Assembly (NCBI RefSeq): GCF_003236295.1
Contig: NZ_POTW01000052.1
Location: 1-47,576, forward strand
Direction of reading: 5' to 3'
Source of the DNA: Jiangella anatolica
GTDB taxonomy: Bacteria > Actinomycetota > Actinomycetes > Jiangellales > Jiangellaceae
DNA: 47,576 nucleotides
Part shown: piece by piece, positions 1 to 47,576 of the stretch
Layout of the letters: each line of letters opens with the position of its first letter
Position numbering within the stretch: position 1 is the first letter of the stretch
Translations under genes and position numbers: made by a program
Notes under the pieces: model-generated
Told to the model about the DNA's origin: nothing
Database searches by the model: none
Seen by the model: the letters and a program-made list of their open reading frames with translations, nothing else

Positions 1-2
1 CC

Positions 3-974
3 CCGGCGCCGCCGCCGAAGCCGAAGCCGACCGCGCGGATCGCCGTCGCGCTCGGGCTGGCCGGGCTGGTGACCGCGTGCGCGCAGCTGCCCGCCGAGAT
101 CGACCAGGCGGCCCGCGGCGCGCTGATCCCCGCGATCACATCGGACCGCGCCGAGGGGTTCTTCGAGCAGTACAACGAGGCCGTGACCGGCGCGGGCGCG
201 ACGCCGCTGGCCGACGTCGAAGGCGGCGCGCTGCTGGCGACGTCGCAGTTCGCGGTCGAGGAGGAGCAGGCCACCGGCGTCGCGCCCGAGCAGCCGCCGG
301 TCGCCGTGACCCCGTCGGTCGTGCTGTCCCCGCAGGTCGGCGAGTACCCGATGTGGGCGGTCGTGACCGGCCAGTCGTCCGCCGGCGGCGCGCCGTCGTG
401 GTTCCTGCTCAGCCGCGAGAACGCCGCGTCGCCGTGGCTGGCGACGCTCGCCGTCCACCCCGCCGAGGGCACGGCCGTCACCGCCCCGCTCACCGCCGAC
501 GGCGCCGCCGTCGTCGCCGACGATGCCGCCGTCCGCCGCGGCGACGAGGTGCTGGAGGCGCTGCGGCTCTACGGCGAGACCGGCGAGGAGCCCGAAGGCG
601 TCGACCTCGCCTACGCCGACGGGCTCACGAACCTGCCCGACCACGGCCTGCAGCTCGACACCGCGCCGCCGGAGTTCGGCACCGCGACCCGCAGCTGCGC
701 CATCGAGTCCCCCGACGATGTGCACTGGCTGCAGACGGAGTACGGGGCCGTCGCGCTGGCGTCGATCAGCTGCACCCAGTCGGTGACGGTGAACCCCGGC
801 TACTCGGTGGTGATCGAGGAGGCCGGGCTGGGCACGATCCCCGGCGGGTCGCAGATCTCGCAGGCGGAGATCTCCCAGAACGCCACCTTCATCCTCTCCG
901 TCGACACCGACGGCTCTGCGACGGTGGTCGGGCAGCGCATGCAGCCCATCGGCATGACCTGGTCGGTCCCCTAG
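3..974 (+). CDS. Putative lipoprotein, 5' end outside the window
   Basis: The reading frame is open to the left edge, so the true start lies outside. A GTG at 69 is in frame but falls inside the signal peptide. The visible N-terminus has a proline/lysine/arginine stretch (PKPKPTAR), a hydrophobic run (IAVALGLAGL) and a lipobox VTAC whose cysteine would be lipidated, so the mature protein should sit on the outer face of the membrane. The remaining ~300 residues are acidic, alanine-rich and without further membrane segments. Two cysteines (in RSCAIE and SISCTQ) could form a disulfide. I recognise no catalytic motif; it resembles the many actinobacterial secreted proteins of unknown function. 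It ends 12 nt before the tRNA-Leu gene. Confidence 0.75.
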   Translation, partial: PAPPPKPKPTARIAVALGLAGLVTACAQLPAEIDQAARGALIPAITSDRAEGFFEQYNEAVTGAGATPLADVEGGALLATSQFAVEEEQATGVAPEQPPVAVTPSVVLSPQVGEYPMWAVVTGQSSAGGAPSWFLLSRENAASPWLATLAVHPAEGTAVTAPLTADGAAVVADDAAVRRGDEVLEALRLYGETGEEPEGVDLAYADGLTNLPDHGLQLDTAPPEFGTATRSCAIESPDDVHWLQTEYGAVALASISCTQSVTVNPGYSVVIEEAGLGTIPGGSQISQAEISQNATFILSVDTDGSATVVGQRMQPIGMTWSVP

Positions 975-986
975 GATGACCGGTGC

Positions 987-1068
987 GCGGGAGTGGCGGA
1001 ATCGGCAGACGCGCCAGATTTAGGATCTGGTGTCTTCGGACGTGGGGGTTCAAGTCCCCCCTCCCGCA
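987..1068 (+). tRNA. tRNA-Leu (anticodon UAG)
   Basis: The cloverleaf can be read directly. The acceptor stem GCGGGAG (987-993) pairs with CTCCCGC (1061-1067), followed by discriminator A1068. The anticodon stem CCAGA/TCTGG (1014-1018/1026-1030) encloses the loop TTTAGGA, giving anticodon TAG at 1021-1023. A long variable arm with a TTCG tetraloop follows, as in class II tRNAs. The T stem is GGGGG/CCCCC around TTCAAGT. The genome supplies CC after the discriminator, not a full CCA. The gene lies tail-to-tail with the peptidase gene that ends 6 nt downstream. Confidence 0.97.
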
Positions 1069-1074
1069 CCCGCG

Positions 1075-1995
1075 TCACTCGTTGGAGATCGTGAGGCTGC
1101 GCGCGTCCGCGTCCAGGACCGCATGCGTGCCGATCGGCACGGCGACGGGGTTCTTGCCGTGGCCGATGGGCAGCCCGCCCAGGATCGGCACGCCCAGCAG
1201 GCCGAGCCGGTCGCGGAGCACGTCGATCTCTGTGCATTCGACGTCGGTCGTGGGGTCCGTCGCGGCGCCGCAGCCGGTGTACTGGCCGACGGCCACGCCG
1301 ACGACGTCGGCGAGGATGCCGGTCTTGATGAGCATGGTGAGCTGACGGTCGATGTGGCCAAGCCGGAGGTTGACGGCCTCGAGGAGCAGGATCGCTCCGT
1401 CGAAGCTCGGCAGCGCCCAGCCGGCGCCGGTCGCGATCGAGTCCTGGTTGCCGCCGATGAGCACGCCCTCAGCCCTGCCGTGCGTCGTGAGGGCGTGGGT
1501 GTGCTCGTCGGTCGTCGCGTGGACAGTGATCGGCTCGGTGCTGGTCACGGCCTGGACGAACGAGGCGGCGGCCCGATCGCCGAAGCGGCCGGCGTCCCAG
1601 GCGGCGCCGTGGATGCCGGCCAGGCCACAGCGTTGCAGCAGCGCGAGGTGCAGGATCGTCACCTCACTGAATCCGATCAGCAGCTTCGGGTGGCGGCGCG
1701 CGGCCTCGAAGTCCAGACCGTCGGCGATGCGGTAGGCGCCCTTGCCGCCGCGCGTCGCGATCACCGCCGCGACGCGCGGATCGCGCAGGGCGTCGTTGAG
1801 GTCGGCCAGGCGATCCTCGTCGCTGCCGGCGAGGTAGTCGATCGTGTCGTGGACGTCGTGGACGTGCGCGCCGTACTCGACCCGCAGGCCCAGCTGTTCG
1901 AGGGCCACCGCGCTGCGGGCCAGGCCGCCCACCGGCACCGGGCTGGCCGGGGACACGAAACGGACGCGGTCACCCGGGCGGAGCTTCGGCGCCAT
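1075..1995 (-). CDS. S66-family LD-carboxypeptidase / MccF-like peptidase
   Basis: A 306-residue protein, normal length for peptidase family S66. The Ser-Glu-His triad of the family is visible: Ser110 in LLIGFSEV (the nucleophile elbow), Glu206 in LLLEAVNLRLGHID and His279 in GLPIGHGKNP. Family members either trim the L-D bond of cytoplasmic murein tetrapeptides during recycling (LdcA) or cleave acyl-sulfamoyl-adenylates such as microcin C (MccF). The sequence does not let me choose, and no peptidoglycan-recycling genes are adjacent. The ATG at 1995 is chosen because homology to the family begins at once (RPGDRVRFVSPASP); longer readings upstream are arginine-rich and unlike a protein. The gene is convergent with the tRNA gene. 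Confidence 0.9.
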   Translation of the reverse strand: MAPKLRPGDRVRFVSPASPVPVGGLARSAVALEQLGLRVEYGAHVHDVHDTIDYLAGSDEDRLADLNDALRDPRVAAVIATRGGKGAYRIADGLDFEAARRHPKLLIGFSEVTILHLALLQRCGLAGIHGAAWDAGRFGDRAAASFVQAVTSTEPITVHATTDEHTHALTTHGRAEGVLIGGNQDSIATGAGWALPSFDGAILLLEAVNLRLGHIDRQLTMLIKTGILADVVGVAVGQYTGCGAATDPTTDVECTEIDVLRDRLGLLGVPILGGLPIGHGKNPVAVPIGTHAVLDADARSLTISNE

Positions 1996-2042
1996 GGTCA
2001 CGCCGCGAGTCTGTCGCATCGCCGCCGGGCTCCGGGCGCGCC

Positions 2043-2711
2043 CTACGCGGTCTTGACGTGCATCCAGAGCACGACGTCGAGGATGCGAAGGGGCGGGTCG
2101 TGCAGGTCGGACTCGCGGATGGCGGACTCCTGCGTCACTTCCTTGAGCCGGCGCTGGACGTCGCCGTCGGTGATGAGGTGCTGGTAGACCAGCCAGTCGA
2201 CCCGGCGATCCTGGCCGACGCCGAGGAGGTTGCGGGTGACGAGGGAGTCGCGGACGGGGAACAGGCGCGGCCGCTTGCGCGCGCACAGCTTCGACGCGGC
2301 GACCCACTTGTTGCCGCCGAGTGCGTTCTTCAGCTGCAGGTGCAGGTTCTCGGCGGCGTCGAAGACGGCGTCGTCGGCGTCGGCGAGGTCGGTCTCGACC
2401 GGCACCATGCGTAACGCCTTGAGGACGTCGTTGCGGTGCGTTCCGCCCTGCAGCAGCTGCCGCCCGGCCCGCGGGCCGACGGCGATGCCCAGCAGCGACG
2501 TCGCGTAGAGGTCGGCGGCGGTGATGCTGTCGTACTCGACCGGGCCGACGGCGAGGAAGCTGCGGCCGGCGTAGTTGGAGTCGCGGTCGTAGAAGAGGCG
2601 GAGGTTCTCGACGGCGGCGGGGTCCTCGAGGGCGGCCAACGTGGCCGACCTGGCCCGGTCGAGCTGAGCGGAGGACGGCCGACGGGCGCGTGTCGGGGTC
2701 ACGACGATCAT
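2043..2711 (-). CDS. DUF6308-like protein of unknown function
   Basis: A 222-residue soluble protein. It resembles actinobacterial proteins placed in DUF6308 (recalled, not searched). Visible features are a charged N-terminal helix, the segment ADLYATSLLGI and a C-terminal half with KLCARKRPRLFPVRDS and a tryptophan-containing end (LDVVLWMHVKTA). There is no membrane segment and no known catalytic motif. Start ATG 2711 is preferred because GGGGAG lies 9 nt upstream; ATG 2732 and TTG 2744 are alternatives. A near-perfect 20-bp palindrome is centred near this start codon. It is transcribed divergently from the RelA/SpoT-like gene at 2813, so the two may share control. No function can be assigned. 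Confidence 0.75.
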   Translation of the reverse strand: MIVVTPTRARRPSSAQLDRARSATLAALEDPAAVENLRLFYDRDSNYAGRSFLAVGPVEYDSITAADLYATSLLGIAVGPRAGRQLLQGGTHRNDVLKALRMVPVETDLADADDAVFDAAENLHLQLKNALGGNKWVAASKLCARKRPRLFPVRDSLVTRNLLGVGQDRRVDWLVYQHLITDGDVQRRLKEVTQESAIRESDLHDPPLRILDVVLWMHVKTA

Positions 2712-2717
2712 CGTGAC
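2698..2717. promoter_or_regulatory. Operator-like palindrome over the DUF6308-like start
   Basis: GTCACGA (2698-2704) and TCGTGAC (2711-2717) are perfect inverted arms around CGATCA; over 20 bp only one base pair breaks the symmetry. It covers the start codon (2709-2711). It could bind a dimeric repressor, or merely reflect the Val-Val-Thr codons that follow the start. Confidence 0.35.
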
Positions 2718-2812
2718 AGGCTCCCCGGACATAGCCAAGCCCAATGATCATCAATCGGACTGAAGTACCCTCGCAGGCGCACCCGCCGCCGTGACGAGAG
2801 ACGTGAGGGCCG

Positions 2813-3877
2813 ATGGCCGAGCCGACCGCCGACGACTGGGGCGCCAGGTACGGCGCGCGGCGCGGGATGTACGAGCAGTACGCCGGCCGTCTCCAGATCC
2901 TCCTGAGGGACGTGCTGACGTCGGCGGGCATCGACGTGGTGCAGATCGAGGCGCGGGCCAAGACCGTCGAGAGCTTCGTCGAGAAGATCGGCCGCAAGGG
3001 CCACGACGACGACCCGCTCGCCACCATGACCGACCTCGTCGGCCTGCGGGTGATCACCTACTACGTGGAGGACGTCGAGCGGGTCGGCCAGCTGATCGCC
3101 CGCGAGTTCGAGGTCGACGAGGAGAACTCCGCGGACAAGGCGACCGACCTCGCCTCGAACGAGTTCGGCTACCGCTCCGCCCACCACGTCGTCCGGCTGG
3201 GACCGTCGCGCCGGGAGCTGGCGGAGTGGGCGCCGTTCGCGTCGCTCGCGGCGGAGATCCAGGTGCGGACGGCGCTGCAGCACGCCTGGGCGGCGGTGAG
3301 CCACAAGGTCGCGTACAAGGCGGCGGCGCTGCCCGAGCCGATCCAGCGCCGGCTGAACCGGCTCAGCGCCCTGTTCGAGCTGGCCGACGAGCAGTTCTCG
3401 TCGCTGCGGGACGCGAGCGCGGCGACCGACAGCGACTACCGCCAGAAGGTGGACCGCGGCACCCTGGACATCCCGGTGGACACCTCGTCCATCGGCGCCT
3501 ATCTCGACGGTCGCCGGGGCGACGAGCTGGCGACGCTGTTCCAGCGGCACGGCTTCGACCGCACCGTCCACAAGGACGTGCGCAGGCGCCGGCGGGCCCG
3601 TTCCGCCCTGGTGTCGGCGCTGCAGGGCGTCGGCCTCGGGACGCTCGCCGACCTCGACGCGTTCGTGTCCGACGCCGAGCGCATGGACGCCGCGGTCGGC
3701 CTGGTGCGGAGGGTCTACGAGACCGACGGGCACCGGCCGCGGGGACCACTGGACGACCTGCTGACGATGACCGTGACGGCGGCGCTGGACTTCGGCGACG
3801 AACCGGGCCGGCCCTACCTCACCGAGCAGTGGTCCGACACGCTGAAACGGGTCCGGCAGGGCGAGTCCACACCCTAG
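2813..3877 (+). CDS. RelA/SpoT-domain (p)ppGpp synthetase-like protein
   Basis: A 354-residue protein with a RelA/SpoT nucleotidyltransferase domain at about residues 20-180. The synthetase motifs are present: R48-A-K50 with S54 (ATP binding), D74-L-V-G-L-R79 (catalytic magnesium-binding aspartate), F118-G-Y-R-S with Tyr120 (stacks on the guanine) and E148-I-Q-V-R with the second acidic residue, followed by HAWAAVSHKVAYK. There is no HD hydrolase, TGS or ACT domain, so this is a small alarmone synthetase-type enzyme, expected to transfer pyrophosphate from ATP to GDP/GTP. The C-terminal ~170 residues are helical, charged and not recognised. Some stand-alone members are toxins that modify tRNA (ToxSAS class), but no small antitoxin ORF is adjacent. 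ATG 2813 follows GTGAGGG. Confidence 0.85.
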   Translation: MAEPTADDWGARYGARRGMYEQYAGRLQILLRDVLTSAGIDVVQIEARAKTVESFVEKIGRKGHDDDPLATMTDLVGLRVITYYVEDVERVGQLIAREFEVDEENSADKATDLASNEFGYRSAHHVVRLGPSRRELAEWAPFASLAAEIQVRTALQHAWAAVSHKVAYKAAALPEPIQRRLNRLSALFELADEQFSSLRDASAATDSDYRQKVDRGTLDIPVDTSSIGAYLDGRRGDELATLFQRHGFDRTVHKDVRRRRRARSALVSALQGVGLGTLADLDAFVSDAERMDAAVGLVRRVYETDGHRPRGPLDDLLTMTVTAALDFGDEPGRPYLTEQWSDTLKRVRQGESTP

Positions 3878-3883
3878 CAATGT

Positions 3884-3911
3884 GCGTACGACGTACGCGT
3901 ACGGTGTACGC
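3884..3911. promoter_or_regulatory. 28-bp inverted repeat (operator) overlapping the -10 region of the NmrA gene
   Basis: Arms GCGTAC-GA-CGTACG and CGTACG-GT-GTACGC are symmetric about 3897/3898; 12 of 14 base pairs match. Four GTAC cores start at 3886, 3893, 3899 and 3906. The right arm runs into TACGCT (3907-3912), a -10 hexamer 6 nt before ATG 3919. A bound TetR- or MarR-type dimer would block the promoter. No regulator gene is adjacent. Confidence 0.6.
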
Positions 3912-3918
3912 TGTCTCT

Positions 3919-4722
3919 ATGACCATCCTCGTCACCGGTGCGACCGGCAGCGTCGGCCGCCTCGTCGTCGACCACCTGCTCGCCCGCGGCGCCATCGGCG
4001 TGCGCGCCCTCGTCCGCAACCCCGCCAAGGCCTCCCTCCCCGACGGTGTCGAGGTCCTGACCGGCTACGTCGCCGAGCCCACGACCCTCGACGGCGTGTT
4101 CGACGGCGTCGACCGCCTCTACCTGACCTCGTACACCGAGACCGCCGCCGAGGTGCTGGCCCGCGCGAACAAGGCCGGCGTCCAGCACGTCGTCAGCCTG
4201 TCCGGCGAGCCGGACAGCTGGTGGGGCTCGATCGTCGCCGACGTCGAGGCGGCCGGCATCCCGTGGACGCACCTGTGGCCGGGCGAGTTCATGGAGAACA
4301 GCACGATCTGGGCCGACCAGATCCGCACCACCGGCCAGGTGCGCGACGGCTACGCGCGGTCCGCGAACGCCGCGATCGCGATGGACGACGTCGCCGCAGT
4401 CGCCGCCGTCGCGCTCACCGAGGACGGCCACGTCGGCCGGGCGTACGAGCTCACCGGACCGGAGACGCTGACCCGGGCCGAGAAGGTGGCCCGCATCGGC
4501 GCGGCCCTCGGCCGCGACGTCCCCTACGTCGAGCTGAGCCGCGAGGACGCGATCGCGCAGCTCACGCCCGTGATGGGCGAGTACGCCGAGTGGTACGTCG
4601 ACGGCGAGGCGGACCAGGTCGATGCGCGGCAGCAGCCCACGACGACGGTCGCCGACGTGCTGGGCCGGCCGGCCGAGACGTTCGCCGACTGGGCCGTTCG
4701 GAACGTGACCCTGTTCCGCTGA
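3919..4722 (+). CDS. NmrA/SDR-type NAD(P)-binding protein (NAD(P)H:quinone oxidoreductase-like)
   Basis: A 267-residue atypical short-chain-dehydrogenase fold. The dinucleotide-binding loop GATGSVG is at residues 7-13, followed by the RNPAKA segment that usually contacts the NADPH phosphate. The rest matches NmrA-family quinone reductase/azoreductase-like proteins: LYLTS after strand 4, GVQHVVSLSG, a C-terminal TGPETLTRAE motif and an ADVLGRPAETFADW tail. The usual SDR Tyr-x3-Lys is absent, as in this subfamily, so it may be a reductase or a redox sensor. There is no Shine-Dalgarno; TACGCT lies 6 nt before ATG 3919, so the mRNA is probably leaderless and controlled by the overlapping 28-bp palindrome. 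Genes of this type are often induced by electrophiles; that is family knowledge, not seen here. Confidence 0.85.
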   Translation: MTILVTGATGSVGRLVVDHLLARGAIGVRALVRNPAKASLPDGVEVLTGYVAEPTTLDGVFDGVDRLYLTSYTETAAEVLARANKAGVQHVVSLSGEPDSWWGSIVADVEAAGIPWTHLWPGEFMENSTIWADQIRTTGQVRDGYARSANAAIAMDDVAAVAAVALTEDGHVGRAYELTGPETLTRAEKVARIGAALGRDVPYVELSREDAIAQLTPVMGEYAEWYVDGEADQVDARQQPTTTVADVLGRPAETFADWAVRNVTLFR

Positions 4723-4735
4723 CCCACTGCAGCAT

Positions 4736-4741
4736 TAGAGT
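4736..4741 (+). promoter_or_regulatory. -10 hexamer TAGAGT, leaderless start
   Basis: TAGAGT lies 6 nt before the GTG at 4748 and no Shine-Dalgarno precedes that start. This spacing puts transcription initiation at the start codon. Confidence 0.4.
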
Positions 4742-4747
4742 CGAAAT

Positions 4748-5170
4748 GTGAGGGTCGTCGTTCTGCTCATCGCGCTCGCCGTGGTGCTCGTCCTGACGGT
4801 GACGCTCCTCTCGACGCGGCCGCCGGCGGCCGGTACCGGGCGGCTGTCCCGGTACCGCCGCCGCGCCCGTCAGGCGCCGACGTTCCGGCTGGAGCGGGTC
4901 AGCCAGCACCGCTACGTCCTGCACAACGACGGCGGACTGCCCGCCTACGACGTCCAGCTCGACACCCGCGACCTCACCGTCACCGAGGGCGAGACGTCGC
5001 TGCGCGAGTTCCGCCCGCGCCACGCCGAGCAGTACCTGCTGATCCAGCCGATGCACGGTCGCGTCACCGATCTGGTGGTCCGCTGGCGCATCCGGCCGGG
5101 CTCCGACGACGTGCAGGTCACGCCGCTGCCACTGGACATCGAGGCGGCGCCGGAGGGCCAGGACGCGTGA
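4748..5170 (+). CDS. Small membrane-anchored protein of unknown function
   Basis: 140 residues. One N-terminal hydrophobic helix (about residues 3-22, VVVLLIALAVVLVLTVTLL) is followed by an arginine-rich segment (GRLSRYRRRARQ) and a ~95-residue domain predicted to be mostly beta-strand (RYVLHNDGGLPAYDVQLDTR, YLLIQPMHGRVTDLVVRWRI). The basic stretch after the helix suggests, by the positive-inside rule, that the domain faces the cytoplasm; a cleavable signal is less likely because no cleavage site is clear. I recognise no family. The GTG start is supported by a -10 hexamer 6 nt upstream. It ends 74 nt before the phosphoglucomutase gene. Confidence 0.6.
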   Translation: MRVVVLLIALAVVLVLTVTLLSTRPPAAGTGRLSRYRRRARQAPTFRLERVSQHRYVLHNDGGLPAYDVQLDTRDLTVTEGETSLREFRPRHAEQYLLIQPMHGRVTDLVVRWRIRPGSDDVQVTPLPLDIEAAPEGQDA

Positions 5171-5232
5171 GCGTCCGGAGCGCCCGGCGCGCCAGATGGC
5201 ACGCTCGGCGCACGACACACAGGATGATGACT

Positions 5233-5238
5233 TAAGGT
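5233..5238 (+). promoter_or_regulatory. -10 hexamer TAAGGT upstream of the beta-phosphoglucomutase gene
   Basis: TAAGGT ends 6 nt before ATG 5245 and there is no Shine-Dalgarno, consistent with a leaderless transcript for the phosphoglucomutase/GH65 pair. A convincing -35 is not visible. Confidence 0.4.
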
Positions 5239-5244
5239 CGTCCA

Positions 5245-5994
5245 ATGCTTGGCCTGCCCGACCACATCAAGGCGTGCCTGTTCGACCTCGACGGGGTGCT
5301 CACGCCGACGGCGGAAGTGCACAAATCCGCCTGGACCGCGACGTTCGACGCCTTTCTGCGCGAGCGCGCGGAGCGCACCGGCGAGCCGTTCGTCGCCTTC
5401 GACCCGGTCGCCGACTACAACGTCTACGTCGACGGCAAGCAGCGCGCCGACGGCGTCCGTTCCTTCCTCGCCTCCCGCGGCATCACGCTGCCGGAGGGGA
5501 CGCCGGACGACCCGGGCAGCGCCGAGACCGTCAACGGCCTCGGCAACCGCAAGAACGTCGTGCTGCTGGAGCGGCTGCGCGACGTCGGCGTGGCGCCGTA
5601 TCCGGGCTCGGTGACGTACCTGCGCGCGGCCGCGGCGGCCGGGCTGCGCCGGGCCGTCGTCTCGGCCAGCGCGAACTGCCGCGAGGTGGTGGCGGCGGCC
5701 GGCATCGAGGACCTGCTGGAGGTCCGCGTCGACGGCGTCACCGCCCGGGAGGAGGGGCTGCGCGGCAAGCCGCAGCCGGACTCCTTCCTCGCCGCGGCGA
5801 AGCGGCTGGGTGTGGAGCCGGGCGAGGCCGCGGTGTTCGAGGACGCGCTCGCCGGGGTCCAGGCCGGCCGCGCCGGGAAGTTCGGGTTCGTCGTCGGCGT
5901 CGACCGCGTCGGCCAGGCCGACGCGCTGCGCGAGCGCGGCGCCGACGTCGTCGTCACCGACCTGGCCGAGCTGCTGGACGAGGAGCGCCGGTGA
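5245..5994 (+). CDS. pgmB: HAD-superfamily beta-phosphoglucomutase
   Basis: A 249-residue HAD-IA protein. The nucleophile motif is [10 protein letters not shown] (Asp14, with Asp16 as acid/base), motif II is VVSASAN, the motif III lysine is in GKPQPDSF, and the metal-binding motif IV is [12 protein letters not shown] long cap domain follows the first motif, with the family's VDGK segment. It should interconvert beta-glucose-1-phosphate and glucose-6-phosphate. The next gene encodes a GH65 phosphorylase, whose inverting members release beta-glucose-1-phosphate, and their reading frames overlap by 4 nt. The pair therefore forms a phosphorolytic route from a disaccharide (trehalose, kojibiose, maltose or nigerose) into glycolysis. 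A HAD sugar phosphatase is the alternative, but the coupling makes the mutase much more likely. Confidence 0.9.
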
Positions 5995-8369
5995 TCCAGG
6001 AGAGCGGGTTCCCGGGCGAGCCCTGGCGCATCCGGGAGGCGACCCTCGACCTCGACCTGCTGGCGCAGTCGGAGTCGGTCCTCGCGCTGTCCAACGGCCA
6101 CATCGGCCTGCGCGCCAACCTCGACGAGGGCGAGCCGCACGGGCTGCCCGGCAGCTACCTCAACTCCTTCTACGAGCTGCGCCCGCTGCCTTACGCGGAG
6201 GCCGGCTACGGCTACCCGGAGCAGGGCCAGACCGTCGTCAACGTCACCAACGGCAAGCTGATCCGGCTGCTGGTCGACGACGAGCCGTTCGACGTCCGCT
6301 ACGGCGACCTGCGCGCGCATGAGCGGGTGCTGGACATGCGGGCCGGGACGCTGGACCGCACCGTCGAGTGGGTGTCGCCGGCCGGCCAGGCGGTGCGCGT
6401 CCGCTCGACCCGGCTGGTGTCGTTCATCCAGCGCGCCGTCGCGGCGATCTGCTACGAGGTGGAGCCGATCGACGAGGAGGCGCGCGTCGTCATCCAGTCC
6501 GGCCTCGTCGCGAACGAGGAGCTGCCGGTCACCAAGAAGGACCCGCGCGTCGCCGCCGTCCTGGAAGAGCCGCTGGAGTCCGAGCAGCACCTCGCCAACG
6601 GCGCCGGCGGCCTGCTGATCCACCGGACGAAGGCCAGCGGGCTGCGGATGGCCGCGGCGATGACGCACGTCGTCGAGGGGCCGGACCGGACCGTCGTCAG
6701 CACCGAGGCGTTCCCCGACTGGGCCCGCACCACGATCGCCTGCGTGCTCAAGCCGGGCGAGAAGCTGCGCGTGGTCAAGCTGCTCGCGTACGGCTTCTCC
6801 AGCGTGCGGTCGATCCCGGCGCTGCGCGACCAGGTCGGCGCGGCACTCGCGTCGGCCCGGCTGACCGGGTGGGAAGGGCTCTGCAAGGGCCAGCGCGAGT
6901 ACCTCGACGCGTACTGGGACGCCGCCGACGTGCGCGTCGACGGCGACCCCGAGGTGCAGCAGGCGGTCCGGTTCGGCCTGTTCCACGTCCTGCAGGCCGG
7001 CGCCCGCAACGAGATGCGGCCGATCCCGGCGAAGGGACTGACCGGCCCCGGATACGACGGCCACGTCTTCTGGGACACCGAGATGTTCGTGCTGCCGGCG
7101 CTGATCTACACCCAGCCCGACGCGGCCGCACAGGTGCTGCGCTGGCGGCACGCGACGCTCGACCTCGCCCGGGAGCGGGCCCGCACGCTGGGCCTCAAGG
7201 GCGCGGCGTTCCCGTGGCGGACGATCCGCGGCCACGAGACGTCGGGCTACTGGCCGGCCGGCACCGCCGGGTTCCACATCGGCGCCGGCATCGCCGACGC
7301 GACGATGCGCTACATCCAGGCCACCGGCGACGACGCGTTCGAGCGCGAGGTCGGTGTCGAGCTGCTGGTCGAGACGGCCCGGCTGTGGCGCTCGCTCGGC
7401 CACCACGACCGGCACGGCGGGTTCCACATCGACGGCGTGACCGGCCCGGACGAGTACTCCGCCGTCGCCAACGACAACGTCTACACGAACCTCATGGCGC
7501 AGCGGAACCTCGTCGGCGCCGCCGAGGCCGTGCTCCGTCACCCCGACGTCGCCGCCGACCTGGACGTCGACGACGAGGAGACCGCGTCCTGGCGCGACGC
7601 CGCCGCGGCGATGACCATCCCGTACGACGACGAGCTCGGCGTGCACCAGCAGTCGGAGGGGTTCACCCGGTTCCAGGAGTGGGACTTCGAGGGGACGGCG
7701 CCGGAGGACTACCCGCTGCTGCTCACCCACCCGTACTTCGACCTCTACCGGCGCCAGGTGATCAAGCAGGCCGACCTCGTGCTGGCGATGCACTGGCGCG
7801 GCGACGCGTTCACGCCGGAGCAGAAGGTGCGCAACTTCCGCTACTACGAGGCCCGCACCGTCCGCGATTCGTCGCTGTCGTCGTGCACGCAGGCCGTGAT
7901 GGCCGCGGAGACCGGGCACCTGGAGCTCGCGCACGACTACCTCGGCGAGGCGGCGCTGACCGACCTGCACGACAGCCACTCCAACACCAGCGACGGCGTG
8001 CACCTGGCCTCGCTGGCCGGCGCCTGGCTCAGCCTGGTCGCGGGCTTCGGCGGCATGCGCGACCACGACGGCGTGCTGTCGTTCGCGCCGCGGCTGCCCA
8101 GCCGGATCGGCCGGCTGGACTTCTCGCTGCTGTGGCGCGGGCTGCGGCTGCGGGTCAGCGTCCTTCCGCACGAGGTCACCTACTACCTGCGCGAGGGCGA
8201 CCACGAGGAAGGCTCGCAGCTGGAGCTGCTCCACCACGGCGAGCCGGTCACGGTCCGCACCAACGCGCCGGTCACGGTCGCGATCCCGGCGGCGCCGCCG
8301 CGCGGGCCCGACGCGGAGCAGCCGGCCGGCCGGGCGCCGGCCCGCCGCGGCGCCTACGGCCCGGGCTGA
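5991..8369 (+). CDS. Glycoside hydrolase family 65 disaccharide phosphorylase
   Basis: 792 residues, the usual GH65 length. An N-terminal beta-sandwich domain (about 1-260) leads through a linker into the (alpha/alpha)6 barrel. The general acid is Glu488 in VTGPDEYS. The phosphate-binding loop [12 protein letters not shown] is present, which distinguishes phosphorylases from hydrolases. [12 protein letters not shown] and KGAAFPWRT are further family motifs. A small C-terminal beta-domain ends the protein, with a proline/alanine-rich tail. It should split an alpha-linked glucose disaccharide with inorganic phosphate to give beta-glucose-1-phosphate and glucose. The linkage cannot be read from sequence; trehalose or kojibiose phosphorylase are likeliest. 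The GTG at 5991 overlaps the stop of the mutase gene (GTGA), so translation is coupled. No sugar transporter is adjacent, which favours an intracellular substrate. Confidence 0.92.
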
Positions 8370-8400
8370 TAACCAGGTGAGCCGGGAGGGGCGGGGGTCG

Positions 8401-8406
8401 TAGGCT
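8401..8406 (+). promoter_or_regulatory. -10 hexamer TAGGCT upstream of hrpA
   Basis: TAGGCT lies 9 nt before ATG 8416. No Shine-Dalgarno is found in those 9 nt, so hrpA is probably leaderless or has a leader of 1-3 nt. Confidence 0.35.
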
Positions 8407-8415
8407 TGACGACGT

Positions 8416-11400
8416 ATGCCCACCCCTCCCCTCACCGATTCGCCGGCCGACCTGCGCGCCCGCCTGCCCGAGCTGATGCTGCGGGACGAGCGGCGGCTGG
8501 CCCGCCGGCTCGACGGCGTGCGCAAGGCCCGGACGGACGACGCGCTGGCCGAGATCGCGCGCGAGGTCGCCGCGGCCGAGCGGCGGGTCGAACGCCGTAG
8601 GGCGGCCGTCCCCGAGGTCCGCTACCCGCAGGAGCTGCCGATCAGCCGGCGGCGCGACGAGATCGCCGCCGCCATCCGCGACCATCAGGTCGTCATCGTC
8701 GCCGGTGAGACCGGGTCGGGGAAGACGACGCAGCTGCCGAAGATCTGCCTGGAGCTGGGCCGCGGCATCCGTGGCACGATCGGGCACACCCAGCCGCGCC
8801 GGCTGGCCGCGCGCACGGTCGCCGAGCGGGTCGCCGAGGAGCTGCACACCGAGCTCGGCGCCGCCGTCGGCTACCAGGTGCGGTTCACCGCGAAGGCCGG
8901 CGACGACACGCTGGTGAAGCTGATGACCGACGGCATCCTGCTGGCCGAGATCGGCCAGGACCGCATGCTGCGCCGCTACGACACGCTGATCATCGACGAG
9001 GCGCACGAGCGCAGCCTGAACATCGACTTCATCCTCGGCTACCTCAAGCAGCTGCTGCCCAGGCGCCCGGACCTGAAGGTGATCATCACCTCGGCGACGA
9101 TCGACCCGGAACGGTTCGCCCGGCACTTCGGCGATGCCCCGATCATCGAGGTCAGCGGCCGGACGTATCCGGTCGAGATCCGCTACCGCCCGCTCGAGCC
9201 GGAGACCGACGACGCCGGCGGCGAGCCGCGCGACCAGATCCAGGCCATCGTCGAGGCCTGCGACGAGCTGGCGCTGGAGCCGCCCGGCGACGTGCTGGTG
9301 TTCCTGTCCGGCGAGCGGGAGATCCGCGACACCGCCGACGCGCTGCGCAAGCGGTACGCGTCGGCGCCCCAGGGCACGCTGGAGGTGCTGCCGCTCTACG
9401 CCCGGCTGTCCGCAGCCGAGCAGCACCGGGTCTTCCAGCCGCACACCGGCCGGCGGATCGTGCTGGCCACGAACGTCGCCGAGACCTCGCTGACGGTGCC
9501 CGGCATCCGCTACGTCGTCGACCCCGGCACCGCGCGCATCTCCCGCTACAGCAACCGGACGAAGGTGCAGCGGCTGCCGATCGAGCCGGTGTCGCAGGCG
9601 TCGGCGCGGCAGCGGGCCGGTCGTTGCGGCCGGCTCTCCGACGGCGTGTGCATCCGGCTCTACTCGGAGGAGGACTTCGAGGCGCGGCCCACGTTCACCG
9701 AGCCGGAGATCCTGCGCACCAACCTCGCGTCGGTCATCCTGCAGATGACGGCGCTGGGCCTGGGCGAGGTCGCGGCGTTCCCGTTCCTCGACCCGCCGGA
9801 CCGGCGCAGCATCGCCGACGGCGTCAGCCTGCTGGTCGAGCTGGGCGCGCTGGACCCGCTGGCCAAGGACGACAAGAACAAGCTGACCGACGTCGGGCGG
9901 TCGCTGTCGCAGCTGCCGATCGACCCGCGGCTGGCCCGGATGCTGATCGAGGCCGGCCGCAACGGCACCGTCCGCGAACTGCTCGTCCTCACCGCCGCGC
10001 TGACGATCCAGGACCCGCGCGAGCGCCCCGCCGACCAGCGCGAGGTCGCCGACGCGTTCCACGCCCGGTTCGCCGACCAGACGTCGGACTTCCTGTCCTT
10101 CCTCAACCTCTGGCGGTACGTGAAGGAGCAGCAGCAGGAGCTGTCGTCCAGCGCGTTCCGCCGGCTGTGCCGCACCGAGCACCTCAACTACCTGCGCATC
10201 CGCGAGTGGCAGGACCTGGAGTCGCAACTGCGCCAGCTGGTGAAGCCCCTGGGTCTCACGCTCAATCAGGCCAAGGGATCAGAGGACAACATCCACCAGG
10301 CGCTGCTCGCCGGGCTGCTCTCGCACCTCGGGGTCAAGGACGAGGCGGGCAACGAGTACCAGGGCGCGCGCGGCGCGAAGTTCGCCGTCTTCCCCGGGTC
10401 GGCGCTGTTCAAGAAGCCGCCGCGCTGGGTGATGTCGGCCGAGCTGGTCGAGACGTCGCGGCTGTGGGCCCGCGTCAACGCCCGCATCGACCCGGCGTGG
10501 GCCGAGCCGCTGGCCGAGCACCTGGTGAAGCGGACGTACAGCGAACCGCACTGGGAGCGCAAGGCCGGCGCCGTCCTGGGCTACGAGAAGGTCATGCTCT
10601 ACGGCGTGGTCATCGTGCCGCGGCGCAAGGTGCAGTACTCCCGCGTCGACCCGGAGCTGAGCCGCGAGCTGTTCATCCGGCACGCACTGGTCGAGGGCGA
10701 CTGGACGACGCAGCACAGGTTCTTCCACGAGAACCGCGAGCTGCTCGAGGACGTCGAGGAGCTGGAGCACCGGGCCCGGCGCCGCGACATCGTCGTCGAC
10801 GACGAGACGCTGTTCGCCTTCTACGACGAGCGCATCCCGGCCGACGTCGTCTCCGGCCGGCACTTCGACAGCTGGTGGAAGAAGGCCCGGCACGACCGCC
10901 CGGACCTGCTCACGTTCGACACCGACCTGCTGACCACCGACGCCGCCGGCGCCGTCACGCAGGCCGACTACCCCGACGCCTGGCCCGGCGACCTCGGCCT
11001 GCGACTCACGTACCAGTTCGAGCCGGGATCCAGCGCCGACGGCGTCACGGTGCACGTCCCGATCGAGGTGCTCAACCAGGTCGAGCCCGACGGGTTCGAC
11101 TGGCAGGTGCCGGGGCTGCGGCCGGAGCTGGTGACGGCGCTGATCAAGGCGCTGCCCAAGCCGCTGCGGCGCTCGTTCGTGCCGGCGCCGGACACCGCAC
11201 GCGAGGCGCTGGCGCAGCTGCCGCCGTCGCCGTCGGGGCAGCCGTTCACCGCCGCGCTGGCCCGGGTGCTGCACCGGCTGCGGGCGGTGCCGGTGACGGC
11301 CGACGACTTCGACCTGAGCAAGGTGCCCGACCACCTGCGCATGACGTTCCGGGTGCTGGACGAGAAGGGCAGGCCGGCCGGCGAGGGCAAGGACCTCGAC

Positions 11401-12333
11401 GCGCTGAAGGTGCGGCTCAAGCAGCAACTGCGCCAGACGATGGCGGCCGCGGCCAGCAGCATCGAGCGAACCGGGCTGACGGAATGGCCGGGCGGCGAGG
11501 TGCCGCGGACGTTCGAGCAGCGCCGCGCCGGTCACGTCGTCACCGGCTACCCGGCGCTGGTCGACGACGGCGCCACGGTCGCGCTGCGGGTGCTGCCGAC
11601 GCCGGCGGACCAGGCCCGCGCGATGTGGACCGGCAACCGCCGGCTGCTGCTCCTCAGCGTCCCGTCGCCGACGGCGTTCGTGCAGCGTCACCTGGCCAAC
11701 CGGTCCAAGCTGGTGCTCAGCCAGAACCCCGACGGCTCGGTCGCCGCGCTGCTCGACGACGTCGCCGCCGCGTCCGTCGACTGGCTGGTGGCCGAGGCGG
11801 GCGGGCCGGCCTGGGACGAGGCGGCGTTCGCCGCGCTGCGCGAGCGGGTCCGCGCCGACCTCATCGAGACCGTCTTCGAGGTCGTCGCCGACGTCGAGAA
11901 GGTGCTGGAGGTGGCGCACCGGGTCGCGGCGACGCTGAAGAGCACCACCAGCCTGGCGCTGGCCGCGTCGCTCGTCGACGCCCGCGACCACCTGGCCCGG
12001 CTGATGGCGCCCGGCTTCGTCACGTCCACCGGCCGCCGCCGGCTGCCGGACCTGCTGCGCTACCTGCGGGCGATCGAGCGGCGGCTGGAGAAGCTGCCGA
12101 CCAGCCCGCAGCGCGACCACCAGAACATGGGCACCGTCCGCCGGGTCACCGAGGAGTACGAGGCCGCGCTGGCCGCCCTCCCGCCCGGCCACGGCCCCAC
12201 GCCCGAGCACGACGCCGTCGCCCGGCTCATCGAGGAGCTGCGGGTCAGCCTGTTCGCCCAAGAGCTCGGCACCGCCCAGCCGGTCTCGGAGAAACGCCTG
12301 CTCAAGGCCATCGACGCCCTCTACGACACCTGA
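8416..12333 (+). CDS. hrpA: ATP-dependent RNA helicase HrpA
   Basis: 1305 residues, matching full-length bacterial HrpA (about 1300). Domains in order: N-terminal charged helices (1-80); a DEAH-box helicase core with Walker A GETGSGKT (97-104), DEAH (194-197), SAT (226-228) and motif VI QRAGRCGR (about 399-406); the HA2/ratchet and OB-fold region; and the long C-terminal domain (DUF3418) found only in HrpA. It uses ATP hydrolysis to unwind or remodel RNA and, in E. coli, rescues collided ribosomes (family knowledge). ATG 8416 starts the family-like MPTPPLTDSPADLRARLPEL region. It is monocistronic: a 187-bp inverted repeat starts at the last base of its stop codon. Confidence 0.96.
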   Translation: MPTPPLTDSPADLRARLPELMLRDERRLARRLDGVRKARTDDALAEIAREVAAAERRVERRRAAVPEVRYPQELPISRRRDEIAAAIRDHQVVIVAGETGSGKTTQLPKICLELGRGIRGTIGHTQPRRLAARTVAERVAEELHTELGAAVGYQVRFTAKAGDDTLVKLMTDGILLAEIGQDRMLRRYDTLIIDEAHERSLNIDFILGYLKQLLPRRPDLKVIITSATIDPERFARHFGDAPIIEVSGRTYPVEIRYRPLEPETDDAGGEPRDQIQAIVEACDELALEPPGDVLVFLSGEREIRDTADALRKRYASAPQGTLEVLPLYARLSAAEQHRVFQPHTGRRIVLATNVAETSLTVPGIRYVVDPGTARISRYSNRTKVQRLPIEPVSQASARQRAGRCGRLSDGVCIRLYSEEDFEARPTFTEPEILRTNLASVILQMTALGLGEVAAFPFLDPPDRRSIADGVSLLVELGALDPLAKDDKNKLTDVGRSLSQLPIDPRLARMLIEAGRNGTVRELLVLTAALTIQDPRERPADQREVADAFHARFADQTSDFLSFLNLWRYVKEQQQELSSSAFRRLCRTEHLNYLRIREWQDLESQLRQLVKPLGLTLNQAKGSEDNIHQALLAGLLSHLGVKDEAGNEYQGARGAKFAVFPGSALFKKPPRWVMSAELVETSRLWARVNARIDPAWAEPLAEHLVKRTYSEPHWERKAGAVLGYEKVMLYGVVIVPRRKVQYSRVDPELSRELFIRHALVEGDWTTQHRFFHENRELLEDVEELEHRARRRDIVVDDETLFAFYDERIPADVVSGRHFDSWWKKARHDRPDLLTFDTDLLTTDAAGAVTQADYPDAWPGDLGLRLTYQFEPGSSADGVTVHVPIEVLNQVEPDGFDWQVPGLRPELVTALIKALPKPLRRSFVPAPDTAREALAQLPPSPSGQPFTAALARVLHRLRAVPVTADDFDLSKVPDHLRMTFRVLDEKGRPAGEGKDLDALKVRLKQQLRQTMAAAASSIERTGLTEWPGGEVPRTFEQRRAGHVVTGYPALVDDGATVALRVLPTPADQARAMWTGNRRLLLLSVPSPTAFVQRHLANRSKLVLSQNPDGSVAALLDDVAAASVDWLVAEAGGPAWDEAAFAALRERVRADLIETVFEVVADVEKVLEVAHRVAATLKSTTSLALAASLVDARDHLARLMAPGFVTSTGRRRLPDLLRYLRAIERRLEKLPTSPQRDHQNMGTVRRVTEEYEAALAALPPGHGPTPEHDAVARLIEELRVSLFAQELGTAQPVSEKRLLKAIDALYDT

Positions 12334-12519
12334 ATGATCACGTTGAGTGGGTGTGCTCCCGCTCTACCACCCATGCATGCCTGGGGAAGCGTGAGAACGC
12401 CGCAAGACACAGGCAATCGCTTTCCGCGGCGTCGCCCGGCGCCCGGTCCAGGCGAGTTCACGGTTCGCTAGGCATGCTTGCCTCGCAGAGCAGGAGCACA
12501 CCAACTCAACGTGATCATT
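12333..12519. repeat. 187-bp imperfect palindromic element (MITE-like or giant bidirectional terminator)
   Basis: The left arm 12333-12401 and right arm 12451-12519 are inverted repeats matching at 56 of 69 positions, separated by 49 bp of weaker symmetry. The outermost 9 bp (AATGATCAC / GTGATCATT) are perfect and the outer 29 bp have only two mismatches. The element supplies the last A of the hrpA TGA stop and the last A of the cbiO TAA stop, so it fills the space between two convergent genes exactly. I see no flanking target-site duplication and no ORF. It would fold in either transcript into a very long hairpin and should stop or insulate transcription. Whether it is a mobile miniature element or a fixed terminator needs copy counting. 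Confidence 0.75.
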
Positions 12520-13283
12520 TAGGGTCGGCCAGGAGCCACCGACCGCGGGTCGAACCCGTACGGCAGCTCCAACCGGTGCGCCGCCAGCAAGTCCGCGTCC
12601 CCCAGCACGTCCGCCGTCGCCCCATCAGCAACCACCGCCCCACCCGACAGCACCACCGAACGCGGGCACAGCTGCAGCGCGAACGGCAGATCGTGGGTGA
12701 CCACGAGCTGCGTCACGTCGAGCGAGTCGAGGACGTCGTGCAGCTCGCGCCGGCTGGCTGGGTCGAGGTTGCTGGTGGGCTCGTCCAGCACGAGGATCTC
12801 CGGCCGCATCGCCAGCACCGTCGCGACGGCGACCCGGCGGCGCTGGCCGAACGAGAGGTGGTGCGGCGGCCGGTCGGCGACGTCGCCCATGCCGACGAGG
12901 TCCAGCGCCTCGGACACCCGCGCGTCCAGCTCGGCGCCGCGCAGGCCCAGGTTGGCCGGGCCGAACGCGACGTCGTCGCGGACCGTCGGCATGAACAGCT
13001 GGTCGTCGGGGTCCTGGAAGACGATGCCGACGCGACGGCGGATCTCCCGCAGCGTGTCGCGATCGCCCGGCCGGACCTCCAGGCCGCCGACGCGGACCGT
13101 GCCCACGCCGCCGGAGAGGATGCCGTTGAGGTGCAGCACCAGCGTCGTCTTGCCGGCGCCGTTCGGCCCGAGCAGCGCGACCCGCTCGCCCCGTCCGATC
13201 GTGAGGTCGACGCCGAACAGCGCCTGGTGGCCGTCGGGGTAGGCGAAGGCCAGCCCGGCGACCTCCAGCGAGACCTCGATCAT
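12519..13283 (-). CDS. cbiO: ECF transporter ATPase CbiO (cobalt/nickel uptake)
   Basis: A 254-residue ABC ATPase. Walker A is GPNGAGKTT, the Q-loop is in GIVFQDPDDQLF (the DPDDQ form is typical of ECF ATPases), the signature is the degenerate LSFGQRRR, Walker B is ILVLDEPTSNLD and the switch histidine is in VVTHDLPFA. It energises the membrane complex made by the two upstream genes. Its ATG (13283) overlaps the cbiQ stop by 4 nt. The usual signature LSGGQ is altered to LSFGQ, which is common among ECF ATPases. The stop codon is shared with the 187-bp palindromic element. Confidence 0.93.
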   Translation of the reverse strand: MIEVSLEVAGLAFAYPDGHQALFGVDLTIGRGERVALLGPNGAGKTTLVLHLNGILSGGVGTVRVGGLEVRPGDRDTLREIRRRVGIVFQDPDDQLFMPTVRDDVAFGPANLGLRGAELDARVSEALDLVGMGDVADRPPHHLSFGQRRRVAVATVLAMRPEILVLDEPTSNLDPASRRELHDVLDSLDVTQLVVTHDLPFALQLCPRSVVLSGGAVVADGATADVLGDADLLAAHRLELPYGFDPRSVAPGRP

Positions 13284-14032
13284 GAGAGCACCGCCACCAC
13301 GCCGGCCGCCAGCGGCAGCGTGGCGCCGCGCAGCCAGTCCGCGCGGCCGGCTCCCGCGGTCGCCGTCAGCGGCATCGAGCCCGCGTAGCCACGCGACAGC
13401 ATCGCCAGGTGCACCCGCTCACCCCGTTCGTAGGACCGGACGAACAGCGCGCCGGCGCCCTGCGCGACCACCCGCGCGTGCCCGAGGTGCCGGGCCTGAA
13501 AGCCGCGCGACTCGCGGGCGATCCGCATCCGCCGCATGTCACCGGCGACGACGTCGGCGTAGCGGATCATGAACGACGCGATCTCCACGAGCCGGTCCGG
13601 CACCCGCAGCCGCTGCAGCCCGGCCAGCAGCCCCCGCACGTCCGTCGTCGCCGCCAGCAGGATCGACGCGACGACGCCCAGCGTGCCCTTGGCGAGGATG
13701 TTCCAGCCGGTCAGCAGGCCGGGCTCGCTCAGCGACAGCCCGAGCACGTCGACCCGCGGACCCTGCGACACGACCGGCATCAGCAGCGCGAACACGACGA
13801 ACGGGAGCTCGACCACCATCCGGGCGACGACCACGCGGGCCGGGACGCGGGCGATCGCCGCGACACCCGCCAGCAGCAGCGCGTAGGCGCCGAACGCCCA
13901 GTAGTGCTCGCGCGGCGTCGCGACGACGACCAGCACGAACGCCAGCAGCGCCAGCACCTTGACGTGCGCCGGCAGCCGGTGGACGGCGGAGTCGCCGGGC
14001 CGGTACAGCGCGTGCCCGTGGCCGCCGCTCAC
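13280..14032 (-). CDS. cbiQ: ECF transporter transmembrane protein CbiQ
   Basis: 250 residues with about five hydrophobic segments (for example VLALLAFVLVVVAT, GAYALLLAGVAAIARV, VVELPFVVFALLMPVV, a central TLGVVASILLAATT and a C-terminal one). The cytoplasmic coupling helices carry the Ala-Arg-Gly signature typical of EcfT/CbiQ (RIARESRGFQAR and AMLSRGYAGSMP). It transmits ATPase movements from CbiO to the substrate-binding CbiM. It overlaps both neighbours by 4 nt, the gene order being cbiM, cbiQ, cbiO. Confidence 0.9.
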   Translation of the reverse strand: MSGGHGHALYRPGDSAVHRLPAHVKVLALLAFVLVVVATPREHYWAFGAYALLLAGVAAIARVPARVVVARMVVELPFVVFALLMPVVSQGPRVDVLGLSLSEPGLLTGWNILAKGTLGVVASILLAATTDVRGLLAGLQRLRVPDRLVEIASFMIRYADVVAGDMRRMRIARESRGFQARHLGHARVVAQGAGALFVRSYERGERVHLAMLSRGYAGSMPLTATAGAGRADWLRGATLPLAAGVVAVLS

Positions 14033-15066
14033 CGGACGGCGGCCTCCTCCCGGTCCGCGGCGGGCCGGCGGCCGACCAGCCGGAACAGCAGCACGCCGGC
14101 GACCACGACGACCGCGACGCCGAGGATGCCGGCGACGCCGACCGGGATGCCGCCGACCTCGCCGTAGTCGGCCAGCGCGAAATCGCCGAACGCGTGGTCA
14201 CGGGCGGTGGCGAGGAAGCCCTCGCCCTCGGCGACGTACTCCAGGCCGTCGGGGTTGCTGCTGGCGAAGAAGCTGACGATGCCGGCCAGCGCGAGCGCGA
14301 CCAGCCCGCCGCCGACGAGCAGCGGCCTCGTGCTCGCACGCGGCGCGGCGGCCGCCGCCGGCGTGGGCTCGGGGGCCGGCACCAGGCTGCCGTCGGGCCG
14401 GCGCAGCTGCAGCGGCGCGCGCAGGCCGCGGGCCGCGTACACGAGGTCCGGCCGGACGGCGACGACGGCGCTCACCGTCAGGCCGGTGATGACCGCCTCG
14501 CCGATGCCGATCAGCGTGTGCCAGCCGAGCATGCTCGCCGTCAGCGCGCCGAGCGACAGCGACGCCTCGCCGCCGATCGCGAACAGCAGCACGAAGACCA
14601 GCGCCGCGACCGGGACGGACACGAGCGCACCGATCGCCGACGCCGGCACCACCGACGCCGGTCGCTTGGGCAGCACGGCGAGCACGGCCCGCGTCACGAC
14701 CCAGCCGACGACCACCGTCGTGATGCCGATCAAAGAGATGTTGGTGCCGAGCGCGGTCAGCCCGCCGTCGGCGAACAGCAGCCCTTGGACCAGCAGCACC
14801 ACCGACAGGCACAGCACCGCCGTCCACGGGCCGACCAGCACGGCCGCCAGCGCCCCGCCCATCAGGTGGCCGCTGGTGCCGACGCCGACCGGGAAGTTCA
14901 GCATCTGCACGGCGAACACGAACGCCGCGGTGAGGCCGGCCAGCGGCGCGGTGCGCTCGTCCAGCTCGTCCTGCGCCTTGCGCAGCGCCAACGCGACACC
15001 GGCGGCGGCGACGGCGCCCGTCGCGACCGAGGTGGGTGCGTTCAGGAACCCGTCGGGGACATGCAT
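14029..15066 (-). CDS. cbiM: Cobalt/nickel ECF substrate-binding protein CbiM fused to a PDGLE (CbiN/NikN-like) domain
   Basis: 345 residues. The mature N-terminus MHVPDGFLN is the CbiM/NikM hallmark: Met1 nitrogen, His2 and a downstream histidine bind Co(II) or Ni(II). The histidine in VGTSGHLMGG fits that role. About seven membrane helices fill residues 1-210. After a proline/alanine-rich linker, a second region has two helices flanking SSNPDGLEYVAEG, the PDGLE motif that replaces the separate CbiN/NikN subunit. ATG 15066 is set by GAGGAGG 6-11 nt upstream and by the required Met-His N-terminus. Cobalt would feed corrinoid enzymes, nickel would feed urease or hydrogenase; the sequence cannot tell which. 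A TGCGAC/GTCGCA palindrome 45 nt upstream is a possible metal-sensor site. Confidence 0.92.
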   Translation of the reverse strand: MHVPDGFLNAPTSVATGAVAAAGVALALRKAQDELDERTAPLAGLTAAFVFAVQMLNFPVGVGTSGHLMGGALAAVLVGPWTAVLCLSVVLLVQGLLFADGGLTALGTNISLIGITTVVVGWVVTRAVLAVLPKRPASVVPASAIGALVSVPVAALVFVLLFAIGGEASLSLGALTASMLGWHTLIGIGEAVITGLTVSAVVAVRPDLVYAARGLRAPLQLRRPDGSLVPAPEPTPAAAAAPRASTRPLLVGGGLVALALAGIVSFFASSNPDGLEYVAEGEGFLATARDHAFGDFALADYGEVGGIPVGVAGILGVAVVVVAGVLLFRLVGRRPAADREEAAVR

Positions 15067-15110
15067 GCGAAGTCCTCCTCGTGCGCGCCGGCGTGCCTCA
15101 CAGGCGATGA

Positions 15111-15125
15111 TGCGACACAGTCGCA
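15111..15125. promoter_or_regulatory. Palindrome TGCGAC-ACA-GTCGCA upstream of cbiM
   Basis: A perfect 6-3-6 inverted repeat centred 52 nt before the cbiM start codon, where a repressor could block the minus-strand promoter. It may be the site of a metal-responsive regulator. No cobalamin riboswitch elements are seen in this leader. Confidence 0.4.
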
Positions 15126-15162
15126 GGTAGCGCAAGCTCGCGGAACGTCATTCATCTCCCAC

Positions 15163-15199
15163 ATGATGAGACGTCACGGTCCGTATGACGGGACGTCAC
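15163..15199. promoter_or_regulatory. Two direct repeats (ATGAnGrGACGTCAC) upstream of the metE promoter
   Basis: ATGATGAGACGTCAC (15163-15177) and ATGACGGGACGTCAC (15185-15199) match at 13 of 15 positions and start exactly 22 bp apart, two helical turns. The second copy abuts the metE -35. Each contains the palindrome GACGTC. This layout suits an activator or repressor bound twice on the same face of the DNA. The site lies in the 301-nt region between the divergent cbiM and metE genes, which holds no ORF I can support. Confidence 0.5.
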
Positions 15200-15200
15200 C

Positions 15201-15228
15201 TTGCGGTCCCCGTGCGTCCTCCTAGGAT
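15201..15228 (+). promoter_or_regulatory. metE promoter (TTGCGG - 16 bp - TAGGAT)
   Basis: A -35 TTGCGG (15201-15206) and a -10 TAGGAT (15223-15228) predict initiation near 15235 and a leader of about 130 nt. The leader is GC-rich. An inverted repeat GGATCGCA (15225-15232) / TGCGATCC (15268-15275) closes a possible stem, and GCGCC/GGTGC can pair inside it. I looked for the B12 box and S-box cores of known riboswitches and did not find them. Confidence 0.5.
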
Positions 15229-15367
15229 CGCAAGCACTGGTGGTTCGGCCGGCGGGCGCCTGATGGGTGCGATCCGGCCGACGCAAGAGGCCCCCGGCGC
15301 GGTTGACGTCGATCGGGTGGCCGGCCCCCGGCGAACGCCTGTCCGCGCTCCCGAGGAGACACCTTCC

Positions 15368-17641
15368 ATGACCCGTTCCATCCCGCCCATCGGCGCGACC
15401 GTGCCCGGCTACCCGCGCATCGGCCCGAACCGCGAGCTCAAGCGCGCCCTGGAGTCGTTCTGGTCCGGCGAGTCCGGCCGCGACGACCTGGAGGCGGCCG
15501 CCCGCGCCGAACGCGAACGGAGCTGGCGCCGGCTGGCAGCGCTGGGCCTGGACTCCGTCCCGTCGAACACGTTCTCGCTCTACGACCAGGTGCTCGACGC
15601 CGCCGTGCTGACCGGCGCGGTGCCGCCGCGGTTCGCGTCGCTCGGGCTGGACGGCCCGGGCACGTACTTCGCGATGGCCCGCGGCACGACCGGCGCCGCG
15701 CCGCTGGAGCTGACCAAGTGGTTCGACACGAACTACCACTACCTCGTGCCGGAGATCGCGCCCACGACGCGCTTCCACCTCGACCCGGCCAAGCCGGTGG
15801 GCGAGGTCCGCGAGGGGCTGGCGCTGGGCGTCCAGACCCGGCCGGTGCTGCTCGGCCCGGCCAGCTTCCTGCTGCTGTCCAAGGCCGCCGACGGCGCGCC
15901 GGCCGGGTTCGCGCCGCTGGACCGGCTCGACGACCTGCTCGCGGTGTACGCGCTGCTGCTGACGACGCTGGCCGCCGAGGGCGTCGCATGGGTCCAGCTG
16001 GACGAGCCGGCCTACGTCGCGGACCGGACGGCGGACGAGCTGGCCGCGCTGGGCCGGGCGTACGCGCGGCTGGGCGGGCTGACGGAGCGGCCGGCGCTGC
16101 TCGTGTCGGCGTCGTTCGGCTCGCTCGGTGACGCGCTGCCGGTGCTGGCGTCGTCGCCGGTGGAGGCGATCGGGCTGGACCTGGTCGCGGGGTCGCTGCC
16201 GGACGCCGACGTGCCGGGCCTGTCGGGCAAGACCGTCGTCGCCGGTGTGGTCGACGGCCGCAACGTCTGGCGCACGGATCTCGACGCGGCGCTGGCCACG
16301 CTGCGCGCCGTCGAGCCGCTGGCCGCCGCCGTCGCCGTCAGCACCTCGTGCTCGCTGCTGCACGTCCCCTACGACCTGGACGCGGAGACCGGGCTGGACC
16401 CGCAGCTGCGCTCGTGGCTGGCCTTCGCCGACCAGAAGGTGGCCGAGGTGGTGACGCTCGCGGCCGCGCTGCGCGACGGGCGACGCTCACCGGCGTTCGA
16501 CGAGGCCGCCGCCGCGCTGGCCGACCGCGCCGCCGCCCCGCGCGTCGTCGACGACGCCGTCCGGACCCGGCTGGGCGGACTCACCGCCGCCGACACCCGC
16601 CGCGCGCCGTACGCCGAGCGGGCCGCCGCGCAGCGCGACCGGCTTGCGCTGCCGCCGTTGCCGACCACGACGATCGGCTCGTTCCCGCAGACCGGCGACG
16701 TCCGGCGGGCGCGGGCGGCGTTCCGGGCCGGCCGGCTCGACGCCGCCGAGTACACCGCGCGGATGCGGGCGGAGATCGAGCGGGTCATCCGGCTGCAGGA
16801 GAAGCTCGGCCTGGACGTGCTGGTGCACGGTGAGCCGGAGCGCAACGACATGGTGCAGTACTTCGCCGAGCAGCTCGCCGGGTTCGCCACGACCGAGCAC
16901 GGCTGGGTGCAGTCCTACGGCTCGCGCTGCGTCCGTCCGCCCATCCTCTACGGCGACGTGTCGCGGCCGGCGCCGATCACCGTCGAGTGGGCGACGTACG
17001 CGCAGTCGCTCACCGACCGGCCGGTGAAGGGCATGCTGACCGGACCGGTCACGATCCTCGCCTGGTCCTTCGTCCGCGACGACCAGCCGCTCGCCGACAC
17101 CGCGCGGCAGGTCGCGCTGGCCCTGCGCGACGAGGTCGGCGACCTGGAGGCGGCCGGCGTCGGGATCGTGCAGGTGGACGAGCCGGCGCTGCGCGAGCTG
17201 CTGCCGCTGCGCGCCGCCGACCGGCCCGCCTATCTCGCGTGGTCGGTCGACGCGTTCCGGCTCGCGACGGCCGGCGCGGACGATGCGACGCAGGTGCACA
17301 CGCATCTCTGCTACTCCGAGTTCGGCGACGTCGTGGCCGCGATCGACGGCCTGGACGCGGACGTCACCAGCATCGAGGCGGCGCGGTCGCGGATGGAGAT
17401 CGTGCCGGACGTCGCGGCGTCCGGCTTCGCCCGCGGCATCGGCCCCGGCGTGTACGACATCCATTCACCCCGGGTCCCCGGCGCCGACGAGATCGAGGAG
17501 TTGCTGCGCCGCGCCCTGGCGGCCATCCCCGGCGACCGGCTCTGGGCGAACCCGGACTGCGGGCTGAAGACGCGGACGTACGAGCAGGTCGAGCCGGCGC
17601 TGACGGCGCTGGTCGCGGCCGCCGCCCGGGTCCGGTCCTGA
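15368..17641 (+). CDS. metE: Cobalamin-independent methionine synthase MetE
   Basis: 757 residues, the standard MetE length, made of two related barrels. The N-terminal signature [19 protein letters not shown] is present. In the catalytic half the zinc ligands are His646 and Cys648 (THLCYSEF), a glutamate in [12 protein letters not shown] and Cys731 (NPDCGLKTR). It transfers methyl from 5-methyltetrahydropteroyl-triglutamate to homocysteine in the cytosol. ATG 15368 has GAGGAG about 9 nt upstream. Its neighbour across the shared regulatory region is a cobalt/nickel importer, so control by cobalt or cobalamin status is plausible: MetE is the enzyme used when B12 is scarce. Convergent with the molybdopterin oxidoreductase, with an 18-nt gap. 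Confidence 0.97.
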
Positions 17642-17659
17642 GCGGGGGCGGACCGCCGA

Positions 17660-19198
17660 TCAGCCGTCGACGGTGACGTCGATGGTGTGCCAGCCGGAGG
17701 CGCCGTCGGGGGCGGGCGGCGCCTGCTCGGACGTCTGCACCTCGCCGTCGGCGGTGGTGGCGCGGACCTGCAGGCGGTGCTCCCCCGGCTGCGCGTCCCA
17801 CTCCCAGACCCATTGCCGCCACGTGTCGGTGGACGGGACGGCGGCCAGCCGGGCGGCGTTCCAGTCGCCCTCGTCGACGCGGACCTCGACGGCCTCGATG
17901 CCGCGGTGCTGCGCCCACGCGATCCCAGCGACGGCGACGGTGCCGGCGCCGACGTGGGCGCGGCTGCTGGGCACGTCGATCCGCGACGCGACCTTGACCG
18001 GCCCCCGCTCGGCCCAGCCGCGCGTCGTCCAGTACGCCTCGAAGTCGTCGAACCGGGACACCTCCAGCTCGACCACCCACTTCGTCGCGCTGACGTAGCC
18101 GTACAGGCCGGGCACGATCATCCGCACCGGGAAGCCGTGGGCCAGCGGGAGCGGCGCGCCGTTCATGCCGACCGCGAGCAGCGCGTCGCGCCCGTCGGTG
18201 AGCACGTCGAGCGGGGTGCCGGCGGTCCAGCCGTCCTGCGAGTGGGACTGGACGGCGTCGGCGTCGGCGTGCGGCCGCGCGAGCGCGAGCACGTCGGCGA
18301 TCGGCACGCCGGTCCACAGCGCGTTGCCGATGAGGTGGCCGCCGACCTCGTTGGAGACGCAGTTCAGCGTCAGCCAGCGGTCCACCAGGCCCATGCCGAC
18401 GAGGTCGTCGTAGCTCAGCTCGACCTCGTTCTCGACCATGCCGCGCACCCGCAGCGTCCAGTCCTCGGCCCGGATCAGCGGCTCGGACAGCGCGGTGTCG
18501 ATGCGGTAGAAGTCCCCGTTCGGCGTGCGCCACGGGTTCGCGCCGTCGACGACGAGGTCGGCGCCGTCGGGCGGGGTGGCCCGGGGCAGGTCGAGGCTGG
18601 TCGCGAGGTCGTCCCGCGACGTCTCGACGCCGGCGCGGCGGGCGCCGAGCAGTTGGCCGAGCCCGGCGCCGGCGACGGCCAGGCCGGCGGTGATCCCGGC
18701 CGCCCGCAGGAACGCCCGCCGTGTGGGCGCGGGCGTCGTGACCGGTGACGGCGCCGGCGCCGCTCGGCCCACCAGCCAGCTCAGCGCGGGCAGCGCGACC
18801 AGCCCGGCCGCGACGGTCGGAATGAGGTCGGCCATGGTCGTGTCGGGCCGGCTGTTGACCGCCAGCCCGGCGACCACCAGCAGGACGGTCGCGGCCAGCA
18901 GGCCGGCGCCCCGGCGGCGGGCGGCGAGCAGGCCGATCAGCGCGCCGAGCACCGTCAGCACCACACCCATGCCGACCAGCAGCGCGGTCTTGTCGTTGGT
19001 GCCGAAGACGTCGATGGCGAAGTCCTTCAGCCAGCCCGGTGTGAGGTCGATGAACTCCTCCCCGACGGCGGACACCGGCGTCTCGGCCCGGCCCAGCGCG
19101 CCGGCCACCACCTCGGCGGCGGCCAGCCCGAGGCCGAGCGCCAGCACGCCGGCCAGGGCCGGCGGCCACCACGCACGGCCGGTATCGGAGTCGCTCAC
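17660..19198 (-). CDS. Membrane-anchored molybdopterin-dependent oxidoreductase (sulfite oxidase family)
   Basis: About 512 residues from GTG 19198. The N-terminal third holds four or so membrane helices (PPALAGVLALGLGLAAAEVV, ALLVGMGVVLTVLGALIGLL, GLLAATVLLVVAGLAV, TVAAGLVALPALSWLV). A twin-arginine-like motif TRRAFLRAAG precedes a further hydrophobic helix, so the catalytic part faces outside. That part has the molybdopterin-binding fold: NPWRTPNGDFYRIDT, the molybdenum-ligating cysteine in LTLNCVSNEVGG, HGFPVRMIVPGLYGY and a C-terminal immunoglobulin-like dimerisation domain. The substrate is unknown; sulfite, sulfoxide and other S/N-oxides are family possibilities, and no cytochrome subunit is adjacent. 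Start: GTG 19234 is an alternative. GTG 19198 has GGGAGG 11 nt upstream, and I prefer it weakly. Confidence 0.88.
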   Translation of the reverse strand: MSDSDTGRAWWPPALAGVLALGLGLAAAEVVAGALGRAETPVSAVGEEFIDLTPGWLKDFAIDVFGTNDKTALLVGMGVVLTVLGALIGLLAARRRGAGLLAATVLLVVAGLAVNSRPDTTMADLIPTVAAGLVALPALSWLVGRAAPAPSPVTTPAPTRRAFLRAAGITAGLAVAGAGLGQLLGARRAGVETSRDDLATSLDLPRATPPDGADLVVDGANPWRTPNGDFYRIDTALSEPLIRAEDWTLRVRGMVENEVELSYDDLVGMGLVDRWLTLNCVSNEVGGHLIGNALWTGVPIADVLALARPHADADAVQSHSQDGWTAGTPLDVLTDGRDALLAVGMNGAPLPLAHGFPVRMIVPGLYGYVSATKWVVELEVSRFDDFEAYWTTRGWAERGPVKVASRIDVPSSRAHVGAGTVAVAGIAWAQHRGIEAVEVRVDEGDWNAARLAAVPSTDTWRQWVWEWDAQPGEHRLQVRATTADGEVQTSEQAPPAPDGASGWHTIDVTVDG

Positions 19199-19266
19199 CC
19201 TCCGATCATCCTCCCGGCCGGCCGTTCCGCCCACCGCCGAGCAAGATCGTCAGCGTTTGTTCAGAA

Positions 19267-19872
19267 TCACAGGGCGGCGAGGTGGCTGGCGATGGCCCGG
19301 AAGGCCCTGCCGCGGTGCGAGATCGCGTCCTTCTCCTCCGGCGTCAGCTCGGCGGTCGTCCGCGTCTCGGCGGCCGGCACGAAGATCGGGTCGTAGCCGA
19401 ACCCGTTGCTCCCCCGCGGCGCCCGCACGACCACGCCGTCGACGCGGCCCTCCGCGGTCCACGCGGTGCCGTCGGGCAGCGCCAGCGCGGCCACGCAGAC
19501 GAACGCCGCCTGCCGGTGCTCGTCCGGGACGCTGGCCAGCTGCGCGAGCACCAGCCGCAGGTTGGCGCCGTCGTCGCCGTGGACGCCGGCCCAGCGGGCG
19601 GAGAACACGCCGGGCATGTGGCCGAGCGCGGCCACCGTCAGCCCGGAGTCGTCGGCCAGCGCCGGCAGCCCGGTCGCGGCCGCGACGGCGTGCGCCTTGA
19701 GCAGCGCGTTCTCCTCGAACGTCAGCCCCGTCTCCTCGACGTCGTCGACACCGGGGAACTCGGTGACGGCGACCAGGTCGACCGGTGTGCCGGCCGCGGC
19801 GAGGATGCGGGCGATCTCCGGGACCTTGTGCGCGTTGCGGGTGGCGAGGACGACCTTGGGCACCGAGCTCAT
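19267..19872 (-). CDS. rdgB: XTP/dITP diphosphatase (RdgB/HAM1 family)
   Basis: 201 residues. The N-terminal [18 protein letters not shown] is the HAM1 nucleotide-binding motif. [16 protein letters not shown] (catalytic acidic residues), [10 protein letters not shown] and [12 protein letters not shown] follow in family order, ending with SHRGRAF. It hydrolyses non-canonical purine triphosphates such as dITP and XTP to monophosphate and pyrophosphate, keeping them out of DNA and RNA. ATG 19872 overlaps the rph stop by 4 nt; the rph-rdgB pairing is widespread in bacteria and supports both calls. Confidence 0.96.
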
Positions 19873-20594
19873 CCCACCAGCGCCGCGTTCTGCAGGTCGG
19901 TCAGCTCCTTGCAGCCGGCGCCGGCGAGCGCGAGCAGCGAGTCCAGCTCCTGCCGGTCGAACGGCGCACCCTCGGCCGTGCCCTGCACCTCGATGAACCG
20001 GCCGTCGCCGGTCATGACGACGTTCATGTCCGTCTCGGCGCGCACGTCCTCCTCGTAGCAGAGGTCCAGCAGCGGCACGCCGTCGACGACGCCGACCGAG
20101 ATGGCCGAGACGGAGTCGGTCAGCACCTTCTCCGTCGTCAGCAGCTTCTCCGAGCGCATCCACTCGACGGCGTCGCGCAGTGCGACGTACGCGCCGGTGA
20201 TCGCCGCGGTGCGGGTGCCGCCGTCGGCCTGGAGCACGTCGCAGTCGATGACCAGCGTGTTCTCGCCCAGCGCCTTGGTGTCGATGATGCCGCGCAGCGA
20301 GCGGCCGATGAGCCGGGAGATCTCGTGCGTGCGCCCGCCGATGCGGCCCTTCACCGACTCGCGGTCGCTGCGGGTGTTGGTCGAGCGCGGCAGCATCGCG
20401 TACTCCGCCGTCACCCAGCCCAGGCCCGAGCCCTTGCGCCAGCGCGGCACGCCCTCGGTGACCGACGCGGCGCACAGCACGCGGGTCTTGCCGAACTCGA
20501 CGAGCACCGAGCCCTCGGCGTGGTCGAGCCAGCCCCGGGTGAGCCGGACGGTGCGGAGCTGGTCGGCGCTGCGGCCGTCGATACGGGTGGTCAT
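19869..20594 (-). CDS. rph: Ribonuclease PH
   Basis: 241 residues of the PH-type phosphorolytic 3' exoribonuclease. The start [22 protein letters not shown], the RNA-binding [20 protein letters not shown], the phosphate-binding [17 protein letters not shown] and the acidic [18 protein letters not shown] are typical. It trims tRNA 3' tails using phosphate. ATG 20594 is chosen over an upstream in-frame start 9 nt earlier, because the conserved N-terminus begins here and TAGCTT lies 7 nt upstream (probable leaderless promoter). The 46 nt after the dhaK stop contain that hexamer, so rph-rdgB is probably its own unit. Confidence 0.95.
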
Positions 20595-20601
20595 GGCGCC
20601 C

Positions 20602-20607
20602 AAGCTA
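20602..20607 (-). promoter_or_regulatory. -10 hexamer TAGCTT upstream of rph
   Basis: Read on the minus strand, TAGCTT is followed by 7 nt (GGGCGCC) and the ATG at 20594. No Shine-Dalgarno is present. This fits a leaderless rph-rdgB transcript separate from the dhaK operon upstream. Confidence 0.4.
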
Positions 20608-20640
20608 TCGGCTCCGCTCCGTCCGGGGACACCGGGCCGC

Positions 20641-21636
20641 TCAGAACGTCCGGATCGCGATCTCGGCCGGCGCCGCGAACAGCGACACCAGCTCGTCGTC
20701 CAGCTTCACCAGCGTGAGCGAGACGCCGGCCATGTCCAGCGACGTGCAGTACTCGCCGACGTAGTTGCGCCCGACGGTGATTCCGCGGTCCGCGAGCTGC
20801 TGGTGCGCCCGTCCGTACAGGATGTACAGCTCGCTGATCGGCGTCCCGCCCAGCCCGTTGATCATCAGTGCGACGTTGTCGCCGCGCTCGTACGGCAGGT
20901 CGGTGACGACGGCCTCCAGCAGCTCGTCGACGATCGCGTTCGCGTCGGCCAGCTTCTCCCGCCGCCGGCCCGGCTCGCCGTGGATGCCGACGCCCATCTC
21001 CATCTCGTCCTCGCCCAGCTCGAACAGCGGCGAGCCCTTCGCCGGCGGCGTGCACGACGTCAGCGCCATGCCCATCGTCCGGGTGACGGAGTTGACCTTG
21101 TCGCCGATCCGCACCAGCTCGTCGAGGTCAGCGCCCTGTTCCGACGCCGCGCCGACCGCCTTGATGACGAAGAAGTTGCCGGCCACGCCGCGCCGCCCGA
21201 CGGTGTACGTCGAGTCCTTCACCGCGACGTCGTCGTCGACGACCACCGTCCTGATCGTGACGCCCTCGGCCTCGGCCAGCTCACGGCCCATGTCGAAGGC
21301 CATCCGGTCGCCGGTGTAGTTGTTGATCAGGTGCAGGACGCCCTTCGGCGTGTTCAGCAACTTGCTGGTCTCGAGCACGTAGTCCATCGGCGGCGCGGAG
21401 AACACGTCGCCCGGACAGGCCGCGTCGAGCATGCCCTTGCCGACGACCATGACGTGCGCCGGCTCGTGGCCGGACCCGGAGCCCTGGACGATCGAGACCT
21501 TGTCGTCGCGTGGCGCGTCGGCGCGCATGATGAGGTTGTAGTCGGGCACGTAACGCAGCGTGTCCGGGTTGGCCAGTGCGATGCCCTGCAGCATCTCCGG
21601 CACGAACCGCTTCGGGTCGTTGACGAACTTCTTCAC
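20641..21636 (-). CDS. dhaK: Dihydroxyacetone kinase-type kinase, subunit DhaK
   Basis: 331 residues. The substrate site carries [10 protein letters not shown] (His57) and the covalent-hemiaminal histidine His219 in GVGIHGEPG, equivalent to the essential histidine of DhaK. The N-terminus [15 protein letters not shown] and NYTGDRMAF are also family hallmarks. DhaK holds dihydroxyacetone (or a related ketose) while DhaL provides the phosphoryl group. The GTG at 21636 has AGGAGG upstream and overlaps the dhaL stop by 4 nt. No DhaM phosphotransferase gene is nearby, so phosphate must come from ATP bound to DhaL or from a distant gene. DhaK relatives acting on tetruloses exist, so the substrate is not certain. 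Confidence 0.93.
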
Positions 21637-22301
21637 GGCGCCTCCTCGGAACTGGTGTGCGGGGTGGCGTGGTCCGCCCATCCCCCGGCGACTCGTTCGG
21701 CCATGACGGCGACGGCGACGGCGCCCGCGTCGAGCGTGCCGATGCTGCGTTCCCCCGTGTACGCAGCTCGGCCGCGCTTCGCGATCAGCTCGCGGGTGGC
21801 CTCGGCCCGCTCGCGTGCCGTCATCGCGGCCGCGTCCAGCGCCCGTTGCCCGTCCGCGCCGGCGGCGAGCTCGGCCGCCAGCCGGTCCACGGCGGGGACC
21901 AGCGCGTCGAGCAGCGTCTTGTCTCCGACGTCGGACTGGCCGCGGGCCTTGATCCCCTCGATCGCCGCGCGCAGCATCGCGACGGCGTCGTCGGCGGTGA
22001 CGGCGGTCCGGTCGCCGGCGACGGACCCGGCGCGCAGGAATGCCGTCCCCCAGATCGGGCCGGACGTACCGCCGATCCGCCCGGTGATGGTCAGCGCGAT
22101 CTTCTTCAGGAACGTGCCGACGTCGGAGCGGTCGATGTCGTCCCAGCCGGCCAGCACGATCTCGAAGCCGCGCGCCATCGAGTAGCCGAAGTCGCCGTCG
22201 CCGACGACCGCGTCGAGGTCGCCGAAGTACGTCTCGTTGTCGACGGCGGTCCGGGCGATCGTGTGGACGACGTACTCGACGGCAGCGAAGCTCTCGTCCA
22301 T
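21633..22301 (-). CDS. dhaL: Dihydroxyacetone kinase-type kinase, subunit DhaL
   Basis: 222 residues. The magnesium-nucleotide aspartates are Asp30, Asp35 and Asp37 in DLDAVVGDGDFG, at the same spacing as in well-studied DhaL. GGTSGPIWGTAFLRAG, VGDKTLLDALVPAVD and GRAAYTGERSIGTLDAGA (often written GRASYLGERSxGxxDPGA) complete the family pattern. It binds the nucleotide and passes phosphate to the substrate on DhaK. ATG 22301 follows the HAD gene stop at 22302 directly, so the operon is tightly packed. Residue Ala replaces the more usual Pro/Ser in places, but nothing essential is missing. Confidence 0.93.
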   Translation of the reverse strand: MDESFAAVEYVVHTIARTAVDNETYFGDLDAVVGDGDFGYSMARGFEIVLAGWDDIDRSDVGTFLKKIALTITGRIGGTSGPIWGTAFLRAGSVAGDRTAVTADDAVAMLRAAIEGIKARGQSDVGDKTLLDALVPAVDRLAAELAAGADGQRALDAAAMTARERAEATRELIAKRGRAAYTGERSIGTLDAGAVAVAVMAERVAGGWADHATPHTSSEEAP

Positions 22302-23087
22302 CTAGGCCTCCTTCAGCAGCGCGGCGACGTCGTCGAGCGTGATCCAGCCGCCCGGCCGCGCCGCGGAGCGGTTGGCGAGCACGGTGGTGCGCTCGCCGTC
22401 CGGGTCGCCGAGGCTGCTGACCACCAACGCCGCCTCGGCGAAGTCCTCGTGCTCGGTGTAGCCGTTGACGGTGACCAGGCAGGTCACCCCGGCGCCGGCG
22501 GCCGCGAGCAGCCCGTTGCGGCTGTCCTCCACGACGACGACGGCGTCCGGGGCGGCGTCGAGCCGCTCCAGCGCGAGCCGGTAGATGTCCGGCGCCGGCT
22601 TCTTGGCCGGGACGATGTCACCGGCCAGGACGGTGAAGTCGCGCGCCCGTCCGGCGCCCACCACGTGCTCGAGCACGGCCCACACGGACGGCTCCGCGGA
22701 GGTCGAGGCGACGGCGAGCGCCCAGCCCGCCCGGTGCGCCTCGTCGACGAGCCGGGCGACGCCGGGGCGGCCGGGCAACCGGCCGCCGGCCACCATCGCC
22801 GTGTAGAGCTCGGTCTTGCGCCGGTGCCAGCGTGCCAGGACCTCCCGCTGCCCGGCGGCGTCGGTCGGCAGCCCGTTGGCGGCGACGAACTCCTGCGTCA
22901 GCAGGCTGGCCATCCGCTCCTTGCCGCCACCGATCAGCAGCTTCACGGCGTACTCGTCCTCGCTCCACCGCACTGGCAGCCCGAATTCGGCGAACGTCTG
23001 GTTGAACGCGGGCAGGTGGCCGTCGCGCTCGGTGTCGGCGAGCACCCCGTCGCAGTCGAAGACCAGCGCCGGCACGCCCGTCACCAC
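22302..23087 (-). CDS. HAD-superfamily phosphatase/phosphoglucomutase-like hydrolase
   Basis: 261 residues. The nucleophile motif is VFDCDGVLADTERDGHLPAF, close to the CbbY group of HAD hydrolases. Motif II is AVASTSAE, the motif III lysine is in PAKKPAPDIY and motif IV is VVVEDSRNGLLAAAGAG. A cap with GGGKERM and LPTDA sits between. It should remove phosphate from a sugar or sugar-acid phosphate. Lying between an aldolase and DhaKL, it may act on the aldolase product or on an off-pathway phosphate such as xylulose- or ribulose-bisphosphate, as CbbY does. Start is GTG 23087 or GTG 23084; both overlap the aldolase stop. Confidence 0.85.
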   Translation of the reverse strand: MVTGVPALVFDCDGVLADTERDGHLPAFNQTFAEFGLPVRWSEDEYAVKLLIGGGKERMASLLTQEFVAANGLPTDAAGQREVLARWHRRKTELYTAMVAGGRLPGRPGVARLVDEAHRAGWALAVASTSAEPSVWAVLEHVVGAGRARDFTVLAGDIVPAKKPAPDIYRLALERLDAAPDAVVVVEDSRNGLLAAAGAGVTCLVTVNGYTEHEDFAEAALVVSSLGDPDGERTTVLANRSAARPGGWITLDDVAALLKEA

Positions 23088-23941
23088 GCCTTCCCGGCGC
23101 TGCCGAACGTCCTCATGAACCCGGCCGCGAGGCGTATCACGTCGGCGCGGACGGCCTGGAAGAGCGATGGCGGGTCCCAGCTGTCGCGCGCATCGGCGGC
23201 GGTGAGGAACTCCAGGTTGGACCGCATGAACGTCACCTTCAGCGCGGTCGAGATGTTGACCTTCGCGCAGCCGCGGGCGATGAGGTCGGCGAACTGGGCG
23301 TCGGTCATGCCGGTGCCCCCGTGAAGGGCGATCGGGATCGGCTCGGCCGCGACGATGTCACTGACTCGCTGCGCGTCCAGCTTCGGCTCGGCCTTGTACC
23401 GGCCGTGCGCATTGCCGATGGCCGGCGCGAACACGTCGACACCGGTCGTGCGGATGAACGTCAGCGCCGTCTCCAACGACTGCCGCTCCGACTCCTCGTC
23501 CGACCCGACGCCGTCCTCGACGCCCGTGATCGACTCGATCTCGCCCTCGACGTGCGCGCCCAGCGCGTGCGCCTCCTTCACGACCTCGACGGTCTGCCGC
23601 TGGTTCTCCTCGACCGGCAGGCTGGACGCGTCGAAGAGGACGCTGTTCCAGCCCTTGCGCAGGCAGTCGGTGATGACCTCGCGCTCCGGGCAGTGGTCCA
23701 GGTGCAGCGCGACCGGCACCTCGATGCCCGCCGTCAGCTCCCGCCACATCGCGTAGAGCAGGTCCAGCCCGATCGATCGCACCGTCTTCACCGACGTCTG
23801 GACGATCACCGGCGCGCGCACCTCGACGGCGGCCGCGAGCACGGCCTCCAGGCTGAGGTCGTTGACGATGTTGATGGCCGCGACGCCGTAGCGCTCGGCG
23901 AAGGCCCGGTCCAGGATCTCCCGCGTCGGCACGACCGGCAC
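23081..23941 (-). CDS. Class II (zinc) ketose-bisphosphate aldolase family protein
   Basis: 286 residues, the length of the FbaA/GatY/KbaY group. Zinc and phosphate motifs are LHLDHCPE (with the catalytic aspartate), GAHVEGEIESITG, IGNAHGRYK and ALHGGTGM, plus KVNISTALK near the C-terminus. It cleaves or forms a carbon-carbon bond with dihydroxyacetone phosphate as one partner. This fits the dihydroxyacetone-kinase genes that follow, because kinase and aldolase share DHAP. The preferred substrate (fructose-, tagatose-, sedoheptulose- or another 1-phosphate) cannot be told. GTG 23941 is preferred because GGAAGGGGG lies just upstream; GTG 23932 is an alternative. It is the first gene of the operon, which follows a strong hairpin. 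Confidence 0.88.
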   Translation of the reverse strand: MPVVPTREILDRAFAERYGVAAINIVNDLSLEAVLAAAVEVRAPVIVQTSVKTVRSIGLDLLYAMWRELTAGIEVPVALHLDHCPEREVITDCLRKGWNSVLFDASSLPVEENQRQTVEVVKEAHALGAHVEGEIESITGVEDGVGSDEESERQSLETALTFIRTTGVDVFAPAIGNAHGRYKAEPKLDAQRVSDIVAAEPIPIALHGGTGMTDAQFADLIARGCAKVNISTALKVTFMRSNLEFLTAADARDSWDPPSLFQAVRADVIRLAAGFMRTFGSAGKAW

Positions 23942-23993
23942 CGGCCCACCCCCTTCCGTCGCCTCGACGCTACGGCGCGGCCGGCGGCGTGCG

Positions 23994-24040
23994 CCTCGGG
24001 GAAGCCCCCCGTCTGTGTGCGGGGTTTCCCTACCTCGAGG
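23994..24040 (-). terminator. Hairpin at the end of the GAF kinase-regulator gene
   Basis: GGGAAGCCCC (23999-24008) pairs with GGGGTTTCCC (24021-24030) with one G-U, inside an outer CCTCG/CGAGG pair. The structure starts within the stop region of the gene at 24030 and precedes the aldolase gene. It has no U-tract, as is common for actinobacterial terminators. Confidence 0.55.
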
Positions 24041-25802
24041 CGCGGGCGGCGACCTCGGTGCGGCTGCTGGCGCCGGTCTTGCGCAGGACCGCGCCGACGT
24101 GCTTCTCGACGGTCTTGACCGAGATGCCCAGCCGCTCGGCGATCTGCTTGTCGCGCAGGCCGCGTTCGAGCAGGCCACGGACCTCACGCTCGCGGCCGGT
24201 GAGCGCGGCGACGTCCATCCTGGGGGCGGCCGGGCGGGGCAGCGCGTCGCGGACGCTGGCCGACAGCGTGATGCCGCCGTGCGCGGCCGCGAGCACCGCG
24301 CGGGCCAGCTCGGGGCCGTCGGCGTCGGGGCCGACGCAGCCGCGGGCGCCGACCCGCAGCGCCTGCCCGACCAGCGGGTCGCCGGAGCGGGCGCCGTGCA
24401 GGACGATGGCCGCGCCGGGGTCCTCGGCGACCAGTTGCCGGGTGCACTCGACGCCGTCGTGGCCGCCCAGGTAGGCGTCGACCAGCACGACGTCCGGGCG
24501 GAGCAGCCGGTACGCGTCGAGCAGCGCAGTCGCGCTGTCGATCTCGGCGACCACCTGAACCCCCGGTTCGGCGGCCGCGAGCAGCCGGGCCAGTCCGGCC
24601 CGTGCCACCGGCTGGTCGTCGACGACGAGCAGGCGCAGCCGGCTGCTCGCCGGGTCGCCGGCCTCAGCCCGCTGGTAGGGCAGGCTCGCGCGGATCTGCG
24701 TCCCCCACCCGGGCGTCGACTCGACCTCGACGCCGCCGCCGTAGGTCCGAGCCCGGGCGACGATGCCCCGCAGGCCGAACCCGTTGTCCAGGTCGCTGCC
24801 GCGGTCGAAGCCGCTGCCGTCGTCCTGCACCATCAGCACCAGCTCGTCCGGCCCGTAGACGACACCCACGCGGGCCGACGAGGCGGCCGCGTGCTGGACG
24901 ATGTTCGTCAACGCCTCCTGGACGATGCGGAACGCCTGGTGCGCCAGGTCCGGAGTCAGCGGTGCCGGCCGGCCCGCGACGACCAGCCGGGCGTCGAGGT
25001 TGCCGGTGGCCCGGGCCCACGCGATCTCGACGCCGATCGCCTCCTCCAGCGAGTGGCCCTCCAGCAGCGACGGCGCCAACCCCAGCACCGTCCGCCGCGA
25101 CTCGGCCAGCGCGCCCCGGGCCGCCTCGCGCGCGGCCGCCAGCTGCGTGCCGTCCGTCCCAGCTCCCTCCAGGTGGACGAGGACGGCGGCCAGCCCCTGC
25201 GCGACGCTGTCGTGCACCTCCCTGACCAGGCGTTCCCGCTCGGCGGCGGTGGCCTCGGCGCGGGCGCGCTCGGCCAGCTGCTCGTGCATGCGCGCGTTGA
25301 CGATCGCGATCGCGGCATGCTTGGCGAACAGCTCCAGCAACCGCGCGTCATCGTCGGTGAAGGTGCGCCCGGGGTCGCGGCTGAACACGATGCAGGCGCC
25401 GATGACGCTCCCGCGCCAGGCGATCGGCACCCCGATCACGCCGTGCAGCGTGGCCCGGTCGGCCGGCGAGACATGCCCGCCGGGAACGTCGGCGTACTCC
25501 TCGAACATCAGCGGCGCACGAGCGGCCACGACCGCGCCGGTCATACCCTCGGACAGTGGGAAGCTGCGGCCGGACTGGCAGGCGATGCCGAAGTCGGCCT
25601 CCTTCCGGTAGACCCCCACTGTCTCGTCGACGCTGCAGATCGACCCGGCGTCGGCGCCGAGCAACTCGACGGAGCGGCGCAGGATGCGATCCAGCAGCGG
25701 CCGCAGTGTGAACTTGCCGGCCAGATCCTCGACCACCGACGCCAGCGCGTCGGCGCGCGCCTCGGCCGTGCTGCGGTCGCTGTCGTGCCGGCGTCGGCCC
25801 AC
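24030..25802 (-). CDS. One-piece two-component protein: GAF sensor histidine kinase fused to a LuxR-type response regulator
   Basis: About 590 residues in a single frame. GAF domain (about 20-175, ending SRDPGRTFTDDDARLLELFAKHAA), a coiled linker, HisKA_3 dimerisation helix with His197 in REVHDSVAQGL, HATPase_c (N-box QEALTNIVQHA, G-boxes DDGSGF and GFGLRGI), receiver domain (acid pocket VVDDQPVARAGL, phospho-acceptor Asp442 in VVLVDAYLGG) and a C-terminal LuxR HTH (LTGREREVRGLLERGLRDKQIAERL). NarL-like kinase and regulator are normally separate proteins. The receiver lacks the usual Thr after strand 4 (VLHGARS) and the Lys after strand 5 (GCVGPDA), so phospho-switching may be altered. GTG 25802 has GGAGG 4 nt upstream; ATG 25841 is the main alternative. 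It is divergent from the sortase gene and upstream of the aldolase/DhaKL operon, a possible target. Confidence 0.87.
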   Translation of the reverse strand: MGRRRHDSDRSTAEARADALASVVEDLAGKFTLRPLLDRILRRSVELLGADAGSICSVDETVGVYRKEADFGIACQSGRSFPLSEGMTGAVVAARAPLMFEEYADVPGGHVSPADRATLHGVIGVPIAWRGSVIGACIVFSRDPGRTFTDDDARLLELFAKHAAIAIVNARMHEQLAERARAEATAAERERLVREVHDSVAQGLAAVLVHLEGAGTDGTQLAAAREAARGALAESRRTVLGLAPSLLEGHSLEEAIGVEIAWARATGNLDARLVVAGRPAPLTPDLAHQAFRIVQEALTNIVQHAAASSARVGVVYGPDELVLMVQDDGSGFDRGSDLDNGFGLRGIVARARTYGGGVEVESTPGWGTQIRASLPYQRAEAGDPASSRLRLLVVDDQPVARAGLARLLAAAEPGVQVVAEIDSATALLDAYRLLRPDVVLVDAYLGGHDGVECTRQLVAEDPGAAIVLHGARSGDPLVGQALRVGARGCVGPDADGPELARAVLAAAHGGITLSASVRDALPRPAAPRMDVAALTGREREVRGLLERGLRDKQIAERLGISVKTVEKHVGAVLRKTGASSRTEVAARASR

Positions 25803-25914
25803 GGCCCCTCCACGGCGGTGTGGGAAGGTCTCGCTTGGCATCGTACTCGCGGCGCCCGCCGCGGCCGCCGCGGTGACCAACCCGAATCGCGTGCGTACCG
25901 GCGGTGTGACGGGC

Positions 25915-25920
25915 TACCTT
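25915..25920 (+). promoter_or_regulatory. -10 hexamer TACCTT upstream of the sortase gene
   Basis: TACCTT ends 7 nt before the GTG at 25928, again without a usable Shine-Dalgarno, pointing to a leaderless message. Confidence 0.3.
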
Positions 25921-25927
25921 CGGGGAC

Positions 25928-26674
25928 GTGCAGCGCAGGGCCGCGCCGAAGCATCGCCGGGCCTCCCCGTCGACGGGGCCGGGCGGCCGACGGCTGCTCG
26001 CGGCCGCCGGGATCGCCGGCGAGCTGTTGCTGACCGCCGGCGCGCTGGTGCTGCTGTTCGTCGCCTACACGTTCTGGGGCACCGGGCTGCAGACGGCGGC
26101 CGCGCAGGACGACCTGCGCGACCAGTTCGAGCAGCACCTGCTCGACCGCGCGGACGAGGCGCCCAGCGCCGCCGAGGAGGGCGCTGACGCGGAGCCGGCG
26201 CCGCTGGAGCTCGGCGACGCCTACGGGATCCTGCGCATCCCGCGCTTCGGCGACGACTGGGAGCGCATCGTCGTCGAGGGCACCGACCCCGACGACCTCA
26301 AGGACGGGCCCGGCCACTACGTGGACAGCGCCGATCCCGGCGGCCTCGGCAACATCGCCGTCGCCGCGCATCGTTCCGGCCACGGCGAGCCGTTCGCCGA
26401 GTTCGCCGAGCTCCGCGAGGGCGACGTCGTCGAGATCGAGACGGTCGACGGGGTGTTCCGGTACGAACTGGACGACGCGCCGGACGGGAACAGCGACGGC
26501 AACGTCATCGAGGCGACCGAGCTGTGGGTGGTCGACCCGGTCCCGGGCGAGCCGGGCGGGACCGAGCCCACCGAGGCCCGGCTGACGCTGACGACGTGCT
26601 GGCCGCGGTGGGGATCGGAGAAGCGGATGTACGCGACCGGCGTCCTCGTCGCCGAGGCGCCGCGGGATCAGTAG
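25928..26674 (+). CDS. Class E sortase
   Basis: 248 residues. A short basic N-terminus precedes one membrane helix (about 27-50). An acidic, alanine-rich linker (65-95) leads to the beta-barrel. The catalytic residues are visible: His148 in AVAAHRSGHG, Cys224 in LTLTTCWPRW and Arg233 in SEKRMYATG. TLTTC followed by W-x-R is the class E pattern. Class E sortases attach surface proteins with LAXTG-type signals to peptidoglycan in high-GC actinobacteria. No substrate with a sorting signal lies in this window, so it may act on unlinked proteins. It is convergent with the PIG-L gene, 7 nt away. Confidence 0.93.
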   Translation: MQRRAAPKHRRASPSTGPGGRRLLAAAGIAGELLLTAGALVLLFVAYTFWGTGLQTAAAQDDLRDQFEQHLLDRADEAPSAAEEGADAEPAPLELGDAYGILRIPRFGDDWERIVVEGTDPDDLKDGPGHYVDSADPGGLGNIAVAAHRSGHGEPFAEFAELREGDVVEIETVDGVFRYELDDAPDGNSDGNVIEATELWVVDPVPGEPGGTEPTEARLTLTTCWPRWGSEKRMYATGVLVAEAPRDQ

Positions 26675-26681
26675 AGCGGGC

Positions 26682-27470
26682 TCAGTAGAGCATCAGCGGG
26701 TACACCTCGAAGGCCGCGCCGTACTCGACGCCCAGCCGCGGCCCGGTCGCCCGGCCGAACATGCCGAGCATGTCGCGCGGCTCGGGGTGGCCGGGCAGCG
26801 CGCCGAGGTAGCCGGCGTGCGCCTCGAGCGACCGGACGCCGAGCTCGAACGTGTCGGTGACGTCGACGCCGTGCTGCGCCTCGACCGACCCGGCCGCCCA
26901 GATGGCCCGCACCTTGTTCCACGGCTCCAGGCCCTCGTCGAGCAGCTCGGTGAAGACCCACCGGTTTCCGGCGTCGCGGGCGCCGTCGAGCACGGCCCGC
27001 CCGACCGCGATGTGGTCGGCCTGGTTCAGCATGCCGCCGCCGAAGCTCTCGTGGAAGTTGCCGGTGATGACGATGTCCGGACGGTGCCGGCGCACGGCCC
27101 GCGCGATGTCGCGGCGCAGCGGCAGCCCGTACTCGACGACGCCGTCGGGATAGCCGAGGAACTCGACCTCGTCGACGCCGACGACGGCCGCGGCGTCGCG
27201 CTCCTCCTTCTCGCGCAGCGGGCCGGTCTGCTCCGGTGGCATGGAGTCGATGCCGGCCTGGCCGCTGGTCACCATGCAGTACACGATGCGCTTGCCCTGC
27301 CCGGTCCACCGCGCGATGGCCGCGGCGGCGCCGTACTCGACGTCGTCGGGGTGCGCCGCGATGACCAGCGCGCTCTCCCAGTCCTCCGGCAGCGGTTCCA
27401 GCGGCGTCGTCGGCAGCTGGAACGGCAGCTCCAGCTCCGCCTGCTCGGGTGCGCCCTCGTGCTCCGTCAT
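26682..27470 (-). CDS. PIG-L family deacetylase
   Basis: 262 residues. The zinc site is AAHPDDVEYGAAA near residue 40 and HES/QADH motifs lie further on (TGNFHESFGGGMLNQADHIAVG). The family removes acetyl groups from N-acetylglucosaminyl compounds; MshB (mycothiol) and Mca are actinobacterial members, but the motifs here are generic. The N-terminal 30 residues are acidic and may be disordered. The ATG at 27470 overlaps the stop of the MBL gene by one base (TGATG), so murI, MBL and this gene form one operon. The link with murI is positional only. Confidence 0.9.
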   Translation of the reverse strand: MTEHEGAPEQAELELPFQLPTTPLEPLPEDWESALVIAAHPDDVEYGAAAAIARWTGQGKRIVYCMVTSGQAGIDSMPPEQTGPLREKEERDAAAVVGVDEVEFLGYPDGVVEYGLPLRRDIARAVRRHRPDIVITGNFHESFGGGMLNQADHIAVGRAVLDGARDAGNRWVFTELLDEGLEPWNKVRAIWAAGSVEAQHGVDVTDTFELGVRSLEAHAGYLGALPGHPEPRDMLGMFGRATGPRLGVEYGAAFEVYPLMLY

Positions 27471-28222
27471 CAGACCTCCCAGTGACCCCCCGGCACGGCG
27501 ATCTCCACCGGACCGTCGTAGACCGCGCTCGCGTGCTCGGCCGCACGCTGCGGATCGCCCCATGGTGGCACGTGCGTGACGACCAGTCGACGAGCCGCGG
27601 CGGCGGCCGCGTGCTGGCCGGCCTCGCGCCCGGTCAGGTGGATGCCGGGCGGGTTGTTCGCGCCGTCGTCGTAGGCGGCCTCGCAGAGGAACAGGTCGGC
27701 GTCGCGGGCCAGCTCGACCAGCGCCGGCGTCGCCGCGGTGTCGCCGGAGTAGACGATCGAGCGGCCCTCGTGCTCGACCCGGATCCCGTACGCGGGGACG
27801 GGGTGCTCGACCGGCGCGACCTTCACCGTCAGCGGCCCGACGGCGAACTCGCCGGCCGGGTGCTCGTGGAAGTCGAACTCGCCGGACAGCCCGGGGTCGG
27901 GCTCCTTGCCGTACGCCGCGGCCATCCGATCGGCCGTCTCGACCGGCCCGTACACCGGGATCCGCCGCTCCGACGGCACCCCGTAGCGCAGCGCGACGTA
28001 GAGCCCGCACAGGTCCATGCAGTGGTCCGGGTGCAGGTGACTGAGCACGACGGCGTCCAGCTGGGCCAGCCCGGCGACGCCGACCAGCCGCTGCAGCGGG
28101 CCGAGCGCGCCGTTGCCGAGATCGAGCACCAGCCGCACGCCGCCGGCCTCGATCAGGTAGCCGGACGCGGGCGAGTCCGGCCCGGGCATCGAGCCGGAGC
28201 AGCCGAGGACGGTGAGCCTCAA
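27470..28222 (-). CDS. MBL-fold metallo-hydrolase
   Basis: 250 residues of the metallo-beta-lactamase fold, near the RNase Z / phosphodiesterase group. Metal ligands are [11 protein letters not shown] (HxHxDH), [18 protein letters not shown] and a late VTHVPPW. The N-terminus [21 protein letters not shown] is typical of the actinobacterial protein encoded next to murI. No ATG or GTG fits; the start is TTG at 28222, which overlaps the murI stop as TTGA, so its translation depends on murI. It probably hydrolyses a phosphodiester or cyclic nucleotide; the substrate is unknown. Confidence 0.88.
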
Positions 28223-29052
28223 GACCCGACCGCCAGGTTGCGGCCGACGACCGGCAGCTCCGACGTCTCCTCGACCGACGCGATCTCCGGGCCGAGGAAG
28301 CGGCGGCCCAGCTCGCGGAACGGCCGGGCGTCGCCGGTGGAGCGGAACTGGTGCCGCGGCGCCGGCAGCTCGTCCGACCGCATCAGCCGATGGTCGACGA
28401 GCGTGCGGTAGACGTCCTTCGCGGTCTCCTCGGCGCTGCTGACCAGCGTGACCGCCTCGCCCATGACGTACGAGACGACGCCGGTGAGCAGCGGGTAGTG
28501 GGTGCAGCCGAGGACGAGCGTGTCGACGCCGGCCTCGCGGACCGGCTCCAGGTACTCGCGGGCGACGGACTCCAGCTCCGGCCCGTGGGTGACGCCGGCC
28601 TCGACGAACTCGACGAACCGCGGGCAGGCCTGGGTGGCGATGGTGAGGTGCGGCGCGGCGGCGAAGGAGTCCTCGTAGGACCGTGACGTCACGGTGGCGC
28701 GGGTGGCGATGACGCCGATCCGGCCGTTGCGGGTCGCGGCGACGGCCCGGCGCACGGCCGGCTGGATGACCTCGACGACGGGGATGTCGTAGCGTTCGCG
28801 GGCGTCGCGCAGCACCGCGCTGCTGGCCGAGTTGCACGCGATGACCAGCATCTTCACGCCCTCGGCGACGAGCGTGTCCATGACGTCGAGGGCGAACTCG
28901 CGCACCTGGGCGATCGGTCGCGGTCCGTACGGGCCGCGGGCGGTGTCGCCGACGTACAGGACCGGCTCGTGCGGGAGTTGGTCGAGGACGGCGCGGGCGA
29001 CCGTCAGACCGCCTACTCCGCTGTCGAAGATCCCGATCGGTGCGTCGTTCAT
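28219..29052 (-). CDS. murI: Glutamate racemase
   Basis: 277 residues. The two catalytic cysteines are Cys73 (VIACNSAS) and Cys183 (LVLGCTHYP). Asp10 ([12 protein letters not shown]) and the GPYGPRP loop are also present. It interconverts L- and D-glutamate to supply D-Glu for peptidoglycan. It heads the operon murI-MBL-PIG-L. The start ATG 29052 has TACGCT 9 nt upstream and no Shine-Dalgarno, so the transcript is leaderless or nearly so. Confidence 0.97.
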
Positions 29053-29061
29053 CGTCGCAAG

Positions 29062-29067
29062 AGCGTA
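29062..29067 (-). promoter_or_regulatory. -10 hexamer TACGCT upstream of murI
   Basis: On the minus strand TACGCT is followed by 9 nt and ATG 29052. There is no purine-rich ribosome-binding sequence between them. Confidence 0.35.
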
Positions 29068-29085
29068 CGCCGCTACGGCCGGTCC

Positions 29086-29126
29086 GACGGCTGGACGTGG
29101 CGAACGCCACGCCGCCCGCTGCCGTC
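29086..29126 (-). terminator. Nested hairpin between the reductase gene and murI
   Basis: CGTGGCG (29096-29102) and CGCCACG (29105-29111) form a perfect 7-bp stem with an AA loop, enclosed by GACGGC (29086-29091) and GCCGTC (29121-29126). It starts 3 nt after the stop of the reductase gene and should end its transcript. No U-tract. Confidence 0.5.
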
Positions 29127-29128
29127 GG

Positions 29129-29707
29129 CTACCGGACCCGGCGGTAGTCCAGCACGACGTGGCCGCTGCCGAACGTCCGCACGTCGGTCAGCTCGAACGC
29201 GGCCGGCTCGAACTGCGTCGTGAACATCGGCACGCCGGCCCCGGCGACGACCGGGTACTTCTTGACGACCATGCGGTCGATCTCCGGCAGCAGCGCCCCG
29301 GCCAGCGCGGCGCCGCCGGCGAAGTAGACGTCCAGCGGCGAGTCCTCGGCCTTGAGCGCCCTGACCGCGGCGACCGGGTCGCCGCCGACGATCGTGACGG
29401 CCGGGTCCGGCGACTCGGGCAGCGTGGACGAGACGACGTACTGCCGCAGGTGCGCGTACGGGCTGGTGATGCCGACGTCGAGCGCCGGCTGGTAGGTGCG
29501 CCGGCCCATGACGACGGTGTCGAACCGCGAGTTCGGCACGTCGTCGACGCGGCCCAGCTGGCGGGCGTGGCTGGGCAGCGCGTCGCCGTACTCGGCTAAC
29601 ATCCAGGCCGTGTACTCGTCGGGCATCGGGAAGAAGTCGATCTCGTCGTGCGGCCCCGCGATGAACCCGTCGATGGACTGGGCGATGTAGTAGACCAGCT
29701 CGCGCAT
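29129..29707 (-). CDS. Dihydrofolate reductase / RibD C-terminal-like reductase
   Basis: 192 residues of the RibD_C/DHFR-like fold. The N-terminus [24 protein letters not shown] is characteristic, followed by the NADPH-binding [12 protein letters not shown] and [15 protein letters not shown]. Members called YyaP/YwjB-like reductases are common in actinobacteria; true DHFR function is not implied. TACGGT lies 6 nt before ATG 29707, a leaderless-type start situated just after the cysM stop. The substrate is unknown. Confidence 0.88.
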
Positions 29708-29713
29708 CAGTGC

Positions 29714-29719
29714 ACCGTA
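29714..29719 (-). promoter_or_regulatory. -10 hexamer TACGGT upstream of the DHFR-like gene
   Basis: TACGGT on the minus strand ends 6 nt before ATG 29707, in the 14-nt space after cysM. This gives the reductase gene a promoter of its own. Confidence 0.4.
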
Positions 29720-29721
29720 CG

Positions 29722-30953
<1,232 letters not shown>

Positions 30954-31016
30954 CGGACGGCTCCTGGAACTCGTTGTCTGGTGTTCTCTGATGGGCAACG
31001 GCGGTACTGGGGCCCA

Positions 31017-31430
31017 TCATTCCCCATCGATGACCTGGACTTCCTCCTCGGTCACCTCGCCGTCCACGATCCGGAACGAGCGGAACTCGTAGGCGTCCTC
31101 GTCGCGGGTGGAGACCAGCACGTAGTGCGCGCCCGGCTCGTTGGCGAGGGAGACGTCGGTGCGCGACGGGTACGCCTCGGTCGCCGTGTGCGAGTGGTAG
31201 ACGACGACCGGCTCCTCGTCGTTCTCGTCCATCTCCTTGTAGAGCCGGAGCAGGTCCATCGAGTCGAACTCGTAGAACGTGGGCGACCGGGCGGCGTTGA
31301 GCATCGGGATGAACCGTTCCGGCCGGTCGCTGCCCTCGGGCCCGGCGATCACGCCGCAGGCCTCGTCCGGGTGGTCCTTGCGGGCGTGCGCCACGATGGC
31401 GTCGACAAGCTCACGGCGGATGCTCAGCAC
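31017..31430 (-). CDS. mec: Mec: JAMM/MPN+ zinc protease that releases cysteine from CysO-Cys (M67 family)
   Basis: 137 residues. The JAMM motif is complete: Glu23 (DEACGV), His79-Ser-His81 (VVYHSHTATEAYPSRTD), Ser89 and Asp92. In mycobacteria this protein hydrolyses the CysO-cysteine amide, regenerating CysO. It is the first gene of mec-cysO-cysM, with 63 nt to cysO. No ATG suits; GTG 31430 begins the conserved LSIRRELVDAI and has TATCCT 6 nt upstream. An intrinsic hairpin from the preceding operon lies just upstream. Confidence 0.93.
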   Translation of the reverse strand: MLSIRRELVDAIVAHARKDHPDEACGVIAGPEGSDRPERFIPMLNAARSPTFYEFDSMDLLRLYKEMDENDEEPVVVYHSHTATEAYPSRTDVSLANEPGAHYVLVSTRDEDAYEFRSFRIVDGEVTEEEVQVIDGE

Positions 31431-31436
31431 GGTTGA

Positions 31437-31442
31437 AGGATA
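31437..31442 (-). promoter_or_regulatory. -10 hexamer TATCCT upstream of mec
   Basis: TATCCT (minus strand) lies 6 nt before GTG 31430; the spacer TCAACC has no Shine-Dalgarno. The mec-cysO-cysM mRNA is probably leaderless. Confidence 0.4.
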
Positions 31443-31460
31443 CGAAGGCCGCGCCGGTGA

Positions 31461-31498
31461 CCGCCCGTCCGGGCGGCACCGGCCGGGCGGCACCGGCC
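31461..31498 (-). terminator. Hairpin and exact 14-bp tandem repeat after the SRPBCC gene
   Basis: CCGCCCG (31461-31467) pairs with CGGGCGG (31470-31476). GGGCGGCACCGGCC is repeated exactly at 31471-31484 and 31485-31498, offering a second pairing partner. It lies between the SRPBCC stop and the mec promoter and should end the arsR-SRPBCC transcript. Confidence 0.45.
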
Positions 31499-31502
31499 GT
31501 CG

Positions 31503-31946
31503 TCAGCGCCCGCCGAGGTGACGGCCGAGGGCGTCCAGCCAGTCGCCGGTGCCCTGCTCGCGCCACTCGGGCTGTTCCTGGTCGTCGAGGAAGGTGCCCT
31601 GCTCGGTGAGCACCAGGCGGGTTCCGTCGCCGTCGCGGACGAACCGCACGGTGGTCAGCGACACCGTCGACAGGACGTCGTCGCCGAACAGGGCCGTCGT
31701 GTAGACGATGCGCTCGCCGGGGACGATGTCGTGGTACTCGCTCCTGGCGACGACGTCGACCCCGTCGCCGCCGTGCACGGCCTCGGAGCCGCCGACCCGG
31801 AAGTCCAGCGAGTAGCGGCCGTCCTCGGCCGCGAACCACTTCGCCTTCGTGTCGCGGTCGGACCAGGCCGCAAAGACCGCGGCGGGCGCGGCGGCGTAGG
31901 TCCGTTCCAGCGTGAACGTGCTGTGCTTCACCGAGCGGTCGGTCAT
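31503..31946 (-). CDS. SRPBCC / AHSA1-family protein
   Basis: 147 residues of the START-like fold. The N-terminus FTLERTYAAAPAAVFAAWSD, WFAAEDGRYSLDFRVGGSEAV and a C-terminal helix GTGDWLDALGRHL are typical of AHSA1-type (Aha1 C-terminal homologous) proteins with a hydrophobic pocket. It is encoded right after an ArsR regulator, ATG 31946 being 2 nt from that gene's stop. The pair is common in actinobacteria. The ligand and role are unknown. Confidence 0.9.
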   Translation of the reverse strand: MTDRSVKHSTFTLERTYAAAPAAVFAAWSDRDTKAKWFAAEDGRYSLDFRVGGSEAVHGGDGVDVVARSEYHDIVPGERIVYTTALFGDDVLSTVSLTTVRFVRDGDGTRLVLTEQGTFLDDQEQPEWREQGTGDWLDALGRHLGGR

Positions 31947-31948
31947 GA

Positions 31949-32284
31949 TCACTGCTCCTTCGTCTGGTCGTCGAGGACGGCGTCGAGGCGGTCCAGGCGG
32001 CGTTCCCAGGTGGTGCGCTGACGCCGCAGCCACGCCTCGGCGTTGCGGAGACCGGCCGGATCGATCTGGCAGGTGCGGACCCGCCCGGCCTTCTCCGTGC
32101 GCACCAGCTCGCTGTCCTGCAGTACCCGCAGGTGCTGGACCGTCGCGGCGACGGTCACCCCCAGCTGGGCCGCCAGCTCGCTCACGGTGGCCGGGCCCCG
32201 GGTGAGGCGCTCGATCACCGTCCGCCGGTTCGCGTCCGCGAGCGCGTGGAACACCCGGTCCGCCTCCGCCTCATGCTTAAGCAT
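31949..32284 (-). CDS. ArsR-family transcriptional regulator
   Basis: 111 residues with a winged helix: VFHALADANRRTVIERL (first helices), the recognition region SELAAQLGVTVAATVQHLRVLQDSELV and a wing TEKAGRVRTCQID. Metal-binding cysteines typical of ArsR/SmtB (CxC) are missing, so it is probably one of the non-metal members paired with SRPBCC proteins. ATG 32284 sits 7 nt after a TAAAGT -10 box, so the mRNA should be leaderless. A perfect 14-bp palindrome covers the start codon, which suggests autoregulation by blocking initiation. Confidence 0.92.
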   Translation of the reverse strand: MLKHEAEADRVFHALADANRRTVIERLTRGPATVSELAAQLGVTVAATVQHLRVLQDSELVRTEKAGRVRTCQIDPAGLRNAEAWLRRQRTTWERRLDRLDAVLDDQTKEQ

Positions 32285-32285
32285 G
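32272..32285. promoter_or_regulatory. Perfect palindrome CATGCTTAAGCATG over the arsR start codon
   Basis: This 14-bp perfect dyad includes ATG 32284. Its CTTAAG core recurs upstream within ACTTAAGTTT (32326-32335), and a close relative ACTTAACTTT lies at 32287-32296 over the -10 box. Three related sites in 64 bp point to the operator of the ArsR protein. Confidence 0.55.
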
Positions 32286-32291
32286 CACTTA

Positions 32292-32319
32292 ACTTTACGA
32301 CCGAGGCTCGAAAAGTCAA
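32292..32319 (-). promoter_or_regulatory. arsR promoter (TTGACT - 16 bp - TAAAGT)
   Basis: The -35 is TTGACT (32319-32314) and the -10 TAAAGT (32297-32292). Predicted initiation coincides with ATG 32284. This is the strongest sigma-70-like promoter in the window. The 3' boundary of the IS30 element lies about 30 bp beyond the -35, so the promoter is intact. Confidence 0.6.
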
Positions 32320-32349
32320 GCAGAGACTTAAGTTTCCGCGCTGGCTCCC

Positions 32350-33480
32350 ATGATCATCAACCTTCTGGGTCGCCCTGGGCAGGCTCAAGTGGTGGTTGCA
32401 ACGAGCAGCTGGTTGAGCCGCTGGGCTGGAGTCTGCCAGTTCAGGGTGTGGCGGGGGCGGGTGTTGAGTTGGTCGGCGACGGTGTCGAGGTCGGCCTGGG
32501 TGAGGGTGGTGAAGTCGGTGCTGCCTTTGGGGAAGTAGTCGCGCAGCAGCCGGTTGGTGTTCTCGTTGCTGCCGCGTTGCCAGGGGCTGTGCGGGTCGCA
32601 GAAGTAGACCTCGATGCCGGTGGCCAGGGTGAACGTGGCGTGGTCGGCCATCTCGCTGCCTTGGTCCCAGGTCAGCGTGCGGCGCAGCGACGCCGGCAGG
32701 GCGCGCATCGCCTCGGCCAGTTGGGCGGCGACGAACTCGCTGATCTTCCCGTCCGGGAGTGCGACCAACCGGACGTAGCGGCTGGACCGCTCCACCAGGG
32801 TCGCGACCACGGAGTGGTTGCGGGCACCGACGAGCAGGTCGCCTTCCCAGTGCCCGGGCACCGCCCGGTCCGCGGCCTCGGCCGGGCGGGCGCTGATGTG
32901 CAGGTCCACCCAGGGGCGCGCCGAGCGCAACGCCCCGGCCGCGCTCGTGCGGGCCTGGCGGCGGACCCGCCCGGTGCGTAACGCCTTCTGGTGGGACAGC
33001 TCCGCGCGCAGGTTGCCCCGCGCCTGCAGGTACACCGCCTGGTAGATCGTCTCGTGCGACACCTGCATCCCCGCATCACCGGCATACTCCACCGCCAGCC
33101 ACGCCGAGATCTGTTCCGGCGACCACCGCTGCTGCAGCTTGTCGATCACCGCCCGGCGCAGCGGGCTGTCCTGAACCAGTTTCCCCCGCCTGGGCCGGGC
33201 CCGGAACAACCGCGCCGTCTCATCGGCGGCCACCGCCCGATACGGCTGACCCAGCCACTCGAAACTCAACTTCGCGATCTCCCGCGAGATCGTCGACACC
33301 GCCCGCCCCAACCGCGCCGCGATCGAGGCCACCGACTCCTCCCGCGCCCGACCCACCGCAATCTCTTCCCGCTCCACCAACGACAACCTCGCCGCCACCA
33401 CGCCACCTCCACCCCACATCCTGCGGCGTTGCAACCACCGATTGAGTCTGCCTATCACGCCCCGAAAGGTTGATGATCAT
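32350..33480 (-). mobile_element. Complete IS30-family insertion sequence
   Basis: About 1131 bp bounded by inverted repeats. The outer 15 bp (ATGATCATCAACCTT) are identical at both ends, and similarity runs inward for about 54 bp, including GGCAG, CTCAA and GGTGGTTGCAACG blocks. If the true ends start at GATCATC, AT flanks both sides as a 2-bp target duplication, in the range known for IS30; the palindromic ends make this ambiguous. It sits between the ArsR promoter region and the aminotransferase gene and interrupts no recognisable gene. Confidence 0.9.
32385..33458 (-). CDS. IS30-family transposase
   Basis: 357 residues, normal for IS30. An N-terminal HTH (SIAARLGRAVSTISREI) binds the repeats. 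The DDE triad is intact: Asp207 (GHWEGDLLVG), Asp265 (LTWDQGSEM) and Glu299 (RGSNENTNRLLRDYFPKGS). HETIYQAVY is another IS30 marker. The GTG start at 33458 lies inside the right inverted repeat; ATG 33419 is an alternative. It has no frameshift or stop, so the element may be active. The stop is 35 nt from the left end of the element. Confidence 0.95.
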   Translation of the reverse strand: MIGRLNRWLQRRRMWGGGGVVAARLSLVEREEIAVGRAREESVASIAARLGRAVSTISREIAKLSFEWLGQPYRAVAADETARLFRARPRRGKLVQDSPLRRAVIDKLQQRWSPEQISAWLAVEYAGDAGMQVSHETIYQAVYLQARGNLRAELSHQKALRTGRVRRQARTSAAGALRSARPWVDLHISARPAEAADRAVPGHWEGDLLVGARNHSVVATLVERSSRYVRLVALPDGKISEFVAAQLAEAMRALPASLRRTLTWDQGSEMADHATFTLATGIEVYFCDPHSPWQRGSNENTNRLLRDYFPKGSTDFTTLTQADLDTVADQLNTRPRHTLNWQTPAQRLNQLLVATTT

Positions 33481-33500
33481 GGAACGGCGCGTTGGCCGGG

Positions 33501-34853
33501 TCAGTGGGCGGTGCCGTCGGCCTTCATGCCGGCGAGGACGTCGCGGGCGGCCTCGAGCGTGCGGTCCACGTCCTCGTCGGTGTGGGAGCCGGACACGTGG
33601 TTGCGCTTGAGCGACATCGGGATCATCAGGAAGCCCTTGTCGGTCATCCGCCGGTGGAACGCGGCGTAGGCCTGGTCGTCGTTGCGCATGAGGTCGCGGT
33701 AGCCGCGGATCGGGCCGGCGGCGAAGTAGAGCGAGAACACGCCGCCGAACCCGGCGACGGTCGCCTCGATGCCCAGTTCGGTGACGATCGAGGTCAGACC
33801 GTCGCGGATGCGGGCGCCCAGGGCGTGCGTCCGGGTGTAGAACTCCGGGTGGGCGCGCAGGTGGTCGATGGTGGCGATCGCGGCCGTCGCGCCGAGGGTG
33901 TAGCCGTTGAAGGTGCCGGCCAGCAGCACGTCGCCCTTCTGCCCGTCGAACCGCTCCATCAGCGAGCGCGGCCCGGCCAGCCCGCCGATCGGGTAGCCGT
34001 TGGCCATGCCCTTGCCGAACGTGGTGAGGTCCGGCATGACGCCGACGACCTCCTGGTAGCCGCCGAGGGAGTGCCGGAAGCCGGTGATGACCTCGTCGAA
34101 GATGAGCACGGCGCCCTCGTCGTGGGTCAGCTCGCGCAGCCCCTCGACGAACTCCTGGGCGGGCACCAGCGCGCCGACGTTGTGCGGGATCGGCTCCATG
34201 ATCACCGCGGCGATCCGCTCCGGATACTGCTCGAACAGCGCGCGCACCGAGTCCAGGTCGTTGAACTCGGCGACCAGGGTCGCGTCCAGGACGTGGTCGA
34301 GGATGCCGGCGGAGAGCGGGTCGCGGCCGTAGGCCAGCTCGGGGCGGGAGATGACGTTGCGGGCGACGGCGTCGTGCCAGCCGTGGAAGCCGCCCTGGAA
34401 CTTCACCAGCAGCGACCGGCCGGTCGCCGCGCGGGCCAGCCGGACCGCCTGCGCGGTCGCCTCCGATCCGCTCATCGTGGCGATCATCATCTCCGCCGAC
34501 GGGATCGCCTCGGTCACCCGCTTGGCCAGCTCGACCTCGAGCTCCGTGACGCCGAGGCCGAACAGGTCGACGGTGCCGACGGCGGCCCGCACGGGATCGT
34601 CGACGATCGGCGAGTTGTGGCCGAGCAGGATCGCGCCGAACGCGGCGTGGTAGTCGAGGTACCGGTTGCCGTCGAGGTCGACGACGTAGGCGCCGTCGCC
34701 GCCGCCGAACGCGTACGGGTGGCCCACGTACCGCGTCGCGGAGTTCACGCCGCCGGGCAGCAACTCCGCCGCGGCTTGGTGCAGTGCCCAGCCGCGGGTG
34801 GCGGTGCTGCGTGGGTCGTGGTCGGAGGCTGCCGTGCCGATCCCCGGGGACAT
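33501..34853 (-). CDS. Class III aminotransferase of the glutamate-1-semialdehyde aminomutase type
   Basis: 450 residues, PLP fold type I. ELLPGGVNSATRY is the GSA-aminomutase-like N-terminus; MSGSEATAQAVRLARAAT binds the PLP phosphate, Asp253 in LIFDEVITGFR contacts the ring nitrogen and Lys281 in TTFGKGMANGYPIGG forms the Schiff base. It is divergent from a catabolic operon and far from haem genes, so it is more likely a catabolic transaminase or aminomutase for a beta- or omega-amino acid or amino-aldehyde than HemL. ATG 34853 has AGGAG 4 nt upstream; longer starts at 34895 and 34952 have none. Confidence 0.9.
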   Translation of the reverse strand: MSPGIGTAASDHDPRSTATRGWALHQAAAELLPGGVNSATRYVGHPYAFGGGDGAYVVDLDGNRYLDYHAAFGAILLGHNSPIVDDPVRAAVGTVDLFGLGVTELEVELAKRVTEAIPSAEMMIATMSGSEATAQAVRLARAATGRSLLVKFQGGFHGWHDAVARNVISRPELAYGRDPLSAGILDHVLDATLVAEFNDLDSVRALFEQYPERIAAVIMEPIPHNVGALVPAQEFVEGLRELTHDEGAVLIFDEVITGFRHSLGGYQEVVGVMPDLTTFGKGMANGYPIGGLAGPRSLMERFDGQKGDVLLAGTFNGYTLGATAAIATIDHLRAHPEFYTRTHALGARIRDGLTSIVTELGIEATVAGFGGVFSLYFAAGPIRGYRDLMRNDDQAYAAFHRRMTDKGFLMIPMSLKRNHVSGSHTDEDVDRTLEAARDVLAGMKADGTAH

Positions 34854-34923
34854 CGGACTCCTGTTCCCGCGTCGCCCGGCACCATGGCCGGCCATACGCC
34901 GCTCGGTGATGTTCGTTGCCGGA

Positions 34924-34952
34924 AGCGTAGGTTGCTTCTTCAAGCATGGCAA
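34924..34952 (-). promoter_or_regulatory. Aminotransferase promoter with a dyad in its spacer
   Basis: On the minus strand TTGCCA (34952-34947), 17 bp, TACGCT (34929-34924). The spacer contains the inverted repeat TGCTT-CTTC-AAGCA (34933-34946), ideally placed for a repressor. The predicted leader is about 64 nt. Confidence 0.5.
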
Positions 34953-34976
34953 GACGTTCCATTTCGCGTGGCGTTA

Positions 34977-35029
34977 CGTGATCGTCACGGCGCAGGGCCT
35001 TGACAGGGCATCGCTCGCGACCCAAAGAT
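34977..35029 (+). promoter_or_regulatory. Promoter of the catabolic operon with an upstream dyad
   Basis: TTGACA (35000-35005), an exact consensus -35, is followed 18 bp later by AAAGAT (35024-35029), 8 nt before ATG 35038. A CGTGA-TCG-TCACG inverted repeat (34977-34989) lies 10 bp upstream of the -35 and between the two divergent promoters. It could be the site of the IclR protein encoded in the operon. The 184-nt region holds no ORF I can support. Confidence 0.45.
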
Positions 35030-35037
35030 GACTCGGC

Positions 35038-36084
35038 ATGGCACGCCATTCCGTGATTGAGGACACGCCGCCGCCGGGCGTGCTGATCGTCGGCGCCGGC
35101 TTCATCGCCGACCACCACGGCGCCGCGCTGCGGGCCACCCCGCGAGCCCGGCTGGCCGGCATCGTCGACGTCGACGCGGGCCGTGCGAGCGCCGCCGCGA
35201 CGGCCGCCGGCGGGGTCGCGTGGAGCACCGACCTGGGCGAGGCGCTGGCCCGGCCGGACGTCGACGCGGTCATCGTCTGCACGCCGAACATGACGCACGA
35301 GCCGATCGCGCTCCAGGTCGCCGCGGCCGGAAAGCACCTGCTGATGGAGAAGCCGCTGACCATCACCGTGCCGTCCGCCCGCGCCGTCGTCGAGGCCTTC
35401 GACGCGGCCGGGACGGTCGTGATGGCGGCGCACACGCACCGCTTCTACGACTACGGGCGGGCCGTCGACGACGCGATCGCCGGCGGCGCCATCGGCCGGC
35501 CGGTGTTCGCCCGGCTGGCGATGCTCGGCGGCTGGATCTGGCCGGACTGGCGGGCCTGGGTGCTGGACCCGGCCAAGTCCGGCGGGCACGCGCTGCACAA
35601 CGGCGTCCACCTGCTCGACCTGGTCAGCTGGTGGCTGCGCGACGAGCCGGTCTCGGTCTACGCGCGCGGCCGCAAGCGCACCGCCGAGGAGCTGCGCATC
35701 CACGACTACCTGGAGATGCACGTGGAGTACGCCGGCGGCGCGAGCGCCGTGTGCGAGATGAGCCGCGGTCACCGCCCCTCGACGATCGATCGCCGCGACG
35801 TGCTGGTCGCCGGCACCGACGGCGTGCTGCAGCTGCCGGCCGAGGGCTGGGGGTCGCCGCTGGTGACCGAGTCCGGCGCGAGCCTGCTGCCGCCGCAGGC
35901 GGCCAACGGGTTCGCCGTCCAGCTGGACGCTTGGCTGGACGCGATCGCCGACCCGGCGGCCGAGCGGGCGATGACGCCGGCCGACGCGGTCCGCGCGGTC
36001 GCGCTGGGCGTCGCCACCGAGCTGTCCATCGAGCGGGCCGAGCCGGTCACGCTCGACGAGGTCATGGGAGGTGTGCTGGCATGA
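35038..36084 (+). CDS. Gfo/Idh/MocA-family oxidoreductase (first of two)
   Basis: 348 residues. The Rossmann domain has VLIVGAGFIADHHGAAL and VDAVIVCTPNMTHEPIAL, with the EKP motif in LLMEKPLTIT. The C-terminal domain carries SGGHALHNGVHLLDLVSWWL, where family members place the catalytic His and Asp. It should oxidise or reduce a sugar, cyclitol or related carbinol or imine with NAD(P). It starts the long operon; no Shine-Dalgarno is visible and the promoter -10 is 8 nt upstream, so it may be leaderless. It overlaps the next gene by 4 nt. Confidence 0.88.
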   Translation: MARHSVIEDTPPPGVLIVGAGFIADHHGAALRATPRARLAGIVDVDAGRASAAATAAGGVAWSTDLGEALARPDVDAVIVCTPNMTHEPIALQVAAAGKHLLMEKPLTITVPSARAVVEAFDAAGTVVMAAHTHRFYDYGRAVDDAIAGGAIGRPVFARLAMLGGWIWPDWRAWVLDPAKSGGHALHNGVHLLDLVSWWLRDEPVSVYARGRKRTAEELRIHDYLEMHVEYAGGASAVCEMSRGHRPSTIDRRDVLVAGTDGVLQLPAEGWGSPLVTESGASLLPPQAANGFAVQLDAWLDAIADPAAERAMTPADAVRAVALGVATELSIERAEPVTLDEVMGGVLA

Positions 36085-37100
36085 GCGACACCCTTGGCGT
36101 GCTGCTGCTCGGCTTCGCCGGCCTCGGCCCGGACCAGGACCACCAGCAGGACATGTACCTCCCGGCGTTCAGCACGCACGACGGCTTCGAGGTGGTCGCT
36201 GTGGCCGGCGACGACGCCGCCGGCCGGACGACGGCCGAACGGCTGGCCGGCAAGCTCGGCCTGCCCGCGCCGGCCGCCGACCTCGCCACGGCGCTCGCGG
36301 ACCCCGCGGTGGACGTCGTCAGCGTCTGCGTCTCGCCCGAGCGCCGGGCCGACGCCGTCATCGCGGCGCTGCGCGCGGGCAAGCACGTGCTGGCGGACAA
36401 GCCGCTGGCGCTGACGGCGGCGGACGCGGCCCGGGTCGCGGCCGTCGCCGCCGAGACCGGCCTGGTCTGTCTGCCGGCCCACCACCAGCGGTTCCACCCG
36501 ATGATCGGCGCCGCCCGCGGCGCCGTCGCCGCCGGGAAGGTCGGGCTGCCGTGGAACGTGCAGGCCGACTTCCTCGTCGCCGGCGGCACCCCGTCGCCGG
36601 CCGGCGAGCTGGCCAACTTCGCCGTCTACCCGATCGACGTGGTGCTCGCGCTCACCGGGCAGCGGGTCCGCCGGGTGTTCGCCCGGCTCTCGACGCACTG
36701 GAGCGACGGCGGCGCGGACGACCACGCGCTGCTCTTCCTCGACCACGACAACGGCCTGACCAGCACCATCAGCGTCGGCCGGACCCGTGAACTGGCCGAC
36801 ACCCCGCCGGCCGGCCTCGCCCTGCACCGCTACCGCGTCAGCGGCTCGCACGGCGTCCTCGACATCGACGCCTCGCGCCCGGCTGTCGTCCTACGCCGGG
36901 CCGAGGCGTCGAGCCATACCTGGCACGGCGCCGGGACGGTGGACCGGCTGCTCGACGAGCTGCGCGCGGCGATCGCCGCGGGCCGTCCCAGCGCCCCGTC
37001 CGCCGCCGACGCCGTCCACATCGCCGAGATCGTCGACGCGGCCCGCACGTCGGCCGCGTCCGGCACACCTGTCGAGCTCTCCCAGGAAGGCAGTCGATGA
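36081..37100 (+). CDS. Gfo/Idh/MocA-family oxidoreductase (second, divergent)
   Basis: 339 residues. It shares the fold with its neighbour but is clearly different. The glycine loop is LLLGFAGLGPDQDHQQDM, spaced as GxxGxG rather than the usual GxGxxG. The EKP motif is changed to LADKPLALT, and HHQRFHPMIGAARG precedes the substrate domain. GELANFAVYPIDVVLAL takes the place of the usual catalytic helix. It may be another dehydrogenase acting on a different intermediate, or a family member with altered cofactor handling. It overlaps both neighbours by 4 nt (ATGA). Confidence 0.82.
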   Translation: MSDTLGVLLLGFAGLGPDQDHQQDMYLPAFSTHDGFEVVAVAGDDAAGRTTAERLAGKLGLPAPAADLATALADPAVDVVSVCVSPERRADAVIAALRAGKHVLADKPLALTAADAARVAAVAAETGLVCLPAHHQRFHPMIGAARGAVAAGKVGLPWNVQADFLVAGGTPSPAGELANFAVYPIDVVLALTGQRVRRVFARLSTHWSDGGADDHALLFLDHDNGLTSTISVGRTRELADTPPAGLALHRYRVSGSHGVLDIDASRPAVVLRRAEASSHTWHGAGTVDRLLDELRAAIAAGRPSAPSAADAVHIAEIVDAARTSAASGTPVELSQEGSR

Positions 37101-37984
37101 AGCTGGTCAGCTACACCCGCGACGGCGCGACCCGGCACGGGTACGTCGCCGACGAGGCCGCCGGCACCGTCGCCGAGCTCGGCGACGGCGACCTCGCCGC
37201 GCTGGTCGCGGCCGGCGCCGGCACCGACCCCGGCTGGCGGCCGCCGGAGCCCGTCGGGACCCACCGGCTGGCCGAGCTGACCGTCCGCGCCCCGATCGCG
37301 CGCCCCACGAAGGTGCTGGCGGCGGCCGCGAACTACCAGGAGCACGTCGCCGAGGGCGGCGGGAAGCCGCTGGACAAGGGCGCCCTGGCGCCGCGGCTGT
37401 TCCTCAAGCCCGGCACGTCCATCGCCGACCCGGGCGCCGACATCGCCCTGCCGGCGTTCAGCACCCAGGTCGACTGGGAGGCCGAGCTGGTCGTCGTCGT
37501 GGGCCGCGGCGGCCGGGACATCCCGGTGGAGCGGGCCCTCGAGCACGTGGCCGGCTACGCCACCGGCAACGACGTGTCGGCCCGATCGGTCGACTACGGG
37601 TACCGGCGCGACACCTCGGCGGCGGTCGACTACTTCGACTGGCTGGCCGGCAAGTGGCCGGACGGGTTCGCACCGTACGGCCCCTACCTCGTCACGGCCG
37701 ACGAGGTGCCCGACCCACAGGACCTCGGCATCGAGCTCGAGGTCAACGGCACGCTCCGGCAGAAGGGGAGCACCGCCGCCATGATCTTCACCGTCGCCGA
37801 GCTGGTCGCGTTCGCGTCCAGGCTGATGACCCTCGAGCCCACCGACATCATCATGACCGGGACGCCGGCCGGAGTCGGCGCGGCGTCGGGGACCTATCTC
37901 GCCGCGGGCGACGAGATGACCGTCCGCGTCACCGGCCTCGGTGACCTCACCAACCGCGTCGTCCACCCCAACCAGATCCCCTGA
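37097..37984 (+). CDS. Fumarylacetoacetate hydrolase (FAH) family protein
   Basis: 295 residues. The FAH C-terminal domain fills residues 68-290: KVLAAAANYQEHVAE, LFLKPGTSIADPG, the metal-binding glutamates in QVDWEAELVVVVGRGGRDI (Glu128/Glu130), GNDVSARSVD (Asp159) and the end IIMTGTPAGVGAA. Family members hydrolyse C-C bonds of diketo acids, decarboxylate oxaloacetate or dehydrate sugar acids, using magnesium. In this operon it probably acts on a keto-acid intermediate late in the pathway. The ATG at 37097 overlaps the previous stop by 4 nt. Confidence 0.9.
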   Translation: MKLVSYTRDGATRHGYVADEAAGTVAELGDGDLAALVAAGAGTDPGWRPPEPVGTHRLAELTVRAPIARPTKVLAAAANYQEHVAEGGGKPLDKGALAPRLFLKPGTSIADPGADIALPAFSTQVDWEAELVVVVGRGGRDIPVERALEHVAGYATGNDVSARSVDYGYRRDTSAAVDYFDWLAGKWPDGFAPYGPYLVTADEVPDPQDLGIELEVNGTLRQKGSTAAMIFTVAELVAFASRLMTLEPTDIIMTGTPAGVGAASGTYLAAGDEMTVRVTGLGDLTNRVVHPNQIP

Positions 37985-37993
37985 GAGGTAGCT

Positions 37994-39646
37994 GTGAGAC
38001 GTTCCAGAGCGCAACGCGCAGCCCTGATCTCCGCCGGCCTGTCCCTCGTCCTCGCCCTCGCGGCCTGTTCCGATCCCAGCCAGGACGACGACACCGGCAC
38101 CAGCGACGAGGGCACGAGCGACGGTGGCGCCGCCGAGGACACGGCGCTGAACGCGTACCTCTACCAGGCGCCGAACTCCAACTGGAGCCCGATGGCGCCG
38201 GCACACGGCCCGGACGTCATCGTCATGAACCTCATCTACGACTCCCTGCTCGGCGTGAACCCGGACTACCAGCTGTACCCGCGGCTGGCGACCGGCCTGC
38301 CGGAGGTCTCCGAGGACGGCCTCACCATCACCTACACGCTGCAGGAGGGCCTCACCTGGAGCGACGGCGAGCCGTTCACCGCCGAGGACGTCGTCTTCAC
38401 CTACAACATGGTGGCCAACCCGGCCACCGGCAGCCCGTCGGCGGGCAAGTTCGCCGACGTCGAGGGCGCCGCCGAGGTGACGGCCGGCACCGCGGACACC
38501 GTCAGCGGGTTCACCGCGCCGGACGAGCACACCTTCCAGATCACGCTGACCAAGCCGAACCTCGGCATCGTCGGCCTGACCGGCAACATCTTCATCATCC
38601 CGCAGCACGTGCTGGCCGACGTGCCGGTCGACGAGATGGACACGACGGACTTCTTCACCAAGAGCCCGAACGTCGGCCTCGGCCCGTACGTGTTCGAGGA
38701 GTACCAGACCGACCAGTACGTCCACCTCGTGAAGAACCCGAACTTCCGGGAGGGCGAGGTCGACATCGACGAGATCTACCTGCGCCCGGTGACCTCCGAC
38801 GTCGCCACCGCCCAGCTGGGCACCGGCGAGATGGACCTGGTGCAGATCTCGCCGGCCGACCTCTCCACGGTCGAGGCGCTCGACGGCATCGAGGTCGCCT
38901 CCGCCCCCGGCGCGGGCTTCATCCGGACCTCGGTCAACGAGCTGAAGCCGTACCTGAAGGACGTCCGGCTCCGGCAGGCGATGCTGTACGCGATCGACCG
39001 GCAGCAGCTGATCGACGAGGCGCTCGGCGGCCACGCCCAGCCCGTCAACGCCAGCTTCATGAAGGACGCGCTCCCGGACGACCTGGAGACCTACGAGTAC
39101 AACCCGGACAAGGCCCGCGAGCTGCTCGCGGAGATGAACTGGGACCCGAACCAGGTGATCCAGTTGACCTGGATCCCGGGCCAGCGCGACCGCGACACCG
39201 CGGCGACCGTCATCGAGGCGCAGCTCAACGAGGTCGGCATCAAGCTGGAGCTGAACCAGGTGCAGCCGGGCGAGTTGACGGACATGATGAACGCTCAGTC
39301 CTACGACATGACGCTCTACGGTGGCGGCAACTACGCGACCGAGCCGTTCGCCGTCTACCCGATCGACAGCTGCAACACGCACTACCCGAACGGCGCCAAC
39401 CTGTCGTTCTGGTGCAACGAGGAGTTCGACCGGCTGGTCCAGGAGGCCAACCAGACGGTGGACGAGGCCGCCCGCTACGACCTCTACCGGCAGGCCGCCG
39501 TGATCGAGAACGCCGAGGTGCCGATGATCTGGCTGTACAACCCTGACACCATCTGGGCGCACACCGACCGGATCCAGGGCTTCGAGCCGATGGGCGACCA
39601 GACGAACCCGTTCTGGAACGTGCAGGAGTGGTCCCTCGACGGTTAG
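37994..39646 (+). CDS. ABC transporter substrate-binding lipoprotein (SBP family 5, Dpp/Opp type)
   Basis: 550 residues. The signal peptide has arginines at the N-terminus, a hydrophobic core and lipobox LAAC with Cys25, followed by an acidic Asp/Thr/Ser-rich linker. The mature part is SBP_bac_5: YDSLLGVNPDYQLYPRLAT, WSDGEPFTAEDVVFTYNM, YVFEEYQTDQYVHLVKNP and LRQAMLYAIDRQQLIDEAL. It captures peptides or other amide compounds outside the cell and hands them to the permeases. GTG 37994 follows GAGAGGTAGCT. Confidence 0.95.
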   Translation: MRRSRAQRAALISAGLSLVLALAACSDPSQDDDTGTSDEGTSDGGAAEDTALNAYLYQAPNSNWSPMAPAHGPDVIVMNLIYDSLLGVNPDYQLYPRLATGLPEVSEDGLTITYTLQEGLTWSDGEPFTAEDVVFTYNMVANPATGSPSAGKFADVEGAAEVTAGTADTVSGFTAPDEHTFQITLTKPNLGIVGLTGNIFIIPQHVLADVPVDEMDTTDFFTKSPNVGLGPYVFEEYQTDQYVHLVKNPNFREGEVDIDEIYLRPVTSDVATAQLGTGEMDLVQISPADLSTVEALDGIEVASAPGAGFIRTSVNELKPYLKDVRLRQAMLYAIDRQQLIDEALGGHAQPVNASFMKDALPDDLETYEYNPDKARELLAEMNWDPNQVIQLTWIPGQRDRDTAATVIEAQLNEVGIKLELNQVQPGELTDMMNAQSYDMTLYGGGNYATEPFAVYPIDSCNTHYPNGANLSFWCNEEFDRLVQEANQTVDEAARYDLYRQAAVIENAEVPMIWLYNPDTIWAHTDRIQGFEPMGDQTNPFWNVQEWSLDG

Positions 39647-39681
39647 GACCCGGGCTCGGCGCCCGGATGAGGAGGTGAACG

Positions 39682-40641
39682 GTGGCGGCGTTCGTCGTCA
39701 GACGGATCTTGGTGAACATCGTGGTGTTCATCCTGATCGGGATCGGCGTGTTCCTGCTGGTCCGCGCCGCGCCGGGCGATCCGGTGCGGATGATGATCCG
39801 GCCGGAGGACCTGCAGGAGGGCAGTGAGGGGTTCATCCAGGCCCGGCGTGCCGAGCTGGGCCTGGACGACCCGGTCCTCGTGCAGTACGGGCGGTGGTTC
39901 CTCGACGCCGTCACCGGCGACCTGGGCTCGTCGTTCATCAGCCGGGAGCCGGTGAGCGGTCTGCTGCTGGAGCGGCTCGGCCCGACCGTCCTGCTGATGT
40001 CGACGGCGCTGGGGATCGCGCTGCTGATCGCGATCCCGCTGGGCACGATCGCGGCGGTGCGGCGCAACACCGGCGTGGACTACGCCGCCGCGGCGCTGAG
40101 CCTCGGCGTCATCTCGGTGCCGTCGTTCTTCCTCGGCATCGTCGCGATCTACCTCTTCTCGCTCCAGCTGGGCTGGCTGCCGTCGTCGGGGATGTCCACC
40201 CCCGGCGGCGGTGGCGGCGCGGACATCCTGGAGCACCTGATCATGCCGGCGGCGATCCTCGGCCTGGCCGCCGCCGGGCCGCTGACGCGGTACGTGCGCG
40301 GCAGCCTCATCGACGAGTTGTCCGCCGACTACGTGCGCACGGCCGAGGCCAAGGGCGGCTCACCGGTGCGGGTCGTCGGCCGGCACGCGCTGCGCAACTC
40401 GCTGATCCCGTTGATCACCATCGTGATGATCAACATCCCGCAGATGCTGGCCGGCGCGGTGGTGCTGGAGCAGGTGTTCGCCTGGCCGGGCATGGGCCAG
40501 CTGGCCGTGCGGGCGGTGAACACGCAGGACTATCCGGTGATCGTCGGGTTCGCGCTCTACGTGGCGGCGCTGGTGCTGATCTGCAACCTGCTCGCCGACC
40601 TCGCCTACGCCGTCGTCGACCCGAGAGTGAAGGTCACATGA
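39682..40641 (+). CDS. ABC transporter permease, DppB/OppB type
   Basis: 319 residues with about six membrane helices and the family N-terminus FVVRRILVNIVVFILIGIGV. The coupling motif is DYVRTAEAKGGSPVRVVGRHALRNSLIP. It pairs with the next permease to form the channel. GTG 39682 follows AGGAGGTG, and its stop overlaps the next start by 4 nt. A 35-nt gap separates it from the binding-protein gene. Confidence 0.95.
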   Translation: MAAFVVRRILVNIVVFILIGIGVFLLVRAAPGDPVRMMIRPEDLQEGSEGFIQARRAELGLDDPVLVQYGRWFLDAVTGDLGSSFISREPVSGLLLERLGPTVLLMSTALGIALLIAIPLGTIAAVRRNTGVDYAAAALSLGVISVPSFFLGIVAIYLFSLQLGWLPSSGMSTPGGGGGADILEHLIMPAAILGLAAAGPLTRYVRGSLIDELSADYVRTAEAKGGSPVRVVGRHALRNSLIPLITIVMINIPQMLAGAVVLEQVFAWPGMGQLAVRAVNTQDYPVIVGFALYVAALVLICNLLADLAYAVVDPRVKVT

Positions 40642-41588
40642 GCGACCTGCGACCGTCCCTCGACACGCCCGACGTCGCCGCCGCCGAAGTGGCGGTGGCC
40701 GTCGACGCCGCCGGTGGCGGGCCGCGGTCCGGCCGCCGCTCGCCGCGGGCGATGGCCGCGCGCCGGTTCCGCCGCAACCGGGTGGCGGTCGGTGGCGCGA
40801 TCTTCCTGGTGCTGATCCTCGTCGTGGCGGTCTTCGCGCCGCTGATCGCGAACCACTCGCCGTACGCCGTCGACCTCGGCGCGATCCGGCAGCCGCCGTC
40901 GGGCGACCACTGGCTGGGCACCGACGCGTCCGGCCGTGACGTGTTCGCCCGGCTGGTCTACGCCGCCCGGGTGTCGCTGCTGGTCGGCGTGGCCGCGGCG
41001 CTGCTGGCGGTGGTGGTCGGCACGCTCGTCGGCGCGGTCGCGGGGCTGTTCGGCGGCTGGATCGACACCCTGCTGATGCGCACCGCGGACATGATGCTGT
41101 CGTTCCCGAACATCGTCGTCGTGATCGTGCTGGCCGGCCTGCTCGGCCCCAGCATCCCGATCCTCGTCATCGCGATCGCCGCCGCCGAGTGGCCGACGGC
41201 GGCCCGGCTGGTCCGCGGCGTCACGCTGGCCGTGCGCGAACGCGAGTACCTGCACGCCGCCCGGGTCGCGGGCGCGTCCCGCGGCTGGCTGCTGCGCAAG
41301 CACATCGTGCCGGCCGCGATGGGGCAGATCGTCGTCGTCGGGACCATCTCGGTGGCCGGCGCGATCCTCTCCGAGGCGGTGCTGTCCTTCCTCGGCCTGG
41401 GCGTCCAGCCGCCGCAGGCCAGCTGGGGCAACATGCTCAACGACGCGCAGAGCCTGACGGTGATCCAGTCGATGCCGTGGCTGTGGCTGCCGCCCGGCCT
41501 GGCCATCGCCGCGACGGTACTGTCGGTCAACTTCGTCGGCGACGGCCTGCGCGACGCCGTCGACCCGCGGCAGTCGGGGAGGTCGTGA
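40638..41588 (+). CDS. ABC transporter permease, DppC/OppC type
   Basis: 316 residues. An extended cytoplasmic N-terminus (about 50 residues, alanine-rich) leads to [46 protein letters not shown] is the DppC hallmark and [25 protein letters not shown] the coupling loop. Six membrane helices are expected. The stop overlaps the next ATG as TGATG. Confidence 0.95.
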
Positions 41589-42595
41589 TGACGCAATCCG
41601 AACCGTTGCTGGAGGTCGACGACCTGGCGGTGGAGTTCCGCACCGACGAGGGGGTCGTCAAGGCCGTCGACGGCGCGTCGTTCACCGTCGACCGGGGCGA
41701 GATCGTCGGTGTCGTCGGCGAGTCCGGCTCGGGCAAGAGCGTCACCGCGATGTCGATCCTCGGCCTGGTGAAGTCGGGCCGGCGAGCCGGCGGGACGATC
41801 CGGTTCCGCGGCCGCGACCTGGGCGCGCTGCCGGCCAAGGAGCTGCGCTCGATCCGCGGCGGCGAGATCGCGATGATCTTCCAGGACCCGATGACGGCGC
41901 TCAACCCGGTCGTGACGATCGGCCGGCAGATCGTCGAGGCGCTGCGGCTGCACGACAAGAAGCTGGCCAAGGGCGCCGCCCGCGACCGCGCGATCGAGTT
42001 GCTCGCCCTCGTCGGCATGCCCGACGCGGCGGCCCGGTTCCGGCAGTACCCGCACGAGTTCTCCGGCGGCATGCGGCAACGCGCGATGATCGCGATGGCG
42101 ATCGCCAACGGCCCCAGCCTGCTGATCGCCGACGAGCCGACCACCGCGCTCGACGTCACCATCCAGGCGCAGGTGCTCGACCTGCTCAAGGTCGCGCAGC
42201 AGGAGACGCAGGCGGCGACGCTGCTGATCACGCACGACCTCGGCGTCGTCGCCGAGCTGGCCGACCGGGTCGTCGTCATGTACGCCGGCCGCGTGGTCGA
42301 GCAGGGCGACGTCATCACCGTCTTCACCGAGCCGCGGCATCCGTACACCGTCGGGCTGCTGGAGAGCCTGCCCCGGCTGGACCGCGACGTCGACGAGCTG
42401 CACCCGATCCCGGGCAGTCCGCCGAGCCTGCTGGCGCCGCCGCCGGGCTGCCCGTTCCACCCGCGCTGCCCGCTGGCCCGGGACCGCTGCCGCACCGAGC
42501 GGCCGCCGCTGCGCGCCGTCGGCGCCGCACACCACAGCGCCTGCCACTTCGCCGAGGAGCTCGCGGCCGTCGTTCCCACGGAGGTGACCCGGTGA
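41588..42595 (+). CDS. ABC transporter ATPase, DppD/OppD type
   Basis: 335 residues. Walker [12 protein letters not shown]-loop [12 protein letters not shown], signature [11 protein letters not shown], Walker [15 protein letters not shown] and switch histidine [10 protein letters not shown]. The oligopeptide C-terminal domain has four spaced cysteines ([14 protein letters not shown] ... SACHF), a pattern known to bind an Fe-S cluster in some peptide importers. ATG 41588 is preferred over GTG 41585 because of GGGGAGG 6 nt upstream. Confidence 0.95.
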
Positions 42596-43662
42596 CATCC
42601 CACCCCGCCGAACCCCCGTTGAGCGTCCAGACGGCGGCCGCCGAGCGGCTGGAGCACCTGGGCGAGGAGGTGCTGCGGGTCGAGGACCTGGCCATGCACT
42701 TCCCCGTCCGCGGCGGGCTGTTCCGCCGCCCGGTCGGCGCCGTCCAGGCCGTCGACGGCGTCTCGTTCGGCATCGACCAGGGCGAGACGCTGAGCCTGGT
42801 GGGGGAGTCCGGCTGCGGCAAGTCGACCACCGGGCGCATGGTGGTGCGGCTGCTGGAGCCGACCTCGGGGCGGATCCTCTACCGCGGGCACGACCTCGCG
42901 ACGATGAGCGAGGACGAGCTGCGGCCCTGGCGGAGCAAGACGCAGATCGTCTTCCAGGACCCGTACGCCTCGCTGTCGCCACGGATGACCGTGCACGACA
43001 TCGTCGCCGAGCCGCTGCGGGTGCAGGGGAAGTACCGGCAGGGCGGCGCCGAGCGGGTGGCCGAGCTGCTCGACCTCGTCGGCCTGCAGCCCGAGCACGC
43101 CAACCGGTACGCGCACGAGTTCTCCGGCGGCCAGCGCCAGCGCATCGGCATCGCCCGGGCGCTCTCGCTCGACCCGGAGCTGCTGGTGCTGGACGAGCCC
43201 GTGTCCGCGCTGGACGTGTCGATCCAGGCGCAGGTGGTGAACAAGCTGCGCGAGCTGCAGCAGCGGCTGGGGCTGGCGTACCTGTTCATCTCGCACGACC
43301 TGTCGATCGTGCGGCACGTGTCGCACCGCATCGCGGTCATGTACCTCGGCGGGATCGTCGAGACCGGCACCCGCGACGAGATCTTCCGCGCGCCGCAGCA
43401 CCCGTACACGCAGGCGCTGCTGTCGGCGGTGCCGGTGCCGGACCCGCGGCTGCGCGGCGCCCGGGAGCGGATCACGCTGAAGGGCGACGTGCCGAACCCG
43501 GCGAACCCGCCGTCGGGCTGCCGGTTCCGCACCCGCTGCTGGAAGGCGCAGCCGAAGTGCGCGGAGGAGGCGCCCGCGCTGGAGGACCGGCTCGGCGCCG
43601 GCCACCCCAGCGCCTGCCACTTCCCGGAGCTGCTGCCGGTGCTGCCTGGGGCCGCCTCGTGA
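42592..43662 (+). CDS. ABC transporter ATPase, DppF/OppF type
   Basis: 356 residues. Walker [30 protein letters not shown], signature [16 protein letters not shown], Walker [15 protein letters not shown] and switch [17 protein letters not shown]. It also carries the four-cysteine C-terminal motif (CRFRTRC ... KC ... ACHF). It forms the second ATPase of the importer. The GTG at 42592 and its stop both overlap neighbours by 4 nt, and the deacylase that follows is translationally coupled to it. Confidence 0.95.
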
Positions 43663-45260
43663 TCGATCTCCTGATCAGCGGCGGGACGGTGGTCGACGGC
43701 ACCGGCGCGGACGGGGTCCGGGCCGACGTGCTCGTGGCCGGCGGGACGGTGGTCGCGGTGGGCCCGCCGGGTCCGGCCGAGGCCGCCCGGACGATCGACG
43801 CCACCGGGAAGGTCGTCTGCCCCGGCTTCGTCGACCTGCACACGCACTCCGACCTCACGCTGTTGTCCGCGCCGCAGGGACGCAGCGCCGTCCACCAGGG
43901 CATCACGACGACGGTGGTCGGCAACTGCGGGCTGGGCGTCGCGCCGCTGGCGCCCGGCGCCGACGTCGCCGGCGTGCGGGCCGCCGTCAGCTACCTCGAC
44001 CTCGACCCGTCGATCGAGTGGGCCTGGCGGACCTACGGCGAGTACCTGGACGCCGTCGCCGCCGCACGGCCCAGCCTCAACGTCGCCGGGCTGGTCGGGC
44101 ACCTGCCGCTGCACGCCGGCGTCGTCGGGTTCGACGACCGCCTGCCCACCGCCGCCCAGCTCGACGCGATGACATCGCTGCTGTCCGACGCGCTGTCCGC
44201 GGGTGCGGCCGGGCTCTCGACCGGGCTGATGTACGCGCCGCTGACGTTCGCCCGGCGCGACGAGCTGGACGCGCTGGCCCGCGTCGTCGCCGATCACGAC
44301 GCGGTGTTCGCCTGGCACCTGCGCGACTACGCCGACGACGTGCTGCCGGCCGTCCGCGAGGCGTTGGAGGTCGCGGCGGCCACCGGCGTGCGCACCCAGC
44401 TGTCGCACCTCACGGTCGTCGGCCGGCGCAACTGGGGCAACGCCGCCAAGGCGCTGGAGCTGGTCGACGCCGCCCGCGCCGACGGCCTCGACGTCGCGAT
44501 CGACATGTACCCGTACCTCGCCGGTAACGCGCCGCTGTCGCAGCGGCTGCCCGCGTGGGCGCAGGCCGGCGGCGAGTCGGTGATGCGGTCCCGGCTGACC
44601 GATCCCGAAGCGGTCACGCGGATCCGCGAGCACTGGGCCGGGCAGCCGCTGGGCTGGGACGAGATCACCGTCAACTCCGCGCCGGGCGCACCTGAGGTGG
44701 TCGGGCGCCGGATCACCGAGCTGGCCGCCGAGCGCGGCGCCGACGCGGACACCGTCGCGCTGGAGCTGCTGGCCCGGCTCGGCAACGCCGTCTCGATGGT
44801 CGCCGGCGGCCGCGACGCGGGCGACCTGCGCGCCGTCCTCTCCCACCCCGCGACGGTCATCGGCTCCGACGGGCAGGCACTGGACCTCGACGGGCCGACG
44901 GGCGAGGGCAGCCCGCACCCGCGCGCCTACGGCAGCTACCCGCGGCTGCTGTCCGACCACGTCGCCGACGGCACGCTGACGCTGCCGGAGGCGATCCGCA
45001 AGGCCACGTCGGGTGCGGCGCGACGGGCCGGGATCACCGATCGTGGCACCATCACCGCAGGGCAGGCCGCCGACATCGTGGTGCTCGACGTCGGCAGGCT
45101 CGCCGACCGCGCCACGTTCGCCGACCCCCGGCGCTACCCCGACGGCGTCGACGCGGTGATCGTCAACGGTGAGCCGACGATCACCGAGGGGCGGCACACC
45201 GGCGCACGGGCCGGCCAGGTACTCAGAGCACGGAACAACAGCAAGGGGCAATCATCGTGA
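43659..45260 (+). CDS. N-acyl-D-amino-acid deacylase-like amidohydrolase
   Basis: 533 residues of the D-aminoacylase branch of the amidohydrolase superfamily. Metal and catalytic residues are His61 and His63 in [13 protein letters not shown], Cys90 in [12 protein letters not shown] (the bridging cysteine of D-aminoacylases), [29 protein letters not shown] and the catalytic aspartate in VIGSDGQAL. The C-terminus repeats the beta-sandwich ([20 protein letters not shown]). It removes an acyl group from an N-acyl-D-amino acid or D-configured amide. Relatives that hydrolyse D-glutamate/D-aspartate derivatives or other N-acyl compounds exist, so the substrate is open. It overlaps the ABC gene by 4 nt, so the importer probably supplies its substrate. 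Confidence 0.88.
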
Positions 45261-46117
45261 GACCCGTCGCCAGAACCACCCGCCGCACCTCCGTCGACGA
45301 CGATCGGCCGGCGTCGGCGAACTACCACGCCAACGCGCTGGCCCGCGGCCTCGCGCTGCTGGAGCTGCTGTCCACCGGCCCGGACCCGTTCACGCTGGTC
45401 GACATCAGCGAGTCCACCGGGCTGCCGAAGAGCACGCTGGTGCGGCTGCTCGCGGTGCTGGCCGAGATGGAGTACATCGTCCGCGTCGACGAGCGGCCGT
45501 CGTACCGGCTCGGGCACAAGGTGCTGCGGCTGTCCAACGCGTACATGTCGTCGCTGGACCTGTCCGTCGTCGCCGACCGGTACCTCGCGCCGCTGGCCGA
45601 CCGCACCGGGCAGACGGCGAACCTCGGCATGCTCGACCGCGACCAGGTCATCCACGTCGGCGTGCACGAGCCGGACCGGCCGATCCGGTTCCGCGCCAGC
45701 CCCGGCGTCCGCGACCACTCCTACTGCACCGGGCTGGGCAAGCTGCTGCTGTCGCGGCTGCCCGCCGACCGGCTGGCCGACCACGTCCCCGCCGGCCCGT
45801 TCGAGCGGTTCACCGACGCCACCATCACGACGATGGACGAGCTGACCCGCGAGCTGCGGCTGATCGAGCGGCGGGGCTACGCCTTCGACGACAACGAGCG
45901 CAGCGTCGGGCTGCGCTGCGTCGCGGTCCCGGTCGAGGTCGACGGCGAGTGCCTGGCCGCCGTCAGCGTCTCCGGCCCGTCCGGTGAGTTCGGCCCGGAC
46001 CGTCAGCAGTTCTACCTGGAGCGGCTGTCGGAGACCGCGGCCGAGCTGGCCGGCGACCCGGACACCGCCGCCGCCATGCGCATCGTGCACAGCTCGCTGC
46101 GTCCCGCCCACCCCTAG
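45257..46117 (+). CDS. IclR-family transcriptional regulator
   Basis: 286 residues. The winged-helix N-terminal domain runs from about 28 to 90 (FTLVDISESTGLPKSTLVRLLAVLAEM). The C-terminal effector domain begins near 110 with VVADRYLAPLADRTGQTANLG, then HEPDRPIRF, YCTGLGKLLLSRLP and GLRCVAVPVEVDGE. IclR proteins usually sense a pathway intermediate and often repress the operon they lie in. It is inside the operon with 4-nt overlap to the deacylase, so it likely controls the operon from the divergent promoter region. Confidence 0.92.
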   Translation: MRPVARTTRRTSVDDDRPASANYHANALARGLALLELLSTGPDPFTLVDISESTGLPKSTLVRLLAVLAEMEYIVRVDERPSYRLGHKVLRLSNAYMSSLDLSVVADRYLAPLADRTGQTANLGMLDRDQVIHVGVHEPDRPIRFRASPGVRDHSYCTGLGKLLLSRLPADRLADHVPAGPFERFTDATITTMDELTRELRLIERRGYAFDDNERSVGLRCVAVPVEVDGECLAAVSVSGPSGEFGPDRQQFYLERLSETAAELAGDPDTAAAMRIVHSSLRPAHP

Positions 46118-46125
46118 GAGGCCGT

Positions 46126-46962
46126 GTGTTCGACGTCCACAGCCACTGTCATCAGCCGGAGCACTGGGGCCCGGAGTGGCGCGACCACTGGGCGCCGGTC
46201 TACCACCAGGAGGAGGCGCACGCGTTCACGCCCGAGGAGTACGACCGGGCGATGAAGGAGGGCGGCGTCTCCGTCGCCTGCGTGTTCGGCCTGCGGGCGA
46301 CGGCGGCCGGTGTCGCGACGCCGAACGAGTACGTCGAGTGGTTCTGCGCGTCGACCAGCACCGAGACGATCGGGTTCATGGCGCTGGACCCCACCGACCC
46401 CGATGTCCTGGAGCAGTTGGCGGACGGTGTCGCGCGCGGGCTGCGGGGGATCAAGCTGTACCCCGTCCTGGCGCTGTTCGACGCGCGTGACTCGCGTTTC
46501 GATCCCTTCTATCGCGCTGCCGCCGAGGCCGGGCTGGTCATCCTGTGGCACATGGGCGCGACGCCGAGCCCGGCCGGCTCGCTCATGGTCAGCCAGCCGC
46601 TGGTCGTCGACGAAGTGGCCCGCCGGCATCCGGACCTCACCATGGTGATGGCGCACATGGGGCACCCGTGGCAGCGCGAGGCGATGGTGGTCTGCCGGAA
46701 GAACCGGCGCGTCTTCACCGACGTCTCCGCCTCGTGGGCGCGGCCGTTCGACGGGTATCACGCGCTGGTCCGGGCCCAGGAGTGGGGTGTGGTCGACAAG
46801 CTGCTGTTCGGGTCGGACTTCCCGATCTGGACGCCGGCGCAGGCGGTGGCCGGGCTGCGGGAGATCGCCGCGATCCGGCCGCCGACCATGCCGTACGTGC
46901 TGCCGTCGACGATCGAGTGGCTGCTGGACGGGGATCCGCGCGAGGCGCTGGGGCTGCTGTGA
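46126..46962 (+). CDS. Amidohydrolase-2 family metal-dependent hydrolase/decarboxylase
   Basis: 278 residues of a TIM-barrel. The metal site is DVHSHCHQP (His5, His7); LWHMGATPS and VMAHMGHPW give the barrel histidines, and FGSDFPIW the aspartate. The GIKLYPVLALFD strand contains the usual lysine position. Family members decarboxylate aromatic acids or hydrolyse lactones and amides. GTG 46126 has AGGAGG 4 nt upstream, overlapping the IclR stop. Its role is probably downstream of the deacylase. Confidence 0.85.
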   Translation: MFDVHSHCHQPEHWGPEWRDHWAPVYHQEEAHAFTPEEYDRAMKEGGVSVACVFGLRATAAGVATPNEYVEWFCASTSTETIGFMALDPTDPDVLEQLADGVARGLRGIKLYPVLALFDARDSRFDPFYRAAAEAGLVILWHMGATPSPAGSLMVSQPLVVDEVARRHPDLTMVMAHMGHPWQREAMVVCRKNRRVFTDVSASWARPFDGYHALVRAQEWGVVDKLLFGSDFPIWTPAQAVAGLREIAAIRPPTMPYVLPSTIEWLLDGDPREALGLL

Positions 46963-47576
46963 GTGCTGTCCCGACGCGTGCCGCGGTGCTGTGGCGGCTG
47001 GGTGCGTCGCCGCCGTACGCGGGTGGCTCAGCGCTGACGGTCGAGTCGCTTGTCCTCGCCGGGCCGGAGGCCGGTGAGCTGCTGGTGCGGATCGAGGCGG
47101 CCGGGCTGTGCCACTCCGACCTCTCCGTCATCAACGGCAGCCGGCCGCGGCCGACGCCGATGGTGCTCGGGCACGAGGCCGCCGGCGTCGTGGAGGCGGT
47201 CGGCCCCGGCGTCATCGACGTCGCGCCCGGCGACCACGTCGTCATGACGTTCGTGCCGTCGTGCGGGCACTGCTTCGAGTGCGCCGCCGGCCGCCCGGCC
47301 ATGTGCACCGTCGGGGCTGTGGCCAACGGAGCGGGGCGGCTCGTGGCCGGTGGGACCCGGTTCTCCCGCGACGGTGTCGACTTCGCGCACCACCTGGGTG
47401 TGTCGGCGTTCGCCGAGCGGACCGTCGTCTCGCGAGGCTCCGTCGTCGTCGTGCCGGCGTCGGTGCCGTTCGACGTGGCGGCGATGCTCGGCTGCGCGGT
47501 GCTGACCGGCTTCGGCGCCGTCGTGACGACGGCCGGCGTGCGGCCGGGGGAGTCGGTCGTCGTGTTCGGGTTGGGT
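46959..47576 (+). CDS. Zinc-dependent alcohol dehydrogenase (MDR family), 3' end outside the window
   Basis: The first 206 residues are visible and the frame is open to the right edge. Catalytic zinc ligands are the cysteine in AAGLCHSDLS, His and Glu in LGHEAAGVV and a later cysteine (MLGCAVLTGFGAV). The four structural cysteines are in SCGHCFECAAGRPAMC. The beginning of the nucleotide-binding GESVVVFGLG is reached at the edge. Proteins with this pattern oxidise primary alcohols or are glutathione/mycothiol-type formaldehyde dehydrogenases. GTG 46959 overlaps the previous stop by 4 nt. The operon therefore continues beyond the window. Confidence 0.9.
   Translation, partial: MSAVPTRAAVLWRLGASPPYAGGSALTVESLVLAGPEAGELLVRIEAAGLCHSDLSVINGSRPRPTPMVLGHEAAGVVEAVGPGVIDVAPGDHVVMTFVPSCGHCFECAAGRPAMCTVGAVANGAGRLVAGGTRFSRDGVDFAHHLGVSAFAERTVVSRGSVVVVPASVPFDVAAMLGCAVLTGFGAVVTTAGVRPGESVVVFGLG

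Follow-up and report, generated by a model that had tools for sequence, protein, structure and literature searches.

A dispersed family of 94-bp palindromes at gene ends in Jiangella and related genera, with a long member between hrpA and cbiO

The inverted repeat that lies between the convergent hrpA-like and cbiO-like genes of Jiangella anatolica is best read as a long, partly decayed member of a dispersed palindrome family, here called F1, of Jiangella and its relatives. Copies of F1 are multiple and of recurrent length, their stems have changed in a compensatory manner, they lie in a characteristic gene context and fit closely to stop codons, and at two junctions F1 stands where relatives have a native hairpin. 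From these comparisons we infer termination, mobility and an order of events, and in our judgement F1 is probably a dispersed palindrome that has been retained as a two-way terminator. No description of the family in Jiangella or Jiangellaceae was found by title or abstract start in open-licence PubMed Central.

The inverted repeat between hrpA and cbiO

The window, meaning the whole 47,576-nt stretch of J. anatolica DNA that was analysed, contains the features collected in Table 1.

Table 1. Positions in the window of the F1 element, its parts, the neighbouring genes and the IS30-like element.
Feature	Position	Strand	Remarks
F1 element, long form	12333..12519	.	reaches from the hrpA stop codon to the cbiO stop codon, abutting or completing each
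Left arm, near-F1 unit minus the inner end	12329..12401	+	repeat finding, comparison with other copies, model R1
Right arm, inverted copy of the left arm	12451..12523	-	repeat finding, comparison with other copies
Outer end TGATCACGT	12335..12343	+	left end TGATCA-N-GT invariant in 41 aligned copies
Outer end TGATCACGT, other strand	12509..12517	-	nearly invariant at right end
Middle segment	12402..12450	.	13-mer GAAAGCGATTGCC (minus strand) recurs in the 173-bp J. endophytica copy L062
hrpA-like helicase gene, 3' end at element	8416..12333	+	name from the original prediction
cbiO-like gene, 3' end at element	12519..13283	-	name from the original prediction
IS30-like element	32348-33482		transposase with rve and HTH_38 domains, inverted ends CCATGATCATCAACC

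The stop codon of hrpA (TGA) is read at 12331-12333 on the plus strand and that of cbiO (TAA) at 12521-12519 on the minus strand, and, as the original prediction claimed, the element runs from the final base of the one stop to that of the other. The likeness that it claimed for the arms was also borne out: of the 69 positions compared between 12333-12401 and 12451-12519, 56 agree, and two of the mismatches fall in the outermost 29; the highest score reached by 20,000 random 187-mers drawn from the window was 39 of 69. A repeat finder run on the window returned arms of 73 nt that are 81% complementary and spaced 49 nt apart. Folding of 12327-12525 as RNA gave -124.5 kcal/mol (z -11.3), a value as low as which was reached by none of 200 shuffles. 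When the whole window was scanned with Rfam at gathering score only one tRNA was found and no family at the element, and there is no T-run terminator consensus within 12200-12650. The covariance model R1 (see below) matches the element weakly, at 12329-12421 with an E-value of 0.003. Measured from TGATCA to TGATCA the window copy is a long form of 183 bp and by eye it resembles, end to end, the 173-bp J. endophytica copy (L062), which has other flanking genes; a search found a 13-mer from the middle segment to be common to the two.

Copies, distribution and stem structure

Reading of individual copies gave two repeat groups, F1, in which an inner palindrome is framed by the outer ends TGATCACGT, and F2, which has the inner core alone. 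The basic unit of F1 is a 94-bp palindrome with ends AATGATCAYGT and with 82 bp from TGATCA to TGATCA. Twelve of 20 two-ended copies measure exactly 82 bp between their TGATCA ends (94 with paired flanks) and eight are longer, the long forms other than the window copy being 151 (twice), 173, 204, 224, 265 and 465 bp between these ends. Two copies in J. endophytica (L072, 1162-1365, and L073, 6441-6664) owe their extra length to inner units of about 20 bp repeated in tandem. In the same species a repeat of about 450 bp recurs at six loci (L088-L093); identity to the first is 87-92%, no gene was called within it, and each has one F1-type end.

With the element as query at least 64 matches were obtained in its own genome, counting both strands and the window itself (best 40 of 139 candidates scored), and the F1 end at one mismatch or fewer marks 18 loci there, the window included. 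The original prediction had looked to copies at other loci, and to empty sites in relatives, as the mark of a mobile miniature element; 17 further pattern-defined loci were found in the own genome and element-free junctions in some relatives. The end motif at one mismatch or fewer occurs at least 27 times in the own genome, at least 64 times in J. endophytica (G007), at least 56 in J. gansuensis (G003), at least 13 in J. aurantiaca (G006), at least five in G005 and at least once in G001, and among the matches listed there is none in the six other Jiangella genomes; at least two were found in a single genome of a different genus within the family, and a reversed-pattern control gave no matches. 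A longer exact F1 pattern found 27 stretches in the contigs of the named genomes, only in J. endophytica and J. aurantiaca.

At an E-value of 0.01 model R1 matched 10 of the 12 Jiangella genomes among the matches listed, with at least 20 matches in each of eight, weak ones in G008 (two) and G010 (one) and, among the matches listed, none in G004 and G009. At 0.001 the matches listed came from 17 of the family's 22 genomes and from every one of its six genera, and included none from G017. As a palindrome scores on both strands and scoring was limited to 150 candidates per genome, the largest of these counts are lower limits; copies were read individually in Jiangella and in two other genera of the six. 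Because four Jiangella genomes have no matches or one or two weak ones, and G017 has none, F1 is evidently dispensable. An exact pattern run across the class matched 5 of 197 genomes (four Jiangella and one of another genus of the family) among the matches listed, and so detects less than the model does (17 of 22 in the family) because it cannot recognise the stems found in other genera. Neither exact pattern had a match in viral contigs.

Twenty-one copies from four Jiangella genomes, which were selected for the 82-bp spacing and from which R1 was built, align without gaps, and 22 of their 44 pairs have changed on both sides. In two other genera the 20 copies read, from four genomes, are all 94 bp long and 89-100% symmetric with genome-specific stems, although their being the top of the match list flatters the average symmetry; the six read in G021 have a mean identity of 93%. 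Over all 41 aligned copies 89.0% of cells are paired, against 35.6-42.1% in slid controls, which retain the same kinship of copies that inflates such scores; 29 of the 44 pairs have changed on both sides, and four of five pairing measures were attained by none of 500 shuffles (the fifth by 16 of 500). Conservation is laid out as fixed ends and a well conserved apex region, between which the stem is freer but self-complementary. In the other genera there are near-perfect 94-bp F1 palindromes.

The F2 family occupies 22 loci of the own genome (L019-L029, L032-L039, L041, L046 and L047) and has its inner core in common with F1. Many F2 copies lie inside longer repeats with ATGATCATCAA, which resembles the IS30-like ends, on one side and CCCCTGATAGCTGCCCGTTCTT further out, and some are the core alone. 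DUF222/13E12 genes were rejected as a source of F2, since PF02720 matches fall elsewhere than the F2 loci.

Gene context and the same junctions in relatives

Genes were called with a simple coding-bias finder, for which four genes of the window served as the training set and which reproduces the ends of hrpA and cbiO. The gene context was read for 46 F1 elements, 18 from the own genome and the other 28 from J. endophytica and J. aurantiaca loci. Convergent genes flank 30 of them, co-directional genes 15 and divergent genes none, and one is unknown, whereas the 224 gene pairs of the same loci comprise 36 convergent, 158 co-directional and 30 divergent, a background that includes the F1 junctions and thus makes the test of convergence conservative. 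Weighted by intergenic bases, the convergent excess has p 3e-10 and the absence of divergent copies p 2e-4. The 20 copies from four genomes of the two other genera are divided into 11 convergent, seven co-directional, none divergent and two unknown. The F2 cores (n=22) have a weaker form of the bias (10 convergent, nine co-directional, one divergent, two unknown), and strong bacterial stem-loops generally favour convergent spacers (PMC1590033), so that the convergent bias is not special to F1. A stop codon ends between -3 and +1 of a TGATCA end in 11 of the 46 elements of the Jiangella sample and in 11 of the 20 of other genera, and at some loci the stop codon of the gene is the TGA of the F1 element itself. 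F1 can sit directly on a last codon because its end carries TGA in both directions (some copies also have TAA just outside).

The C-terminal part of hrpA is present in all 12 Jiangella genomes, the window's genome included, and in ten readable relatives its stop lies -2 to +5 codons from that of the window, within one codon in five of the ten. Comparison of the hrpA/cbiO locus in 11 relatives found cbiO directly after hrpA in J. aurantiaca and J. endophytica, whereas in G005 and G008 over 1 kb separates the two; it was not found in the compared stretch in five, and in G002 and G011 the contig ends first. The spacer of J. aurantiaca holds an F2 element whose core matches the F1 model (E 2.4e-11) and that of J. 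endophytica an unrelated inverted repeat, so that there is no clean empty site at this locus. Three kinds of inverted repeat (F1, F2 and a GTTGATCTTGGAGTT palindrome) are thus seen at one junction in three species (the window, L079 and L081), and the spot seems to accept inverted-repeat elements repeatedly.

Two other junctions bear on the native terminator. At L012 a GC-rich hairpin lies between the same two stops in all ten relatives (fold z -2.1 to -6.2), and in the window's genome the interval from stop to stop is occupied by F1 alone. At L106 a conserved hairpin is found in eight of ten relatives (z -2.9 to -7.7), F1 types are found in J. endophytica and J. gansuensis, and the window's genome has a bare 6-bp junction, so that either the hairpin can be absent where there is no F1 or F1 copies can disappear. 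At these two junctions F1 may have replaced the terminator, or the terminator may have been lost first and F1 may then have filled a tight junction. Together with the bare L106, the 20 of 99 junction comparisons that have 25 bp or less and no F1 indicate that a terminator is not always needed and that loss of the native one may precede F1. By eye, a clear native hairpin is present in most relatives at two of 11 convergent junctions compared. The loose F1 flag used in the junction comparisons includes false positives (e.g. G004) and its total, 15, was not used as an F1 count. Of the junctions compared, L013 and L044 were covered in part.

F1 types occur in more than one species at eight junctions (L009, L017, L042, L045, L051, L062, L074 and L106), which also fits old shared copies. 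At L051 long F1 forms with different stems are found in J. endophytica and G002, and of seven others four have 7-10 bp, one has a 28-bp overlap, another has 151 bp and no F1, and for the last the right gene was not located. At L045 there is F1 in G000 and J. endophytica and a decayed copy in J. aurantiaca, and it is absent from the other five compared. At L009 F1 types lie at the stop codon in G000, G002, G011 and J. gansuensis, and their stems differ apart from those of G002 and G011, which are alike. This one gene end (L009 in G000, L127 in G002, L129 in G011, L133 in J. gansuensis) therefore carries F1 types with stems differing among species, either as old copies rewritten in each species or through repeated insertion at one spot. 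Many shared copies are confirmed by R1; L127, L171 and L206, which are long or one-ended, have the end motif and no model match at the junction.

These contexts might also be expected of a purely selfish palindrome that inserts anywhere and does nothing for the host, its copies surviving only outside coding and promoter DNA and so at the 3' ends of genes, an explanation that is less probable but that we regard as a serious one. Its several to many copies, patchy among species, and the similar context tendency of the F2 repeats are in keeping with it, and selection against promoter damage would leave no copies in divergent spacers. Random insertion should, however, favour long spacers, and the spacer outside F1 sums to 40 bp or less at 17 of the 30 convergent junctions; the native hairpins missing at L012 and L106 also argue against it, as do the many compensatory stem changes, though a hairpin-dependent mobiliser would select these too.

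Mobility, termination and relation to known elements

F1 has multiple dispersed non-coding copies with terminal inverted repeats, as MITEs do. Unrelated loci, patchy species and empty junctions support its dispersal, and it has presumably been mobile. At the one clean pair of filled and empty sites (L051, J. endophytica against G011) there is no target-site duplication, the other junctions having changed too far for such a comparison. An autonomous F1 element was sought in four pairs of ends that lie 1.1-3.4 kb apart (L087, L094, L095 and L096) and was not found in them; the genes that they enclose, none of them for a transposase, are for an AbiEi-like protein, an AAA/kinase-like protein, an M48 peptidase and a GH127 glycosidase. 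Eight of ten genes that flank copies in other genera belong to ordinary Pfam families and two have no Pfam match, and no known transposases were found inside or beside the sampled copies. A likeness to integron attC sites (GTTRRRY) was dropped on reasoning, the half-site order being reversed and other subfamilies being without it. Shared gene losses of G004, G008, G009 and G010, which have none or one to two weak matches against at least 20 in the eight others, could point to the mobiliser.

Where the original prediction offered either a mobile element or a terminator, we favour both at once: the unrelated loci and the element-free junctions speak for the first, the position and the pattern of substitution fit the second, and the link to IS30 finds no support. 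A GC-rich hairpin adjoins the stops of both genes, as in a two-way terminator, and a T-run after the stem is absent. Actinobacterial terminators are often without U-tails. We suggest that F1 copies would have spread to many gene ends by some mobilising mechanism and would have been retained mainly at tail-to-tail junctions, where the identical hairpin would arise in transcripts of either strand. The hairpin probably ends or blocks transcription from both genes, standing in for the native terminator, and the end-borne TGA would let a copy land right on the final codon of a gene. A more specific mechanism, which is doubtful and is put forward tentatively, is that an enzyme reading the fixed ends and the apex swaps the 94-bp hairpin for the native terminator exactly between the stops, and that species rewrite the stems together, symmetry and length being kept.

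The invariant ends and conserved apex, with a freer stem between, resemble recognition modules, and these and the near-perfect 94-bp palindromes of other genera could be taken to mean that F1 is a site for binding or folding at the DNA level (in nucleoid organisation, replication or repair) where termination is incidental. Against this, F1 is dispensable, as the genomes with no or very few matches indicate, and such a site would not obviously need a gene-end bias; we think this improbable.

The resemblance of the element's ends to those of the IS30-like element, to which the original prediction drew attention, extends to ATGATCA, which is common to both, but then gives way to TCAACC in the IS end and CGTT in the window element. 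An IS30 origin of F1, as a miniature derivative of the window's IS30-like element, was rejected on this end sequence, divergent after seven bases, and must be rated very improbable. The spread of HTH_38 adds little: it matches all 12 Jiangella genomes, with or without F1, and the model is unspecific, so that the test is a weak one (14 of 14 control genomes also match). Other palindromes of the genus start with CATGATCAT like the IS30-like ends, which F1 does not, and no full-length IS30-family element with AATGATCACGT ends was met incidentally. Palindromes starting CATGATCAT were noted at gene ends at L155 (J. endophytica), L158 (G009) and L164 (G008), as if miniature IS30 derivatives may also settle in gene-end spacers.

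An ordinary conserved terminator particular to hrpA/cbiO would account for a strong hairpin between convergent stops but is scarcely credible, being refuted as a single-locus feature by the 17 other loci. The other inverted repeats that J. aurantiaca and J. endophytica carry where cbiO directly follows hrpA also speak against it.

MIRU of mycobacteria are intergenic units that are said to sit at stop codons, and they are direct repeats between co-directional genes. REPs lie mostly 3' of coding sequences, with a preference for junctions of co-directional or convergent genes, and the termini of GTAG REPs often provide a TAG stop codon (PMC3733652). This precedent for gene-end hairpin repeats that supply stop codons is what would recommend a REP-type element moved by a Y1 (RAYT) transposase, an origin for which we see next to no chance: Y1 transposase (PF01797) was found in none of the 12 Jiangella genomes, in a search that covered Jiangella and controls and in which the control matched 5 of 14 named genomes, including E. 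coli. F1 is like REP/BIME in being a dispersed intergenic palindrome at co-directional and convergent gene ends that can supply a stop, but REPs are 20-40 bp with a tag (GTAG or CGTC) at one end and often have a RAYT, whereas F1 is a symmetric and tagless palindrome over its whole 94 bp in Jiangella without Y1. F1 therefore has the habit of a dispersed intergenic palindrome but fails the defining REP tests made (Y1 and a tagged short hairpin).

F1 is similar to YPAL/RU-2 of Yersinia and to the MITEs RUP, NEMIS and ERIC in being small and non-coding with inverted repeats. For YPAL, relatives differ in whether a site is filled or empty, and its targets lie in or beside sequences of dyad symmetry (PMC2229807); it is about 168 bp with duplications of 3-26 bp, whereas F1 has no duplication at one clean site and its basic unit stays at 94 bp across three genera despite different stems. 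The uptake-signal hairpins of Neisseria and Pasteurellaceae, which are enriched tail-to-tail and taken as terminators (PMC1852404), are like F1 genome-wide hairpin repeats with that enrichment, but they are about 9-11 nt and generally number at least 1,000 copies, against 94 bp and tens of copies for F1, which has no known link to uptake.

F1 is a symmetric 94-bp unit, matched in six genera and reaching tens of copies in a genome, and Jiangella has no REP transposase; dispersed bacterial palindromes, in contrast, are usually explained by REP transposases or dead insertion-sequence ends. If confirmed, F1 would illustrate how loci exchange their terminators, and the split of Jiangella into carriers and non-carriers offers a direct means of seeking the responsible enzyme.
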